Source: Rhodococcus sp. Leaf278
GTDB lineage: Bacteria > Actinomycetota > Actinomycetes > Mycobacteriales > Mycobacteriaceae
Assembly (NCBI RefSeq): GCF_001426085.1
Contig: NZ_LMRR01000003.1
Location: 124,001-188,000, forward strand
Direction of reading: 5' to 3'
Length of the DNA: 64,000 nucleotides
Numbering within the stretch: position 1 is the first letter of the stretch; the number at the start of each line of letters is the position of its first letter. The translations under genes were made by a program, and so were the position numbers. Of the stretch, positions 1 through 64,000 are shown in pieces. The notes under the pieces are model-generated. The model did not search any database, had not been told where the DNA came from, and saw only the letters and a program-made list of their open reading frames with translations.

Positions 1-325
1 GGCCATCCCGATACTCAAAGACGCCATTTCCAGGGCAGATTCGCCGGTCGTCTTGACTGATCTCTCGACACTTGCAGCGTACGGGCAGCTAGGAGTTTTG
101 CACTCATGGGCTGACCTCGCATCGCCGCCAAAGCATGCCGTCTGGGTCTTGGTGCCGCAACGGCAAGAGTCCGGTGGTTTACCTGGTGCGAGCGTCGACG
201 GGACTGCGCTACCCCTCAACAGCCCGGAACAGTTCATTCAAGTTGCCGCCGAGGAAGTAGCAGCTTTGCTCGCACACACGCAACCACAGCAACATGACAA
301 CCGTATCGAGGAGAACATCCGATGA
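1..325 (+). CDS. pglW: C-terminal fragment, probably PglW kinase of BREX type 2
   Basis: An open frame enters from the left edge (first full codon at base 2) and ends at TGA 323-325, giving about 107 C-terminal residues. No kinase motif lies in this tail, so the call rests on position: in type 2 BREX the order is pglW-pglX-pglY-pglZ-brxD-brxHI, and this frame overlaps the pglX start by ATGA (322-325). The tail reads as a short alpha/beta module (a hydrophobic VWVLVPQ strand, then a proline-rich loop). PglW is a large Ser/Thr kinase-like protein; that part would lie outside the window. The family is inferred from context, not from a domain seen here. Confidence 0.7.
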   Translation, partial: AIPILKDAISRADSPVVLTDLSTLAAYGQLGVLHSWADLASPPKHAVWVLVPQRQESGGLPGASVDGTALPLNSPEQFIQVAAEEVAALLAHTQPQQHDNRIEENIR

Positions 326-3300
326 CGTCGGCCACCACGGCAGGCCCTCAGCTCACGGCTGCGTTGAAGCCGCAGCTGGCACTGCTGGTCGACGACATCC
401 GAGATCGACTCGAACACGACGGCGAAGAGTTGGGGCGCTGGCAAGCGACCCATCGTCAAGCGATCGAGGAACAGCGCACTGCTGGCTCGTGGACCGACTG
501 GTCGGAAGACCAGATCACGCAGGCGGCAGTCGGTTGGCTATTGACTTCGGTCTTCGTGCGTTACTGCGAAGACAATATGCTGCTGGGCGACTCTGCTGTC
601 TGGATTGCTGGGCCAGACCGCGGTTTGCGGCAGCGCGCGGAAGATGCGGAGAACGACTTCTACCGACGGAACCAGGATCTGTCTTACCGTGAGTGGCTCA
701 AGGTGTCATTCGCGGCGCTGCGCGACTGCCCCGCCACCCAGGCTCTGGTCGACGACCACGCAGCACTCAACATCGCTTCACCGTCTTCCGATGCTGTGCA
801 ACAACTTCTGTCATTCTGGCGACGGACCGGTGATGACGGAGAGCTGATCTGGTCATTCGCCGACAGCAACCTGTCCACTCGATTCCTGGGCGACCTCTAC
901 CAAGACCTCTCTGAATTTGCGAAGAAGAAGTACGCACTGCTGCAGACGCCTGAATTTGTCGAGGAGTTCATCCTCGACAGAACGCTTACACCAGCTCTGC
1001 AAGACCGCCCGCTCGAAGGCTTCAAGTTGATCGACCCCACATGCGGTAGCGGGCACTTCCTGCTCGGTGCGTTCGCGCGGCTCACCGAACGCTGGCACCA
1101 AGAGGCACCGGGTCTTGAGCTGCGGACGCGCGTGGACAACGCCCTCGCTTCGATCTACGGCGTAGACCTCAATCCATTTGCCGTGGCTATCGCCAAGTTC
1201 CGCCTGATCGTCGCTGCACTCAAAGCCTGCGGCGAAAGCTCGTTGATCAATGCACCGAAATTTACACTAAACCTCGCCGCTGGCGATTCACTGCTTCACG
1301 GGCCCGAAGCAGACGGTACGGACGCGTTTGATTATGGTGAAGCAGAACTAAACAAAGACTTCGTCGCTGCGGGATTCAACTACAGCACCGAAGATGCAGC
1401 CATCCTCCGTCCGATTCTCACCCCTGGGACTTACGATGTAGTAGTTGGAAATCCTCCCTACATTGTCGTCAATGACAAAGCGCTCAATATTCGCTACCGA
1501 GAGCTATATCCTTTCTGCAAAGGGAAATACGCCCTTACCGTTCCATTTATGGAGCTCTTTTTCAAGCTTGCGAAGCACGGTGCGCGGCCAGGATTCACAG
1601 GGCAGATTACCTCAAACTCTTTTATGAAGCGAGAATTTGGGGTACCTTTGATTGAAGAATTTCTGGCAAAGAAAGACTTGCTACTGGTTGCCGATACCTC
1701 GGGGGCTTACATTCCGGGCCACGGCACTCCGACTGTAATCGTGGTAGGTCGCAACCAGGGCATCAAGCGCGATTTCGTTCGCGCGGTGCTAGGAGTACAG
1801 GGCGAGCCAGGCGCGCCCAAAGATTCTGCTAAGGGTAAAGTTTGGACGTCCATCACTGAACACGTCAACGAGCCAGGCTTCGAAAACCCTTTCATATCAG
1901 TGACAGATCTTGCCCGCAACAAGCTCTCAAACCACCCATGGAGCCTTACTGGCGGTGGCGCCGCCGATGTACTAGCAGCGATCGAGATGCACGCCAGCTC
2001 CCAGCTCCACCAAGCAGCGAAACGAATCGGCGTCTTCGGGATGACCAATTGCGATCCCGCAATGATCATTGACACTGCAACCTGCTCGCGGTTCAGCTTG
2101 GAATCGACAGCACTCCAAAGACTGGTCCTGGGTGACCAGGTAAGAGACCACCGAATTAGTTCAGGGAATTCTGTTTGGTTTCCATATTCAGACGAGATCA
2201 AACTAGTACCAGTTAGTGAGTATCCAAATTTTGAGAGATATCTTTGGCCAAATAGGACCGAGCTCGGAAACAGGGCCACCTTCAACAAAGTGTCGTATTT
2301 CGTGGAAGGTCGACCTTGGTACGAGTGGCACCAGGTACCGCGAGGCGACGACCCTGACACCTTCACAATCACCTTCGCCGAAGTCGCGACGCACAATCAC
2401 TTCGTCCTCGACCGTGGCGGCAAGGTGTTCAAACAAACTGCACCCGTGATCAAGCTGCCGAAGGACGCGACTGAAGACGATCACCTGCGAATACTCGGGT
2501 CACTCAATAGCTCCACAGCATGCTTCTGGCTGAAACAAAATTGCCACAACAAAGGCAGCACGGTTGATCAGAGTGGAGCTCGGACAACCCTGTCTGCGTG
2601 GGAGAATTTCTATCAGTTCAACGGAACCACTCTCAAGAACTTCCCGCTACCTGTAGCTGCGCCGCTGGACCGTGCACGTCGAATTGACATATTGTCACAA
2701 CAGCTGTCCGCGCAGGAGCCTGCCGCCGCGATAGAGACATACGGCGCAAGCCGCGCCACCATCGATGCCGCACGGACCGAGCACGCGTGCATCCACGCAG
2801 CGATGGTTGCCGAACAGGAAGAACTCGACTGGGAGGTCTACCGAAACTACGGCCTCATCGACGATGACCTCACTGTTCCGGTTGCCGAGGCGCCCGAAAT
2901 CGTGCTTGGCGAGCGCACATTCGAAATCGTGCTCGCCCAAAAAGTCGCATCCGGTGAATTAGAGACAGCATGGTTTGCCCGTCACAACGCCACACCGATC
3001 ACAACGGTTCCCACGCAGTGGCCGAGCGACTACCGCGTACTCATCGAGAAGCGAATCGCGGCAATCGAATCCAATCCCTTCGTTCGCCTGCTTGAGACAC
3101 CGGAGTACAAGCGCCGGTGGGCCGGAGAATCATGGGACACCAAACTCCAGAGTGCTCTGAAAGACTGGCTTCTCGACAGACTGGAGGACCAGTCGCTCTG
3201 GTTCACGCCGCAGGGCACGCCACAGCCGCGCTCGATTGGTGAGCTCGCCGGCCACGTCGAGACCAGCACAGAATTCATCGATGCGCTCGATCTATGGGCA

Positions 3301-3930
3301 GGTCAGAAAGACGCGCCCGTTACCGCCACGCTCATCAAACTCCTGGCAGATGAGGGTGTTCCCTATCTTGCTGCCATGCGCTACAAGGACTCCGGATTGC
3401 GCAAACGTGCGGAGTGGGAACGCGTCTGGGATATGCAACGAGATGAGGATGCTGGCCTGATGGCGGCAACCGACATTCCGGTACCTCCGAAGTACACCGG
3501 CGCTGACTTCGTCAAACAGTCCTACTGGTCGCACCGCGGCAAACTCGATGTCCCCAAAGAACGATTTATTTCCTACCCCGGCGCGGGACGAGAAACCGAT
3601 CCGACTCCGATGCTGGGTTGGGCGGGTTGGAACCATGCCCAGCAGGGCATCGCCCTTGCGACGATCTACGCCTGGCGCGAATCCGAGGGCATCGATCTCG
3701 TTGAACTCGTACCGGTCGTTGCTGGCATTGCCGAGATACTGCCCTGGGTCAAGCAATGGCACGCCGGCGTCGACGCCAATATCGGTCTCGATTTGGCCGA
3801 GTACCTCACCGGCCAGCTGGCCGAGAAATCAGCAGCAGTGAACGTGCCCGTGGACGATCTCAACAAGTGGCGGCCCGTCAAGACCACCCGAGCACGCAAA
3901 GCTACCGCACGAAAGGCAGTTCAACAGTGA
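322..3930 (+). CDS. pglX: BREX-2 adenine-specific DNA methyltransferase PglX
   Basis: A 1202-residue protein of the usual PglX size. The SAM-binding motif [10 protein letters not shown], is at residues 238-246 and the catalytic motif IV, NPPY, at 377-380, in the order expected of an N6-adenine methyltransferase. A helical N-terminal region precedes the catalytic core, and a long C-terminal half probably carries target recognition. In BREX the enzyme marks host DNA as self at a non-palindromic site and is also needed for phage restriction. The start ATG overlaps the upstream stop (ATGA) and has a GAGGAG-type ribosome site at 308-313. Both motifs are intact, so it is likely active. The recognition site cannot be read from sequence. 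Confidence 0.95.
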
Positions 3931-6900
3931 CCTTCTCCGGTTCATCCGCCGCTCCAGCTCGGACTTTGCGAGAGACGTTTGCGATCCCGGAGTCGCACGG
4001 CACCAATGATTACGTGCTACGCCTCTCGGATTCAGTCGAAGAGAACAGCATCGCAGCAACCATCAATACGTACGTGGTCACGCCGGCACTCGTCGAAGCC
4101 TTCGACACTGCGTTGTCCGTCGTCGACGAAGCACTGCGCACCAAGCAGAACAAGGCCGCGTACCTCGAGGGATCCTTCGGCTCGGGCAAGTCGCACTTCA
4201 TGGCAGTTCTGCACGCGGTCCTCGGGCACTCGCCCGCAGCACTGTCCACTCCCGAACTTCAACCGGTGATCGCGAAACATCCGGCGATTGGACACGCGAA
4301 CCTGTTGCGCCTGACGTTCCACTTCCTGGACGCACACAGCGTGGAATCGGCACTGTTCGATCAATACCTGCGTCAAATTGCGGCTCTGCACCCCACTGCC
4401 TTACCTCCGGTGCTGCATTCGGCCGGCGGACTGTTCGTAGACGCGGACAACCGACGCCGCGAGGTCGGTGACGACACCTTCTTCGCAGCACTAAACGGCG
4501 CACACACCCAACGGACCACAACAGTTGACTGGGGCGCGTTGGGGCAGGGAAGCAGCACCTGGACTGCGGATACTTATGCGTCCGCTAGCGCGCCCAATGC
4601 GGACCCCGAGGTGCGTGCGAAACTGCAGCAGGCTCTGATTGCCACATACTTCACCAGCTACTCACGCAATACTGATTGGCTACCGCTGGAAGACGGTCTC
4701 GCCGTAATCGCCGACCACGCCAAGTCGCTCGGTTATGACGGCGTCGTACTGATGCTCGATGAGCTGGTCCTATGGCTGACGTTCATGATCACCGCGCGCG
4801 AGAAGTTCAATGTCGAGGTCCAGAAGATCACCAAGCTCGTCGAAACCAGTCGCGGACACCTCGCAGTTCCCATCGCGTCGTTCATCGCGCGTCAGCATGA
4901 CCTCAGCCGCTGGCTGACCACCGGGCCCGAGTCCGGTGCGACTCAGCAGGCCCTGGAGCAAGCATTCGCCCATCAGGCCGGGCGGTTCGGCAGCGTCCGA
5001 CTCGGTGACGAGAACCTGCCCTACATCGCGAACAAGCGGCTGCTTCAACCAGCGGACGCGGAAGCGGTCGCCGCACTCGACACCGCGTTCGCTCGCCTCG
5101 ATCGCAGCCCCAAGGTCTGGGATGTATTGCTCGACGGAGTCAACACCGACGATCAACACCGAGGGTCCGACTCCGACGCGTTCAAGCTCACCTACCCGTT
5201 CTCGCCCGCGCTCATCGATACCCTGCGGTCGCTCTCCGGTCAGATGCAACGCGAGCGCACTGCGCTCAAGGTGATGCAACAAATACTTGCCGACAACGCA
5301 GACCGCCTCACCATCGACAACGTCATTCCGGTTGGCGAGGCCTTCGACTACATCATCGACAGCGCCAACGCGACACCGATGAACGACGCTGCAGCACAAA
5401 CGTTCAAGACTGCCAGAACGCTGTGGACCGACAAATTACGTCCATTGCTCTTCAAGAACGCGGGCGTTCTTGAAACGACAGCAGACAAGGACGTTCCGGC
5501 CGGACTGCGCGCCGACGTCCGGATCGCCAAGACATTGCTGATGTCCGCTGTTGCGCCGAACGTGCCTGCACTCAAGCAGATTGACGCGTCAAGGCTGGCA
5601 TCGCTCAATCACGGCAGCGTCATTAGTCTCATTCCCGGGGACCAGATCGGTCAGATCACCAACAAGGTGAAACAGTGGGCAGCGGAGATACCGGAGCTGT
5701 CCGTCACCAACGATGCAAACCCGATCATCTCTGTGACGCTCGAATCCGTAGACTACGAGCGCATCATCGCGCGTGCACAAGCGGAAGATACCGATGGCCG
5801 TCGTCGGGAGCTGATGCGTGATCTGCTCGCCGAGCACCTAGGAGTCATCGGGGCTCAACACACTGTCGACAACGCTCTGCTGCGTTCGATCACCTGGCGT
5901 GCTACGCACCGGCAGGTTGAAGTCGTCTTTGGCAATGTTCGAGACCATGGCTACCTCCCGGATGAGACTTTCCGTCCATCCGTTGACGGTGCGTTGAGGC
6001 TTGTGGTCGATCTACCATTCGATGACGCGGGACATACGACCGCCGAGGACCACGACCGCGTCGAACAATTACGGCGAACCAGCCAAGACCGATTCACCGT
6101 CGTCTGGCTCCCCAGCTTCTTCCCGGAGAAGGTAACCCGCCAGCTGGGGCGCCTCGTCATTCTGAACTACGTTTTGGCCGGCGATAGGTGGGCCAGCTAT
6201 GCCAACGAACTGTCCGAAGCAGACCGGGCTGCCGCACGCTCGATACTCCAACAGCAGCAAGCTCAGGTACGCGGCCAGCTGAACAATGCTGTCCAGGTCT
6301 CCTATGGCGTAGCCGCAGGAGCTTCCTTCGCGGAAGGCCAACCGCCGCTTCGGTCCCTCCACGCCGGCTTTGTCGTACAGCCACCCATCGGAAATACGCT
6401 GGGCGAGGCCGTCAATCGGCTCATCGGCGACGCGTTCGACGCGCTGTACCCGGACCACCCCGATTTCACCCCGCCGGACAAGCTCATAAGCCGCGGTGAA
6501 CTGAACGTGGTCCTCAAACGACTACGAGAAGCTCAATCTCAGGTGGACGGCCGTATCCCACTCGAGCGTTCCGAGCGCGATATCGCCCGTCGAGTCGTGG
6601 AACCCTTGGCCCTCGCCAAGACCAACGAGACGCATCTGCTGTTCGGACCGGAGCACTTCGCGACGTGGCGGAGCCGGATTACCCAAGAGCTGTCGAGATC
6701 CTCGATCGATGAGGACACCGACGTCGCAATAGAGGTCCTTCGGACGGCCATCGCGGCCAGCGGGACCAGACGCGGACTTACCGACGACATGATCGACCTC
6801 GTTGCGGGTGCATGGACCGCTCAGACGAAGCGCTCATGGTTCCTACACTCGTCCCCCATCGCCGAACCGCTCATCGGAGACTTCCGCCGTGGCACCACAA

Positions 6901-7673
6901 TGCGCCTCGAACCCTTGCCCGAACGCCAACCGTGGATCGACGCCTGCCGCCGGTGGAATGTGCTTACCGGCCAGAATGTGAACGATTTCCTCACTGCAAC
7001 CAATGTCGCGGTCTTCGCACGCACGGTGCAGGAGTTCGCTGCCACCGGACGCGCAGACCGCCTGCGTCTAGTGAGCACGCTGACGAGGGCTGACAGCCAC
7101 CTTGCAATTCCGCATGACAACGCGCGACTGGCTCTCGCCCAGGACCTCTGCGAACTCCTAGACAATCGAATTCCACACTTGGACAACATTGCATTGGTCG
7201 ACGCACTAGCCGGCGCAGACCTTCATGGCACAGATCTCGAAGCTGGGCGTTCGATGACAACGGCCGGCGCTGTTGCGAACACAGTGGATGGATTCTCGTT
7301 GGACCGCTTGAACGTGCTAAGCAACGCTGCTTTGACCGAGGACGATCGCGGGCGCACTGCAGCTGCCATAGTTGACTCGATAGTCGTTGCACTTTCCGGT
7401 CATGAACTCGTTCATCCACTCAGCGCTGCGTTGGACAAAGCTACTCAGGACCGCGATAAGTGGCTGGAAGGAGGAATTGGGCATCCGCCACCGCCGCCCC
7501 CAGAGCCACCGGTTCCGCCAGTTCCGCCAGTTCCGCCAGTTCCCGAATCGCTCTACGAGTTCACGGTTGACGGTCCTCAGAATTACTCAATCGTCGAAGA
7601 GCGCCTCAAGGCGCTGATGGCGGAGAACCCAGGCGTGCGATACACCGTCACCATTTCTCGGATCGATCGATGA
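3927..7673 (+). CDS. pglY: BREX-2 P-loop ATPase PglY (BrxC-like)
   Basis: The frame is open from 3756, but GTG 3927 overlaps the pglX stop (GTGA) and follows GAAAGG at 3911, giving a 1248-residue protein. The Walker A motif is [10 protein letters not shown], with Lys at residue 88. A Walker B-like segment ([12 protein letters not shown]) lies near residue 275. This matches PglY/BrxC, the large AAA-type core ATPase of BREX. Near the C-terminus a proline-rich linker (7488-7545) contains three exact 9-bp repeats coding VPP, followed by a small terminal domain. The linker is long and low-complexity, so the last ~45 residues are probably a separate module on a flexible tether. It is coupled to pglZ by an ATGA overlap. 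Confidence 0.93.
7488..7545 (+). repeat. Proline-linker microsatellite inside pglY
   Basis: A run of proline codons is followed by three exact tandem copies of the 9-mer gttccgcca at 7512-7538 and a partial fourth. The unit is in frame, so slippage would change linker length by three residues without breaking the gene. Confidence 0.85.
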
Positions 7674-10471
7674 CTATGTCCACGAACCTTCCGAAAGCAG
7701 ATTTGGCCAGCGTTCGGAATTTGATATCGAACTCGAGGCTGTCGCGACACAACCATGGAGTGATCGCGGTATCCGCAGCACCTGAGTGGGCGGGCGACGC
7801 GGAATTCACCTTCGACGGGCAAACCGTCAACGTCCGCACAGCACCGAGCGTCCTGGCGATCCGGGACGCGCTGACCGAACGCAGTCGCGTCGACTGGGTA
7901 GTGATCCTGACCGACCGCACCGCAACGGAACTACCCGTCGGCATCCTCGAACACCTTGCTGCGGGCCGTCTCTCGAATCTCGACCCGTGGCCTGTGCTAC
8001 GCGAAATGTTCAGTGCATCGAAGCAAGAGTTCAATTTGCTCTCACTGAAAAATGAGTCTGCCCGGGCTGTACTACGAGAGTTGGACGGTCAACAGATGGT
8101 GCCGGCTCCAGGTGGAGTGCTCACCAACGAACACCTGTTCACCTCGCTCGCGCGCGACCGATTCGGCTTGAAGCCAGCAGAATTCACCCCTCACAGCATC
8201 GCCATGTGGTCCATGAACCGCGAGGATGCACTGCGGTTCGACGGCTGGCGCTCGCGCACCGACCCACAATTGTTCGATGAATTTCTGAGCTGGATCAGCG
8301 GACGCCTCGGACCCCTCGGAAGCCCGTTCACAACAGTGCTCCGAACCACCGGCCCAACCGAACTGGTGCCCCTCGGGTTGGTAGCAGCGTTGCTCGACAA
8401 CGGCACGGCGATCTCGACGGCATTCCCTGCTGCGCTCGAGACATCCATCAAGGTCCGAACACTGTTGGAAGTCCACCTCGGCGGCACAGCAGGTCTCACC
8501 GAACAACAGCTGATCGCGTGGGGTAACACAGCAGCCCTCGCTGTCTCCGGTACCGAAGTGTCAGCTGACATTCTCCGGCGCGGCGAAGATCTTGTGACTT
8601 CTCTACAGGCTGATTCATTGATCGCCCGATCAGATGTGCTGCCGTCCGCTATGACACCGCGTATCGGGCAGTTCGCCGCCGCGTTGATCGAGTCGACGCA
8701 AACCGGCAGCCTCGCTACGGTCGAGAATGCGTGGGCCAACGTCATTTCTCACCGTTCAGCGCGGATGGACACCAACGACGCTCCTCGTGATGTTCGTGTC
8801 GGCTCGGCCGCACTACGTCTACTCCGTTGGCTACAACGTCCCGCGGCCCAACCCTCGACATTGGCGTCATGGCTTGCGGAACATCGATCGGATCTGTCCT
8901 GGGTGGACGGTGCAGTCAATGCGGCCTTCACCGGCGCAGACAACACTGCGCTCGCATCGGCGGCCCACCGCATCATCGACCTTGTTCGTCAGCGACGGGC
9001 GAAGGCCGATCGGCAGTTCGCTTCGCTCCTTGCAGCCAACGGCGTTCATCGAAGCGCAGCCGCCGGAATGCCCTTGCTGATAGAGGATCTCCTCGACCGC
9101 GTCGTTCGCCCTCTCACGGTGCCGCAGCCGGGTGCCACCGGTTCATCCAATCCCGTCAAACCCTCCCCCGTACTCCTGATCGTCGCCGATGGGATGAGTG
9201 CGACTGTCGCGAACGAAACCGTCGCCGATGCGCTCCGGCGCTACCGACCTCAGTGGCAAGAGTGTGTGTTGGAAGACGTCAACGATCTGCAGGCGGCACT
9301 TGCTGTACTTCCGACAGTGACGAAGTTCTCGCGTTGTTCACTGCTGACCGGAGCACTTGCCACCGGAACCCAGGACCGTGAGCGCAGCGGCTTTGCTTCC
9401 TGGCTACAGAGCAACGCACTGCCTGCAACCGGCCAGGTTCTCTTTCACAAGGCTGACATGGATGCGGTGTCTCGGGGCCACGCCCTTGCGTTCGATGTCC
9501 GCATTGCACTAGAAGACACCGGTAATCGCCCCGTCGTTGCCTGTGTCCTCAACGACATCGATGACGCGTTGGATCGTTCCGATCCCATCGGATCGACCTG
9601 GTCGACATCGAGTTTCAAGCACCTCGACGCGCTCCTAGCTGCGGCCGCCGCAGTGGGCCGTACGGTCGTCCTGACAAGCGACCACGGCCATGTCGTCGAA
9701 CGCCGTGAACAGCCCAGTGTTCAACGTGGAGTCAGGGAATCAGCACGCTATCGGTCTGCCGCCGGAGTCGACCCGACGTCCTTGCCGGCCGACGAGATCC
9801 TGGTCGAGGGTGAGAGAGTCCGAACCGACGACCACCGCGCGATCCTCGCAGTGGATGAGCAGGTGCGCTACACCGGACTCAAGGCCGGATATCACGGTGG
9901 TGCCACGCTATCCGAGACAGTCATCCCCGTATCGATATTGGTCAACGGTGCTGTTCCCCCACACCTAGGTTTGGTGCTACGCCCTAATCCAGTACCTGTC
10001 TGGTGGGATCCGCAGCGGACCACCGTCGTTGCCCCGACTGTAGCGACGGAACTCGTGCGCGCTGTACCCAAACGGAAGCCTGTCGTCAAACCTGCACCGC
10101 AGCCGGACTCGCTGTTCGACGTGGCCGAGCCGGCCGCCCCTTCGGCCACGCCCACGCCGGCCGGTGGTCGAGATCTCGTCGCGGAATTGATTGCGAGCCC
10201 ACTCTTCACACAGCAGTACAACGCGTTTCCTCCACGAATCACCAAACCTGTTATCGGACTGTTCATCCAAGGACTGATCAACGGAAACGGCCGGCTACCC
10301 CTCGCCCAGGCCGCTGAGATTCTCGGCGTCCAAGCAGGTCGAGCGAAGAGAACGATCGCCGCGCTCAGCCAAGTGATCAATGCGGACGGAGTGGTAGCGC
10401 TGAGCGAGAATGGAATCGAAGTAGAGCTCGCAGCGAGCCTGATGTTCGAACAATACGAGGTGAAGCCATGA
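7670..10471 (+). CDS. pglZ: BREX-2 phosphatase-superfamily protein PglZ
   Basis: A 933-residue protein with the PglZ domain of the alkaline phosphatase superfamily. [13 protein letters not shown] starts the metal-binding fold, SDHGH (Asp671-His674) is the second metal motif, and YHGGATLSE supplies the last metal-ligand region. Residues 1-430 are a helical N-terminal region. A Pro/Ala-rich linker (about 805-840) leads to a winged-helix-like C-terminal tail (846-933). That tail is paralogous to the last 87 residues of the protein encoded at 13944-14621. PglZ is the signature BREX protein. The start overlaps the pglY stop (ATGA), and the 3' end overlaps brxD. Confidence 0.94.
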
Positions 10472-11760
10472 GTCTGTCCCCCGTTCGGCGTCGAGAAATT
10501 CTTCAGGCACTCCGACAAGGCACTGTGCCGTCCGGCAACCTCGATGTCTTGGCAGTGGGCATAGACAAGTTCGCCAACACGGTCGGAGAGGATCTCGAGG
10601 CGGTCGCTTCCGGTGGAGCTGTCTTCAAAGCAGTGAGAGGTGAGTACGGCTCCGGCAAAACATTTTACGCACGCTGGCTGCAGCAACAAGCCATGAAACG
10701 CGGTTTGGCAGTAGCAGAGGTCCAAATCAGCGAACTGGAGACCCCGCTCCACAAACTCGAAACTGTCTACCGCCGCACCACGGAATCACTGCGTACTTCC
10801 GCATTCGCCCCCTCTGCCTTCCGCAGCGTCCTCGACGCGTGGCTTTACGGGATCGAGGAGGACGCCGCAGCCGCAGCAGGCACAGATGAAGCATCGCCTG
10901 AACAGGTCGACGCGTTGCTGGAGACGCGGCTCGCCGCCGTTGCATCAGCGACCCCGGTGTATCCAATGGTTTTGCGCGCGTACAGAGCTGCGCTCGAGCG
11001 CGACGATGTAGCCACCGCTGATGCACTGGTCGCCTGGCTCGGCGGGCAACCGCATGTCGGTGCCGCAGCTAAGCGCGCAGCCGGAGTCCGTCAAGACGTC
11101 GATCACTTCCTGGCCATGGGTTTCCTTCAAGGCTTACTTGCAGTGTTGAAGGGCGCTCGCCACCCCGGCCTGCTGCTAGTGATCGACGAAGTCGAAACGC
11201 TACAGCGCATGCGGTCCGACGCGCGAGCCAAAGCACTGAATGCGCTTCGCCAATGGATTGACGAACTCGACTCGGGCCGCTACCCCGGCCTGTACCTACT
11301 CATCACTGGTACGCCCGCATTCTTCGACGGGCGGATGGGCGTCCAGTCCCTCCCACCCTTGGCGCAACGACTGCATACCGACTTCTCGGGGGACGCCAGA
11401 TTCGACAACCCCCGTGCGCCTCAAATTCGCCTTGCGGGATTCGACATCGACAGATTGGTCGAAGTCGGGATCCGTGTGCGCGACGTCTTCCGAGACGGGT
11501 CCGCGGTGCCCGAACGGATTGCCTCGATGGTCGATGATGACTACATCGCCGATCTCGCACGCGCCGTCGCCGGCAAACTCGGCGGTCAGGTCGGAATCTC
11601 GCCGAGACTATTTCTGAAGAAGCTCGTTCTCGATGTATTGGACAAGGTGGATCAGTTTCCGGAGTTCGATCCTCGTCAGAACTACTCGCTAACACTGAGT
11701 TCCGAAGAGATGACTGACACCGAACGCCACGCGGTCTCCGCGGATGAGGTCGAGTTGTGA
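10468..11760 (+). CDS. brxD: BREX ATP-binding protein BrxD
   Basis: A 430-residue P-loop protein of the DUF2791/BrxD type found in BREX types 2 and 6. Walker A is RGEYGSGKT (Lys64), and Walker B (LLLVIDEVET) is near residue 240. Overlaps at both ends (ATGA with pglZ, GTGA with brxHI) place it in one translationally coupled message. The BrxD-helicase pair is the marker that separates type 2 from type 1 BREX. Its exact role is unknown; in other systems BrxD-like ATPases act together with the partner helicase. Confidence 0.9.
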   Translation: MSLSPVRRREILQALRQGTVPSGNLDVLAVGIDKFANTVGEDLEAVASGGAVFKAVRGEYGSGKTFYARWLQQQAMKRGLAVAEVQISELETPLHKLETVYRRTTESLRTSAFAPSAFRSVLDAWLYGIEEDAAAAAGTDEASPEQVDALLETRLAAVASATPVYPMVLRAYRAALERDDVATADALVAWLGGQPHVGAAAKRAAGVRQDVDHFLAMGFLQGLLAVLKGARHPGLLLVIDEVETLQRMRSDARAKALNALRQWIDELDSGRYPGLYLLITGTPAFFDGRMGVQSLPPLAQRLHTDFSGDARFDNPRAPQIRLAGFDIDRLVEVGIRVRDVFRDGSAVPERIASMVDDDYIADLARAVAGKLGGQVGISPRLFLKKLVLDVLDKVDQFPEFDPRQNYSLTLSSEEMTDTERHAVSADEVEL

Positions 11761-13922
11761 CTGGATTCGACCGGTTGAACCCAGTAGTCCAACACCACAT
11801 CGTCAACAGCCTCGGATGGCAAGGCCTTCGGCCACTGCAGGAAGATGCCATCGTCCCGATTATGGGCGGGGAGGACGCAATCCTTCTTGCGCCCACGGCA
11901 GGTGGTAAGACCGAAGCGGCATGCTTTCCACTGCTGAGCAGGATGGCGGACGAGAACTGGCAGGGCCTCTCGGTTCTGTACCTGTGTCCGCTGAAAGCTC
12001 TGTTGAACAATCTGCAACCACGCATTGAGTCGTACACCGCCTGGGTAGGGCGCGAGGCGCTTACTTGGCATGGCGATGTGTCTAGCTCGGCTCGGACTCG
12101 AATCAAGCGTGAACAACCAGACATTCTTCTGACTACTCCAGAGTCACTGGAATCCATGCTGGTGTCCGAGAGCGTAGATGCCGGTCAACTCTTCGCGAAC
12201 CTACGGGCGGTTGTGATCGACGAGGTCCACGCGTTCGCGGGCGACGACCGCGGGTGGCATCTTTTGGCGGTTCTCGCTCGAATTGAAAGCCTGCTCGGTC
12301 GGCCGTTGCAGCGTGTCGGAATGTCTGCGACTGTCGGCAATCCCGACGAACTCTTGAATTGGCTGCAATCTGCTGACTCCGCAAGAATCGGCCGTGTCAT
12401 CGCCCCGGAAGTCCCCGGAAACGCAGTCGCCGTCGTAGGGTCATCTCTCACCGTCGCTTCGGCACAGCCAGCGCCTGCAGGTGGGACTCTGACCGATGTA
12501 ACAGTCGACTACGTCGGCGGCGTGGAGAACGCAGTCAAGGTGATTGCGGCGCTACACCAAGGTGAAAAGCGTCTGGTTTTCGTCGACTCTCGCAGGCTCG
12601 CAGAGGAACTCGGCGAAGGGCTTCACGAAGCGGGCGTCACTGTCTTCATCTCACATTCGTCCTTGTCGGCGGCCGAGCGACGCAGGTCAGAGGAAGCATT
12701 CGCCGACGCCCGCGACTGCGTCATCGTCTCAACCTCGACACTCGAACTGGGAATCGACGTAGGCGACCTTGATCGGGTCATACAGATCAACGCACCGCGC
12801 ACTGTCTCGTCTTTCTTGCAGCGACTTGGCCGAACGGGCCGACGGGCCGGTACTACACGGAACTGCCTGTTTCTCGCACTCGACAACGACAACTTGCTGG
12901 CGACGTTGGGAATGCTGAACTGCTGGAGCCAGGGTTGGGTCGAACCAGTCACACCACCCATTGCGCCGCGTCACATTGCCGCACAACAAATTCTGGCTCT
13001 CGCATTGCAGAACCACCGAGTTCCACTGTCCAATTGGAAGAATCAATGGGGCACGCTTCCGCTCTTCGATTCTACCGCCGACGAGAGTTTCGAGTATCTA
13101 TTGGCCGAGGGCTTCCTGCAGCAAGACGGCGGTATCGCATTCATGGGTCCCGAGGCAGAGAAGCGATTTGGACACCGGCACTTCATGGAACTACTCGCAG
13201 TTTTTACCGCTGCGCCGCAGTTCACGGTCATGGCTGGTCGCAACGACATTGGGTTTGTCGAAACTGAAGTCCTCACCGAAGCAGTCGAAGGTCCACGCGT
13301 TCTATTGCTCGGCGGACGATCGTGGATGGTCACGCACATCGACTGGAATCGACGCATTTGCTACGTCGAGACAACCACCATCACCGGGCGCGCGAAGTGG
13401 GGCTCTGCTGGGGAGGGCGCGTCCTTCAGGATCAGCCGCGGAATGCGTGCAGCATTGCTGGGCACAATGCCAGCGGGCGTCACGCTCACAAGACGCGCGA
13501 CCTCTGCGATCGAGGGGCTCCGTACCGATAGAAGTACAACCGTCGCAGACCAAGTACTTGTCGTGACACGCGAGGAGAACGGCGATTGGCGATGGTGGAC
13601 CTGGGCTGGCACCCGCGCGAACAGAACTCTGTCCGCTTGGCTCCCGTCAGTAGTGCCGCCGCGACAGCTCACACGTGGGGATTCGATCCGCCTATACCCA
13701 GACATCGGTCCCCGAGAGATCGGTGCGGCGTTAGCAGAGGCACGAAGCCCTGGTGCGCCGAAGCCGTTGCCATTCGTCAATCCGAAAGCGTTAAGCGGAT
13801 TGAAGTTTTCGGCTGCACTTCCAGAAAAGCTCGCCGTGCTGACATTGGCGGCGCGACTCGTGGATACAGATGGCGCGCAAGCCACGTTGGGCAACAAGAC
13901 GTCAGTTCGAGCGCACGGGTAA
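11757..13922 (+). CDS. brxHI: BREX Lhr-like DEVH helicase BrxHI
   Basis: A 721-residue superfamily 2 helicase starting at GTG 11757, which overlaps the brxD stop. Motif I is APTAGGKTEA (Lys51), motif II is DEVH at 155-158, motif III is SATVG, and the second RecA domain ends with the QRLGRTGR motif VI. This is the Lhr-type layout used by BrxHI. The C-terminal ~300 residues form an accessory region as in Lhr. It is the last gene of the operon and converges on the minus-strand gene at 13944 across only 21 bp. No strong intrinsic terminator is visible in that gap. Confidence 0.92.
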   Translation: MTGFDRLNPVVQHHIVNSLGWQGLRPLQEDAIVPIMGGEDAILLAPTAGGKTEAACFPLLSRMADENWQGLSVLYLCPLKALLNNLQPRIESYTAWVGREALTWHGDVSSSARTRIKREQPDILLTTPESLESMLVSESVDAGQLFANLRAVVIDEVHAFAGDDRGWHLLAVLARIESLLGRPLQRVGMSATVGNPDELLNWLQSADSARIGRVIAPEVPGNAVAVVGSSLTVASAQPAPAGGTLTDVTVDYVGGVENAVKVIAALHQGEKRLVFVDSRRLAEELGEGLHEAGVTVFISHSSLSAAERRRSEEAFADARDCVIVSTSTLELGIDVGDLDRVIQINAPRTVSSFLQRLGRTGRRAGTTRNCLFLALDNDNLLATLGMLNCWSQGWVEPVTPPIAPRHIAAQQILALALQNHRVPLSNWKNQWGTLPLFDSTADESFEYLLAEGFLQQDGGIAFMGPEAEKRFGHRHFMELLAVFTAAPQFTVMAGRNDIGFVETEVLTEAVEGPRVLLLGGRSWMVTHIDWNRRICYVETTTITGRAKWGSAGEGASFRISRGMRAALLGTMPAGVTLTRRATSAIEGLRTDRSTTVADQVLVVTREENGDWRWWTWAGTRANRTLSAWLPSVVPPRQLTRGDSIRLYPDIGPREIGAALAEARSPGAPKPLPFVNPKALSGLKFSAALPEKLAVLTLAARLVDTDGAQATLGNKTSVRAHG

Positions 13923-13943
13923 ACGTTTCACCTCGATGATCCG

Positions 13944-14621
13944 TCAGTTCACTCGAAACTGCTCGAACAGGAGCGCTGGGTTCAAACGTACTTCGGTGCC
14001 GTTCTCGGACAATATGTTCGCGCTGTCTTCGTTGATCACCTGGCTCAGGACAGCGACGCTCTGCCGGACCCTGCCAGGCCGAATGCCGAGAACTTCGGCG
14101 ACCTCGCCAAACGAGGCCTGTCCGTTCGCTTCGATCAGCTCGCTCAGCATCATTCCGATCGACAGCGGTGAAAAACGTGGCCTGAATCGGTCGTATTGCC
14201 TTCTGAACTGCTCACCTTCGACCAATTGTTCGACCTTGTCGTTCATCTTAGAGTCCGGTCGCCCAACCCCTACCGATCCCTGGATCGGCACAGTATTTGA
14301 GCCGGAGCTCGGCATTGAAGTCTCGGCGCGTCCTAAGGTGATGGCTGAGCCTGGGCGGCTCCACACGATATCGGACGAACCGCCTGGTGACAGCTGAAAT
14401 GTGTCGATCAACAACTCGACCAGCTGCTCTGCCATCGGAAGATCAAGCTGTATCGACTGACTGCTCTTGGGCGCAGAAACACGGTTGTCAGATCCGAAGG
14501 TCGACAAGTGAAGGATCTTGTTCTCGTCCTTGTCGTGAAAGACCGCAAACTGACAATCGACCTCTGTCGGAGCAGATTTCACTCGCTGTGTGCTCGGCGA
14601 TATCGATCGGATCTTTGCCAT
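13944..14621 (-). CDS. PglZ-tail paralogue fused to a small N-terminal domain
   Basis: A 225-residue protein with AGGAAG just upstream of ATG 14621. Residues 139-225 align without gaps to PglZ 846-933: 39 of 86 positions are identical by eye, including LSQVIN, LSENG and a FEQ terminus. The fold looks like a winged helix. Residues ~19-75 (PTEVDCQFAVF ... LHLSTFGSDNR ... SSQSIQLD) resemble a small uncharacterised domain I recall from many bacteria, sometimes carrying a doubtful methionyl-tRNA formyltransferase label. A Ser/Pro-rich linker joins the two. It has no phosphatase domain. The protein could compete with or bridge to PglZ partners, or be a DNA-binding regulator of the locus. The function is not known. 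Confidence 0.8.
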   Translation of the reverse strand: MAKIRSISPSTQRVKSAPTEVDCQFAVFHDKDENKILHLSTFGSDNRVSAPKSSQSIQLDLPMAEQLVELLIDTFQLSPGGSSDIVWSRPGSAITLGRAETSMPSSGSNTVPIQGSVGVGRPDSKMNDKVEQLVEGEQFRRQYDRFRPRFSPLSIGMMLSELIEANGQASFGEVAEVLGIRPGRVRQSVAVLSQVINEDSANILSENGTEVRLNPALLFEQFRVN

Positions 14622-14679
14622 CAGACTTCCTAACGTTGCAATAGGCGGTGCGGTAGTTCGGAGCTGACGATCTCACCGC

Positions 14680-15342
14680 TCAATAACCCTCGTGGCCGAG
14701 AAATTCGATTGAATCGCTTGTCACTCGATACAACTCGGAGCCGCCCATCCGCGACGAAGAATCCACATGGAGCGCACTACCGTCGAGAGTGAGTCGATAC
14801 CCGCCATACTTTCCAGGAACCCCGAACCACAGTTCTCCCGATTCGATCTCAGTCAGCACCTCGACCTGGGGATAACGTAGCGGTGACCTGCGCCAACGAA
14901 GAAGCTCTGCGTCCAATAGGAAGTTGAGCCTGAGTTGCAGCGACTCAACGAGAGTTTCACCCAGTCTATGCACCGGTTTCGGTTCGAGCGATGTCGTGTA
15001 GGTCGTGTGGCCTTGCATTGTATAGATGTCCACCGGTCGATTACCGTCTGCGTCGCGGACTGAACGCCACGCTCCTCGATTGATGAGCCCGTGGATACCG
15101 TGTGCATCTCCACTCCATGCAGCCTGGTGCAGCGGGGTGAAGTGGGACTTTCCGCCTGATCTGGTCGAATTTACGTTCGCGAGCGGCTCGTAGCTGTCCA
15201 TGCTGTCGAGGACTTCGAACAGGGCTGGCCAGTCACCCCGGTATGCAAAATCAGAGATTTTCGCTCTTGCGTCCGAGGGAGTTACGTCTTTGACGTCCAG
15301 GATGCCGTCCCACCATTCGGTGGTGCTTCGATCGCGGTTCAC
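14680..15342 (-). CDS. Ankyrin-repeat protein
   Basis: A 220-residue protein starting at GTG 15342, overlapping the stop of the preceding gene (GTGA). Residues ~67-112 contain an ankyrin repeat (FTPLHQAAWSGDAHGIHGLI ... RDADGNRPVDIY); the segment before it (about 26-60) looks like a degenerate repeat. The C-terminal 80 residues form a beta-rich region of unknown type. Ankyrin repeats bind proteins, so a scaffold or inhibitor role is possible. It lies 58 bp upstream of the PglZ-tail gene on the same strand and is probably co-transcribed with it. No signal peptide or membrane segment is visible. Confidence 0.8.
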   Translation of the reverse strand: MNRDRSTTEWWDGILDVKDVTPSDARAKISDFAYRGDWPALFEVLDSMDSYEPLANVNSTRSGGKSHFTPLHQAAWSGDAHGIHGLINRGAWRSVRDADGNRPVDIYTMQGHTTYTTSLEPKPVHRLGETLVESLQLRLNFLLDAELLRWRRSPLRYPQVEVLTEIESGELWFGVPGKYGGYRLTLDGSALHVDSSSRMGGSELYRVTSDSIEFLGHEGY

Positions 15343-15668
15343 AGTCTGAACTCTTTAGGCGATGAGCTGAGCACGTCATCGTCCGATGATTCAACCTCCG
15401 CAGCCTGGAGCAATGAATCTCCACGGCGTAGACGCTTCACCGCATCCGCAACGAGTCGCTGACCGTCCAACGAGATGCTGCTCTGCACGAACGAATTGAC
15501 CTGTTCGGCTGGCGAATCGACGCGTACCGCATCGACGCGCGTCTTCCACGATTCGTAGTCGTCGGGCTCGGCGAAGGTGATGACACCGATTCCATGCCTG
15601 GCCGCTGTCGTGACTCCGATGCCGACGTTCTTCTTCGTCGATTCCGACAGCACTGACGCCACGTGCAT
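15339..15668 (-). CDS. Uncharacterised 109-aa protein
   Basis: An open frame from ATG 15668 to TGA 15339-15341, overlapping the stop of the truncated ATPase (ATGA) and the start of the ankyrin gene (GTGA). It is therefore held in a coupled operon. The sequence has a central strand-rich stretch (KNVGIGVTTAARHGIGVITF) followed by helices (AEQVNSFV, GQRLVADAVKRL). I do not recognise the family. It could be a complete small protein, or the surviving C-terminal piece of a larger gene whose middle was lost together with most of the adjacent ATPase. Confidence 0.65.
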   Translation of the reverse strand: MHVASVLSESTKKNVGIGVTTAARHGIGVITFAEPDDYESWKTRVDAVRVDSPAEQVNSFVQSSISLDGQRLVADAVKRLRRGDSLLQAAEVESSDDDVLSSSPKEFRL

Positions 15669-16054
15669 CAGTTCTCCCTCCGGTAACGCGAACCTGTGAC
15701 AGCGAATTCGAGAGCCTCTGCAAAACTCGACTCGCCCGACCCGTTACGACCGGTGACGATGGTGATGCCCGGTGCGGGATGCAGAGCCGACGTTGCTTTC
15801 GGCCCGATGCCGCTGAACCCAGCCACGGTAATCTGTTTCAGAAATGCGCAGACCGGCTCTTCGCCCAATGCATCCGATACCTCCCGAGCCTGCGGGGTCG
15901 AGATCCCGTCGAGCAATTGTTGCAACGCACTCGGGCCCTCGAGAGCCGCACGAACGAGATACTTGACGTCGTCGGACAGCTTCTCGTCGGCGTCGTTGGC
16001 TTCCAGCACGGCATCGACCAACGGTCTGTCGACAGCATTGTCGGCAACGGTCAC
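15668..16054 (-). pseudogene. Truncated SMC/RecF-like ATPase, Walker A Lys to Glu
   Basis: Read from GTG 16054 (AGGGGA six bases upstream) this gives 128 residues; GTG 16060 is possible but has no spacing to its ribosome site. After ~75 helical residues comes the N-terminus of an SMC/RecF-type ATPase (FLKQITVAGFSGIG ... ITIVTGRNGSGES). The P-loop reads GRNGSGES, where GKS is expected: codon GAG at 15731-15733 replaces an AAG lysine codon. The frame stops 19 residues after GES. Coiled-coil, signature and Walker B parts are absent, and nothing downstream restores them. I read this as a decayed ATPase. A short regulatory protein kept by its operon position is the alternative. Confidence 0.7.
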
Positions 16055-16147
16055 CGGCACTCCCCTGTTCGTTCTTTTCGCTAACCAGACCCCACAGTTA
16101 CATATGGGACCGACAGTCCGCAGGGACATCGAGAACGCGACGCAATG

Positions 16148-16305
16148 TGTCGGTGCCTGATGCTTCGATGGCGGTATGTCACGACTCGGCGGGGGGTTCC
16201 CGCCTCTCACGGCCTGTGTGTAGTGGTTTCAGCACCGCGGCTGCGACGTACACGTCCTCGACAACGGTGTGGAGGTGGACCTGGATTGATGGAACCGCCA
16301 CCTCG
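16148..16305 (+). repeat. Left copy of a 158-bp direct repeat (5' end of the gene at 20307)
   Basis: This stretch matches 20279-20436 in the same orientation with about 17 differences and no gaps (roughly 89% identity, counted by eye). It covers the 28 bases before the start codon and the first ~43 codons of the 257-aa gene. Similarity ends abruptly at both sides. Confidence 0.88.
16176..16305 (+). pseudogene. 5' fragment of a 257-aa-type gene with two stops
   Basis: The frame of the intact gene at 20307 is followed here from ATG 16176 but is interrupted by TAG at 16221-16223 (Gln16 in the intact copy) and TGA at 16287-16289 (Trp38). It ends after about 43 codons. It is a non-functional remnant squeezed between the truncated ATPase and the convergent 433-aa gene. 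Confidence 0.85.
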
Positions 16306-16315
16306 TCGAGTTCGA

Positions 16316-17617
16316 TCAAGCCGAATGCGCCGGCAGAACGACGATTGAACCATCTCGTTGACGCGCAATCTCAATGGCGACATCCGGCTGTACGCCGGGA
16401 TGCTCGATCGAGTTCTGCAGTTCGCGTACTCGGCGTGAAGTCCTCAGGAGTGCATCCACGGCGCTGGACTTGAACACGACGTCGCGTACACCATGCGATC
16501 GGTCGACTTCAAGACTGGACAACCCCTGCAGAAGCCGCGACAAACGATGCTGCAAAGCAATGACGCGTTGGTCGTGGAGCTTTAGCGCGCGAGTGAAACT
16601 CTCGAATAAGTTCAACGGATCCGATTGTGCGTGTTCGACAGCTTGAAGAACAGTCACCCGCTGCTTCAGATCGATCGAGAGCTTAGCCAGTTCAAGGTGA
16701 GTACGAAATTCTCCACCTTGCCCGCCGATCCCTTTGAATGCCTTCTCGAGCTCAGGAATTTCGACGCGGCCGTCCTTGAAGCCCGCGAAAGCCGATTCCC
16801 AAGCAGCGAGCCGTGTTTCAGCATTCGCAAGCCCAACATTGATGTGAAAGACCGCCGTGTCCAGACCGAGTGATGCCCCGATTCGTCCTTCGTCGAGAAG
16901 AACCGCCGAGGCGGAGTCGATAATCGGGATGCACGCATTCAGCGCAGATCGTTCGCCCGTGAGTGCGTTGTCCTTCAACTCACCGAGCATCTCCGTAATC
17001 GTGTCGAGAGCCTGCTGGCGATTGCGCTCGGCGCGAGCGTTGAGCCCGACTGCTACCGCCATGAGCACCAACGGCGCCGCGACGGTAAGAGCACTTGCGC
17101 CGACGACAGCTGCGCCGGCAGTAGCAGCCGACCCACCTACAGCACCAGCAGCAGCCGAACCGGCTACAGGAACAAACGTCGCCTGGGCTGCTATGCCGGA
17201 CGAACCCACGAGAGCGCTGTGGACTCCGCCTGTCGCGGCTTTGGATGTCATGGATTTGACGACTCCGCTACCAAACTGGGCGGCCACCTTCGCCGGCACG
17301 ACCATGCGATACAGCGCCTCCCCACCTGTATCCGCGAGGCCACTGCCACCTGACTTGGCAGTTTGGCTGATCAACTGGGAGAGGTGAGTCGCGAGCGGAC
17401 TCGCACTCTCGAGATGCACGCCGCCTGACAGGTCGGAGGACTTCGGCATCGGATGCGCTTCCAGTGTCGCGAGAGGCGCATCGACCAATGCGGCCAGTAC
17501 TGTGCGCAACTCGTTCAGACGCGCCGTCGTCATCGAGTCCTCTGTTGTGACGAGCGGTGCCACGGCTTCTTTCGTCGCTAGTGTCCAGAACGGAATCTCT
17601 GACTTGCTATCTAACAT
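16316..17617 (-). CDS. Ala/Gly-rich membrane-type protein of unknown function
   Basis: A 433-residue protein. The frame extends to 17722, but ATG 17617 follows a strong GAGGAAGG site, so I start there. Residues ~150-215 form a long Gly/Ala-rich hydrophobic block (GSAAAGAVGGSAATAGAAVVG, then LTVAAPLVLMAVAVGL), enough for two close membrane spans of glycine-zipper character. The flanks are helical: a soluble N-terminus and a C-terminal ~220 residues with heptad-like helices. There is no signal peptide or enzyme motif. Glycine-zipper membrane helices next to defence genes suggest, but do not prove, a membrane-acting effector. It diverges from the UDG-like gene across 194 bp. Its stop lies 11 bp beyond the left direct repeat. 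Confidence 0.7.
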   Translation of the reverse strand: MLDSKSEIPFWTLATKEAVAPLVTTEDSMTTARLNELRTVLAALVDAPLATLEAHPMPKSSDLSGGVHLESASPLATHLSQLISQTAKSGGSGLADTGGEALYRMVVPAKVAAQFGSGVVKSMTSKAATGGVHSALVGSSGIAAQATFVPVAGSAAAGAVGGSAATAGAAVVGASALTVAAPLVLMAVAVGLNARAERNRQQALDTITEMLGELKDNALTGERSALNACIPIIDSASAVLLDEGRIGASLGLDTAVFHINVGLANAETRLAAWESAFAGFKDGRVEIPELEKAFKGIGGQGGEFRTHLELAKLSIDLKQRVTVLQAVEHAQSDPLNLFESFTRALKLHDQRVIALQHRLSRLLQGLSSLEVDRSHGVRDVVFKSSAVDALLRTSRRVRELQNSIEHPGVQPDVAIEIARQRDGSIVVLPAHSA

Positions 17618-17811
17618 TGGTCGCCTTCCTCGCGTTGTTGCACACCATAACCGAACACACCGACCGGTTCGTCTGGATGTGCCGGACGCCGGCGGCCAGC
17701 TGACGCTGTCCGTGCAATTCACGCGAGAATTAGTCGTCTAGGCCGGTCGGCTGTGTGGAGTCACCACCGAAGAACAGCTCTCGTGTCGGAAGCGCGTGCA
17801 ATCCTTACCGC

Positions 17812-18426
17812 ATGCCGAACGGACGCAACGCCGACCCTGATGTGGTGGCCGAAAAAATTGCTCGCATCAGAGACCCGCACGTCCGGCCGCTGAACTCACT
17901 AGCTGACGTCATCGCAGATTCCGTCGGTCTCCCGCACGGCCACGTTCCCTACGTCGATCCAGACCAGGGTGGTATCGGTGCTCGTATGTTGGTGCTCCTC
18001 GACAACCCTTCGACCAAAGCTGAGAGCGGCACCGGATCGGGCCTGCTGAGCCTGGACAACAACGACCGCACGGCTCGCAATTGCCGTGAAGCGTACGAAC
18101 GCCACGGTGTCTCACATGCCGACGTGGTCCACTGGAACGTAGTTCCCTTCCCCGTCGCAGGCATCAAGAATGGCGGTTCCACCCCTGCCGAGCGAACTCG
18201 ATCTGTGCAATGGACAAAGGCTTTCGTCGAGTTGTGCCCACGGATAGAGATCGTTCTCCTGCTCGGTGCCGCAGCTCGTGACGGTTGGGCGCGTTTAGCA
18301 ATCGACCGGAATTTCTATGTCGTCCCGGGGAAGATTCCTCATTGTTCAGCACGGGGGTTGAACACGGGCGGCGGGCGGGAGCGTTTTGAGTCCGCTATCG
18401 CACAGGTTGCGGAGATGCTTCGATAG
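17812..18426 (+). CDS. Uracil-DNA-glycosylase-superfamily protein
   Basis: A 204-residue protein read from ATG 17812; an upstream in-frame start at 17755 is possible, and no clear ribosome site decides. The pattern fits the actinobacterial UDG-like family: MLVLLDNPSTKAESGTGSG, then LLSLDNNDRTARNC, HWNVVPFPV, and LLLGAAARDGWARL. Where canonical enzymes have HPS(P) the sequence reads HCSARGLN, so the catalytic loop is altered but in place. The likely role is removal of damaged or modified bases, or a defence-related variant that acts on modified phage DNA. It sits in the block flanked by the 158-bp repeats, next to the membrane-type protein. Confidence 0.68.
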   Translation: MPNGRNADPDVVAEKIARIRDPHVRPLNSLADVIADSVGLPHGHVPYVDPDQGGIGARMLVLLDNPSTKAESGTGSGLLSLDNNDRTARNCREAYERHGVSHADVVHWNVVPFPVAGIKNGGSTPAERTRSVQWTKAFVELCPRIEIVLLLGAAARDGWARLAIDRNFYVVPGKIPHCSARGLNTGGGRERFESAIAQVAEMLR

Positions 18427-18501
18427 ACGACAACTGATCGCGCTCGCGGATGCATCTACCGTTCGAACTGGCCGGTCGGCAGCGGAGAGTGGCAATCAGG
18501 T

Positions 18502-19287
18502 TCAGGCCCCCGACCCGCAGTCGACGGGCACGATCGCCCCGGTCACCGCGGAAGCCCTGTCACTCAGCAGCCACGCGGCGGCCTCGGCAACTTCGCGGGC
18601 CTCCGCCATGCGGCCCATCGGTGACGCAGCGCTACTGGCCGCGATAACGCCTGGCGTCTTTGCCTCCCATTCGTCCATCATTTCTGTTGCAGTGCCTCCG
18701 GGCATCAGACCGTTGACACGAATACCCTCGGGGGCCCAGGTGACCGCAGCGGTTTCGGTGATGCTGTTGAGCGCCCGCTTCATCGCCCCGTACGCCGGAA
18801 GCGGCGGAACGGCACGGCGGCTGCCGATGCTCGAGGTGTTCACGATGGCACCGCCTCCACTCCGACGCATAAGGGCGGCTTCGGCATTCATCGCGGTCCA
18901 GTGAGCGCGGAAGTTGACGGTGAACTGCTCGTCGAGGTCGGCTTCGGTGGTGGTGTCGAGGGGACCTATCTGCTGCTGATTGACGCCACCGTTGTTGAAC
19001 GCGCCGTCGAGTTGTCCGTGCAGCTGCTCGACGCGGGCGACGGCGGCACGGATGCTGTCGGAGTCGGCAAGGTCCATGGAGACCGCGTCGGCGGTACCCC
19101 CGGCCGTTCGGATTGTCGTCACGAGCTGATCGAGCGCGTCGACGTTGCGGGCGGCGAGCACAACAGCAGCCCCCTCAGCCGAGAAAAGTTGAGCCGCAGC
19201 GGCACCGATTCCTCGACTGGCACCGGTGATGAACACGATCTTTCCGGCCAGAAGGCCGGCTGTACTGGAAGCTGTTTCGATGGTCAT
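18502..19287 (-). CDS. Short-chain dehydrogenase/reductase
   Basis: A 261-residue classical SDR. The cofactor motif TGASRGIGAAAAQ is near the N-terminus, NTSS supplies the catalytic Ser, and YGAMK gives the Tyr-x-x-x-Lys pair. The C-terminus (GAIVPVDCGSG) is typical. An Asp-poor, Ala-Ala-Arg-Asn segment after beta strand 2 (VLAARN) suggests NADP(H). Start ATG 19287 fits the domain; a longer frame reaches 19329. It is transcribed divergently from the Xre-type regulator at 19374, which probably controls it. The substrate is unknown. Confidence 0.9.
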   Translation of the reverse strand: MTIETASSTAGLLAGKIVFITGASRGIGAAAAQLFSAEGAAVVLAARNVDALDQLVTTIRTAGGTADAVSMDLADSDSIRAAVARVEQLHGQLDGAFNNGGVNQQQIGPLDTTTEADLDEQFTVNFRAHWTAMNAEAALMRRSGGGAIVNTSSIGSRRAVPPLPAYGAMKRALNSITETAAVTWAPEGIRVNGLMPGGTATEMMDEWEAKTPGVIAASSAASPMGRMAEAREVAEAAAWLLSDRASAVTGAIVPVDCGSGA

Positions 19288-19373
19288 GATGCAAGCATCA
19301 GGGCGCATCAACACCGGATACAGGCACAAACGGTACTAGGGTCCGACGATCAACTCGGGGCACAATCGAACTC

Positions 19374-20249
19374 ATGGACAAGCAGGAACTCGGGGCGTTT
19401 CTCCGCAGCCGCCGCGAAAAGCTTCAACCGCAGGATGTGGGTCTTCCGTCCGGCCCTCGCCGCCGGACCCCGGGTCTTCGGCGTGAAGAAGTAGCCGTGC
19501 TCGCGCATATTTCGACGGAGTACTACGTGCGCCTCGAACAGGGCCGCGCACCACGCCCGTCGGCAGAAGTGCTGGCGGGCATCGCGGCTGCCCTGTGCCT
19601 CGGCGACACCGAGTCCGACCATCTGCACGCGCTGGCCGGCACCGCACCCGCGAAATCAGGTGGGCACCGGCGCGATGTTCGGCCCAGCATTCTCACACTC
19701 CTGGAACGGTTACCGCAGACCGCCGGCATCGTCATGTCGGCCGCGTTCGAGGTTCTCGCCTGGAACGATCTCGCCGCAGCGCTCATGGAAGATTTTGGTG
19801 CCCTGACCCCTCGTGATCGCAACCTTGCCCGCAAAGCTTTCCTCGGCACCGAGCAGCCGAGCGAGCGGCTCTACGGCATCTCCGACGACGTTCACTTTCG
19901 CCACAGCGTGGTCAACGAACTCCGCACCGCACTCACCCGCTATCCCACGGACGAGATTGTGAGCAACCTCGTCACCGAACTGCGCGAGGGCAGCCCCGAC
20001 TTCGCTCGACTGTGGGAACGACACGACGTCGCAGTCTCCCCCGCCCTGCGAAAGACCTTTCGGAACACCCCCGTTGGAGAGATCACGGTGGACTGCGATT
20101 CGCTGAAACTTATCGAACTCGACCAGCACCTGATCCTGTATACCGCCGCTCTCGGCAGCCCCGATGCCGACAAGTTGGCGCTGCTCGCAATGATCGGACA
20201 TCAGGAAACTGATCACTACGACAAACCAGCCGGGACCCGTACCGAGTGA
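19374..20249 (+). CDS. Xre-family regulator with MmyB-like ligand domain
   Basis: A 291-residue protein. The N-terminal helix-turn-helix includes the diagnostic RRTPGLRREEVAVLAHIS ... YYVRLEQGR segment. It is followed from ~residue 100 by the MmyB-type PAS-like domain (VLAWNDLAAAL and the arginine-rich stretch after it). This pairing is common in actinobacteria, where such regulators usually sit divergent to an SDR or oxidoreductase gene, as here across 86 bp. A fatty-acid or similar lipophilic ligand has been proposed for the family. Confidence 0.92.
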   Translation: MDKQELGAFLRSRREKLQPQDVGLPSGPRRRTPGLRREEVAVLAHISTEYYVRLEQGRAPRPSAEVLAGIAAALCLGDTESDHLHALAGTAPAKSGGHRRDVRPSILTLLERLPQTAGIVMSAAFEVLAWNDLAAALMEDFGALTPRDRNLARKAFLGTEQPSERLYGISDDVHFRHSVVNELRTALTRYPTDEIVSNLVTELREGSPDFARLWERHDVAVSPALRKTFRNTPVGEITVDCDSLKLIELDQHLILYTAALGSPDADKLALLAMIGHQETDHYDKPAGTRTE

Positions 20250-20278
20250 CCCGCGCCGAGTGACAGCAGCCTTCGATC

Positions 20279-20436
20279 TGTCGGTACCCGATGCTTCGAT
20301 GGCGGTATGTCACGACTCGACGAGGGGTTCCCGCCGCCCACGGCCTGTGTCCAGTGGTGTCAGCACCGCAGCTACGACCTACACGTCCTCGACGACGGTG
20401 TCGAGGTGGACCTGGATTGGTGGAACGGCCACCTCG
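20279..20436 (+). repeat. Right copy of the 158-bp direct repeat
   Basis: This is the parental copy: it covers the ribosome-site region and first 43 codons of the intact 257-aa gene. See the left copy at 16148-16305. The two copies bracket about 4 kb. Confidence 0.88.
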
Positions 20437-21080
20437 ACCGCGCAGGCCACGATCTTCGGCTGCGGGGCCGCAACCTCGACGGAGAAATCGTCGAGTACGG
20501 CGGTGCCACCGTGCAGCGAAACGATCTACGAATCGGCACCGATCTGGCTGTAGGCGAACATGATTCGCTCGGCCTCTTGTTTCTCTGCGCAGCCTGGCAG
20601 GGCAGTCACCGGCATCGCAGAGCGATGCGGCGATTCCCCGACGTCATGAACCCGCACCTGAACCGTCCCGACGAGAACCCCGTCGCCAAGACACTCGCCG
20701 TGTTGGACAGCTGCGTACGCAACCGTGCAGTGCCCGACCACCCGAACTCGACCTGGTCCGGATGGCCCGATGCACCCGGCGTCGGAATGTCCCTGATGGC
20801 CACGTTCCTCTGGGCGGTGAAGGCGTCGGTCTACGGCGGGCCTGCGCAGCTGATCGACCAATACGGAGTCTCGACCCTCATCCACGAAGGATGGCTCGAA
20901 GACCCGTCCGTCACCGGCTTCACTCGTCGCCGCTACGACCGCTACGTCGAACTCATCACCGCATGGGCCACCGACATCGGCACCAGCCCCGAACTCGTCG
21001 AGATGTGGCTCGTGCAGCGCTGGAGTGCCCGACTGAACGAAGCACGGAACGGCCGCTACACCGCACCCACGTTGTTCTGA
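20307..21080 (+). CDS. Uncharacterised 257-aa protein
   Basis: A soluble protein without signal peptide or membrane spans. The N-terminal ~90 residues are strand-rich with Trp/Asp-rich motifs (VEVDLDWWNGHLDRAG). The C-terminal part is helical (MSLMATFLWAVKASVYGG, then RRYDRYVELITAWATDIG). I do not recognise a family. Its 5' end has been copied to 16148, which suggests an insertion or duplication at this site. The gene itself is intact and is followed by a convergent GNAT gene. Confidence 0.75.
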   Translation: MSRLDEGFPPPTACVQWCQHRSYDLHVLDDGVEVDLDWWNGHLDRAGHDLRLRGRNLDGEIVEYGGATVQRNDLRIGTDLAVGEHDSLGLLFLCAAWQGSHRHRRAMRRFPDVMNPHLNRPDENPVAKTLAVLDSCVRNRAVPDHPNSTWSGWPDAPGVGMSLMATFLWAVKASVYGGPAQLIDQYGVSTLIHEGWLEDPSVTGFTRRRYDRYVELITAWATDIGTSPELVEMWLVQRWSARLNEARNGRYTAPTLF

Positions 21081-21136
21081 AACGCTCGAAATATCATCGC
21101 AGCCCAACGGCATTGGTCAGAACAGAAGAGGGTTCA

Positions 21137-21568
21137 TCATCCGTTCGTCACCATGCGCACATGGGGAATTCCAGCGTCCAGGTAGTTCTCCCCCACACGA
21201 ACGAACCCGAAGCGGCCGTACCACTCTTCGAGGTGCGCCTGCGCGGAGAGTTCGACCACCCCGGGATACGCCTTCTGTGCCGCTTTCACGAGTTCGCCGG
21301 CGTAGCCCCGACCCCGCGCACTGGCGGCGGTCGCGACTCGGCCGATGTGAACGGTGTCGTCGACCAGGACTCGAATGGTCGCCAGCACCTCACCGTCGTC
21401 GTCCTGCATCCAGAACAACTCCGTCGTCGGAAGCAGGTCCGCGCCATCGAGTTCGATGTCGTCGACGATTCCTTGCTCGTGCACGAATACCGCGACCCGA
21501 AGCGCCATGATGCGATACAGGGTGTTCTGGTTCACGCGTGCCAGTGGGGCGTGATGGAGCGTAGGCAT
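21137..21568 (-). CDS. GNAT acetyltransferase, ElaA-like
   Basis: A 143-residue protein from ATG 21568; the open frame upstream is antisense noise of the TetR gene. Features are VFVHEQGIVDDIELDGAD near the N-terminus, then the acetyl-CoA loop RVATAASARGRGYAGELV, and EEWYGRFGFVRVGE at the C-terminus. These are typical of ElaA-type GNAT enzymes. The gene lies 32 bp downstream of the TetR gene on the same strand, so the two may share the message that starts at the palindromic operators. Confidence 0.88.
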   Translation of the reverse strand: MPTLHHAPLARVNQNTLYRIMALRVAVFVHEQGIVDDIELDGADLLPTTELFWMQDDDGEVLATIRVLVDDTVHIGRVATAASARGRGYAGELVKAAQKAYPGVVELSAQAHLEEWYGRFGFVRVGENYLDAGIPHVRMVTNG

Positions 21569-21600
21569 GGGGGTCCGTTCTGTCGAAGGTAGGGACAAGG

Positions 21601-22203
21601 TCACCGGTCGGTTGCGGTATTGCGGTCGACCACGGTGGCGATCGTGCGCTGTGCCAGTCGTTTCTGCGTCGCCGGCGGATACGTCTCGCGATCGAGTACC
21701 GCCAGGACCACGATGCCCTCCACCGCGGTGGCGATTTGCTGGGCGCACTCCGCGGCCTCGGCATCGGTGATGTGAGAGCCGAGCTCGGCAACGAGACCGG
21801 CTATGCGAGTGAGCCACTGACGCGTGTGGGTCACGTGCGGGTTCCGCAGCTCGGCGTCCGCGATCGCCGCCGCCGCGAAGCCCGTGAAGATTCGGGCTTC
21901 GACGGTGCGCTCGTCGTCGAGCGGAAGTACTGAGCAGACAACGGAATACAGCCGCTCCGCCGCGGACTGCGTGCCACCGGCACCGGCCTCGTCGGCCCGC
22001 GCTGCCGTGCGCTCGAACAGGGTCTGTCGCGCATGCACCAACATCGCAGACCGGGAGCCGAAGCGGTGCATGATCAGACCGGTGGTGCAGCCCGCCCGAG
22101 TCGCGACCGCGCGCACCGTCGTCGCCTCGATTCCCAACTCCGCGATCGTGTCCCACACGGCCTGCGAAATGCGATGCCGCGGATCGTCCGCTTCGAAAGT
22201 CAC
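21601..22203 (-). CDS. TetR-family repressor
   Basis: A 200-residue protein starting at GTG 22203, which follows GGGAGGT. The N-terminal helix-turn-helix reads AVWDTIAELGIEATTVRAVA ... GLIMHRFGSRSAML. The C-terminal ligand domain resembles the TetR_C_6 group. Two palindromes lie 22-60 bp upstream of the start, consistent with autoregulation of tetR and the following GNAT gene. The ligand is unknown. Confidence 0.92.
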   Translation of the reverse strand: MTFEADDPRHRISQAVWDTIAELGIEATTVRAVATRAGCTTGLIMHRFGSRSAMLVHARQTLFERTAARADEAGAGGTQSAAERLYSVVCSVLPLDDERTVEARIFTGFAAAAIADAELRNPHVTHTRQWLTRIAGLVAELGSHITDAEAAECAQQIATAVEGIVVLAVLDRETYPPATQKRLAQRTIATVVDRNTATDR

Positions 22204-22224
22204 TCGCTCCCACCTCCCCTCTCG

Positions 22225-22262
22225 CCGTAACACTTGTTACGGACGAGGGTAACAGGTGTTAC
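22225..22262. promoter_or_regulatory. Twin TetR-type operators
   Basis: Two perfect inverted repeats lie side by side: CCGTAACA-CT-TGTTACGG at 22225-22242 and GTAACA-GG-TGTTAC at 22249-22262. Their centres are about 22 bp apart, two helical turns. They sit just upstream of the TetR start at 22203 and are its probable binding sites. Confidence 0.85.
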
Positions 22263-22321
22263 GGCGAGCCATCCCCCGAACGCCACACGAAGGGGTTGCC
22301 GAGACGCACAATCCGTTTTAC

Positions 22322-22347
22322 TGTTATTCCGTAATTACGGAATAACA
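22322..22347. promoter_or_regulatory. 26-bp perfect palindrome, probable ArsR-type operator
   Basis: The left arm TGTTATTCCGTAA (22322-22334) is followed directly by its exact reverse complement (22335-22347). It lies 15 bp before the ATG of the serine-hydrolase lipoprotein gene. The second gene of that operon encodes an ArsR-like regulator, the obvious candidate to bind here. Confidence 0.88.
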
Positions 22348-22362
22348 ACCAAGGAGCTCGAG

Positions 22363-23466
22363 ATGCGACGCCTCACCCTGGTTTCGGCAGCCTGCGCGAC
22401 GGTCCTGTTGATGAGCGGATGCGCCTCCACCGGCTCGGAGACCGCCGAGGCCGCCACTCCGACACCGGAGAACTGTGCACCCGTCACCTCGACCGACCTC
22501 GCCACCGAAGACGGGTGGATCGGACTGATCGATCAGGCCCCAGACACCGTGAGCCTTGTCATCGACGACGGACGCGGCCGCACCGTCGAACACCGAGCCG
22601 ATCAGGAGCAGGTACTCGCATCCGCGATCAAGGTGGTGCATCTCGCCGCCTACGCCCAAGCCGTCGCGATCGGCAGCATCGACCCGAACGAGCAAGTGTC
22701 GCTCTCGGATTGGGAGCGGTGGTACGTACCCAACACCGACGGCGGCGCGCATCCCAACGCCCTGAATCGCTTGGGAATTGCAAACACCGGCACCAACGCA
22801 ACCGACCCCAATGCCACGGTCCGCATCGAGGACATCGTCACGGCCATGATCCAGGAAAGCGACAACTCCGTCCCCGACTTTCTCCGATACCGACTCGGCG
22901 ACCAAGCCATCATCGACGCAGCCGCCACCGGAGGGTGGGAGAACTTCGAGGTTCCCAGCCTGGTGGCCGACATCCTGTCGATGTTCGACCCAACACTCGC
23001 TGACGAGGACCGCTGGGAGACTGCGCGGAAGTGGGCATTCGACCCAGAGTTTCGGACCCAGGTCGACGCAGCCGTGCAACTACCGACTTACGAAGACCAG
23101 GCCACCCGCGTGCAGAACAACTTTCGCGGTGCCTCGGCGGAACAACTCAATGGACTGTATCGCGCTTTCACGGACGGGACGTACGGTACTGCGTCCGAAA
23201 CCATTCTGCGCCAACTGGAATGGCAACCCGCAGGTGACAGCGTTCTCGGTGTCGGTTTTAAAGGCGGCAGCCTCCCTGGTGTGCTGACCCAGGGGTTCGA
23301 GTTACGCCGCACCGACGGAACTGTCGCTACCGCAGTGTGGCTGATCGACGGCATCCCAGGGGACAAATTCGATCAAGCCATGGCCGGCATCGGAGTCCAG
23401 CAGCAACTCATCCTCGAGGCGATGCAATCGCCGGACGTTCTCGACCGGATAGCCTGCGTGGTGTGA
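22363..23466 (+). CDS. Lipoprotein serine hydrolase (class A beta-lactamase-like)
   Basis: A 367-residue protein from ATG 22363, preceded by AAGGAG. A signal peptide ends in the lipobox LMSGC, so it should be anchored on the outer face of the membrane. The serine-hydrolase triad motifs are present: SAIK (S-x-x-K), ESDN (SDN), and KGGS in place of KTG. The last change, and an insertion between motifs, argue against an efficient beta-lactamase and suggest a related peptidase or esterase. It overlaps the following ArsR-like gene by GTGA and lies behind a palindromic operator. Confidence 0.85.
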   Translation: MRRLTLVSAACATVLLMSGCASTGSETAEAATPTPENCAPVTSTDLATEDGWIGLIDQAPDTVSLVIDDGRGRTVEHRADQEQVLASAIKVVHLAAYAQAVAIGSIDPNEQVSLSDWERWYVPNTDGGAHPNALNRLGIANTGTNATDPNATVRIEDIVTAMIQESDNSVPDFLRYRLGDQAIIDAAATGGWENFEVPSLVADILSMFDPTLADEDRWETARKWAFDPEFRTQVDAAVQLPTYEDQATRVQNNFRGASAEQLNGLYRAFTDGTYGTASETILRQLEWQPAGDSVLGVGFKGGSLPGVLTQGFELRRTDGTVATAVWLIDGIPGDKFDQAMAGIGVQQQLILEAMQSPDVLDRIACVV

Positions 23467-23936
23467 GCGCAGAGTTCGAGTCGAGACTGGCAGAGCTGGA
23501 AGCCCGCGTCGCCGAGCTGGAACGACGCGACGCTCCCGAGCAGGTCGATGCCGCCCCGTCGACGGGCGGCATCGTCGCCTACCAGGGCGACGTGCATCTG
23601 AACGGAACGGTCCGCTGGGACATCAGCTACTCCCCCGACGCCATCGTCGACCTGCCCATTGCCTCGATGTCGGAAGTGCTTGCTGCACTGGGCCATCCTG
23701 TCAGGTTGCAGATCGTCCGAAGTTTGCTGCGCGGTCCGGCGAACGCCGCGGATCTACACACCGCAGTGGGAGTCGGCTCCTCCGGCCAGATCTACCACCA
23801 CCTCAAGACGCTGAGCACGGCGAACATCGTCGAACAACAGGGCCGCGGTGATTATCGAATTGCCGCCAAACGAGTTGTGCCGCTCCTGGTATCGATGCTC
23901 ACCGCCGCCGACATAGCGGGAGACCTCGGCAGCTGA
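23463..23936 (+). CDS. ArsR-like regulator with N-terminal coiled coil
   Basis: A 157-residue protein from GTG 23463, overlapping the previous stop. Residues ~3-25 are a short heptad repeat (ESRLAELEARVAELERR). The winged helix is at ~75-145 (LAALGHPVRLQIVRSLLRG ... SGQIYHHLKTLSTANIV), an ArsR-type fold without visible metal-binding cysteines. The coiled coil probably sets the oligomeric state. Being in the operon behind the 26-bp palindrome, it is likely autoregulatory. Confidence 0.86.
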   Translation: MSAEFESRLAELEARVAELERRDAPEQVDAAPSTGGIVAYQGDVHLNGTVRWDISYSPDAIVDLPIASMSEVLAALGHPVRLQIVRSLLRGPANAADLHTAVGVGSSGQIYHHLKTLSTANIVEQQGRGDYRIAAKRVVPLLVSMLTAADIAGDLGS

Positions 23937-23948
23937 GGCCTTACCCGA

Positions 23949-24476
23949 TCAGGGAACCAGCACCACGCCGGCACCGGGGAGAAGAGTGTCGAGGTACGGC
24001 GAGCCCCACTCGGCACCGTACGAGTAGTCGCGAGAATGCGTCACCGTCACCACAACAGGCCCCGAACCGGTGTTCGCCACCACCTCGAGTGGAAGGTACT
24101 GCTTACTGAAAGAGTTGTCCGCCGGTGGCGTCGGATCGTCCTGCCAATGCCGTAGATCGGCGGCACCCGTCGCACCTGTCGCGAGGTTTCGCCAGTTCAG
24201 GTTCAGATACCGGTAGGGATATTGGTCGGCGAACGGGGCAATGTTCGCAGCCGAGAAGCGAGCGACACCGGGGTCCTCACCCACGGTGGCCTTCATCGGA
24301 ATGGTCTGGAAGAAGCCGCCGGGGACGGCACCGGGAGCGATCTGGAAACCGGTCACGATGGGCACCTGAAGGTTCGTCACCTGCGGGGCGGCCGCTGCCG
24401 TACCCACTCCGATCCCGAACACCAGGGGCACAGTCAGGGCTGTTGCTACTGCCGCTCGCCGCAATGACTTTCGCAT
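23949..24476 (-). CDS. Secreted protein of unknown function
   Basis: A 175-residue protein with a clear Sec signal peptide: MRKSLRRAAVATALTVPLVF, then a hydrophobic run ending in an AAAA-type cleavage site near residue 30. The mature part is ~145 residues, Pro/Gly-rich and probably all beta, with no cysteines. I do not recognise a family. It is convergent with the ArsR-like gene and divergent from the lipoprotein triplet, with 229 bp of non-coding DNA upstream that shows no clear motif. Confidence 0.8.
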   Translation of the reverse strand: MRKSLRRAAVATALTVPLVFGIGVGTAAAAPQVTNLQVPIVTGFQIAPGAVPGGFFQTIPMKATVGEDPGVARFSAANIAPFADQYPYRYLNLNWRNLATGATGAADLRHWQDDPTPPADNSFSKQYLPLEVVANTGSGPVVVTVTHSRDYSYGAEWGSPYLDTLLPGAGVVLVP

Positions 24477-24705
24477 ACCTCATGCCTTTCGTCGATGTCG
24501 CGCAATGGAATTCCGAGTCGCTCCAGAATCGTCATCCATCGCTTCAGGTTGAAGCTGAAACATCAACTGGCCGTTGAGTGTTTCTTCTCTTCACCCTCTC
24601 AGGCGAAATGTCCGTTGTTCCAGCCGTATACCGATTCGTGACGGGGTCGTGACACGAACGACGTTAACAGACCATCTGGCCTGTTCGATTCATAGTTCAG
24701 AGGTG

Positions 24706-25410
24706 ATGCACTCTGCAGCCACCGGTGAGGACGAACGAACGAGGCAAGTCCGCAACATCGTGGCCATGTGTGCCCTGGTCGCTGCTAGCACCCTGACTCT
24801 TACGGCCTGCGGGTCCGAGGGACCGACCAGCACCGATGCAGCGCCAGTCACCAGCGCCGCTACCGCTCCGTCCGCGGGTGGCACTCCCGACACAGGTAGT
24901 GGCACCGGTACGGACGGACCGGCCGTCGAGGCTCCCGAGGTCGTGACTCCGGCGCTGGAGCAGCCCACTGAAGCGGGACCTGCTGCCGTGCCACCCGCCC
25001 CCAACCGCGACGACGTCAACGTCGACGCACGCGACTTCGAGGTAGACGGTGGCCAGTACTTCTTCCAATCCCCCAGTGGAAATGTCTTCTGCGCATTCAA
25101 TTCGTCCAACGCACGCGGAACGATCGTGGGCTGCCAGGTCCGCTACTCGGTACCGGGCAACACCGGGCGCGAGTGCCTCAACACCGAGAACAACACCTAC
25201 GGCGTGCAGATCACACAGGACGGCACCGTCGAACAGATCTGCACCAACCAGGGAATCTTTTTCGGCGGGAATCCCGGCCCACGAGTTCTCGAATACGGCC
25301 AGGTCATCGGAGTCACAGGCAACTTCTGCCGGTCCACCGAAGCCGGCATTACCTGCTACGACGGCGACAGAGGCTTCATGATCTCCCGCGACGTCAACAT
25401 CGCTTTCTGA
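24706..25410 (+). CDS. Six-cysteine lipoprotein, first of a tandem triplet
   Basis: Taken from ATG 24706 (GTG 24703 is equally possible) this is 234 residues with the lipobox LTAC after a hydrophobic stretch. A Thr/Pro/Ala-rich linker of ~80 residues leads to a C-terminal domain starting FQSPSGNVFCAF with six cysteines. The SPSG-x-x-x-C start and cysteine count match the two following proteins, but overall similarity is low, so this is the most diverged member. It is probably exported and lipid-anchored. The function is unknown. Confidence 0.78.
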   Translation: MHSAATGEDERTRQVRNIVAMCALVAASTLTLTACGSEGPTSTDAAPVTSAATAPSAGGTPDTGSGTGTDGPAVEAPEVVTPALEQPTEAGPAAVPPAPNRDDVNVDARDFEVDGGQYFFQSPSGNVFCAFNSSNARGTIVGCQVRYSVPGNTGRECLNTENNTYGVQITQDGTVEQICTNQGIFFGGNPGPRVLEYGQVIGVTGNFCRSTEAGITCYDGDRGFMISRDVNIAF

Positions 25411-25424
25411 TGAAGGAGCTCCGA

Positions 25425-26060
25425 ATGATCCGAAGAAGTGCTCTACTCGCGTCCACTGCTGCCCTCGCCTTCGCGCTGACCGCCTGCGGCGGCGAGGAGG
25501 CCCCCGCGGCTGCACCGACCCCAGCCTCCAACGCCGCATCAGCATTTCCTGCTCCACCGCAAGTGACCATTGCAAACCCTCCGGTCGACATCACGGACAC
25601 CGCCACCGCACCGGAGTCCACCGATCCAGCGCAGAACCCCGCGAACCCCGTGAACAACACCGCACCGATCACACCCGTCGACCCGGCCCGCTACACCGCG
25701 TACGGCGACCAGGTCGGTTGGAAGTCCCCCTCGGGCAAGATCTATTGCAAGATCGGCGCTTTCGAGTTCTCGTCCGGTTGCCAGTCTGGAGATGCTCCGG
25801 TACCGGACGGCGCGAATTGCGTCAACCCGTCGTTCACGATCGACCAACTGAGCAAAGGCTTCTACATGACGCCGGGCAAGGTGACGCCGACCTGCTTCAA
25901 CCAAGGTGAATTCGGAGTCGAGAACGCGCAGACGTTGGAATACAACACCTCCATTACGTTCAACGGGATGACCTGTTTCTCCCGCGTCGAAGCGATGATC
26001 TGCGACGCGGGCGGCGGGCATGGCTTCGTGTTGTCGATGCAGCAAGCGACGTCCAACTGA
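25425..26060 (+). CDS. Six-cysteine lipoprotein, second of a tandem triplet
   Basis: A 211-residue protein from ATG 25425, 7 bp after AAGGAG. Signal peptide MIRRSALLASTAALAFALTAC ends in a lipobox, then comes a Pro/Ala/Thr-rich linker and a ~125-residue domain (VGWKSPSGKIYCKIG ... HGFVLSMQQATSN) with six cysteines. The domain is roughly three-quarters identical to that of the next gene, showing a fairly recent tandem duplication. The stop overlaps the next start by one base (TGATG). Confidence 0.85.
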   Translation: MIRRSALLASTAALAFALTACGGEEAPAAAPTPASNAASAFPAPPQVTIANPPVDITDTATAPESTDPAQNPANPVNNTAPITPVDPARYTAYGDQVGWKSPSGKIYCKIGAFEFSSGCQSGDAPVPDGANCVNPSFTIDQLSKGFYMTPGKVTPTCFNQGEFGVENAQTLEYNTSITFNGMTCFSRVEAMICDAGGGHGFVLSMQQATSN

Positions 26061-26686
26061 TGACCGGGCTGAGCAGGCGCACGGTCGTCGTCGCCATTAC
26101 GTGTACTGGCTTTGCCCTGACGGGGTGCAGCAGTTCGGACGACCCGACGACCGCAATGCCGTCGGTCATCCCCACCGTGGTCGCGGGTGTGTCAGCGACC
26201 TCGACCGCGGCAGCACCGCAGGTCACGGTGGCTCCGCAACCGAGCAACAGTGAACCCGATTCTCCCGCAACACCATCGGTCGACTCGGCACCGATCACCC
26301 CCGTCGACCCGGCCCGATACACCGCGATCAACAACGAGGTCGGGTGGAAGTCACCGTCGGGCAACATCTATTGCAAGCTCGGCTCCACTGAGTTTTCTTC
26401 AGGCTGCCAGGCCACGGACGCACCCGTGCCCGACGGCGCGGACTGCGACAAGCCACCGTTTTCTGCCGACGAGATGAGCAAAGGCTTCTTCCTGGACCCG
26501 GGCAAGGTCACCCCGATGTGCTTCAACCAAGGCGCTTTTGGGGTCGAGAACGCTCGGCCGTTGGAGTACAACACATCGATCGCGTTCAACGGCTACACCT
26601 GCTACTCCCGCGTCGACGCGATGGTCTGCGACGCGGGCAGCGGGCACGGATTCGTGTTGTCGATGCAGCAGGCGACCTCCAACTGA
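26060..26686 (+). CDS. Six-cysteine lipoprotein, third of a tandem triplet
   Basis: A 208-residue protein starting at ATG 26060 within TGATG. It has an N-terminal signal with lipobox LTGC, a variable Thr/Pro/Ser linker, and the same C-terminal domain as its neighbour, ending in the identical MQQATSN. All six cysteines are conserved between the two, consistent with three disulfides outside the membrane. The linkers differ far more than the domains, so selection acts on the domain. Confidence 0.85.
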   Translation: MTGLSRRTVVVAITCTGFALTGCSSSDDPTTAMPSVIPTVVAGVSATSTAAAPQVTVAPQPSNSEPDSPATPSVDSAPITPVDPARYTAINNEVGWKSPSGNIYCKLGSTEFSSGCQATDAPVPDGADCDKPPFSADEMSKGFFLDPGKVTPMCFNQGAFGVENARPLEYNTSIAFNGYTCYSRVDAMVCDAGSGHGFVLSMQQATSN

Positions 26687-28612
26687 TCAGCGAGCCTCTT
26701 CCCGTCGAGGCTCCATGACGAAGTCGTCCAGATCAGCCCGTCGCGTCATCTCCCAGTAGTCGACGATGCGCCACGGCAACGTCGAGACCACGCGTCCGGC
26801 ATCGTTGCGGTACCAGTTGTCCATGCCGCCGTGCGACCAGATCATCTTCCCGTGCGCCTCGTCGTGCTTGCGGACGTACTCCGCTTCCACGTCGGCCTTG
26901 CACTCGATGGCTCCGATTCGCTTGTCCACCATGTCGATCAACACATCGACGATGTAGCGGACCTGACATTCGGCGATGGTGATGTAGCTGCCCCCGTGGC
27001 CCAGCACGGTTCCGGGACCGCAGGTGATGAAGAGGTTCGGGAAGTCCGGGACGGTGATACCGAGATACGCGTGCGCATCCTCCGGACCCCAGATATCGCG
27101 GATGGACTCCCCCGATCGTCCGCGCACATCGATCGGCGTCAGCAGCTTGTGGGTCTCGAACCCCGTCGCGAGGATCACCACATCGACCTCGGTCTCCGAA
27201 CCATTTCGCGCAACAACCGAGTTCGCGGTGATCGATGACACGGCATCGGCGATGAGGGTGACGTTGTCGCGCTTGAGCGCTGCGTACCAGCCGTTGTCGA
27301 GCAACATCCGCTTGCCGAAGGGTGGGTAATCGGGAAGTGACTTCTCGATCAGGTCCGGTCGGCCATCCAGCTCGGCTTCGATGTAGCGAGTGAAGACCCG
27401 TCGATGGGCGTCGTTCACCGGGTTGATCGAGCGCTGCGGATGCTCCCATTCGGGATCGACCTGCAGCGAGCTGTGCACGCGGTCGTTGAAGTTCCAGGCC
27501 AGCCGGGTTCGGTACCAAAGCCGGTACAGCGGAACGACATCCATCAGGTAGTTGGCATCGTCGCCCATCTCGGTGAAATACACGTCACTCGACGACACCC
27601 ACTGAGGCGAACGCTGAAAGACCGTCGCATGCCCCACCGTCGACGCGATGGCCGGCAGCACCTGCATGGCGCTGGCCCCGGTGCCGACGATGGCGACGCG
27701 CTTGCCGGCCAGATCCAGATCGGTCGGCCAGTTCGCGGTGTGGAAGATCGGTCCGTCGAACGACTCGAGCCCGGGAATGTGGGGCACCTGCGGCCGATTG
27801 AGCTGACCGGTAGCGGTGATCACCACATCGGCGGTCAGGATCTCGCCGTCCACCGTCGTGACGGTCCAGCCCTGCCGCTGGGCGTCGTACTCGGCGGTCG
27901 CCACCTCGGTGTCGAATCGAATGCGTTGCCGCAGATCGTGTTCGGACGCGACATCGCTGAGGTACTCCCACACCTCGTCGCGCTTGCCGAAGTGGGTGCT
28001 CCAGGCCCGCGGCGCGAATGAGTAGGAGTACAGGTGACTGGGGGTGTCAACGCCGGCACCGGGGTAGGTGTTCTCGAACCAGCCACCGCCCACGTCGGAG
28101 TTCTTCTCGAGCACTGTGTGACTGATGCCCGCCTCGTGCAACTTGATGGCCGCGAGCATCCCGGAGACACCGGCACCGATCACGATGACCGACAGATCGT
28201 TCGGAGCCGCCACCGGAGTGTCCGAGGCAGTGAAGCCCACGTCCTCGGCAACCATGACGCCGAACTCGGGAGGAACCTGTTCACCGACAGCCACGCTGAT
28301 CATCTCGACGAGATGCTCCGAGTCGGGTGAGGGCACCGCCATGGGCGTGCCTTCATGGAACGCACAGATTGCGTCGAGTGCTGCGGCACGGATATGGGCG
28401 GCAACTGCGTCGTCGAATCCGCCCGTGTCGTTGTTGTCCATGCCCCGACTACGGGTGGGGCGATACGGATCGGCAAGCCAGGTGCGGTCGCCGGTCAACT
28501 GATAGAGCACCGCCACCAGCGTGGGCAGGTTGGCCGCGGTGAGAGCCCGCGAGAGCCGATCCCGATCGACTCCACCCACGGTTTCCGCTGCCGTTACTGC
28601 GTCTGTGGACAC
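26687..28612 (-). CDS. Baeyer-Villiger monooxygenase, HAPMO-like
   Basis: A 641-residue flavoprotein. FAD-binding GAGVSG is at 146-151, the Baeyer-Villiger fingerprint F-x-G-x-x-x-H-x-x-x-W-P is at 285-296 (FDGPIFHTANWP), and the NADPH-binding GTGASA follows near 310. A ~135-residue N-terminal extension before the FAD motif is characteristic of 4-hydroxyacetophenone monooxygenase-type enzymes of about 640 residues. It should insert oxygen into a ketone to form an ester. It diverges from the nitroreductase gene; a 14-bp palindrome lies between them. An esterase and a CoA ligase nearby would process the products. Confidence 0.92.
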   Translation of the reverse strand: MSTDAVTAAETVGGVDRDRLSRALTAANLPTLVAVLYQLTGDRTWLADPYRPTRSRGMDNNDTGGFDDAVAAHIRAAALDAICAFHEGTPMAVPSPDSEHLVEMISVAVGEQVPPEFGVMVAEDVGFTASDTPVAAPNDLSVIVIGAGVSGMLAAIKLHEAGISHTVLEKNSDVGGGWFENTYPGAGVDTPSHLYSYSFAPRAWSTHFGKRDEVWEYLSDVASEHDLRQRIRFDTEVATAEYDAQRQGWTVTTVDGEILTADVVITATGQLNRPQVPHIPGLESFDGPIFHTANWPTDLDLAGKRVAIVGTGASAMQVLPAIASTVGHATVFQRSPQWVSSSDVYFTEMGDDANYLMDVVPLYRLWYRTRLAWNFNDRVHSSLQVDPEWEHPQRSINPVNDAHRRVFTRYIEAELDGRPDLIEKSLPDYPPFGKRMLLDNGWYAALKRDNVTLIADAVSSITANSVVARNGSETEVDVVILATGFETHKLLTPIDVRGRSGESIRDIWGPEDAHAYLGITVPDFPNLFITCGPGTVLGHGGSYITIAECQVRYIVDVLIDMVDKRIGAIECKADVEAEYVRKHDEAHGKMIWSHGGMDNWYRNDAGRVVSTLPWRIVDYWEMTRRADLDDFVMEPRREEAR

Positions 28613-28659
28613 CGGTACCTCCTGTTGCGAGCTGCTCCATCCGACTCCGACAGCTCAAC

Positions 28660-28673
28660 TAACCATGGTTAGG
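28660..28673. promoter_or_regulatory. 14-bp palindrome, candidate TetR operator
   Basis: CTAACCATGGTTAG is a perfect inverted repeat in the 183-bp gap between the monooxygenase and nitroreductase genes, 48 bp before the monooxygenase start. The TetR gene at 31043 in the same cluster is the likely partner. Confidence 0.65.
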
Positions 28674-28730
28674 CAATTCTGCGCAAGAGTTTCGCGATCC
28701 TCAGATTCGCAGCAAATCAACCCTTGACAA

Positions 28731-28746
28731 TGTGGCTCACGCCACA
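28731..28746. promoter_or_regulatory. CRP/GlxR-like site beside a -35 hexamer
   Basis: TGTGGCTCACGCCACA has 6-bp inverted arms and matches the TGTG-N8-CACA core bound by actinobacterial CRP/GlxR proteins. A TTGACA sits immediately before it at 28724-28729, so binding would cover a promoter reading toward the nitroreductase gene. No convincing -10 was found. Confidence 0.5.
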
Positions 28747-28795
28747 CGATGCTTCATGGCACTACCTAACAGCGGACAGGCGAAGGGACACACCC

Positions 28796-29458
28796 ATGGA
28801 ACTCACCGAGGCGATGCGTACCACCGGCACCTGCAGGCGGTACCTCAGCGATCCTGTTCCCGACGAGGTGTTCAAGGCCGCGTTCGACGTCGCCCGCTTC
28901 GGCCCGCAGGGCGGCAACCGTCAGCCCGTGCGATGGATCGTCGTGCGCGACGCTGCCCGCAAGCAGGCCCTCGCCGATCTCTACCTCCCGATGTGGGACG
29001 CCTATTTCGCCGGCATCACCGGCGGAACCGTCGCCGTCGGCGCATTGCCCAAGACCGTGCAGGACGCCGACTACTTCGCTCGCCACCTCGCCGAGGTGCC
29101 CGCCATCGTGGTGGTCTGCGCCGCGCTGGACGGACTGCACCCCACCGACCACGAACTCGGCCGACTCTCCGTCGTCGGCGGCGCGTCCATCTACCCGACT
29201 GTGCAGAACCTGTGCCTGAGCCTGCGCGATCAGGGCGTCGCGACCGCGGTGACGACATTGCTGTGCCACGAGGAGCCCGCCATTCGCGAGCTGCTCGGCA
29301 TCCCGGACGACTACATCACCGCCGCGCACATCGCCGTCGGGTATCCGGAGAAGTCGTTCCCACGCAAGCTCACTCGCGATCCGGTGGAGCAGATCGTTGC
29401 GGCAGAGACGTTCTCGCAGCCGATGTTCGACTCTGCTGCCCTCTCCACTGCCCTTTAA
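28796..29458 (+). CDS. Nitroreductase-family flavoprotein
   Basis: A 220-residue protein from ATG 28796; an in-frame start at 28724 is less likely because it overlaps the promoter region. The N-terminus (TTGTCRRYLSDPVPDEVF, then ARFGPQGGNRQPVRWIVV) is the FMN-binding start of the family, and the C-terminal GYPEKSFPRKLTRDP is also typical. It should reduce a nitro, quinone or enone-type substrate with NAD(P)H. It is first in a tight operon with the CoA ligase, TetR and esterase genes. Confidence 0.9.
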   Translation: MELTEAMRTTGTCRRYLSDPVPDEVFKAAFDVARFGPQGGNRQPVRWIVVRDAARKQALADLYLPMWDAYFAGITGGTVAVGALPKTVQDADYFARHLAEVPAIVVVCAALDGLHPTDHELGRLSVVGGASIYPTVQNLCLSLRDQGVATAVTTLLCHEEPAIRELLGIPDDYITAAHIAVGYPEKSFPRKLTRDPVEQIVAAETFSQPMFDSAALSTAL

Positions 29459-29483
29459 CAGCTCGCACCTCGAGGAGTCCGCC

Positions 29484-31046
29484 GTGCCCGGTACCGCCAT
29501 CCACCACCGCTCCCCCATCGGCCGCGCCACCATCGGCGATCAGCTTCGTCGCCATGCGCGGACTCAGCCGAACAAGGTCGCGTTCATCAGCTACGCGGCG
29601 GACGGCACCCGCGAGGTCACCACGTACGGCGAACTGGACTCGCGCGCAAACCAGTTCGCCAACCTGCTGGTCGATCTCGGAGTAACTTCGGGCGACCGCG
29701 TCGCATCGATGGCACGTAACAGCGTCGAGGTGGTGGTGGCGTACTACGGAACGCTCAAAGCCGGAGCGGCCTTCACCGGCATCAACGTGATGTACCGCGC
29801 GGCCGAGGTGAAGCACCAACTCGAACACGCGGAACCGACCGTGGTGGTGGCCGATCCGGCCTACGCCGAGATCATCTCCTCGGTGAAGCCGGACACCACC
29901 ACCCTGGTGACGTTCGGTACCGAATACGCCGCACTGACGGCAAACACCCCGTCCACCGAACCCGACGTCGAGATGGACGAGAACGACGTCGCGATGGTCA
30001 TCTACACATCGGGAACCGAAGCAGCTCCCAAGGGCGTGATGATTCCGCACCGCAACTTCCTCATCTCCACCGCGCCCGCGTGGAGTTGGGGCCTGCGGTC
30101 CGGACCGGAGGACACCTGGCTGTTCGTCATGCCCTTCCACACCATCGCCGGACTCGGCTCGATGACGACCCTCACGCTGATGGGTGCCACCCTCGTGCTG
30201 CCCGCGACGGTCGACCCGGCTCAATCGCTGCGCATCATCGCCGCCGAGAAGATCTCCGTGATCGCGCAGACGCCGACGTTCTATCTGGCCCTGGCTCGTG
30301 ATGCGCAGTTCGGGCCCGAGGCCGTGAGCCAGGTGCGGCGCTGCCTCACCTACGGTGGCCAGGTGTCACCGCACACGATCAGCGCCTGGGCCGCCGCGGC
30401 ACCCGAGGCCATCTGGGGCACCTACTGGGGACAGTCGGAACTCTCGCAGCTCGGCTCGGTCGGCTGGTTCTCGACACTCGACGACATTCCCGACGGCGAC
30501 GCGTCGTGGATCGGCAAGCCCGTCACCCACCTCGAGATCAAGGTCGTCGACCCTGCGGGGAACGAGAGTGAGATCGGTGAATTGCTCTGTCGCACTCCAT
30601 CGGTGATGCTCGGCTACTTCAAGGACCCCGAGCGCACCGCCGAGGTGTTCCACGACGGGTGGGTGCACACCGGCGACATGGTGCGCATCGACGCCGATGG
30701 CAACTTGTTCTTCTACGATCGGATGAAGGACATGATCAAGTCGGGAGGGATGAACGTGTCGTCGCAGGAAGTGGAACGCACCATCCACACGCACCCGGAC
30801 GTGCTGCGTGCCGCCGTTGTCGGAGTGCCCGACCCGTACTGGTCCGAGGCTGTAACGGCCTTCGTCATCGCCCGCGACGGGGTGACCGCCGACCCGGCCG
30901 CGATCATCGAGTACTGCCGCACCGAGTTGGCGTCGTACAAGGCACCGAAATCGGTACACATCGTGGCCGAACTGCCCGTCGACCCGCAGGGGAAGATCCT
31001 CAAGCGTGAACTGCGACTGCTGGCGGCGGTGGAGGAGACCGTATGA
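29484..31046 (+). CDS. Acyl-CoA synthetase (AMP-forming)
   Basis: A 520-residue protein from GTG 29484, preceded by GAGGAG. The adenylate-forming core A3 motif is IYTSGTEAAPKGV, A5 is near YWGQSE, A7 is HTGDMVRID, A8 is DRMKDMIKSGGMNVSSQEVE, and the catalytic Lys is in PQGKILKRE. It activates a carboxylic acid to its CoA thioester. Context suggests the acid released after Baeyer-Villiger oxidation and ester cleavage. It overlaps the TetR gene by ATGA. Confidence 0.93.
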   Translation: MPGTAIHHRSPIGRATIGDQLRRHARTQPNKVAFISYAADGTREVTTYGELDSRANQFANLLVDLGVTSGDRVASMARNSVEVVVAYYGTLKAGAAFTGINVMYRAAEVKHQLEHAEPTVVVADPAYAEIISSVKPDTTTLVTFGTEYAALTANTPSTEPDVEMDENDVAMVIYTSGTEAAPKGVMIPHRNFLISTAPAWSWGLRSGPEDTWLFVMPFHTIAGLGSMTTLTLMGATLVLPATVDPAQSLRIIAAEKISVIAQTPTFYLALARDAQFGPEAVSQVRRCLTYGGQVSPHTISAWAAAAPEAIWGTYWGQSELSQLGSVGWFSTLDDIPDGDASWIGKPVTHLEIKVVDPAGNESEIGELLCRTPSVMLGYFKDPERTAEVFHDGWVHTGDMVRIDADGNLFFYDRMKDMIKSGGMNVSSQEVERTIHTHPDVLRAAVVGVPDPYWSEAVTAFVIARDGVTADPAAIIEYCRTELASYKAPKSVHIVAELPVDPQGKILKRELRLLAAVEETV

Positions 31047-31669
31047 CGCAGCCGGCTGAAGTGAGTCCCCTGCCCCGTCAGGTTCGGACCCGACAGCGGC
31101 GAGAGGACATCGTCGCCAATGCCGCGAATATCTTTGCGCGTGAGGGCTACTCGAACGTGGGGATGCGCGATATCGCCGACGCCGTCGGCATCAAGGGTGC
31201 CAGCCTCTACCACCACTTCCCGTCCAAGGAAGACATCCTCTTCGCGATCTGTCTGACGGTCACGCAGGAACCGGCCGAGGAGAACCTGCCGCTACTCGAC
31301 GCGGCCGGAACGCCTACCGAACGCCTGTCGTCCCTGGTGCGTGCGCACCTGGTGCATCTGAATCGGCGACGGGTGGAGTACATCGTGGGCCTGCACGAGC
31401 TCGCCTCGCTCACTCCCGAGCACCGCAGTGTTGTCGAGGACTATCGCCGCCAGTACCAACGACGCGTCCGCGACGTGATCACCGCCGGAATGCGCAGTGG
31501 TGAATTCACCGTCCCGGATGCGCGGCTGGCGTCGTTTGCTCTGACCGACATGCTCAACGGCATCAGCAACTGGTTCCACGACGGGGGCGAGCTGAGCATC
31601 GAGGACGTCGCCGACAACTACGTCGAATTGGCCGTTCACCGCGTCCTGGGGGCATCACATGGCAATTGA
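31043..31669 (+). CDS. TetR-family repressor of the catabolic cluster
   Basis: A 208-residue protein. The helix-turn-helix reads VGMRDIADAVGIKGASLYHHFPSKEDIL. The C-terminal domain resembles TetR_C_17/KstR2-like ligand domains that sense acyl-CoAs. It overlaps the CoA ligase (ATGA) and the next esterase (11 bp), so it is co-expressed with its likely targets. The palindrome at 28660 is a candidate operator. Confidence 0.9.
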   Translation: MTQPAEVSPLPRQVRTRQRREDIVANAANIFAREGYSNVGMRDIADAVGIKGASLYHHFPSKEDILFAICLTVTQEPAEENLPLLDAAGTPTERLSSLVRAHLVHLNRRRVEYIVGLHELASLTPEHRSVVEDYRRQYQRRVRDVITAGMRSGEFTVPDARLASFALTDMLNGISNWFHDGGELSIEDVADNYVELAVHRVLGASHGN

Positions 31670-32792
31670 CGGTCACTGCGACCCGCGCTTCTCGGGCGTG
31701 CGAGAGAAGTTGGCGGCCAACCTCGACAGCGGCGAGGAACTCGGCGCGTCCATCGTGGTCGACATCGACGGCCACACCGCCGTCGACTTGTGGGGCGGGT
31801 ATCGCGACACCGAGCGCAGCCTGCCGTGGGAGTCGGACACGATCACCAATGTGTGGTCGACGACCAAGATGGTGACGTGCCTGGCGGCGTTGATGCTGAT
31901 CGACCGCGGAGTGCTCGATCCCAATGCACCGGTCGCGACATACTGGCCCGAGTTCGCGGCCGCAGGCAAGCAGGACATCGCGGTCCGGAACCTGCTGTCG
32001 CACACCTCCGGAGTGTCGGGATGGGACAGGCCGTTCAGCGAAGAGGACCTCTACGACTGGGACCTCTCGACCTCACGTCTGGCTGAGCAAGCTCCGTGGT
32101 GGGATTCGCGCACCACATCGGGGTATCACGCAGTCAGTCAGGGGCACCTGATCGGCGAAGTGGTTCGGCGCGTCACCGGAAAGCCGTTGCGGCAGTTCGT
32201 CGCCGATGAGATTACTGGTCCTCTCGGTGCCGACTTCCAGATCGGTGCCGCCGAGGCCGACTGGAATCGAATCGCCGATGTGGTTCCACCGCCCCCACCG
32301 ACCGACGATGCCGTGCCCGATCCGACGATGGTGCGTCGCAGAACGTTTCTCGGACCGTTGGTGCAGGCCTCGTCCGCGAACACCGCGGCGTGGCGCGACG
32401 CGGACATGGGTGCGCTGAACGGGCATGGCAACGCACGCTCGGTCGCGAGAATCCTCTCGGTCATCTCCCGAGGCGGAACCGTCGACGGCGTACGTCTGCT
32501 GAGCCCGGAGACGATCAGCTCGATCTTCGAGGAGCAATCCAACGGAGTCGATCTGGCGCTGGGCATTCCGTTGCGCTTCGGACTGGGTTTCGCTCTGCCA
32601 CAACAGGAATCGATGCCCTACATCCCCGACGGCAAAATCTGCTTCTGGGGAGGCTGGGGCGGATCGCTGACGATTCTGCACCCGGATTCGAAGCTGACCA
32701 TCTCGTACGTGATGAACCGAATGGGTCCCGGCATCATCGGTTCGGAGCGAGCCGAGCACTACGTGCGCGCTGTGTACGAGGCGATCGCCTGA
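31659..32792 (+). CDS. EstB-like serine hydrolase (class C beta-lactamase fold)
   Basis: A 377-residue protein, cytoplasmic since no signal is visible. The nucleophile motif STTK (S-x-x-K) is in NVWSTTKMVTCLAALML, and the second motif is SGYHAVSQG (Y-x-x-S in place of Y-x-N). FWGGWGGS near the C-terminus stands where KTG is found in beta-lactamases. This is the EstB/LovD-like esterase group. In this cluster it is the natural candidate to cleave the ester made by the Baeyer-Villiger enzyme. Confidence 0.87.
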   Translation: MAIDGHCDPRFSGVREKLAANLDSGEELGASIVVDIDGHTAVDLWGGYRDTERSLPWESDTITNVWSTTKMVTCLAALMLIDRGVLDPNAPVATYWPEFAAAGKQDIAVRNLLSHTSGVSGWDRPFSEEDLYDWDLSTSRLAEQAPWWDSRTTSGYHAVSQGHLIGEVVRRVTGKPLRQFVADEITGPLGADFQIGAAEADWNRIADVVPPPPPTDDAVPDPTMVRRRTFLGPLVQASSANTAAWRDADMGALNGHGNARSVARILSVISRGGTVDGVRLLSPETISSIFEEQSNGVDLALGIPLRFGLGFALPQQESMPYIPDGKICFWGGWGGSLTILHPDSKLTISYVMNRMGPGIIGSERAEHYVRAVYEAIA

Positions 32793-32858
32793 CTGCACTC
32801 AACGGGTCCAGGGCGTGTCTGCTGGAGGTGAGACGGCATCGCGTCCACCACGCTCTCC

Positions 32859-33890
32859 TCAATCGATGTCGAGGATGATCTTCCCGTAGGCGGTGTGCGC
32901 AGCCAACTCTTCGTGAGCCTCCCCTGCGCGATCCAAGGGATAACGCGAGTTGATGCGCGGGCGCAGCACACCCTTGCCGACAAGATCGAGCACAGTACGC
33001 ATCTCGTCACGCGTCTGAGTATGCGACGAGATGTACGAGATCTGGCGGCGGAAGAACTCGATGATGTCGAACTCGACGACCTCCCCCGCGTGCGCGCCGA
33101 TCGACACCAGACGGCCGTACGGGCGCAGCATGAACATCGACTCGGTGAAGGCGGTCCCTCCTACGCCGTCGAAGACCAGCTCGACCCCGCGGCCTCCGGT
33201 GATCTCGTCGACGGCGGTGCGCACGTTGGTTGTCATGTAATTGATGACGTGATCTGCACCGTCCGCGGTCGCCTGAGCCAACTTGTCGTCTCGGCTGGCT
33301 GTACCGATCACGGTCGCGCCGGCAGCCTTGCAGATCTGGAGAGCTGCTGATGCGACGCCACCTCCGATCGAATGGATCAGCACGGTCTCTCCCAGCTTCA
33401 ACTCGGCGCGGATCATGAGCGCGTGCCAGGCGGTGCCGAATGCGCTGAGTGCGGCTGCCGCCTCACCGAAGTCGACGTTGTCGGGAAGCGTCAGGCAATG
33501 GTCGGCGGGTGTCGAGATCTTCTGCGCGTATGTGCCCGGTATGTGCTCGCCGAGCAATTTGCGGTTGACGCAGATGTTCTCCATGCCCCGTTGACACCAC
33601 TCGCAGTGGCCGCAGGTACGGATGTAGGAGACGGCCACGCGCTCACCGATCCGAGCGGGGTCCACACCGTCACCGACAGAGGAGATGATGCCGGCACCTT
33701 CCAGGCCCAAGGTGTGCGGCATCGCGAAGTCGAAGCGCGAGACGCCCTCGCGCACATCGATGTCGACGTGGTTGAGCGCGGTCGCCTTCAGATCGACCAC
33801 CACTTCGCCGAATCCCGGAATCGGATCCGGAAGCTCTTCGATCTTCAGGACCTCGGGGCCGCCGTACTCGCGGAATACCAGTGCTTTCAT
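32859..33890 (-). CDS. MDR-superfamily alcohol dehydrogenase/quinone oxidoreductase
   Basis: A 343-residue protein from ATG 33890. N-terminal MKALVFREYGGPEVLKIEEL and GLEGAGIISSVG are followed by a structural-zinc lobe with four cysteines (RTCGHCEWCQRGMENIC) and a cofactor fold (HSIGGGVASAALQICKAAGATVIGT). The zinc lobe is retained, but the catalytic-zinc Cys-His pattern is weak, so quinone or enoyl reduction is as likely as alcohol oxidation. It lies 122 bp downstream of ssuD on the same strand. Confidence 0.88.
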   Translation of the reverse strand: MKALVFREYGGPEVLKIEELPDPIPGFGEVVVDLKATALNHVDIDVREGVSRFDFAMPHTLGLEGAGIISSVGDGVDPARIGERVAVSYIRTCGHCEWCQRGMENICVNRKLLGEHIPGTYAQKISTPADHCLTLPDNVDFGEAAAALSAFGTAWHALMIRAELKLGETVLIHSIGGGVASAALQICKAAGATVIGTASRDDKLAQATADGADHVINYMTTNVRTAVDEITGGRGVELVFDGVGGTAFTESMFMLRPYGRLVSIGAHAGEVVEFDIIEFFRRQISYISSHTQTRDEMRTVLDLVGKGVLRPRINSRYPLDRAGEAHEELAAHTAYGKIILDID

Positions 33891-34012
33891 GCCACTTCGT
33901 CTCTCGTAGTGCGAGTGTTCAGCGTACGGGAGGGCCACCGGCATATTCGGGGCAACGGTGGTGGCGGGTCTCTGAGGTCGCACTGTCGATTCAGGAGGTG
34001 ATGCCGCGCAAC

Positions 34013-35116
34013 CTATCTGGCAGGAACGGTGATTCCTCGCGCGTCGAGGATTGGGCGTACACCCTCGGCGAAGTGATACGACTCCTCCAAATGCGGGTAG
34101 CCGGACAGAATGAACTCGTCGAATCCTGCGTCGTGGTACTCCCCGATCAGGTTCGCGACCTCCTCGTGCGAACCGACCAGAGCCGTACCCGCGCCGCCGC
34201 GCACCAGGCCGACGCCGGCCCACAGGTTCGGGTAGATCTCGAGCGAGTCCTTGCTGCCCCCGTGCAGCGCCGCCATCCTGCGCTGCCCCTCGGACTGCGA
34301 GGACGAATGCAGTGCGTGTGCCTGGGCGACCTGCTCCTCGGGAAGCTCGTCGAGGAGCTTCTGCGCGACGGCCCAGGCCTCTTCGGACGTATCACGGCTG
34401 ATGGTGTGCAGGCGAATGCCATAAGTGAGCTTGCGCCCCTCGGCGTCCGCTAGCGCCTGCACCTTCTCGATCTTCGCGCGAGCGTCGGCCGGCGGCTCGC
34501 CCCACGTCAGATACGTCTGGACGTGCTTCGCAGCGACGGCGAGTGCGGGATCCGACGAACCGCCGAACCAGAACTCGGGCAACGGATCCGGAGCTTCGGA
34601 TACCCGCGCGTCGGCGACCTTGAAGAACTCGCCTTCGTGATCGACTGCCGACTCGGTCCAGATCCGGTGGACGAGTCCGAGGAATTCGTCGGTGCGGGCG
34701 TAGCGCCGATCGTGGTCGATCCAATCCCCGAAACGACGCTGTTCGACGTCGTCGCCCCCGGTGACGATGTTGAACAACACCCGCCCTTCCGAGAACCGCT
34801 GCAACGTCGCGGCCTGCTGCGCCGCCAACGTCGGCGGCGTGAGGCCGGGTCGGAAGGCAACGAGGAACTTGAGCCGTCGGGTGCTCTGAAGTAAAGCGGC
34901 CGTCGTCAACCACGCGTCCTCGCACCATGTTCCGGTCGGAGTCAACACCCCTTCGTAGCCGAGGCGGTCCGCTGCCTGCGCCACCTCGGTGAGGTAGCGC
35001 AGCGACGGACGACGGAACCCAGCGGGTTCGCGGAGGTTGCCCGAGGCGTGGGACGCGCCGACGATGGAGCGGCCGTCGCCTGCGGTGGGGAGGAACCAGA
35101 AGATGCGTGCGGTCAC
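34013..35116 (-). CDS. ssuD: FMNH2-dependent alkanesulfonate monooxygenase
   Basis: A 367-residue luciferase-like protein from GTG 35116, preceded by TAGGAG. SsuD-type features are IFWFLPTAGDGR at the start, GYEGVLTPTGTWCEDAW, FRPGLTPPTLAAQQAAT, the FNIVTGGD strand, and RRMAALHGGSKDSLEIYPNLWAGVGLVRGGAGT in the C-terminal third. With reduced flavin it releases sulfite from alkanesulfonates. It is the last gene of ssuCBAD, 28 bp after ssuA. The flavin reductase partner is not in this cluster. Confidence 0.92.
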   Translation of the reverse strand: MTARIFWFLPTAGDGRSIVGASHASGNLREPAGFRRPSLRYLTEVAQAADRLGYEGVLTPTGTWCEDAWLTTAALLQSTRRLKFLVAFRPGLTPPTLAAQQAATLQRFSEGRVLFNIVTGGDDVEQRRFGDWIDHDRRYARTDEFLGLVHRIWTESAVDHEGEFFKVADARVSEAPDPLPEFWFGGSSDPALAVAAKHVQTYLTWGEPPADARAKIEKVQALADAEGRKLTYGIRLHTISRDTSEEAWAVAQKLLDELPEEQVAQAHALHSSSQSEGQRRMAALHGGSKDSLEIYPNLWAGVGLVRGGAGTALVGSHEEVANLIGEYHDAGFDEFILSGYPHLEESYHFAEGVRPILDARGITVPAR

Positions 35117-35144
35117 GAGTGAACTCCTACGACGTGGTGGGTGA

Positions 35145-36191
35145 TCAGTTGGTGGGGGCGGTCGCGTCGGCGATGGCGTCGTTGTAACGCGTGTCGACGA
35201 AGTCCGCGAACGTGTTGCCGCCAGGGATGCTTCCGCTCTCGACGAACGCATCGAACAGTGCCTGTTCCGACTCGATAACGTTGTCATCCAACGTAATTGC
35301 CGGTCGCTGGCTTCGTCCCTGTGCCAATTCACCCGCGGCCGGGTCGATTCCGACGGCAGTGGAGTACGCCGCCGCCCACTCGGCCGGATTCTTCTCGGCC
35401 CATGCAGACGCCTTGGCCAGGCGAACCACGAAGTCCTGCAGAGCGGTGTTTGTTGCGGGATCGTCCAGCGCCTGCTGCGACGCGATACCGAAGCCGTAAC
35501 CGTTGGCCACGCCTTCGGCCGTGGTCAGCGTCTTCGAGCCGTTCTGCACCTGCGCGATCGCGGTGAAGGGATCCCAGATCGCCCAGGCATCGACCTGACC
35601 CGAGGTGAATGCAGTCAGCGCATCGGCAGGTTGAAGGAACACCAACTGAACGTCGTCGGTGGTCAACCCGGCCTTCTGCAACTGCAGCAGCACATGACCG
35701 TGCGCCGAACTTCCCTTGCCCACTGCGATCTTCTTGCCCCGCAGGTCGGCGAACGACCCAAAAGTCGAATCCGGCGGCACGAGAATCTGATCGCCACTCG
35801 CGTCGTTGGTGTAGGCGGAGACGACCTTGATGCGCGCGTTGGCTGCAACGCCGAACACCGGCGGCGTGTTGCCCGTGACCGCGAAGTCGATCTGGCCGGC
35901 CGTTGCGGCCTCCACCTGAGGCGGGCCGGAGGTGAAGGTGGAGAACGCGACATCGTAAGGTGCAGAGTCGAGCTCACCCGACGCACGAAGCAGCGCCTCG
36001 GTGCCACCCTTCTGGTCGCCGACGTCGAGGGTGACCGTGGCGAGCTGATCGTTGGACACCAGCGCGGGAGCTTCGGTGGTCGCGGTATCGCTGCCACGAG
36101 AGACGCAACCCGTCAGGCCGGCGAGCGTCAAGGACAGGGCGGCGATAGTGCCTAGGGCGCGAACAGAGCGTGGTCGAGCGTGTGACGACAT
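35145..36191 (-). CDS. ssuA: Alkanesulfonate ABC transporter binding lipoprotein
   Basis: A 348-residue protein from ATG 36191. Its N-terminal signal is MSSHARPRSVRALGTIAALS with lipobox LTGC. The mature part is of the SsuA/TauA/NMT1 type (TLDVGDQKGGTEALLRASGEL, GKKIAVGKGSSAHGHVLLQL, AWAIWDPFTAIAQ). It binds sulfonates outside the membrane and delivers them to SsuBC. Gene order, ssuC-ssuB-ssuA-ssuD, supports the assignment over nitrate or taurine uptake. Confidence 0.92.
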   Translation of the reverse strand: MSSHARPRSVRALGTIAALSLTLAGLTGCVSRGSDTATTEAPALVSNDQLATVTLDVGDQKGGTEALLRASGELDSAPYDVAFSTFTSGPPQVEAATAGQIDFAVTGNTPPVFGVAANARIKVVSAYTNDASGDQILVPPDSTFGSFADLRGKKIAVGKGSSAHGHVLLQLQKAGLTTDDVQLVFLQPADALTAFTSGQVDAWAIWDPFTAIAQVQNGSKTLTTAEGVANGYGFGIASQQALDDPATNTALQDFVVRLAKASAWAEKNPAEWAAAYSTAVGIDPAAGELAQGRSQRPAITLDDNVIESEQALFDAFVESGSIPGGNTFADFVDTRYNDAIADATAPTN

Positions 36192-36219
36192 GGGTGAAAG
36201 ATCCTTCGTATCAGTGAAA

Positions 36220-36939
36220 TCAGTGGACGCCGAGGGCACCGAGCAAGTGGGTGCGAATGCGGGAGAAGCCGGCGGTTCCCCGGTCGCGGGGACGAGGCAG
36301 GTCGACGTGGACGGTCTCCGCCACGGCACCCCCGTCGAGCACCACTACCCTGTCGCCCAACGCAATTGCCTCATCGACGTCGTGGGTGACCAGCAAGATG
36401 CCGAAGCCGTGCCGTCCCCACAGATCGAGTAGAAGCGACTGCATGGTCAATCGTGTGAGTGCGTCGAGCGCTCCGAACGGTTCGTCGAGCAGCAGCAGTT
36501 CGGGTTCCCCCACCAACGCTCGTGCCAGCGCGGCGCGCTGGGCTTGCCCACCGGACAACGTGAGTGGCCATGCATCCCGCTTCTCGGCCAACCCCACCTC
36601 GTCCAGGGTGGTATCTGCAGCAGCAAGTGCCGCGTTGCCCGTGACGCCTGCGGTGTTCAGACCGTAAGCCACGTTCTGGCGAACCGACCGCCACGGAAAC
36701 AGGCGTGGTTCCTGGAACGCCACTGCGGGATTCCCGGCTACGTGCCGCTCTCCGGTGTGGTCCGTGGACAGTCCGGCCAGGACGCGCAGGATCGTGGACT
36801 TGCCGGAGCCGGATCGTCCGACCAGAGACACGATTTCGCCTCGCTCGATGGACAGGTCGACGCCTTTCAGCACGTGACTGGACCCGTAGAACTTGTCGAT
36901 GCCGTGCAAGGTGGCGACGGAGGTCGTCGTCGAGGTCAT
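36220..36939 (-). CDS. ssuB: Alkanesulfonate ABC transporter ATPase
   Basis: A 239-residue ABC ATPase with Walker A GRSGSGKST, Q-loop FQEPRLFPW, signature LSGGQAQRAALARAL, Walker B LLLLDEPFGALD and switch His in LLVTHDVDEA. The shortened Q-loop region and sequence are typical of the SsuB/TauB group. The start overlaps the ssuC stop (ATGA), so permease and ATPase are co-translated. Confidence 0.94.
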   Translation of the reverse strand: MTSTTTSVATLHGIDKFYGSSHVLKGVDLSIERGEIVSLVGRSGSGKSTILRVLAGLSTDHTGERHVAGNPAVAFQEPRLFPWRSVRQNVAYGLNTAGVTGNAALAAADTTLDEVGLAEKRDAWPLTLSGGQAQRAALARALVGEPELLLLDEPFGALDALTRLTMQSLLLDLWGRHGFGILLVTHDVDEAIALGDRVVVLDGGAVAETVHVDLPRPRDRGTAGFSRIRTHLLGALGVH

Positions 36940-37793
36940 GATCGGGCATCCAATCGGTAACGGAGGGCACGCTTTTCAAGGATTCGAACGATGCCGTCGG
37001 TGGCGATCCCCATCAGCGCGTAAACGACGAGTCCGAAGATGATGGTGTCCAAGCGCAGGAAGTCTCGGGCATCGTTGATGATGTGGCCCAGTCCGGATTC
37101 GGCGTTGATCTGCTCGGCCACGATCAACGACAACCAGGCGATAGCCAACGACTGGCGCAGTCCCACCAGCAGCTGTGGAGCGATGCTGGGCAGGATGATC
37201 GTGGTGAAGCGTTGACGCCACGAGAAACCGAGTACGACGGCGGTGTCGAGGAAGTCGCGATCGATCTGACGGATGGCCGAGTACGTGTTGAGGTACAGCG
37301 GAAATGCAACTCCCAGAGCGATGAGCAGGATTTTGGGAGTCTCGCCGATACCGAACCAGAGAATGAACAGCGGGATGAGTCCGAGATGCGGGAGCGCGCG
37401 CAGCATCTGCAGCGGCGGATCGACGGTTGCTTCAGCGAGCTTCGACAGTCCGACGAGCGCTCCGAGCGCCACTCCGATCACCCCGCCCAGCACGAGTCCC
37501 TGAACAACGCGGGTTCCGGAGACGGCGAGTGCCTCGACCAGCTGACCGTTGCGTAACAACTGCACGCCCGCGTCGAAGACCAAGGATGGTGCGGGCAGCA
37601 CCCGCTCGGAGAGAACTCCAGCAGCGCTGGCGATCTGCCACAGAACGAGGAGCGCGAGGGGCGACAGACTGCGTACGACGGTCCATCGATACCGCTGCCA
37701 CACCGACCGCTTCGGTGACGCGGGTGCGGGGCCGGCGTCGCTGACGCGCAGGTGCACGGGCCCAGCGGGTGGGGCGTACGACGTGACGACCAT
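36936..37793 (-). CDS. ssuC: Alkanesulfonate ABC transporter permease
   Basis: A 285-residue permease from ATG 37793, preceded by GGAAGG at good spacing. It has about six membrane spans (first LSPLALLVLWQIASAAGV), the binding-protein-dependent transport motif near VALGFSW-type segments (here VVLGFSWRQRFTTIILP), and GLRQSLAIAWLSLIVAEQI, which is characteristic of SsuC. It is first in the operon and divergent from a GNAT gene. Confidence 0.93.
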   Translation of the reverse strand: MVVTSYAPPAGPVHLRVSDAGPAPASPKRSVWQRYRWTVVRSLSPLALLVLWQIASAAGVLSERVLPAPSLVFDAGVQLLRNGQLVEALAVSGTRVVQGLVLGGVIGVALGALVGLSKLAEATVDPPLQMLRALPHLGLIPLFILWFGIGETPKILLIALGVAFPLYLNTYSAIRQIDRDFLDTAVVLGFSWRQRFTTIILPSIAPQLLVGLRQSLAIAWLSLIVAEQINAESGLGHIINDARDFLRLDTIIFGLVVYALMGIATDGIVRILEKRALRYRLDARS

Positions 37794-37909
37794 GTTCACG
37801 TGCCTTCCGGTTGATGACGAGCAGGTTCGATTCACCACCCTCCGTCACGATGCGGGTCCGAGAACAGGGTTCGAATCAGCGTGAATCTAGGTCGGGCAGA
37901 ATCGCTGTC

Positions 37910-38440
37910 ATGAACGTCGAGCCCATTCACACCGAACGCCTGACGCTTCGTCTGTACGAACCCGACGACGCAGACCGGATTCTCGCCTACTACAGCGACC
38001 CGGAAGTGTGCCGCTACCTCCTGCACGAGGCGTGGACGCACGCCGATGCTGTTGCGGCGGTGGGCAAACGGATGAAGCGAAGCGGGCTGCACACCCAGGC
38101 ATTGGCGATGGTCGTCGAACATCAAGGCACTGTGGTGGGCAACGTCGAGGCATGGTTGGTGGACGGATCCCCGGCACTCGTCGAGCTCGGCTGGACGTTC
38201 TCCCCCACCGTGGCCGGCCGTGGTTACGCGACCGAGGCCGTGAACGCGTTGATCGAGCACGTGTTCTCGCTACCCCAGATCCACCGAATCAGCGCACAGC
38301 TGGACGGACGCAACGACGCGTCGGCCCGGTTGGCCGCGCGGGTCGGGATGCGTCAGGAAGCGCACTTCCGCCAGAACTGGTGGTGCAAGGGTGAATGGAC
38401 CGACACCCTCGTCTACGCGATGTTGCGCGAGGATCGCTGA
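37910..38440 (+). CDS. RimJ/RimL-type GNAT acetyltransferase
   Basis: A 176-residue protein from ATG 37910. It begins with HTERLTLRLYEPDDADRILAY, has the acetyl-CoA loop in FSPTVAGRGYATEAVNALIEH, and ends with DGRNDASARLAARVGMRQEAHFRQNWWCKGEWTDT, the classic Acetyltransf_3 pattern. It is a stand-alone gene. The substrate is unknown; the family acylates N-termini, amino acids or small antibiotics. Confidence 0.9.
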   Translation: MNVEPIHTERLTLRLYEPDDADRILAYYSDPEVCRYLLHEAWTHADAVAAVGKRMKRSGLHTQALAMVVEHQGTVVGNVEAWLVDGSPALVELGWTFSPTVAGRGYATEAVNALIEHVFSLPQIHRISAQLDGRNDASARLAARVGMRQEAHFRQNWWCKGEWTDTLVYAMLREDR

Positions 38441-38556
38441 CCGACGTACTGCGTTCACCTCTCGAACATCTTCGGTTCCGTTCCGCGCCATCAGCCGGTG
38501 ACCGTCGTGCGACAGTCTCGGGACACTTCACTTCTCGACTCCTGGGAGTTTCACCG

Positions 38557-39624
38557 ATGGCCTCGTTTCGTAGAGCAGCCCTGCTCGGCACGCTCGCACT
38601 GATTTCCGTCGCGACTACGTCGATGGGCAGCGTTGCCACTGCTGCGCCGGCACGGACCGCGTCGCCGTTGTGCCAGGTCGCAGACCTGCTCCCCAGCGGA
38701 TCGTCGTCGGGCCTCGGTTACCAATGTGCCGAGGCGGGTGAGCTCCTCGATCTCCCGATCGGTGAGGTCCGCGCGACGCAACCCTCACTCGGATACGACG
38801 AGGTGTACTACAAGCTCGGTCGCTACACGCTCAGCAAAGACGAGATCAACAAGAAGTTCGACGACTGGTGCGAGGCCAACGGCCAGGAAGAGGCCGCCTC
38901 GGCATCGCCCGGTGCGCGACTGGACAATCCGTCGTCGTTCACCTGCACCGTTCCCGTCGGGCAGGAAACGCCCGACACCATCGCGCCCATGAAGACTGTT
39001 GTCATCGGTCCGGGCGGCGTGCCGTACCTGACCGACGGACACCACACACTCACCTCGTTCTACGAAACAGCCGACGGTGGGCCAAATCTGCACCTTCGTC
39101 TGCGGGTGGTCGCGAATCTCAGTGACCTGAGCACAGCCGACTTCTGGGCTCGGATGAAGGCCGAGAAGTGGGTCTGGAACTACGACGTCGACGGCAACGA
39201 GGTTCCGGTAGAACAGCTTCCGTCGGGAGTCGGTCTCGCCAAGTTCCAGAACGACAAGTACCGCAGCCTGATGTACTTCGCCCGCGACATCGGCTTCACT
39301 CCCGGCACCATCCCCTTCCAGGAATTCTATTGGGGTGCATGGGTTCGCGACTCGGCGGAAGTCGACATCAGCGGATGGGACAGCAACAATCTCGCGAGCT
39401 ACCTCAGCACCGTCGAGTCGGTGTCGCGCGCGCAGGGCGCGGCCCCGAAAGACGCGGTGATCGACAGTGGCCGCACCGCAGCGGAACTCGGCGCTCTGGA
39501 CGCGTGGAACGACGGCAAGGCAGCCGGCAAGGGTGAGTTCGGAAAGCTCTCGGCACCGTACTCGGACGCCAAGCCCGGCAAACTGGCCTACGCCTTGCAG
39601 TACAAGTCGGGACTGCCCCGGTAG
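38557..39624 (+). CDS. Secreted ParB-like (ParBc_2) protein
   Basis: A 355-residue protein from ATG 38557 (GGGAG upstream). Its Sec signal peptide (MASFRRAALLGTLALISVAT, cleavage after ATAAPA) is followed by a domain containing IGEVRATQPSLGYDEVYYKL and the YLTDGHHTLTSF motif typical of the secreted ParB/sulfiredoxin-fold family PF08857. Partition ParB proteins share the fold but not the export. The DGHH residues suggest a nucleotide- or phosphate-handling site. The function is unproven. It ends at the hairpin shared with the DedA gene. Confidence 0.82.
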   Translation: MASFRRAALLGTLALISVATTSMGSVATAAPARTASPLCQVADLLPSGSSSGLGYQCAEAGELLDLPIGEVRATQPSLGYDEVYYKLGRYTLSKDEINKKFDDWCEANGQEEAASASPGARLDNPSSFTCTVPVGQETPDTIAPMKTVVIGPGGVPYLTDGHHTLTSFYETADGGPNLHLRLRVVANLSDLSTADFWARMKAEKWVWNYDVDGNEVPVEQLPSGVGLAKFQNDKYRSLMYFARDIGFTPGTIPFQEFYWGAWVRDSAEVDISGWDSNNLASYLSTVESVSRAQGAAPKDAVIDSGRTAAELGALDAWNDGKAAGKGEFGKLSAPYSDAKPGKLAYALQYKSGLPR

Positions 39625-39641
39625 GTGGGGGTCAGGTCGCT

Positions 39642-39666
39642 GGGCCGGCTTGTCACAAGCCGGCCC
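39642..39666. terminator. Bidirectional hairpin with a stop codon as its loop
   Basis: The left arm GGGCCGGCTTG (39642-39652) is perfectly complementary to 39656-39666, with loop TCA. On the minus strand the loop is the TGA stop of the DedA gene. The stem serves the convergent ParB-like and DedA genes; a U-tract is absent, as is usual in actinobacteria. Confidence 0.85.
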
Positions 39667-40309
39667 GGCGGCGAGACCTCAACCTCACGGCCACGAAAAC
39701 AAGGAAGGCAGCGGCGACCGTCGCGACGACGACCTTCTGCAAGATTTCGGCATACGCGTCGACCAGGTGCCAGTTCTCGCCCAGCTGATATCCCGCGGTA
39801 ACGAAGATGGTGTTCCAGATCAGACTTCCGATGGTGGTGAGTACCAGGAACTTCATCATTCCCATTCGCTCGATTCCGGCCGGTAGCGAGATGAAGCTAC
39901 GAAACAGTGGGATCATTCGGCCGAGCAGCACTGCCTTCGAGCCGTGCCTGGTGAACCACGCCTCCGAGCGGTCGAAGTCGCTGGACTTGATCAGTGGCAT
40001 TCGCGCTACCAATGCCCGGGTGCGCTCGCGTCCGATGAGCGCACCGACCGCGTAGACGATCACCGCGCCCAGCACCGAGCCGAGAGTCGTCCAGAAGAGC
40101 GCGGCACCGAAGGAGAACACTCCCTGACTGGCCGAGAACCCGGCAAGTGGGAGAACGAGCTCACTCGGAATCGGCGGGAACAGATTGTCGGCACCGACGA
40201 CCACGGCTGCGCCGGGGCCGCCGAGTGCATCCATGACGCCCACCGCCCAGCCGGCCAGCCCGTCGAGAGTCTCGGTTTCTGCTGCTGCGGTAATCAATAT
40301 GTCGGACAT
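39653..40309 (-). CDS. DedA-family membrane protein
   Basis: A 218-residue integral membrane protein. DedA/SNARE-associated signature pieces include ENLFPPIPSELVLPLAGF near the N-terminus, GALIGRERTRALV in the middle, and RMIPLFRSFISLPAGIERM with the conserved Arg-Gly region, followed by two hydrophobic segments. DedA proteins are lipid scramblase- or flippase-like and affect envelope stability. Its last codons form one side of the terminator stem. Confidence 0.92.
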   Translation of the reverse strand: MSDILITAAAETETLDGLAGWAVGVMDALGGPGAAVVVGADNLFPPIPSELVLPLAGFSASQGVFSFGAALFWTTLGSVLGAVIVYAVGALIGRERTRALVARMPLIKSSDFDRSEAWFTRHGSKAVLLGRMIPLFRSFISLPAGIERMGMMKFLVLTTIGSLIWNTIFVTAGYQLGENWHLVDAYAEILQKVVVATVAAAFLVFVAVRLRSRRRAGL

Positions 40310-40432
40310 GGTAATTCCCCTGTTCGTCGGTGTTTCCTGTCGTGAAGGACGCTGAAAACGCTACGAACTTCGTGGACGCGGAACATCGAGGAAAGCCGTC
40401 GCCTGTCACGGGGTTCTCTGCATGGAAATCTT

Positions 40433-41701
40433 GTGGTTTACCGCAGCATCTGGGGGCATTTGTGCGGTTACGCTGCTGGAGTGCTGGCTAACCGTGGCGT
40501 GTACCCCACCGGGCAGGCGGATCGCGCGTCGATCGGCTCACTGCTACGGCGTTGGCTCACGGCACTGTCCGGAGTTGTGCTCGGTAGCATCACCGCGGTG
40601 GCAGCGCTGCTGTTCTCTGTGGTGGCGTCACTCGCCCTCGTGCTCGCGCGCATCCTCGGTCGCTGGGGAGCGCCTGTGCAGAGGGCAGTAGCCGTCAGTG
40701 CATTGTCGTTCTCGGAGTTCGAGATTCGACGCATCACCCGCTTCCACGGCAGACCGCCAACGGACGCACTGACACCTTCGCGCTGTTGCTGGTATCTCGG
40801 TATTCGGTGGACGATCGGAATACTCGGGCTCGGCGTGGTCCTTCTTTTGACGTTGTGTCTCGTCGTCGCCGGCTCGATGGTCTCGGCATGGATTTTCAGC
40901 GGCGACTGGGGCCTGATCGAAGAGTCCGACCGCGTCGGCGGCGGACTCGTCGCGATGGCCGCGCTGCCCGGGATCCTGTTGATCTTCGTCGCCGCAGTCG
41001 GTGTGGCAGGGGTGGGATCGTTGGACCGCTGGTTTGCCGTTCAGGTGCTCGGACGGCAGTCCGAGCGACTGTTGCAACAGCGGGTGGCCGAGCTGACGAG
41101 CAGCCGCGATCACGTGGTCGACGCCATCGACGACGAACGCCGCCGCATCGAGCGCGACCTGCATGACGGAGTGCAGCAGCACCTGGTTGCTCTGGGAATG
41201 CTCGTCGGCCGGGCTCGTCGTGCTGAAGATCCAGAGAGGGTGCACGAACTCCTCAACCAAGCTCAGGTCGCATCGCAGGGAGCGATCGACGAGCTGCGCG
41301 AGGTTGCCAACCGGGTGTATCCCATCGCGCTCGACAAGGACGGCCTGCGCGCAGCTCTGGAGGCGCTGGCCGAGCGGGCCAGTGTTCCAGTCCGACTCTC
41401 GTACGAACTGACAGAGAGGTTGCGCCCCGCTGTGGAAACAGTCGTCTACTTCGTCGTCTCGGAGGCGGTGACCAACGCAACCAAGCACGCCTCACCGAAA
41501 TCGTTGCAGGTCAGCGTCACTCACCAGAAATTCGATCGGGTACTGGCAATCATCACCGACGACGGGCCCGGTGGCGCCGACCCGTCCGGCAACGGCTTGT
41601 CCGGACTGTCCCGCCGCGTCGCTGCCACGGACGGCACCCTCACCGTGGACAGCCCGGCCGGCGGCCCCACGGTCGTGACTGCGAGCGTCCCGTGCGCGTG
41701 A
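40433..41701 (+). CDS. NarL-type sensor histidine kinase
   Basis: A 422-residue protein read from GTG 40433; the start is uncertain, as no strong ribosome site is present. There are about four membrane spans in the first 210 residues (an actinobacterial putative sensor domain). Then come the HisKA_3 box DDERRRIERDLHDGVQQHL with phospho-acceptor His244 and the ATPase lobe (SEAVTNATKHA, DDGPGGADPSGNGLSGL). It overlaps the response regulator by 10 bp. The signal is unknown; no large extracellular domain exists, so it likely senses membrane state. Confidence 0.93.
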   Translation: MVYRSIWGHLCGYAAGVLANRGVYPTGQADRASIGSLLRRWLTALSGVVLGSITAVAALLFSVVASLALVLARILGRWGAPVQRAVAVSALSFSEFEIRRITRFHGRPPTDALTPSRCCWYLGIRWTIGILGLGVVLLLTLCLVVAGSMVSAWIFSGDWGLIEESDRVGGGLVAMAALPGILLIFVAAVGVAGVGSLDRWFAVQVLGRQSERLLQQRVAELTSSRDHVVDAIDDERRRIERDLHDGVQQHLVALGMLVGRARRAEDPERVHELLNQAQVASQGAIDELREVANRVYPIALDKDGLRAALEALAERASVPVRLSYELTERLRPAVETVVYFVVSEAVTNATKHASPKSLQVSVTHQKFDRVLAIITDDGPGGADPSGNGLSGLSRRVAATDGTLTVDSPAGGPTVVTASVPCA

Positions 41702-42336
41702 TCGTCGCGGAGGACTCGACATTGCTGCGTGAGGGTCTGGTGCGTCTGCTCGTCGACGAAGGCCACGACGTGATCGCGTCCGTGGGCGACGCCGACGCGC
41801 TCCTCGCCGCGGTGGGACAGGATCGTCCCGACATCGTCGTCACCGACGTCCGCATGCCTCCGGGCCACAGCGACGAGGGACTGCGAGCAGCACTGACCAT
41901 TCGCGATCGATGGCCGGAGGTGGCGGTACTCATGCTCTCCCAGTACGTCGAAAACCGTTACGCAGCAGAGCTGATCAGCGGATCCGCCGGCAAGATCGGC
42001 TACCTGCTCAAGGACCGAGTCGCGCAAGTCGACGAGTTCCTGGACGCCCTCGACAGGGTTGCCGGCGGCGGGACTGCCTTCGACCCAGAGGTGGTGCGGC
42101 AGCTGTTGTCTCGCACGACTCGGTCGAATCCGCTCGAACGACTCACGCCGCGCGAGCGCGATGTTCTCGAGCTGATGGCACAAGGTCTCACGAACGCTCG
42201 AATCGCAGCCGATCTGTTCATCTCGGTGAGCTCGGTCGAAAAGCACATCAACTCCGTGTTCGACAAACTCGGATTGGCGAACTCGACCGGTCTGAGCCGC
42301 CGGGTGATGGCTGTGGTGGCCTACTTGCGCACGTGA
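41692..42336 (+). CDS. NarL/LuxR-type response regulator
   Basis: A 214-residue protein from GTG 41692, inside the end of the kinase gene. The receiver domain has acidic residues near position 8 and the phosphorylation site Asp52 (IVVTDVRMP). The C-terminal LuxR helix-turn-helix is LTPRERDVLELMAQGLTNAR. It is the partner of the overlapping kinase. Targets are unknown. Confidence 0.94.
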   Translation: MRVIVAEDSTLLREGLVRLLVDEGHDVIASVGDADALLAAVGQDRPDIVVTDVRMPPGHSDEGLRAALTIRDRWPEVAVLMLSQYVENRYAAELISGSAGKIGYLLKDRVAQVDEFLDALDRVAGGGTAFDPEVVRQLLSRTTRSNPLERLTPRERDVLELMAQGLTNARIAADLFISVSSVEKHINSVFDKLGLANSTGLSRRVMAVVAYLRT

Positions 42337-42400
42337 TGTCGAGCGGGGGCATGCGTGATCGACCAGGTTCGCGTCTTGGCGTCCGGTACCGTCTCGCGTC

Positions 42401-42691
42401 ATGAACCTGAAGCTGTGTGTGCTGCTGTGGGCGTCGGAGGGACAAGAAGACGCGCTCACCCGCTACGAGGACACGGTGCTGAACCTGATTCCGAAGTACG
42501 GCGGCGAAGTGGTGAGCAGGGTTCGACGCATCGACCCGGGAGACGGACCACTCGAGGTCCAGGTCATCCACCTACCGGATGATTCGGCCTTGCAGGCCTA
42601 CATGGAGGACCCCGAGCGCCTTGCGCTTGCCGACGTGCATCGCCGGGTAGTGGCGAGAACCGAATTAATCCACGTGGAGACGCTCGTCTGA
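42401..42691 (+). CDS. Small dimeric alpha/beta-barrel protein (DUF1330/ABM-like)
   Basis: A 96-residue protein from ATG 42401. The pattern of strands and helices (LKLCVLLWASEGQEDALTRYED ... LEVQVIHLPDDSALQAYMEDPERLAL) fits the dimeric alpha+beta barrel group. There is no catalytic motif. It stands between the two-component system and a convergent nitroreductase gene. Confidence 0.75.
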   Translation: MNLKLCVLLWASEGQEDALTRYEDTVLNLIPKYGGEVVSRVRRIDPGDGPLEVQVIHLPDDSALQAYMEDPERLALADVHRRVVARTELIHVETLV

Positions 42692-42713
42692 TGGCTGCGC
42701 CTGGCCGATGCGC

Positions 42714-43388
42714 CTACCAGCGATCGACGTGCAGCACTGTCTCGATCGGATCGCGCGGAGCGACCTTGAACGTCTCGCCCGTGTAGTACGCCGTCGGAAT
42801 GAGCGCGCCCTGATGGAAGTCCTCGGGGATGCCGAGTAGCTCGGATATCTCCCGCTCGCGAGCGAGATGGATTGTGGTCCATGCCGTCCCGAGCCCACGG
42901 GCGCGCGCGGCCAGGGCGTAGTTCCACACCGCGGGCAACAGCGAGCCCCACAAACCGGCCTGATTGCCGGCCGGAAGCGTCTTACCTGCCTGGATGCACG
43001 GGATCAACAGCACCGGAACCTCACCCATGTGCTCGCCGAGCCATCCGGCACTGTCGCCGACGCGCTTCTGCACCGATGCGCGTTCCGGATCGTCGGCGAA
43101 CAAAGCGGACGCGGAATGCTTCGACGCCTGATATGCGGCGAACAGCTCGCCATAGATGGCGCCGATGCGGGCACGAAGATCAGGATCGGTGACGACGATC
43201 CACTGCCAACCCTGCTTGTTCGACCCGGACGGGGCCTGCAGCGCGATCTCGAGACATTCCTTGATCAGTTCCATCGGAACCGGCCGCGTCAGGTCGAGAC
43301 GCTTGCGGACGGTGCGCGTCGTGGTCAGCAGTTCGTCGGCAGTCAGGTCGACAATCGGGAAAGAAGTCACCTCTCGATCATGCACCAT
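42714..43388 (-). CDS. Nitroreductase-family flavoprotein
   Basis: A 224-residue protein. ATG 43388 follows GGAG at proper spacing and lies 11 bp inside the previous gene, so I prefer it to GTG 43370. Features are TTTRTVRKRLDLTRPVPMELIKECLEIALQAPSGSNKQGWQWIVV (FMN binding) and LGTAWTTIHLAREREISELLGIPEDF. It is probably co-transcribed with the aminopeptidase-like gene. The substrate is unknown. Confidence 0.9.
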   Translation of the reverse strand: MVHDREVTSFPIVDLTADELLTTTRTVRKRLDLTRPVPMELIKECLEIALQAPSGSNKQGWQWIVVTDPDLRARIGAIYGELFAAYQASKHSASALFADDPERASVQKRVGDSAGWLGEHMGEVPVLLIPCIQAGKTLPAGNQAGLWGSLLPAVWNYALAARARGLGTAWTTIHLAREREISELLGIPEDFHQGALIPTAYYTGETFKVAPRDPIETVLHVDRW

Positions 43389-44364
43389 TCGCTCTGCTCC
43401 GGGCCCGATCGACCAGTTCTTCGTTCGCTGCATCCCAGCGCGCCGCCATGGACATGCCTCCATGCCCGTCCCCCTCATCGACGACGAGTGTCGACCCTGC
43501 CCATTTCCGGTGTAGATGCCACGGAGTGACAGCGGGTCCCGAGATGTCTTTTCGACCATGAATCATGACGCCCGGAATATCGACCAGACCACCGGCACGA
43601 TCGAGCAGAGGAGGATCGCAGAACCCGTCGTGCGACCAGTAGTGCGCGGTGAGCCGCACGAAGGCCAATCGGAACCGGTCGTCGTCCCACCGAGGATTAC
43701 GCCGAACGCCATCCGTGCCGATCGAGATGTGGACGTCCTCCCACAGTGCCCATTCCCGAGATGCGCTGTCCCGCAACTGCAGATCGGGTGAGTTGAACAG
43801 ACGGTCGTACGCGTCGACTAAACGGCCCTCACCCCGTCGATAGCCGACACCGGCCTGCTCGGCGAAGGTAGCGAAACGATCCCATGCTTCCGGGAAGACC
43901 GCACCCACGCCCTCGGTGATCCAGTCGACTTCGGCGCGGCTGGTCGTCGTGACCGACGCGAGCACGATGCCGAGAACCCTCGCCGGATGGGCGAGGGCGT
44001 AGGCAAGAGCGAGGGTGGATCCCCAGGACGCGCCGTTGACGATCCACGCCTCGACGCCGAGGTGCTCACGCAAGGCTTCGATATCGGCAATCAGGTGAGC
44101 GGTTGTATTGGTGGCCAACGACGTCGAGGAGTCCGACGCGTGTGGGGTGGACCGTCCACACCCCCGTTGCTCGAATCCGACGGCCCGAACACGGGACAGG
44201 TCGAAGTGGCGACGAAACTGACTGGCGTTCAGGGTCCCGCCTGGTCCGCCGTGCAGATAGACCGCCGGGACGCCGTCGGACGAGCCCCATTGCTCCCAGT
44301 AGATGCGCTGACCATCCCCTACATCCAACATTCCGTGCAGTGTCGGCTCGTCCTCCAGTGTCAT
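43378..44364 (-). CDS. Prolyl-aminopeptidase-like alpha/beta hydrolase
   Basis: A 328-residue protein. Oxyanion motif HGGPGG, nucleophile elbow GASWGS, DQRGCGRS-like FEQRGCGRSTPHAS, and catalytic His in GDGHGG near the C-terminus fit the S33 prolyl iminopeptidase family. Length and motifs are typical. It is upstream of the nitroreductase gene with an 11-bp overlap. It cleaves N-terminal proline or related amide or ester bonds. Confidence 0.9.
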   Translation of the reverse strand: MTLEDEPTLHGMLDVGDGQRIYWEQWGSSDGVPAVYLHGGPGGTLNASQFRRHFDLSRVRAVGFEQRGCGRSTPHASDSSTSLATNTTAHLIADIEALREHLGVEAWIVNGASWGSTLALAYALAHPARVLGIVLASVTTTSRAEVDWITEGVGAVFPEAWDRFATFAEQAGVGYRRGEGRLVDAYDRLFNSPDLQLRDSASREWALWEDVHISIGTDGVRRNPRWDDDRFRLAFVRLTAHYWSHDGFCDPPLLDRAGGLVDIPGVMIHGRKDISGPAVTPWHLHRKWAGSTLVVDEGDGHGGMSMAARWDAANEELVDRARSRANGA

Positions 44365-44376
44365 GACGCCATCACA

Positions 44377-44796
44377 TCATTCGAGAGGCAGCATCTGGCG
44401 GATCACTGCCCACGCGGAGGCGTCGACCCACGAGGGGTTGGATTGCTGCGGCGATCGAAGCACCTCCAGCATCGACAGCTCCTCTATGGACCGAATATCC
44501 GACGCGGGGATCGGCTCATCGAACAGCGTGATGTTCGTCGAGACCTTCCACTGTGGGCCGGGGACCGGGGTGCCGGTCAACCGACCCACACCCCAGATCC
44601 CGCGTCGTGGATGGCTACTGACCCAGAACAGCACGGGTTGCCCGGGTTTCATCAAACGCGTTCGGTAGTTGTCGGCGACGCACCAGTTCTCGTGCGCACG
44701 TCGGGCGTCGACCATCGGTGCAAGATCGGTCGTGTGTGGATTGCACTTGATCACCCATGCACCGAGCGTTTGGTCGGTAATCGCGCGTGCCGTCAC
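44377..44796 (-). CDS. EVE-domain protein
   Basis: About 139 residues from GTG 44796; the frame is open much further upstream, but that part is antisense to the isochorismatase-like gene. GAWVIKCNPHTTDL, the Trp in NWCVADNYRTRLMKPGQPVLFWVS and GIWGVGRLTG match the EVE/PUA-like fold, which binds modified bases in DNA or RNA. It is only 12 bp upstream of the aminopeptidase-like gene. EVE proteins often associate with restriction systems, but nothing adjacent indicates that here. Confidence 0.75.
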   Translation of the reverse strand: MTARAITDQTLGAWVIKCNPHTTDLAPMVDARRAHENWCVADNYRTRLMKPGQPVLFWVSSHPRRGIWGVGRLTGTPVPGPQWKVSTNITLFDEPIPASDIRSIEELSMLEVLRSPQQSNPSWVDASAWAVIRQMLPLE

Positions 44797-44816
44797 CGCA
44801 GCCAGCGTACCGAGCG

Positions 44817-45449
44817 TCAGGCCACCGCGTCGTTGCCCTGAGCTGCCGAGACCACCAGATTGCTTGCGGTCAGCTCGTTTCCGTTCTTGACCGCGTCGAC
44901 CCACTGGTCCGTCGTTGCCACCGCTGCGAAGTTCGACTGGTAGAGCACCATCAATGCCTTGTGCAGCTGCTCGGCCGAGACCGTGCCTGCCTCGTTGGAG
45001 AGGTTGATGGCACCGGTGGCGTCGGACAGAATCTCGACGGTCAGATCCAGCGCCTCGGCGTCGGCGCTGGAGGCGAGGTCGCAGTTGTTGGTCATGTAGC
45101 CGACGATCGTGACGGTGTCGATGTTGTTGCTCTGCAGCCACTTCGCGACTCCGGTCCCGGCGAACACGCTGCTGTACTTCTTCTCGACCCGCTCGAAAGA
45201 CGGCTGCACGACGGCTTGAATGTCCGGGTGCAGTTCGTATGTCGGAGTGCCTTTGACGAAAGCGGGCGCACCTTCCGGCATTTCGTGCTGCACGATGGCA
45301 ACGGGAACATCGTGCGCCGCAGCGGCTTCGATAGCGCGGACGATGTTGGCCAACGACTCGTCGCGAGGCGGGTACTGGATCTTCAGCACTCCCTCGAAGT
45401 ACTCCTGCTGGACATCGATGACGATGAGGGCTCTACGCGGTGCAGTCAT
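44817..45449 (-). CDS. Isochorismatase-like cysteine hydrolase
   Basis: A 210-residue protein. The catalytic Asp is in LIVIDVQQEYFEG, Lys is in the PTYELHPDIQ ... EKKYSSVF segment, and the nucleophile Cys is in GYMTNNCDLASSADAEALDL, giving the Asp-Lys-Cys triad of the family (nicotinamidase/isochorismatase fold). An adjacent divergent GlxA-type regulator at 45575 may control it; the intergenic region (45450-45574) shows no obvious palindrome. Confidence 0.9.
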   Translation of the reverse strand: MTAPRRALIVIDVQQEYFEGVLKIQYPPRDESLANIVRAIEAAAAHDVPVAIVQHEMPEGAPAFVKGTPTYELHPDIQAVVQPSFERVEKKYSSVFAGTGVAKWLQSNNIDTVTIVGYMTNNCDLASSADAEALDLTVEILSDATGAINLSNEAGTVSAEQLHKALMVLYQSNFAAVATTDQWVDAVKNGNELTASNLVVSAAQGNDAVA

Positions 45450-45574
45450 GGGCGTTCTCCTTCAAGTGGCGTTCTCGGTCGATACTCATACTCCGGTGCT
45501 GATCTTGCGTTCACGAGTGGCACGGATGCATACTTTCGATTGATTTGCGCCAACGTTCGAGATCGGAGCCGGCC

Positions 45575-46555
45575 ATGCGAATAGCGCTCTACGTGTTCGA
45601 CGGCATCACGATGTTTCACCTCGCCGCGCCGCTGATGGTGTTCGGCGAGGTGACCCGACTCGGCCTCGCACCGGATTGGGAGACGCGAGTATGGTCCGAC
45701 GAACCAGGCGCGATCCGCACCGAGGAAGGGTTTCCCATCGGTGAGATCGCGGGTCCCAGCACTGTCGACTGGGCCGACATCGTCATCGTGACATCATGGC
45801 CGGAGTCGTTGCCGCACATAGGAACTGACTTCTCGAGCGCACTCCGCGGAGCACATGCGCGAGGCGCAGAGATCGCGGGTCTGTGTCTCGGTTCGTTTGC
45901 CGTCGCAGACACCGGGCTGCTCGCAGGCCGCCCCGCCGTCACACACTGGACCAAGATGACCGAGCTGCGGGAGCGAAACGCACACGCAGGCGTCGACGAG
46001 TCGGTTCTCTACATCGATCACGGAGACGTGATGACTTCCGCGGGAACCGCGTCGTCGATCGATTCCTGCCTGCACATCGTGCGCAAACACCTCGGTTCGG
46101 CGGCAGCGACGCGGGTGGCGCGCAGTCTGGTGGTCGCACCGCATCGTGACGGCGGTCAAGCGCAATACATCGAACGGCCGGTCATCGAGGCGTCCGGAGA
46201 TACTGCGATCGCCGACGCACAGAGCTGGGCACTCGAACGACTGGCCGAGCCGCTACCCATCGAACGACTGGCCGAGCATGCGCGCATGAGCCGACGCAGC
46301 TTCATCCGTCAGTTTCAGCTCGAGACAGGGTCCACCCCGGCTCGTTGGGTGCTGGACAAACGCCTCGAGGAAGCTCGAAGCCTGCTCGAAACAACCGATC
46401 GGAGCATCGAGAACATTGCCGCCCTGTGCGGATTCGGCAGCGCTGTCACTCTGCGTCAGAACTTCCGCTCGGCATTCGCGGTGACACCGACGGCCTATCG
46501 ACGGCAATTCGCCGTCGGTTGTGCGCCCGCAGAGGCCTTGGACAGGCAAGGATGA
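45575..46555 (+). CDS. GlxA-type AraC regulator (DJ-1/PfpI plus HTH)
   Basis: A 326-residue protein from ATG 45575. The N-terminal DJ-1/PfpI-like domain ([22 protein letters not shown], with Cys in [20 protein letters not shown]) is followed by two AraC helix-turn-helix units ([39 protein letters not shown]). It is a transcription activator probably sensing a small amide or nitrile. Its stop overlaps the cyclase start (ATGA), an unusual partnership. Confidence 0.9.
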
Positions 46556-47385
46556 GCGACGTGATCCTGTGGATAGTTGCCGGAGTAGAGCTCGCCGCCA
46601 TCATCGCCCTCGGCGTGGTGTTGATCGCGTCGCGTCGCAAGCTGAAGCACACGCGTCGAGCACTCGACCGCGCTCTCGAATCACAGCAGCGCCGTAAGCG
46701 ACGCGGCTTGGTGCCCTTTGCGATCAGAACTGCCTTCCACACCACGGACTTACTCATCAACAAGGGCTTCGGCGCAACAGTGCGCAACTCCGTCGAGGAT
46801 CTCGCCGGCTGGGCGAAGGTAGAACGCCCCGATCTGGCACGCATGACCGCCGACGGCGACATCGTGGTGATGTTCTCCGACATCGAGGGGTCCACCGCAC
46901 GCAACGAGGAACTGGGCGATCGTGGCTGGGTAAAGCTGCTCGAAAAGCACAATAAACTGATCTGCAAGCACGTCGCGGATCACGGCGGACATGTGGTGAA
47001 GAGCCAAGGCGACGGCTACATGCTCGCCTTCTCCGACCCCGGCCAAGCTGTGCGCTGCGGAGTGAAAGTGCAAGAAGCACTACTGAACAATCCCGATCGG
47101 TGGGACCGGATCCGCGTGCGTATGGGCGTGCATGTCGGCAGCTCGGTGCGTCGAGGAGACGACCTGTTCGGCCTCAACGTGGCCATGGCGGCACGGGTTG
47201 CGGGGCAGGCCGAGGGCGGTGAGATTCTGATCAGCGAACCGGTGCGCAATGCCATCAGCACGGCCGCCGATCTGCCCCTAGGCCTGCCCCGTGAAGTCGA
47301 ATTGAAAGGAATGAGCGGAAGCTTCCAGTTGTATCCGATTGCGCTACCGGTGCTGCCCAACACCGAGGTAAAGCAGCTCGACTAG
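46552..47385 (+). CDS. Membrane-anchored class III adenylate/guanylate cyclase
   Basis: A 277-residue protein from ATG 46552. One N-terminal membrane span ([22 protein letters not shown]), a basic juxtamembrane helix, and a cyclase domain with metal-binding [13 protein letters not shown] and [13 protein letters not shown], and a later [22 protein letters not shown]. Both metal aspartates are visible. It should make a cyclic nucleotide at the membrane. It ends in the loop of the hairpin at 47372-47392. Confidence 0.9.
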
Positions 47386-47392
47386 AGCTGCT
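47372..47392. terminator. Bidirectional hairpin holding two opposed stop codons
   Basis: The arms AGCAGCTC (47372-47379) and GAGCTGCT (47385-47392) are perfectly complementary, with loop GACTA. The cyclase TAG (47383-47385) and the opposing AtuA-tail TAG (minus strand 47382-47384) share CTAG at the loop and stem boundary. Confidence 0.78.
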
Positions 47393-47696
47393 CGGCCACA
47401 GGCATACTCAGCAAGTGGTAGCTCAGGCACTTGCCATGCCCGTCGAGAACCGGGCTCCCCGTCACTCCCCCACCGAGCACGCCGGGTAGCTCGAACACCA
47501 ACCCGGAGACCAGAGGCATTGCAGTGCGGCGGACCTCGCCGGTGACCAGCGGTTCGAAGTGCGTGGTAACAGCATCGACGGTCAGTTCGCGGGACAGTAA
47601 TTCGTAGTCTTCTTCGGTCCGCGGGAACACCGCAAGAATGAGGGTGTCGCCCTTGTCCCCGGTTCGCACGTCGGCGAGATCATCGACAGTCCTCAT
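47382..47696 (-). CDS. AtuA-like ferredoxin-fold small protein
   Basis: A 104-residue protein from ATG 47696, overlapping the end of the larger AtuA gene by [23 protein letters not shown] near the start and the strand-rich remainder match the small domain that in many AtuA proteins is fused at the C-terminus. Here it is a separate gene, so the complex is split. Its role is unknown beyond association with AtuA. Confidence 0.85.
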
Positions 47697-49045
47697 ACCG
47701 TCACCTCCGTGGTGTGTACGGCGGTCGTGACCTGTGCTCGTGGAATCAAACATGATCTGATCGCGAGAACCTCACTGCTGCTGCTCCGTGAACCACCTCC
47801 GCCGGCCGGGCCGTTGGTGTACAGACTCTCGACTTCCCACCCCACCAACGCCGCTGTCTCCGCGTCGGACACCTTTGCAGTGACGCGCAGTCGCACTTCG
47901 GGTACATCGGTGTGGGCAGCAAGCCCGCGGAATGCTGCGCCCGCTCCGATGTACTCGATGCCCACGTTCTCCGCCGGAATGCCGTGCACCTCCCACAGTC
48001 GTTGTTGCACAATCTCTCCGGCGAGCTGCGCGCGCTGCAGGGCGCGTGGCCCGGAGTAGCTGATCTGACCCTCACCGAGCCAACCGCCGCGAAATCCGAG
48101 GGTCACCTTCAGCTCCTCAGGCCGTGTCCTGCCTGTCGCCCCGGACACCGCCACCCGATCGGGCCCGATGGTTTCGAAAGAGACTCCGGTGAAATCTGCC
48201 GTCACGTCCGGCGTCAGGTATCCGGCGGGATCGCCGACCTCGTAGAGCAGTTGCTCGGCGCACGTGCGCACCGTCAGTTCGCCGCCGGTGCCGGTAACCT
48301 TCCCGAATTCGGCTGTGCCGTCGGCATGTACGTCCCCGAACGGGAAGCCCAGATTCGCCAGACCCTGCACAGGCTTGGTGACCGGGTCCGCGAAGTAGCC
48401 ACCGGTCAGTTGGCCTGCGCACTCGAGTAGATGTCCGACGGCCGTCCCTGCGCCGAGTGTCTCCCAATCATGCCCGGCCCAACCGAACTCGTGCATCAGG
48501 GGCGCGAGATACAGGGCTGGATCGGCAAGACGGCCGGTGACGATCACATCGGCCCCGACGTCGAGTGCGGGCAATACCGCGTCGGCCCCGATGTAGGCGT
48601 TGGCCGAGACCAGTTCCTCGGAATGCTCCGACAGCGGGCGTCCGGTCTCCCACACCACCGGATCGATGCGGCGCACCGCGTCGAGCACGTCGTCGCCGGT
48701 GACGGCAGCGATGCGCACAGGACGCGAGCACACCTGCTCTGACACCTGCGCGACGACGGCCGCTGCCGCAACAGGATTCGCGGCTCCGGAGTTGGTGACA
48801 ACGGTGATGCCCTGCTCAGTGGTCGCGCCGAGTACTGCGCGCATGCGCGCTGCCAGGAGCGGGTCGTAGCCCACCGCGGGATCGAGCAGCTTTCGCGCCT
48901 GCCCGGTCGCAACCGTCCGCTCTCCGAGGCACTCGAAGATCAGATAGTCGAGCTCGCCGCGCTCGGCCAAGATTTGGGCGGGGTCTATACGGTCGCCGGC
49001 AAACCCTGCGCCCGCGCCCAATCGGACGGTTCCCGGGGCGCTCAC
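47693..49045 (-). CDS. AtuA-family (DUF1446) protein
   Basis: A 450-residue protein from GTG 49045, overlapping the transporter stop (GTGA). GAGAGFAGDRIDPAQILAERGELDYLIFECLGERT at the start and VTNSGAANPVAAA, GADVIVTGRLADPALYLAPL and the later LGFRGGW are typical of the family named for acyclic terpene utilisation. The true reaction is not established. With a CitMHS transporter and a LysR regulator it probably handles a hydroxy- or tricarboxylic acid rather than a terpene. Confidence 0.9.
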   Translation of the reverse strand: MSAPGTVRLGAGAGFAGDRIDPAQILAERGELDYLIFECLGERTVATGQARKLLDPAVGYDPLLAARMRAVLGATTEQGITVVTNSGAANPVAAAAVVAQVSEQVCSRPVRIAAVTGDDVLDAVRRIDPVVWETGRPLSEHSEELVSANAYIGADAVLPALDVGADVIVTGRLADPALYLAPLMHEFGWAGHDWETLGAGTAVGHLLECAGQLTGGYFADPVTKPVQGLANLGFPFGDVHADGTAEFGKVTGTGGELTVRTCAEQLLYEVGDPAGYLTPDVTADFTGVSFETIGPDRVAVSGATGRTRPEELKVTLGFRGGWLGEGQISYSGPRALQRAQLAGEIVQQRLWEVHGIPAENVGIEYIGAGAAFRGLAAHTDVPEVRLRVTAKVSDAETAALVGWEVESLYTNGPAGGGGSRSSSSEVLAIRSCLIPRAQVTTAVHTTEVTV

Positions 49046-50454
49046 GATACCCACACCGGGATGACGCCTGTCGCGAAGGCGACGCCGAGCATGCCGAGGC
49101 TGACCAGCCATGCCCACCCCAAGGTATGCCGGATGTGCCTGCCGATGTCGACCTTTGCGAGACCGACGAGAAGGTAGAACGCGCCAGTCATCGGACTGAT
49201 CGGGAAGCCGACGGTCTCTTCACCGATGATCGACGCCTGAGCGAGATCGATTGCGCTGATACCGAACTGGTCGCCGACCTCGATGAGCACCGGCAGCACA
49301 CCGAAGTAGTACGCATCGGGGCCGAAGATCAAACTCATCGGTACCGCGAACACCCCGACGATGAGCGGAAGTGCCGGTGCCATCCAGTCTGGAATTACGT
49401 TGGCGGCGCTGACGGCCATCGATTCGATCATGCCGCTGCCGTCGAGCACACCGAGCAGGACACCGGCGGCGAGCAACGTGCCGACCATCAGCATCGCGCC
49501 GACGGCATGCGCCTCGATGCGTGCGGACTGCGCCTTCATGCCCGGGTAATTGATCAGGAGCGCAACGATGGTCGCGATGATGAAGCAGGTCTCCGGAGGC
49601 GCGACGGCTGCGATCAGTGCGGCGAGTGTCGCGACAACGAGAACGACGTTGACCCAGAACAATTTCGGACGTAGCAGGCTGGGCTCGTCGGGCTTGTCGA
49701 GCTCTCCTGGGGTCTCGTCACCGCCCGAGCCGGCTGAGGCCGGCTCGTCTGCTCCGCCGGTAGCGGGTACCGGGATTCGTTGTCCGACGCGTGCTGTCGA
49801 CTCCTCCACCTCGGCCTTGACATCACCTGCTGCGACCTTCGCCAACCGTGTCCGCTCTCGGCGTCCGAGGTAGTACGCGATGGCCAACGCGAACACCACA
49901 CCGGCGATCTGCGCCGGAATCAGCGGAACCCACAGCTCGTTGGCGTCGACGCCCAATGTTGCTGCCGCTCGCGCCGTCGGCCCGCCCCAGGGAACGATGT
50001 TCATCACGCCCGCACCGAGTCCGACACAGGTGGCCAGCACCAGCCGGCTCATGCCGAGGCGCTCGTAGATCGGCAGCATCGCAGGAACGGCGATGAGGAA
50101 CGTGACCGCACCCGCACCGTCGAGATGGGCGACCAACGCGAGAGCCGTCGTGGCCACGGCGACGGTGGGCGGCGCGCTGCCTGCCCACTTCACGATGCGC
50201 GCGATGAGGGGATCGAACAGACCTGCGTCGCGCATGATCCCGAAGAAGACGATCGCGAACAGGAACATGGCCGCAACGCCGACCACGCCGCCGAGCCCGT
50301 CCTTGACGAAACCTGCTACCTCGGACGGCGAGTTGCCGGCCAGGAACGCCGCGGCGAGCGGGACACCCGCAAGCGCAACGATGGCCGCGACGCGTTGGGT
50401 GAACAACAGCAGCAGAATGATGGCAATCGTCCCGAAGCCGAGCAGTGACAGCAT
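49042..50454 (-). CDS. CitMHS-family metal-citrate/proton symporter
   Basis: A 470-residue membrane protein from ATG 50454, preceded by GAAGGAG. It has about a dozen spans, GAGVMNIVPWGGPTARAA and the FGPDAYYFGVLPVLIEVG segment characteristic of CitMHS carriers, with a charged Pro/Glu/Asp linker around residues 222-258. It is the first gene of the transporter-AtuA-AtuA-tail operon, divergent from LysR. Confidence 0.92.
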   Translation of the reverse strand: MLSLLGFGTIAIILLLLFTQRVAAIVALAGVPLAAAFLAGNSPSEVAGFVKDGLGGVVGVAAMFLFAIVFFGIMRDAGLFDPLIARIVKWAGSAPPTVAVATTALALVAHLDGAGAVTFLIAVPAMLPIYERLGMSRLVLATCVGLGAGVMNIVPWGGPTARAAATLGVDANELWVPLIPAQIAGVVFALAIAYYLGRRERTRLAKVAAGDVKAEVEESTARVGQRIPVPATGGADEPASAGSGGDETPGELDKPDEPSLLRPKLFWVNVVLVVATLAALIAAVAPPETCFIIATIVALLINYPGMKAQSARIEAHAVGAMLMVGTLLAAGVLLGVLDGSGMIESMAVSAANVIPDWMAPALPLIVGVFAVPMSLIFGPDAYYFGVLPVLIEVGDQFGISAIDLAQASIIGEETVGFPISPMTGAFYLLVGLAKVDIGRHIRHTLGWAWLVSLGMLGVAFATGVIPVWVS

Positions 50455-50536
50455 GTGATCTCCTTCATCGAATACGACGAGTGTTGTCCAGATCACTTAC
50501 GCCGTCCAACATCAGTTGGGTATACATTCATGCACT

Positions 50537-51430
50537 GTGGGCATAAACCTGGGCATTGCACATCTGCGTGCCGTCGTCGCACTCGCCGATCATGCGAGCT
50601 TCACCGCGGCGGCGGCGTGGCTGCAGGTCTCTCAACCGAACCTGAGCCGTACCGTCGCCGAGGCGGAACGCCGTCTGGGCGTGCGGCTGTTCGTGCGCAC
50701 CACCCGCAGCGTCGACCTCACCGGTGACGGCCACGAAGTGACGGCCTATGCCCGTCGGGTATTGCTCGAGTTCGATGACGGCCTGGAGCAGATCGGACGC
50801 TTCGTCTCGGGCGACCGCGGAACCGTGACGATCGCATGCTTGCCGTCGATCGCGGCGATCTTCTTACCCCCGTACATCGTCGAGTTTCGTCGCACCCACC
50901 CCGACGTCTCGGTGCACATCAAGGATGGTCTGCGCGACGACGTGGTGGCCTCCGTCCGCGACGGTTCGGTCGACTTCGCAGTGGTGGCGGCTTCGGGACG
51001 AGCGAACGATTTGATGCGCACGACGATCAGCGCAGATGCATTCGTCTGCGCGCTACCGCCGAATCATGCTCTTGCACAACGCAAGAGCCTGTTGTGGACC
51101 GACCTCGCCGACGAGCCGTTCATCGCATTCGGTCCCGAATCGAGCATCTCGTCGCACGTACGATCGGCCCTGGAAAGCGCGGGAGTCGACGTCGGACCAT
51201 CGGTTCAAGCGCACAACGTGGCCGCCGTCGCGGGCCTGACCGCTGCCGGCTTGGGCATCACCGTCATCCCGGAGCTGGTGGTGCCGATGATGTCGTTCGC
51301 GAACCTGGTCTACCTGCCGATCGAGCCGACGATCCACCGGACCATCTCAGTAGTCCAGTTGCCGGGGCGACGGCAGAGTGCAAGCTGTTCGGCGTTCCTG
51401 AGTGTTCTGGTGCCGCCCCCGAACGGATGA
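50537..51430 (+). CDS. LysR-family regulator of the CitMHS/AtuA operon
   Basis: About 297 residues from GTG 50537; the frame is open from 50516, and no ribosome site decides. The N-terminal helix-turn-helix reads LADHASFTAAAAWLQVSQPNLSRTVAEAERRLGVRLFVR. The C-terminal part is the periplasmic-binding-like ligand domain. It is divergent from the transporter across 82 bp, the usual LysR arrangement. The last codons lie inside the first copy of the repeat at 51407. Confidence 0.92.
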   Translation: MGINLGIAHLRAVVALADHASFTAAAAWLQVSQPNLSRTVAEAERRLGVRLFVRTTRSVDLTGDGHEVTAYARRVLLEFDDGLEQIGRFVSGDRGTVTIACLPSIAAIFLPPYIVEFRRTHPDVSVHIKDGLRDDVVASVRDGSVDFAVVAASGRANDLMRTTISADAFVCALPPNHALAQRKSLLWTDLADEPFIAFGPESSISSHVRSALESAGVDVGPSVQAHNVAAVAGLTAAGLGITVIPELVVPMMSFANLVYLPIEPTIHRTISVVQLPGRRQSASCSAFLSVLVPPPNG

Positions 51431-51475
51431 ATGTCGCATTCAGTTCATCTGAGCGACTGAAAGGCGCATTGATCC
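51407..51475. repeat. Hairpin repeat element, copy 1
   Basis: A 69-bp unit: a short leader (ctggtgccgcc...), an arm (51425-51443), a 13-bp spacer containing TCTGAGCG, and an imperfect complementary arm (51457-51475, 14 of 19 paired). It overlaps the LysR stop codon. Confidence 0.75.
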
Positions 51476-51510
51476 CAAATGGGAGGGGCGGGCGGGCTGT
51501 GGACCGAAAT

Positions 51511-51579
51511 CTGGTGCCGCCCTGGAACGAATGAATGGCCCATTCACAACGTCTGAGCGCGTGAATGGACCATTCATTC
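51511..51579. repeat. Hairpin repeat element, copy 2
   Basis: A second copy 104 bp after the first. The arm GAATGAATGGCCCATTCAC (51529-51547) pairs with 51561-51579 at 18 of 19 positions, around the spacer aacgtctgagcgc. Each arm is itself nearly palindromic around GAATGG-CCATTC. It sits between two convergent genes and may end both transcripts. Confidence 0.8.
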
Positions 51580-51604
51580 GATGGGGAGGTCAGGCAGAAA
51601 CGAA

Positions 51605-53842
<2,238 letters not shown>

Positions 53843-54082
53843 GTTTCGCCTTTGCCTCAGTTTCAACGTCGTCTTTTGGATGCGTCCACCGTCGACTTTA
53901 ATCTTTGAACCCGCCGATGTGCGGGGCAGTGGGGTATCACTCCGTCAACGGTTCCAAGTTACCGACCAGTAGGGCGCTCAAAGGATTTCGCGACCCCGCC
54001 CCGGCCCGCCTCTGACCACCATCGGAGCATCCGTTTTGCCCGGATCGGAACAATGACGCCCTTCCCGAGCGTTGACCGAAGC

Positions 54083-55459
54083 ATGACGACCTACAAGACT
54101 GTCAATCCTGCCGACGGCACAACTGTCAAGGAATTCGAGACTCTCGACGATGCCGGCGTCGAGCGCGCACTCGCCGATGCACACGCCGGTTTCCAGACCT
54201 GGCGCAAGACCTCACCGAAGCACCGCGCGGAAATCCTGCACAAGGTCGCCGATCTCTACACCGAGCGTTCCGATGAATTGGCTCGCACGATCTCGCTCGA
54301 AATGGGCAAGCCCCTCACCGAATCCCAGGGCGAGGTGGAGCTGTCGTCGAACATCTACCGCTACTACGCCGACCACGGCCCCGCGCTGCTCGAGGACGAG
54401 AAGCTCGACGTCCCCGGCGCGGAAGACACTGTGCTGCAGCGCAAGCCGGTGGGCGCACTCGTCGGAGTCATGCCGTGGAACTTCCCGTACTACCAGGTTG
54501 CGCGGTTCGCCGGCCCGAACCTGATGGTGGGCAACACGATTCTGCTCAAGCATGCGCCCAACTGCCCGCAGTCGGCGCTGCTGATGGAGGAGATCTTCCA
54601 GCAGGCCGGACTCCCCCGGGACGCGTACATCAACATCTTCGCGACCAACGACCAGATCGCGGACATGATCGCCGATTCTCGCGTGCAAGGTGTCTCGCTC
54701 ACCGGTAGCGAGCGGGCCGGAACATCTGTCGCCGAGACTGCAGGACGCAACCTCAAGAAGGTCGTCCTCGAGCTCGGCGGATCGGACGTGTTCATCCTGC
54801 TCGACTCCGACGACATGGATGCAACGGTCGAGTCCGCAACCCGGGCGCGGCTGTCCAACGCGGGCCAGGCCTGCAACGCCGCCAAGCGCATCCTCGTGGC
54901 CGAGGACGTCTACGACGACTTCGTCACCAAGCTCGTCGCGTCGTTCGAGGCCGTGCAGACCGGCGACCCGCTGGATGCGAAGACGACTCTCGGACCCCTG
55001 TCGTCGCAGACCGCCGCCGACACGCTGATCGAGCAGATCGACGACGCCGTCGCGAAGGGCGCGACGCTACTGACCGGCGGCAAGAAGATCGACGGCCCGG
55101 GTGCATACGTGCAGCCGACGCTGCTGACCGACGTCACCCCGGACATGCGCGCGTACAGCGAAGAGCTGTTCGGGCCGGCCGGCGTGATCTACAAGGTCGA
55201 AAGCCCGCAGCAGGCAATCGAATTGGCGAACTCCTCGCCCTACGGCCTGAGCGGCTCGGTGTGGAGCGCCGACCTCGACAAGGCCCGGGACGTGGCCGAG
55301 CAGCTCGAAGTGGGCATGGCCTTCGTCAACGAACACGGCACCACGCTGCCCGGCCTGCCCTTCGGCGGAGTCAAGCGCTCCGGCGTCGGCCGCGAGCTGG
55401 GCCCCTGGGGCATGGACGAGTTCGTGAACAAGAAGCTCGTGCGCGTCTCCGCGAAGTAG
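54083..55459 (+). CDS. gabD: Succinate-semialdehyde dehydrogenase (ALDH)
   Basis: A 458-residue ALDH from ATG 54083; an in-frame start at 54053 would add ten residues with no domain. Catalytic Glu is in VVLELGGSDVFI, and the nucleophile Cys is in NAGQACNAAKR. MPWNFPYYQVARFAGPNLMVGN (Asn oxyanion) and FGGVKRSGVGRELG are typical. Length and QACNA sequence resemble the actinobacterial GabD1 group. It oxidises succinate semialdehyde or a related aldehyde with NAD(P)+. The 240-bp gap to icd is divergent and shows no clear operator. Confidence 0.9.
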   Translation: MTTYKTVNPADGTTVKEFETLDDAGVERALADAHAGFQTWRKTSPKHRAEILHKVADLYTERSDELARTISLEMGKPLTESQGEVELSSNIYRYYADHGPALLEDEKLDVPGAEDTVLQRKPVGALVGVMPWNFPYYQVARFAGPNLMVGNTILLKHAPNCPQSALLMEEIFQQAGLPRDAYINIFATNDQIADMIADSRVQGVSLTGSERAGTSVAETAGRNLKKVVLELGGSDVFILLDSDDMDATVESATRARLSNAGQACNAAKRILVAEDVYDDFVTKLVASFEAVQTGDPLDAKTTLGPLSSQTAADTLIEQIDDAVAKGATLLTGGKKIDGPGAYVQPTLLTDVTPDMRAYSEELFGPAGVIYKVESPQQAIELANSSPYGLSGSVWSADLDKARDVAEQLEVGMAFVNEHGTTLPGLPFGGVKRSGVGRELGPWGMDEFVNKKLVRVSAK

Positions 55460-55527
55460 CACTGTTCGACGATGCTCCCCTGGCAGATGCCCGGGGAGCA
55501 TCGTCGTGTCGCGGTCATACTGTCTCG

Positions 55528-55824
55528 ATGATCGTCGAACACGCCCTGTTGCACGTCGCCCCTGGTCGAACCGACGAGTTCGAGGCCGCCTTCGCCGAGG
55601 CGAAGTCGATCATCGCCTCGATGCCGGGGTTCGTAAATCTGACACTCTCGCGTGGCCTCGAGCAGCCCGATGTCTACCTACTGCTGGTGACGTGGGAACG
55701 CCTCGAGGACCACACCGAGGGCTTCCGACAATCCGAGAAGTATCAGGAATGGAAGACGCTCCTGCATCACTTCTACGAGCCGTTCCCCGTCGTCGAGCAT
55801 TTCGAATCGATATCGACGGCCTAG
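55528..55824 (+). CDS. ABM-domain protein
   Basis: A 98-residue protein from ATG 55528. IVEHALLHVAPGRTDEFEAAFAEAKSIIASMPGFVNLTLSRG and YLLLVTWERLEDHTEGFRQSEKYQEWKTLL are the antibiotic-biosynthesis-monooxygenase (ABM) ferredoxin fold. Such proteins range from heme- or quinone-type oxygenases to uncharacterised stress proteins, and nothing here decides. Confidence 0.87.
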   Translation: MIVEHALLHVAPGRTDEFEAAFAEAKSIIASMPGFVNLTLSRGLEQPDVYLLLVTWERLEDHTEGFRQSEKYQEWKTLLHHFYEPFPVVEHFESISTA

Positions 55825-55867
55825 GAGATAAGTTCGAAATCCCCATCGCCGCTCCGAGGAGATTTTC

Positions 55868-56731
55868 GTGGCCAACGCTTCGTCGTTCGTATCCAAGCAG
55901 GACGACATCGAAATCAGCACCTATACCTGGGCTACCTCGGCCGACCCGGCTCGGGGCGTCGTGCAGATCGCGCACGGACTTGCCGAGCACGGCAGCCGCT
56001 ACGCCCGCTTCGCCGCCGCGCTGAACGATGCCGGATTCCATGTCGTCGCCTCCGATCATCGCGGCCACGGAGAGTCGATCGTCGACACACCGGGTGACTT
56101 CGGGGCTGCCGCATTCGCCGGCCTGTGGGCCGACATCGAGCAGCTCGGCGAATCGTTGCTCAGCGAGTACGCGGATCTGCCGCTGTTCTTGTTCGCTCAC
56201 TCGATGGGTTCGTTTGCCGCGCAGCATGTTCTGATCGAGCGATCCGATCTGTACGAGGGCGTGGTGCTGTCGGGCTCGACCACGCTGAACATCCTCGCCG
56301 CCGGAATGGCCGACGCCCCCGCCGGCGACCTGAGCGTGTTCAACGCCGCCTTCGAGCACCGCACCGGATACGAGTGGCTCTCGCGCGACGAGGCCGAAGT
56401 GGACGCGTACGTCGCCGACCCGCTTTGCGGCTTCGACCTGCCGGAGTCGACGGTTCCTGCACTGTTCGGTGAAGCCGAGAAGCTCGCCGATCCACACAAC
56501 CTCGAGCAGATCCGATCCGACCTTCCGCTGCTCATCACCTCGGGAACCGACGATCCACTGGCCGGCGGTGGCCAGCTGATCGAGACGCTGGCCTCTCGCT
56601 ACCGAGAGGCCGGTATGAGCGACGTGACGGTCACCCTCTACCCCGGTGCCCGCCACGAAATCCTCAACGAGACCAACCGCGACGAGGTCACCGCAAACAT
56701 CATCGGCTGGCTCACCGACCGCGCCGGCTAG
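55868..56731 (+). CDS. Monoacylglycerol-lipase-like alpha/beta hydrolase
   Basis: A 287-residue protein from GTG 55868, preceded by GAGGAG. HGLAEHGSRYARFAAAL and ASDHRGHGES are the lysophospholipase/monoglyceride lipase start. The nucleophile elbow is HSMGS; the Asp (GTDDPL) and His (GARHEIL) of the triad follow. It is convergent with the P450 gene across 2 bp. Confidence 0.92.
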   Translation: MANASSFVSKQDDIEISTYTWATSADPARGVVQIAHGLAEHGSRYARFAAALNDAGFHVVASDHRGHGESIVDTPGDFGAAAFAGLWADIEQLGESLLSEYADLPLFLFAHSMGSFAAQHVLIERSDLYEGVVLSGSTTLNILAAGMADAPAGDLSVFNAAFEHRTGYEWLSRDEAEVDAYVADPLCGFDLPESTVPALFGEAEKLADPHNLEQIRSDLPLLITSGTDDPLAGGGQLIETLASRYREAGMSDVTVTLYPGARHEILNETNRDEVTANIIGWLTDRAG

Positions 56732-56733
56732 GT

Positions 56734-58086
56734 CTACCGCCGCCGCAGCTGCACGGGCTGCCCGTCCTCCGGGAAGGGCAGCGACGTGAAGTTCAGTGGT
56801 GCAACGTAATCGCGGTCGACCGACCAGTCGAACCGCAGCAGCAGGTGGTGCATGATCGTCTTGATCTCAGCGCCGGCGAAAAACATGCCGATGCATTTGT
56901 GCACGCCGCCGCCGAACGGCTCCCACGCATAGCGATGGACCTTGTCCTCGCGTCGGTCGGCGGCGAATCGGCCGGGATCGAATTGCTCAGGGTTGGGCCA
57001 ATACTGCTCCATGTGGTGTGTGAAGTGCGGTGCCACCGACGCATACGTTCCGGCGGGAACGAACTTGCCCTGCACCTCGGTATCTTTGATCGCGCGGCGG
57101 GCAACCACCGGGGTCGGCGAGACCAATCGCAGACATTCCTTCATGACCAGATCGACGCTGGGGAGTTCGTCGAGTTGAGCGAGCGTCGGCGCATCGGTGC
57201 CGAGGGCCTCCGACTCGGCGCGACACTTGTCCTGCCACTGCGGATGCTGCCCGAGGTACTGCATCATCGTGGACAGCGTGATGGTCGACGTGTCGTGGGC
57301 CGCCATCAGCAGAAAGATCATGTGGTCGATCACTTCGTCGTCCGAGAAACGTTCGCCATGATCCCCCTCGATATGGCAAAGGACGGAGAAGAGATCGTCG
57401 GTCTCGGTGGCACGCCGAGCCGGTAAGTAGCGGCGGAAGAAGTCGTCGAGCACAGCCCTGCCGTCCAACCCTCGCTTCCACCGAGTACCCGGAACGCGGT
57501 AGCGCACGATCGACGTGGCGGCCTGCACGCAGGCAATGAAACTCGCGTTGATCTCGGCAATGTCGGCGTCGGTCGTTCCCTCCGCACCGCCCATGAAGAT
57601 GCTCGTCGCAACCTCGAGCGTGAGAGCCTTGAGCGCCGGATATACCTGGACGTCGCGTCCGCTCTGCCACGCGTCCAATCCTGTTGCTGTAACGGGATTC
57701 AATGCGTCGACGGATTTGGTGAGCCGATCACGAGTGAACGCCTGCTGCATGATTCGGCGGTGCCGGAGATGCTCCTCCGAGTCGAGCAGCATCAGCCCGC
57801 CGTGGAAGAACGGTCCGATCAGCAGGGACCATCCGTCACCGTTGACGAATGCTTTGTCCGCGTTCTGCAGCACCTGCTGGCACGCGTCCGGACCGAGAAC
57901 GGTGATCCACTTCTGGCCGGCCATGGTCAGCCAGGACACCTCGCCGTACTTCTCCCACCGACTCCCCAGCAGCTTCAGAGGGTTCCGAATGTATTCGAGG
58001 GTGTGGCCGACAACAGGCAGACCTCCATCGCCGAACACCGGTTGCAGCGTCGAATCAGCAGGCGGAGCAGCAAGAGCACGAGACAT
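56734..58086 (-). CDS. Cytochrome P450
   Basis: A 450-residue P450. I-helix AAHDTST is at 262-268, ExxR is at 317-320 (ECLR), and the heme loop FGGGVHKCIG has ligand Cys398. The I-helix has Ala in place of the usual first Gly. The CYP51/CYP136-like N-terminus (VVGHTLEYIRNPLKLLGSRWEKYG) suggests a steroid or lipid-like substrate, but that is only an inference. No ferredoxin is adjacent. It starts 15 bp from a 24-bp palindromic operator and diverges from a TetR gene. Confidence 0.94.
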   Translation of the reverse strand: MSRALAAPPADSTLQPVFGDGGLPVVGHTLEYIRNPLKLLGSRWEKYGEVSWLTMAGQKWITVLGPDACQQVLQNADKAFVNGDGWSLLIGPFFHGGLMLLDSEEHLRHRRIMQQAFTRDRLTKSVDALNPVTATGLDAWQSGRDVQVYPALKALTLEVATSIFMGGAEGTTDADIAEINASFIACVQAATSIVRYRVPGTRWKRGLDGRAVLDDFFRRYLPARRATETDDLFSVLCHIEGDHGERFSDDEVIDHMIFLLMAAHDTSTITLSTMMQYLGQHPQWQDKCRAESEALGTDAPTLAQLDELPSVDLVMKECLRLVSPTPVVARRAIKDTEVQGKFVPAGTYASVAPHFTHHMEQYWPNPEQFDPGRFAADRREDKVHRYAWEPFGGGVHKCIGMFFAGAEIKTIMHHLLLRFDWSVDRDYVAPLNFTSLPFPEDGQPVQLRRR

Positions 58087-58101
58087 TGTCGACCTCCATC
58101 A

Positions 58102-58125
58102 ATCTGACAGGGCGTCCTGTCAGAT
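58102..58125. promoter_or_regulatory. 24-bp palindromic operator between P450 and TetR
   Basis: The arms ATCTGACAGG (58102-58111) and CCTGTCAGAT (58116-58125) are exact complements around GCGT. The site is 15 bp before the P450 start and 45 bp before the TetR start, so one bound repressor would shut both divergent genes. Confidence 0.88.
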
Positions 58126-58170
58126 GAAATGTAGTCTGCGTCACACCCGTGATTCTGTCAAGATCTATCC

Positions 58171-58788
58171 ATGGCATCCACCACGCGCCGCTACAACGGC
58201 ATGAGCGCAGACGATCGCCTTGCCGACCGTCGTGCCCGTCTGCTCGATGCCGGGCTCGAGGTGTTCGCAGCAGCTGGAGCCAAGGGCGCAACCATGACCG
58301 CCATCTGCGCGCACGCCAAGCTTACCGAGCGGTATTTCTACGAAAACTTCAGCAGCAGAGACGATCTCCTCGAAAAGGTAGTGGATTCGATATCCGACGA
58401 GATTCGAGCCAAGGCCCTGGACGCACTGCACTCCCCCGCACCCACGGTCGAGCAACAGGCACACAACGCCATCGCCGCGTTCGTCGATGTGCTCACCGAG
58501 GACCCGCGCAAGGGCCGCGTCGCGATGATCGAATCGCTGGCCGTCGACTCACTCCGGACGTACCGACGAAAGTCCATGCGCGCTTTCGCCCATCTTGTCG
58601 CCGAACAATCACGCGAACTCTACGGTGAACAGGCCTTCCCTCAACCGCAGTCGGAGATCAACGGCCTGCTGTTCATCGGTGGACTCGCTGAACTCGTGAT
58701 CGCCTGGCTGAACGACGAAATAGACATCAACCCTTCGGACATCGTCGACGCCGCAACCCGTCAGTTCATCGCCACCGCGCATCGCTGA
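58171..58788 (+). CDS. TetR-family repressor of the P450 gene
   Basis: A 205-residue protein from ATG 58171. The helix-turn-helix is AGAKGATMTAICAHAKLTERYFYENFSSRDDLL. The arrangement with a divergent P450 and a shared palindrome makes local repression very likely. The ligand is presumably the P450 substrate or a related lipid. Confidence 0.92.
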   Translation: MASTTRRYNGMSADDRLADRRARLLDAGLEVFAAAGAKGATMTAICAHAKLTERYFYENFSSRDDLLEKVVDSISDEIRAKALDALHSPAPTVEQQAHNAIAAFVDVLTEDPRKGRVAMIESLAVDSLRTYRRKSMRAFAHLVAEQSRELYGEQAFPQPQSEINGLLFIGGLAELVIAWLNDEIDINPSDIVDAATRQFIATAHR

Positions 58789-58796
58789 GGTGGGGG

Positions 58797-59861
58797 TCAG
58801 ACCCTGGCGTCGATGTTCATGTCGCCACGCGTTTGCCTTCGGATGTGATCGCTTGCCAGCATTGCGTGCGGGAAGCCGGGGTCGATCGCACTGGCCTGGT
58901 CGAGCCGCGCTAGATGTTGGGCGCTCAACTCGATCTCCAGTGCACCGAGATTTTCCTCCAACTGCATCAGCGTTCGCGCACCGATGATCGGGGCGGTGAC
59001 GTGCGGACTCTGCAGGTTCCATGCCAGGCCGATTTGCGAAGGCGTGCAGCCCAGTTCGCTCGCTACTTCACTCACCACGTCGACGATGGCGAGGTTGCGC
59101 TCCGTGAGCGAACCCATGGCGATGTTGAAGTTTCGTCGGGTCCCAGGGCTGCTTTCCGAATCGCCGCCACTCAAGTCGGCCCGGGCGTACTTCCCCGACA
59201 GAACCCCGCCCGCCAACGGCGAGAACGGGACGACACCCAGACCCAGCTGATGCGCCATAGGGATCAGATCGCGCTCGCCACCCCGCTCGATCAGGTTGTA
59301 CTCGATCTGCAGTGCTACCAACGGTGCCCAGCCACGGAGGTCGGCCAAGGTCTGCATCCGGGCAACCTGCCATGCCGGCGCCGTCGAGATCGCGACGTAG
59401 AGCACGGTTCCACGTCGGACGAGATCATCGAGTCCCTGCAAGATCTCGTCGATGGGGGTCGTGTCGTCCCAGACGTGCAGGTACAGCAAATCGATGTAGT
59501 CGGTGCCCAACCGGCGCAGACTGTCGTGAACCGAGGCGAGGAGGTTCTTTCGATTACTGCCACCGGAGTTGGGATCTCCGGGGCGACGAAGCGTGGTGTA
59601 CTTCGTCGCCAGCACGAGCGCGTCCCGATTGTCGCGACTGAACTCGCCGAGCATCTTCTCCGAAGTTCCATCGGTGTAGGTCGGGGCAGTGTCGATGAAG
59701 TTTCCTCCTCTCTCCACATACGTGTCGAACAGTTGTCGGGCCACGGAGTGCTCGGCACCCCATCCCCAGTCGGTGCCGAAAGTTGCTGTGCCCAAGGCGA
59801 GCCGCGAGACACGCAATCCGGACCGCCCCAGCGTCCGGTAGGTGTCGAGACCTGAAGTCAT
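58797..59861 (-). CDS. Aldo/keto reductase
   Basis: A 354-residue AKR from ATG 59861 (GGAGA upstream). The catalytic set is visible: Asp in FIDTAP, Tyr in TYTDGTSE, Lys in LATKYT, His in LLYLHVWD. The C-terminal NADP-binding segment IIGARTLMQLEENLGALEI is typical of the AKR group related to YajO/Gpr. It is divergent from a TetR gene, with two direct repeats between them. Confidence 0.92.
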   Translation of the reverse strand: MTSGLDTYRTLGRSGLRVSRLALGTATFGTDWGWGAEHSVARQLFDTYVERGGNFIDTAPTYTDGTSEKMLGEFSRDNRDALVLATKYTTLRRPGDPNSGGSNRKNLLASVHDSLRRLGTDYIDLLYLHVWDDTTPIDEILQGLDDLVRRGTVLYVAISTAPAWQVARMQTLADLRGWAPLVALQIEYNLIERGGERDLIPMAHQLGLGVVPFSPLAGGVLSGKYARADLSGGDSESSPGTRRNFNIAMGSLTERNLAIVDVVSEVASELGCTPSQIGLAWNLQSPHVTAPIIGARTLMQLEENLGALEIELSAQHLARLDQASAIDPGFPHAMLASDHIRRQTRGDMNIDARV

Positions 59862-59908
59862 CGTCTTCTCCTCATCGATGGTGCCGTGCGAACGGTGCTG
59901 CCACACCT

Positions 59909-59975
59909 TAAGTACACCGATCAGTTTTCAACATAACAACGATTGCGCGCCCCGGCAAGCTAAGTACACTGATCG
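59909..59975. promoter_or_regulatory. Two direct repeats, candidate TetR sites
   Basis: TAAGTACACCGATCA (59909-59923) and TAAGTACACTGATCG (59961-59975) are direct copies (13 of 15 identical) spaced 52 bp apart in the AKR/TetR divergent region, about five helical turns. Confidence 0.65.
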
Positions 59976-60004
59976 TTACCAGCAGGAAAGAGCGAGGGCA
60001 GCAG

Positions 60005-60598
60005 ATGGATACAGGTCCGACCGGCGCGCGCCGTGGCCGTGGAGCGCGGGAGCGACTCCTGAACAGCGCCCGAGAACTGTTCCAAGAACGCGGGATCAAC
60101 ACCACCGGCATGGACATGCTCAGCGCGGAAGCCCAGGTGTCCAAGCGAACGATCTATCAACATTTCGGCAGCAAGGACGAAGTCGTCGCCGAGTGCCTAC
60201 GCACGCAGGACCTGCAGTCCGAACCCGGCGTGTTCGCCCGTACCGACCTCTCGCCTCGCGAGCATATTCTGGCTGCATTCGAGCCGAACCCGACGAGCTC
60301 TGGTGACCCGACACCGATGTGCCCGTTCATCCGAGCCGCCGTAGAAATTGCGGACCCGGAACACCCCGCACGAGAGGTCGTTCGCACGTACAAGCTGTCG
60401 GTTGCGCAGCACTTTTCGGAACTTGCGCGCATGGCTGGGGCTCACGACCCGGATGTACTCGGGCAGCAACTTGCGCTTCTGCTCGACGGGGCATCCATCA
60501 GAACCAGAGCCCTGGGCATCGAAATGCTACCGGTCGCTGCCGGGATTGCTCGCGAATTGATCGACAGAGCAGTAGGTTTCGATGCCCAGCCGTCGTAG
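60005..60598 (+). CDS. TetR-family repressor
   Basis: A 197-residue protein from ATG 60005. The helix-turn-helix is RGINTTGMDMLSAEAQVSKRTIYQHFGSKDEVV. It resembles regulators that sit next to oxidoreductases and probably controls the divergent aldo/keto reductase gene. It is convergent with the acetamidase gene. Confidence 0.91.
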   Translation: MDTGPTGARRGRGARERLLNSARELFQERGINTTGMDMLSAEAQVSKRTIYQHFGSKDEVVAECLRTQDLQSEPGVFARTDLSPREHILAAFEPNPTSSGDPTPMCPFIRAAVEIADPEHPAREVVRTYKLSVAQHFSELARMAGAHDPDVLGQQLALLLDGASIRTRALGIEMLPVAAGIARELIDRAVGFDAQPS

Positions 60599-60625
60599 TT
60601 CGATCCAGGTGACCTACCGATCGAA
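60599..60625. terminator. Possible bidirectional hairpin
   Basis: The arms TTCGATC (60599-60605) and GATCGAA (60619-60625) are exact complements. The 13-nt interior holds the TAG stop of the acetamidase gene (minus strand, 60614-60616). It is weaker than the hairpins at 39642 and 47372. Confidence 0.4.
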
Positions 60626-61978
60626 GTGCGCCTTCGAGATCTGGCCGTGCACTCCGACCGTTTTGTCGACCACCTGCGAGACGGTGAAGTTCGCGGCCGC
60701 GGACAGGTACGCATACGCCGTCGCGCGATCCATGCCGAGATCCGTCTCGAGGAAGTCCAGAGCATTGACCACAGCACGACGCATTGCGGCGTTCAGGTCC
60801 GAGCTCTGGCCGCCGACGGCACCGTCCGGATCGGACAACCCGATCGGGATCCACGAGTCCTGGTTCTCGGCAAAGGGATACGAGTACGCAACGGACGGAG
60901 CATCACCGCTGCCCGCCTTGCAGACCGTGAGGCGGAACGTGCCGCGCAGCGATCCTTCCATCGCGGTGAGCGCCACCTCGCCGTCACCCATCGCCATGTG
61001 TGGATCACCGACGTAGAACAACGCACCTTCCGCGAACACCGGGAGGTAGAACGTCGATCCGACGCCGAGCAGACCCACGTCGATGTTGCCGCCACCCAGC
61101 GTCGGGGGAATCGAATTGGCGTTGGGCGACGTCAGACCCGGATCGCTGGCGAACGCAACGCCCATCATTCCCATGAACGGTCGCAGCGGAAAGCGCACGG
61201 CCGCATCGCCGTACCGCATCACACCCTGCCCCTCCTCGACTGCGGAGAACGTGGAGACGTTGCCGTACTGCGTCGGATTACCCGACTTCCTGCCGTCGCC
61301 CCCGATCGGCGGCATGACCTCGTCGAGGCCGATACCCGCAGGTGCTTCACCGGACGCAGTGACCGCAAGAGCACCCTTGCCGTGCCTGCTCGACACCACG
61401 CCGTACGGAACGCGTGGAATCGCCTCGAGCGTCTCGATCTTGAGTACATCACCGCGCTGCGCGCCTTCGACGAACACCGGGCCCGTCACCACGTGCGGTC
61501 CGTCGACGTCGAAGTTGCGTACCGTCCGGTCGTACCCGCCGGCGATGTCGATCGCGTCCTGAAGAACGTCGGACTCGGAAACACCCTTGCCACCGAAGAA
61601 TTCGACGGGATCGCGGCCCTGATCTTCGAGGATTCCCTCGTGGCTCAGCGCGTCGATCGTCACCGTCTCGCCGGACTTCATCTGCAGCACCGATTCGGAC
61701 TCGACCGTCGGGACGTAGCCCCACAGAACCTTGTCGACCTCTGAGCTCAGGTAGTGATCGCCGGAGATGTCGCCGGTTCCGGGCTGCAGGATCTGACCAG
61801 CCGTAGGTGCCGGTGCGGAAGAACTCGCAGCGGCGGTGTTCGAGGAAGACGTCGAACACGCTGCCGTTCCGGCAATTCCGACGCCCGCTCCCAGAGCGGC
61901 CACTGCCTGGATGAATCCGCGACGACCGATCCCCTTGCTGATCGTCTCTGCTGCCTGCTCCGCCATCGACCGCGCCAT
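60614..61978 (-). CDS. Tat-exported acetamidase/formamidase-family protein
   Basis: A 454-residue protein. A twin-arginine signal (GRRGFIQAVAALGAGVGIAG) is followed by a lipobox-like TAACS, so it is probably exported folded and lipid-anchored. The FmdA_AmdA domain follows (GYVPTVESESVLQMKSGETVTIDALSHEGI, then GPVFVEGAQRGDVLKIETL). Most relatives are cytoplasmic; export with metal-loaded enzyme would explain the Tat signal. It hydrolyses short amides, giving ammonia and acid. Confidence 0.9.
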   Translation of the reverse strand: MARSMAEQAAETISKGIGRRGFIQAVAALGAGVGIAGTAACSTSSSNTAAASSSAPAPTAGQILQPGTGDISGDHYLSSEVDKVLWGYVPTVESESVLQMKSGETVTIDALSHEGILEDQGRDPVEFFGGKGVSESDVLQDAIDIAGGYDRTVRNFDVDGPHVVTGPVFVEGAQRGDVLKIETLEAIPRVPYGVVSSRHGKGALAVTASGEAPAGIGLDEVMPPIGGDGRKSGNPTQYGNVSTFSAVEEGQGVMRYGDAAVRFPLRPFMGMMGVAFASDPGLTSPNANSIPPTLGGGNIDVGLLGVGSTFYLPVFAEGALFYVGDPHMAMGDGEVALTAMEGSLRGTFRLTVCKAGSGDAPSVAYSYPFAENQDSWIPIGLSDPDGAVGGQSSDLNAAMRRAVVNALDFLETDLGMDRATAYAYLSAAANFTVSQVVDKTVGVHGQISKAHFDR

Positions 61979-62059
61979 GATGCCTCCTGAATTGTCCGAA
62001 TCTCGAACGTAGATCAGGGGTGTTTCTCAGCAGTTACGATCGCGCGTCGCCCCAATTGC

Positions 62060-62668
62060 TCAGCTGGGATCGCTCCCGGCGATCGCCGACCACCAGATCG
62101 CGGTGACAGCGGCCAGCAGACTCACTGCAACGAACTGAGCGAACCCGCCACCGTCGACGATCAGCCACAGCAGGCCGATGAACGGGCCGGCCACCGCGGC
62201 GGGGGCGTCGAGCATGATCCGGCGACGTAGCGAGCCGAATCTGTCACTGCGCGTGCGTAGATCGGATTCGTTGAGGCGAGGTGCGTCGAGCGGGATGCCC
62301 GGCGGTAAGGACGTGCGACGCCGCCCCGACGGCACGGCAACGATCCCCGGTTCGACGACGAAGGCGCGACGTCCGAGAATCGACCTACTGATGCGGGCAT
62401 CGGCGTCGGGAACGATTGCCAGCAGCCCGGTGTGGAAGTAGACGGGGTACCAGGCCCGCCTTCCGTTCTCGTGAACCTCCAGGTATCCACGCGAGCGCAT
62501 CCGGTGTTGAAACCGCACGCGCCGCACAGTGGTTCGACCAGAGGAGCGCATCGCGAATCGAGCGGCGAGCAGAGCACACCCGGCGGACCAACCCGTCCAG
62601 ATGAGCACGACGAGCACAACCAACAGGCCGAGTGGAGTGACGAAAGCGGTCGATGCCGCGACAATCAA
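62060..62668 (-). CDS. Membrane protein of unknown function
   Basis: About 202 residues. The only upstream start in frame is TTG 62668, so the N-terminus is uncertain. There is one N-terminal span (FVTPLGLLVVLVVLIWTGWSAGCALLA), a basic soluble middle (~45-155) and a hydrophobic C-terminus (VAGPFIGLLWLIVDGGG, FVAVSLLAAVTAIWW). I do not recognise the family. It lies 41 bp after the substrate-binding protein gene on the same strand. Confidence 0.6.
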   Translation of the reverse strand: MIVAASTAFVTPLGLLVVLVVLIWTGWSAGCALLAARFAMRSSGRTTVRRVRFQHRMRSRGYLEVHENGRRAWYPVYFHTGLLAIVPDADARISRSILGRRAFVVEPGIVAVPSGRRRTSLPPGIPLDAPRLNESDLRTRSDRFGSLRRRIMLDAPAAVAGPFIGLLWLIVDGGGFAQFVAVSLLAAVTAIWWSAIAGSDPS

Positions 62669-62709
62669 AGTGACTGCCGCGACACCGACCGGATATCCGA
62701 GCCCGTTCT

Positions 62710-64000
62710 TTATTTCAGGAACCCGACCTTCGACATGTCGATGTCGCCGAATCCCGGAGCTCCGAAGTTCGCGAGATTCGACTTCGTCGCATACGTCGAC
62801 GGGCGCTGGAACATCGTGAGGCTGTGGCCCTCCGCCCAGATCGCCTTGTCCGCCTCGTTGTAGTCGGCGATACGCGCATCGTCGTCGAGCTCACCGGCCG
62901 CCTTGTCGAGCAGACCGTTGATCTCCTCGGAACCGACCTGGCCGTAGTTCTGCAACGTGCTGCCGGGCGTCAGGCGGAAGATGCCGTCACTACTGGACGT
63001 GTACGGCGTTCCCTCCCAGGTGAAGTGGGTGACATCGAAGGCACCCACCAAGATGTACTTCTCGAAGAAGTCGTCCGACGGCACCGCATCGATGATGAGG
63101 TTGGCACCGACGGCCTTGAGGTTCTGCTGAATGATCTGCGCTTCCTGCGTCGCATTCGGAGTGTCGGCCGGAATGATGTCGTGCAGATCGAGTTGCTGGC
63201 CGTCCTTCGAGCGGAACTCACCGTTCATAGTCCAACCGGCCGCGTCGAGCTCGGACTTCGCCTTCTCGGGATCGAAGGTGATATCACCGTTGTTGGCCTG
63301 GTAGCCCTTCTGACCGTCGACGTAGATATGGCTGTTCAGCACCGTCGGGCTCGACGTGATCTGGCCGAGCTGGGACGTGGCCAGGTAGTCGCGGTCTATC
63401 GCTTTCATCAGAGCCAGCCGGACGGCCTTGTCCGACGTGATGCGACCCGACGCACCGTTGAAATCGAAGTGGCGGTATTGCGGACCCAGGCTCTGCCGAA
63501 GGTCGACATTCGGGATACCCCGCGCCACCTTGAATGCATCAGCACTGCTACCCAATTCGTAGTAATCGAGCTCGCCGCTCTGCAATGCTCCGACAGAGGC
63601 CGTCGAATCGAGCGGCAGGTAGGTGATGGTGTCGAGAACCGCTGGGTTCTCACCCCACCAATCCGGGTTCCTCTCGACGACGATGCGCTTTCCGCCGGGC
63701 TCGATGTTGCGAACACGGAACGGGCCTGCGGTAGCGGGCATCGTGCTCACCGAACCGGTGTTGAACGCCTCGACGGTGTTCACCGACTCTGCAGGCATCA
63801 AGGGCACGAACAGCGAACGCCAGTCACCGAACTTCTCGCTGAAGGTCAAGATCACCTGCTGGTCGTTCTCACCCCGAACCACCGATTCGACCTTGTCGTA
63901 ACCTGCGGTGGACGACGCCTCGTAGGCCGGGTCCTTGCCGCTGTTCGCGGTCCACGTCGCGACGAGGTCGGTGTAATCCAGCGACCGACCGGTGCTCCAC
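62710..64000 (-). CDS. Family 5 (DppA/OppA-type) ABC substrate-binding protein, 5' end missing
   Basis: An open frame runs from the right edge to TAA at 62710-62712, about 429 C-terminal residues. FRVRNIEPGGKRIVVERNPDWWGENPAVLDTITYLPL, RLALMKAIDRDYLATSQLGQ and WTMNGEFRSKDGQQLDLHDII are typical of extracellular solute-binding family 5. It binds peptides or other oligomeric solutes outside the cell; permease and ATPase genes would be expected nearby but are not within the window. The N-terminal signal is off the edge. Confidence 0.93.
   Translation of the reverse strand, partial: WSTGRSLDYTDLVATWTANSGKDPAYEASSTAGYDKVESVVRGENDQQVILTFSEKFGDWRSLFVPLMPAESVNTVEAFNTGSVSTMPATAGPFRVRNIEPGGKRIVVERNPDWWGENPAVLDTITYLPLDSTASVGALQSGELDYYELGSSADAFKVARGIPNVDLRQSLGPQYRHFDFNGASGRITSDKAVRLALMKAIDRDYLATSQLGQITSSPTVLNSHIYVDGQKGYQANNGDITFDPEKAKSELDAAGWTMNGEFRSKDGQQLDLHDIIPADTPNATQEAQIIQQNLKAVGANLIIDAVPSDDFFEKYILVGAFDVTHFTWEGTPYTSSSDGIFRLTPGSTLQNYGQVGSEEINGLLDKAAGELDDDARIADYNEADKAIWAEGHSLTMFQRPSTYATKSNLANFGAPGFGDIDMSKVGFLK

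Follow-up and report, generated by a model that had tools for sequence, protein, structure and literature searches.

A 225-residue protein encoded beside the type-2 BREX (BREX-2) locus of Rhodococcus sp. Leaf278 carries the C-terminal winged helix-turn-helix (wHTH) domain of a type-2 PglZ, fused to a small N-terminal domain of a different kind. Judged from sequence, this protein (the fusion) is a two-module accessory protein and more than a PglZ paralogue, and its N-terminal half occurs alone elsewhere. A preliminary description had called it a paralogue of the PglZ tail, which was right as to the homology and the fusion but too narrow as to the nature of the protein. The parts are of known kinds, and the combination is without a described counterpart in the literature searched: open-licence papers, without their supplements, on BREX and PglZ, Pgl accessory genes, PC4-like defence and defence islands gave no description of a PglZ-tail fusion protein, in line with the earlier remark that its author knew of no such BREX component. 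We refer to the whole 64,000-nucleotide stretch of DNA that was analysed as the window; its features are listed in Table 1.

Table 1. Features of the BREX-2 locus and the fusion gene in the window
Feature	Coordinates	Strand	Basis
End of pglW, start upstream of window	2..325	+	PADLOC PglW on L060 (16189); frame traced by hand into ORF 53-325
pglX methyltransferase	322..3930	+	PADLOC
pglY/brxC ATPase (longest ORF; true start probably further in)	3756..7673	+	PADLOC
pglZ, 933 aa, type 2	7670..10471	+	NF033446 674.7 bits; PADLOC
PglZ C-terminal wHTH, homologous to fusion tail	10172..10465	+	Pairwise comparison
brxD, 430 aa, AAA+ ATPase	10468..11760	+	PADLOC BrxD E 1.3e-192; Walker-type motifs by eye
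brxHI helicase, 721 aa, convergent with fusion	11757..13922	+	PADLOC BrxHI E 1.7e-300
Fusion gene, 225 aa	13944..14621	-	ORF and relatives
PglZ-type C-terminal wHTH, residues 127-225	13947..14243	-	Sequence comparison, profiles, AF2, Foldseek/VIA
Linker, residues 79-126 (88-120 predicted disordered)	14244..14387	-	AF2 pLDDT; length varies between relatives
N-terminal GSDxR/KxSQ domain, residues 1-78	14388..14621	-	Alignment, 17 relatives; AF2; Foldseek; VIA-align
109-aa ORF	15339..15668	-	54% identity over 98 aa to R. kroppenstedtii ORF end

The fusion gene is an open frame with an ATG start and an AGGAAG ribosome-binding-like site. It runs on the strand opposite to pglX-pglY-pglZ-brxD-brxHI, as had been observed before, and 21 bases separate its 3' end from that of brxHI; within the operon the brxD start and the pglZ stop share 4 bases. 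An AF2 model of the whole protein (input alignment of 44 locus-derived rows) has a mean pLDDT of 83.5, falling below 50 at residues 88-120, and predicts two modules with a flexible linker between them. The next ORF upstream encodes 220 aa (14680-15342, minus strand), with a weak ankyrin-like match and no match among the compared ORFs of the other fusion loci. The 109-aa ORF beyond it matches the end of an R. kroppenstedtii ORF lying immediately ahead of the fusion gene there, and by this similarity is probably the remnant of a shared neighbour gene. A 180-aa ORF (15668-16210, minus strand) has at its end only the initial ~50 residues of an SMC/LmuB-type ATPase domain and looks truncated.

Residues 128-225 of the fusion align without a gap to residues 835-932 of the window PglZ, with 42 of the 98 positions identical and 61 similar (E 1e-24 in this single pairwise comparison). 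The match had been described as 87 residues long; it is real but extends about 11 residues further, and without the first 11 columns the identities number 39, the earlier count. Type-2 PglZ is the sole PADLOC family listed for the fusion at E <=1 (PDLC02565, positions 806-907 of 910, E 2e-11). Positions 788-890 of 890 of NCBIfam BREX_PglZ_2 (NF033446) match at E 3.3e-9, with 35.6 bits against the 200-bit cut-off that the fusion fails as a whole protein, and a profile of 32 PglZ tails matches the fusion tail at E 3.1e-29 among the 12 sequences searched. All three profiles place the two tails in one family rather than in unrelated folds. The PglZ catalytic domain (PF08665), present in the window PglZ in a Pfam scan, is not matched in the fusion at E <=1, which bears out the earlier remark that the phosphatase domain is missing.

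The C-terminal domain of the model is confident and helical with a small wing. Its matches to winged-helix folds are middling (best E 0.01 with Foldseek, Z up to 7.1 with VIA-align) and are of the MarR/ArsR type, and a Pfam scan gave no MarR/ArsR-type match above cut-off, the best wHTH rows (E 0.017-0.15) all lying below their cut-offs. Sequence searches of solved structures with both modules returned nothing convincing, the best match being a TAL-effector repeat (E 0.0016). A published survey, in its passages on type-2 PglZ, describes the C-terminus as a three-stranded wHTH in place of the type-1 beta-sandwich and asks for experiments on it (PMC12839542). On sequence, profiles and the AF2 model, we conclude that the fusion tail is this same wHTH and a member of the same family. 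The single BREX-5 PglZ that we compared is without the tail.

The FGSDNR...SSQSIQLD pattern pointed out in the preliminary description belongs to a real conserved domain. Eleven columns, including G43, S44, R47, K52, S54, Q55 and Q58, are identical in all 17 rows of our alignment A6, which holds the four known fusions and 13 non-fusion relatives. The AF2 model of the fusion predicts it with confidence as strands at 22-29, 35-42 and 53-59 and a helix at 61-75. VIA-align of the full model hardly probes this domain, so it was modelled separately (pLDDT 88.4), again with a predicted beta-beta-beta-alpha order. We saw no match at E <=0.001 with Foldseek or in a viral fold library; the Pur-alpha structure 3nm7_B was matched by Foldseek with a probability of 0.94 and TM scores of 0.52/0.57 at an E of 0.28. 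The top 20 VIA-align rows comprise 14 PC4/Sub1/Pur structures (Z 3.4-4.3), five COMM-domain proteins and arcadin-1, and the top row is a COMM-domain protein tied with PC4/Pur rows. The modelled domain thus weakly resembles the PC4/Pur single-stranded DNA (ssDNA)-binding fold, which we take as a hint and not an assignment. No family fits in a Pfam scan of the 17 members, in which seven families matched one member each (best E 0.069); PC4 is unlisted for all 17 at E <=10, with filters that discard most weak matches.

Homologues of the N-terminal domain also exist as stand-alone proteins of ~80 aa without a PglZ tail, and the 13 in the alignment are 27-57% identical to the fusion domain. A profile of the domain found it in 4 of 396 genomes of the phylum and 11 of 298 of the order, which are lower bounds because the loose first look may miss members. 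Net charge is slightly positive in five of seven stand-alone domains and negative in two. The stretches fetched around the 13 contain DruE in two cases (both convergent) and, in one case each, a ZacC-like helicase (convergent), a UvrD helicase (convergent), a NERD-UvrD helicase (divergent) and an HATPase protein, as well as a C5 methyltransferase in two and GmrSD-like proteins in two (one weak). Nothing defence-like was recognised in the stretches beside three of them (G043, G115, G296), and BREX-2 genes were absent from the stretches examined. A small domain family without a name recurs beside unrelated helicase-based defences. DruE works on ssDNA-containing intermediates according to the portion of PMC13192584 that deals with it, and such a role would fit a PC4-like partner. 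Two of the stand-alone genes (L036 9917-10159, L037 9627-9908) are convergent with a Druantia DruE-like gene, and the one in L036 is preceded by a 189-aa gene and a PDC-S37-like helicase-nuclease gene. A degenerate copy of the domain in G168, outside A6, lies in frame ahead of a C5 methyltransferase.

Among 37 genomes searched in the window's genus, four have the full-length fusion (the window genome, R. kroppenstedtii, Rhodococcus sp. 1168 and G710), and two others (G680 and G703) have N-domain-only genes; the DruE near that of G703 is 92% identical to the one in G680. All four fusion genomes have a BREX-2 locus, each with a complete type-2 PglZ above cut-off that keeps its own tail. G680 and G703 gave no PglZ_2 match. 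The fusion is convergent with brxHI in three loci (window, Rhodococcus sp. 1168, R. kroppenstedtii), and in G710 it has a divergent pglW on one side and on the other a second, convergent brxD that it overlaps by 4 bp, next to a complete BREX-2. Tail matches, weak ones included, were found in 37 of 301 genomes of the family, with the fusion in three, all of the window's genus, among the matches listed, where G710 is absent. Samples of the order (254 genomes, tail match in 34) and the phylum (396 genomes, tail match in 10) had the fusion in the window genome only. Present in 3 of the 37 tail-match family genomes, the fusion is not a core component of the kind found in most BREX-2 loci; with four of four full fusions inside or beside such loci, it behaves as a BREX-2-associated accessory gene. 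The proximity to BREX-2 remarked on at the outset holds in all four fusion genomes found, the full fusion not having been found away from BREX-2 in the genus, family, order and phylum samples.

Upstream of the fusion, the islands in L021 (95-10001) and L022 (101-10001) encode a PDC-S37-like helicase and a PbeA-like SF2 helicase. The L021 copies of these bear an MTES_1575 nuclease domain and a sigma-70 region 4, respectively, and the L021 island additionally holds a DRT UG5-nitrilase and a GIY-YIG protein. The R. opacus plasmid pLP414 has a close BREX-2, its BrxD being 88.6% identical, and its record shows no second tail match. Relatives of the fusion were not found in a phage collection, in viral contigs or in PHROGs, and a plasmid search matched solely the R. 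opacus pglZ and a Nonomuraea N-domain; a phage or plasmid origin was rejected, as none of these searches gave a fusion relative. Several further apparent tails in short frames were set aside as candidates. In the family search that of G859 looks like a PglZ with the frame broken upstream, that of G885 stands where a contig ends, and those of G791, G813 and G883 are partial HTH matches (E about 1e-3). Those of G026, G068, G079, G107 and G240 in the order search are partial and weak, and in the phylum search G559 is on a 3.2-kb contig and G568 is partial.

In a 47-row tail tree the tails of the four fusions come out as a single clade (99/100) with a long stem, and therefore no fusion is a fresh copy of the neighbouring pglZ end. 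The clade is nested among PglZ tails of the window's type in a group of 12 rows (87/86, at a fork not starred), and a single graft with divergence afterwards fits the sequences best. Comparison of the window with Rhodococcus sp. 1168 gives identities of 90% for the fusion N-domain, 70% for the fused tail and 95% for the PglZ tail. The corresponding pN/pS values are 0.073/0.747, 0.172/0.665 and 0.027/0.336, and since pN is well below pS both modules of the fusion are under purifying selection. The dN/dS ratio is 0.12 (dS 1.6) for the fused tail and 0.06 for that of PglZ; for the N-domain and for the fusion gene as a whole, saturation at synonymous sites precludes this ratio. These values suggest that the history of the fusion is older than, or was exchanged separately from, that of the BREX genes.

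We considered what the neighbourhoods reveal about a partner for the tail. The tail stop lies <=14 bases from the brxD start in 40 of 48 tail loci (50 fetched in the phylum, family and order searches, minus the partial match L070 and the fusion L071). Ordinary BREX-2 operons show this adjacency, which is not independent of pglZ and alone proves little; only G710 and G731 separate the link between tail and brxD from pglZ.

The second brxD of G710 (L035 11561-12853) is intact and lies tail-to-tail with the fusion. Its product is 70% identical to the window BrxD and 63% to the resident BrxD, and keeps the GEYGSGKT and LLLVIDEVE ATPase motifs. The space between the divergent pglW and fusion genes contains the palindrome TCGCCGGTCCGGCGA (L035 10884-10955). 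The resident PglZ tail and resident BrxD fall into the same other lineage, together with G731 and three more rows (100/99 in both trees). The G710 fusion tail groups with the other fusions and not with the resident PglZ tail, and the second BrxD is at the base of a 17-row clade holding the window BrxD (98/93), with long-branch flags on the second BrxD, fusion tail and PglZ tail rows. In AU tests, forcing the fusion tail into the resident lineage was rejected (p-AU 0.019), and forcing the second BrxD into that lineage was not (p-AU 0.083), nor was its placement as sister to the three BrxD proteins of the window's genus (p-AU 0.274). By lineage the second brxD seems to go with the fusion and not with the resident BREX, the BrxD part of this match not being significant by the AU test, and the two genes may be a block left from an older BREX-2.

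The second locus, in G731 (L100 6392-10959), encodes a 386-aa protein that ends in a PglZ-type wHTH at the start of a frameshifted brxD, with brxHI next. The protein is without a PglZ core and, its tail apart, is an unrelated protein. Its tail, which matched at E 5.2e-18 in the tail search of family genomes and at 3.6e-25 with PADLOC, was found by tblastn with G710 proteins and missed with the window PglZ query. Queries from the window and G710 (the G710 PglY being partial) gave no match to pglW, pglX, pglY or the PglZ core within 20 kb, the genome has no PglZ_2 match above cut-off (one other match, of 30.1 bits, is weak and elsewhere), and a plasmid search with the 386-aa protein gave no match. 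Because this tail groups with a different PglZ subclade, it represents a second graft. What looked like a BrxD-BrxHI fusion is two genes, with brxD changing frame over about its last 60 codons, and the frameshift suggests that the tail-brxD-brxHI set may be decaying. The preliminary description had proposed PglX, PglY or DNA as possible partners of the tail. Taken together, the neighbourhoods and trees point indirectly to BrxD.

Our preferred reading, which we hold tentatively and at rather less than even confidence, is that the fusion is an accessory adaptor or competitor that would dock through its PglZ-type wHTH on BrxD, or on BrxD-BrxHI, and present its N-domain there; between an adaptor and a competitor of PglZ we lean towards the adaptor. 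The fusion would then be an accessory subunit of type-2 BREX, with the PglZ wHTH acting as the docking module for the BrxD(-BrxHI) ATPase-helicase pair. Sitting on BrxD by the same wHTH, and replacing or flanking PglZ, it could carry a putative ssDNA-binding or dimerising PC4/Pur-like domain to where BrxHI opens DNA, such that the helicase step would be tuned or redirected. The tail homology, the BREX-2 context in four of four genomes, and the G710 and G731 loci speak for this reading, as do the tail-brxD adjacency, the tail-less BREX-5 PglZ, the stand-alone N-domains beside helicases, the fold hints and the low pN of both modules. The use of a PglZ terminal domain as a protein dock also has a precedent, since type I PglZ touches BrxB through its N-terminal domain as set out in the relevant part of PMC12205998. 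Counting against a general rule for the tail, no convincing tail was seen on the SngA proteins of Shango-like loci, where BrxD- and BrxHI-like proteins are also encoded, and the PC4/Pur resemblance of the N-domain is weak, with the low scores and tied COMM domains described above.

A detached copy of a possible docking domain could also be read as a decoy or immunity-type inhibitor, a mimic of the PglZ tail that blocks PglZ docking and restrains BREX-2 in self-protection, or as a captured counter-defence gene. The greater divergence of the fused tail than of the PglZ tail in the closest genome pair agrees with this, as does the PC4-like fold reported for the anti-CRISPR AcrIIA22 in the portion of PMC8545432 concerned with its structure. 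However, the extra divergence may mean an older split, pS being higher too, a full-length pglZ stands alongside the fusion in all four genomes, and the phage genomes, viral contigs and PHROGs hold no relatives; we regard this reading as unlikely. A transcriptional regulator, with the wHTH binding DNA to control the BREX-2 operon and the N-domain sensing or dimerising in the manner of BrxR, we consider quite unlikely. Its appeal lies in the MarR/ArsR-type wHTH-like model of the tail and in G710, where the fusion is divergent from pglW across 129 bp with a perfect palindrome of 7-bp arms. The 260-bp stretches that precede the other three fusions and the window pglW hold no palindrome of such size, and no operator common to the fusion loci was found in the regions examined. 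The fusion is moreover at the operon 3' end in three of four loci and has no Pfam match above cut-off. Both modules of the window protein are acidic (net charge -2.5 for the N-domain and -3.3 for the tail), which speaks against simple DNA binding, in the preferred reading too; the other three fused tails have net charges of -0.3, -3.2 and +2.7.

A point against a BREX subunit is that in two loci the start codon of the fusion overlaps the stop of an unrelated upstream neighbour (TGATG in Rhodococcus sp. 1168, TAATG in R. kroppenstedtii), so that the gene might belong to the neighbouring helicase-nuclease island, with its adjacency to brxHI coincidental. A PDC-S37-like helicase-nuclease is upstream of the fusion in both genomes, a distant relative of it is upstream of the N-domain-only gene in G680 but not in G703, and the window retains a probable remnant of the neighbour gene of R. 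kroppenstedtii. Nevertheless, the helicase-nuclease, PbeA-like helicase, DRT and GIY-YIG proteins are unmatched in the window and among the G710 ORFs (L035), whereas BREX-2 is present in four of four and the tail is of the PglZ family, and island membership is on balance decidedly unlikely. It is very improbable that the fusion is a by-product without function, left when the pglZ end was duplicated. Its occurrence in one genus among our samples and its differing length and place would allow this, but the frame is open in all four fusions, the motif residues are retained, and pN is far below pS in both modules.

Docking on BrxD, if correct, would invite a broader reading that we hold to be rather unlikely: the type-2 PglZ wHTH would be a portable BrxD docking tag, and BrxD-BrxHI a plug-in helicase-loading module that exchangeable adaptors could aim. 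The tag would have been grafted at least twice, in one Rhodococcus-group genus to a PC4-like defence domain and in G731 to an unrelated protein, and an adaptor could outlive its original BREX core, as the fusion and second BrxD beside a BREX-2 of another lineage in G710 would illustrate. Whatever its role, the fusion is a naturally detached PglZ wHTH next to BrxHI or BrxD and so offers a handle on the function of the PglZ C-terminus. The binding partner of the tail would map a contact in BREX-2 and bear on the recruitment of BrxD-BrxHI by PglZ.

Among known systems, a small accessory gene with a wHTH at a BREX locus is familiar from BrxR, the WYL regulator of type I BREX; the fusion differs in having no WYL match and a tail of the PglZ family. 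The G731 set resembles Shango SngABC in its three-gene order, a protein followed by BrxD-like and BrxHI-like proteins, with loci named by annotation and gene order (Shango as described in the part of PMC10250203 devoted to it). SngA differs from the G731 tail protein in its TerB-type annotation and in lacking a convincing PglZ tail; the fusion itself has no TerB or SngA match in Pfam or PADLOC. The tail as a hallmark common to SngA found no support in sequence: with the tail HMM the best domain E on three SngA proteins was 0.17, hhalign against eight gave probabilities of 0.2-1.6%, and the Mesorhizobium SngA, with a whole-sequence E of 0.008 in the 12-sequence search, has two weak matches away from the C-terminus. 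The N-domain shares its predicted beta-beta-beta-alpha order with PC4 and Pur-alpha, but differs from PC4 in having three clear strands rather than four, a net negative charge in the window protein and no Pfam PC4 match. The stand-alone GSDxR/KxSQ proteins, for which we found no family name, share this N-domain and mostly lie near defence or restriction-modification genes; they differ from the fusion in being without the tail and in having non-BREX-2 neighbours. From type-2 PglZ (NF033446, PDLC02565) the fusion differs in length (225 versus 933 aa), strand and N-terminal domain, with no match to the remainder of PglZ including its phosphatase/nuclease domain, yet both end in a C-terminal wHTH of ~100 aa that belongs to one sequence family.
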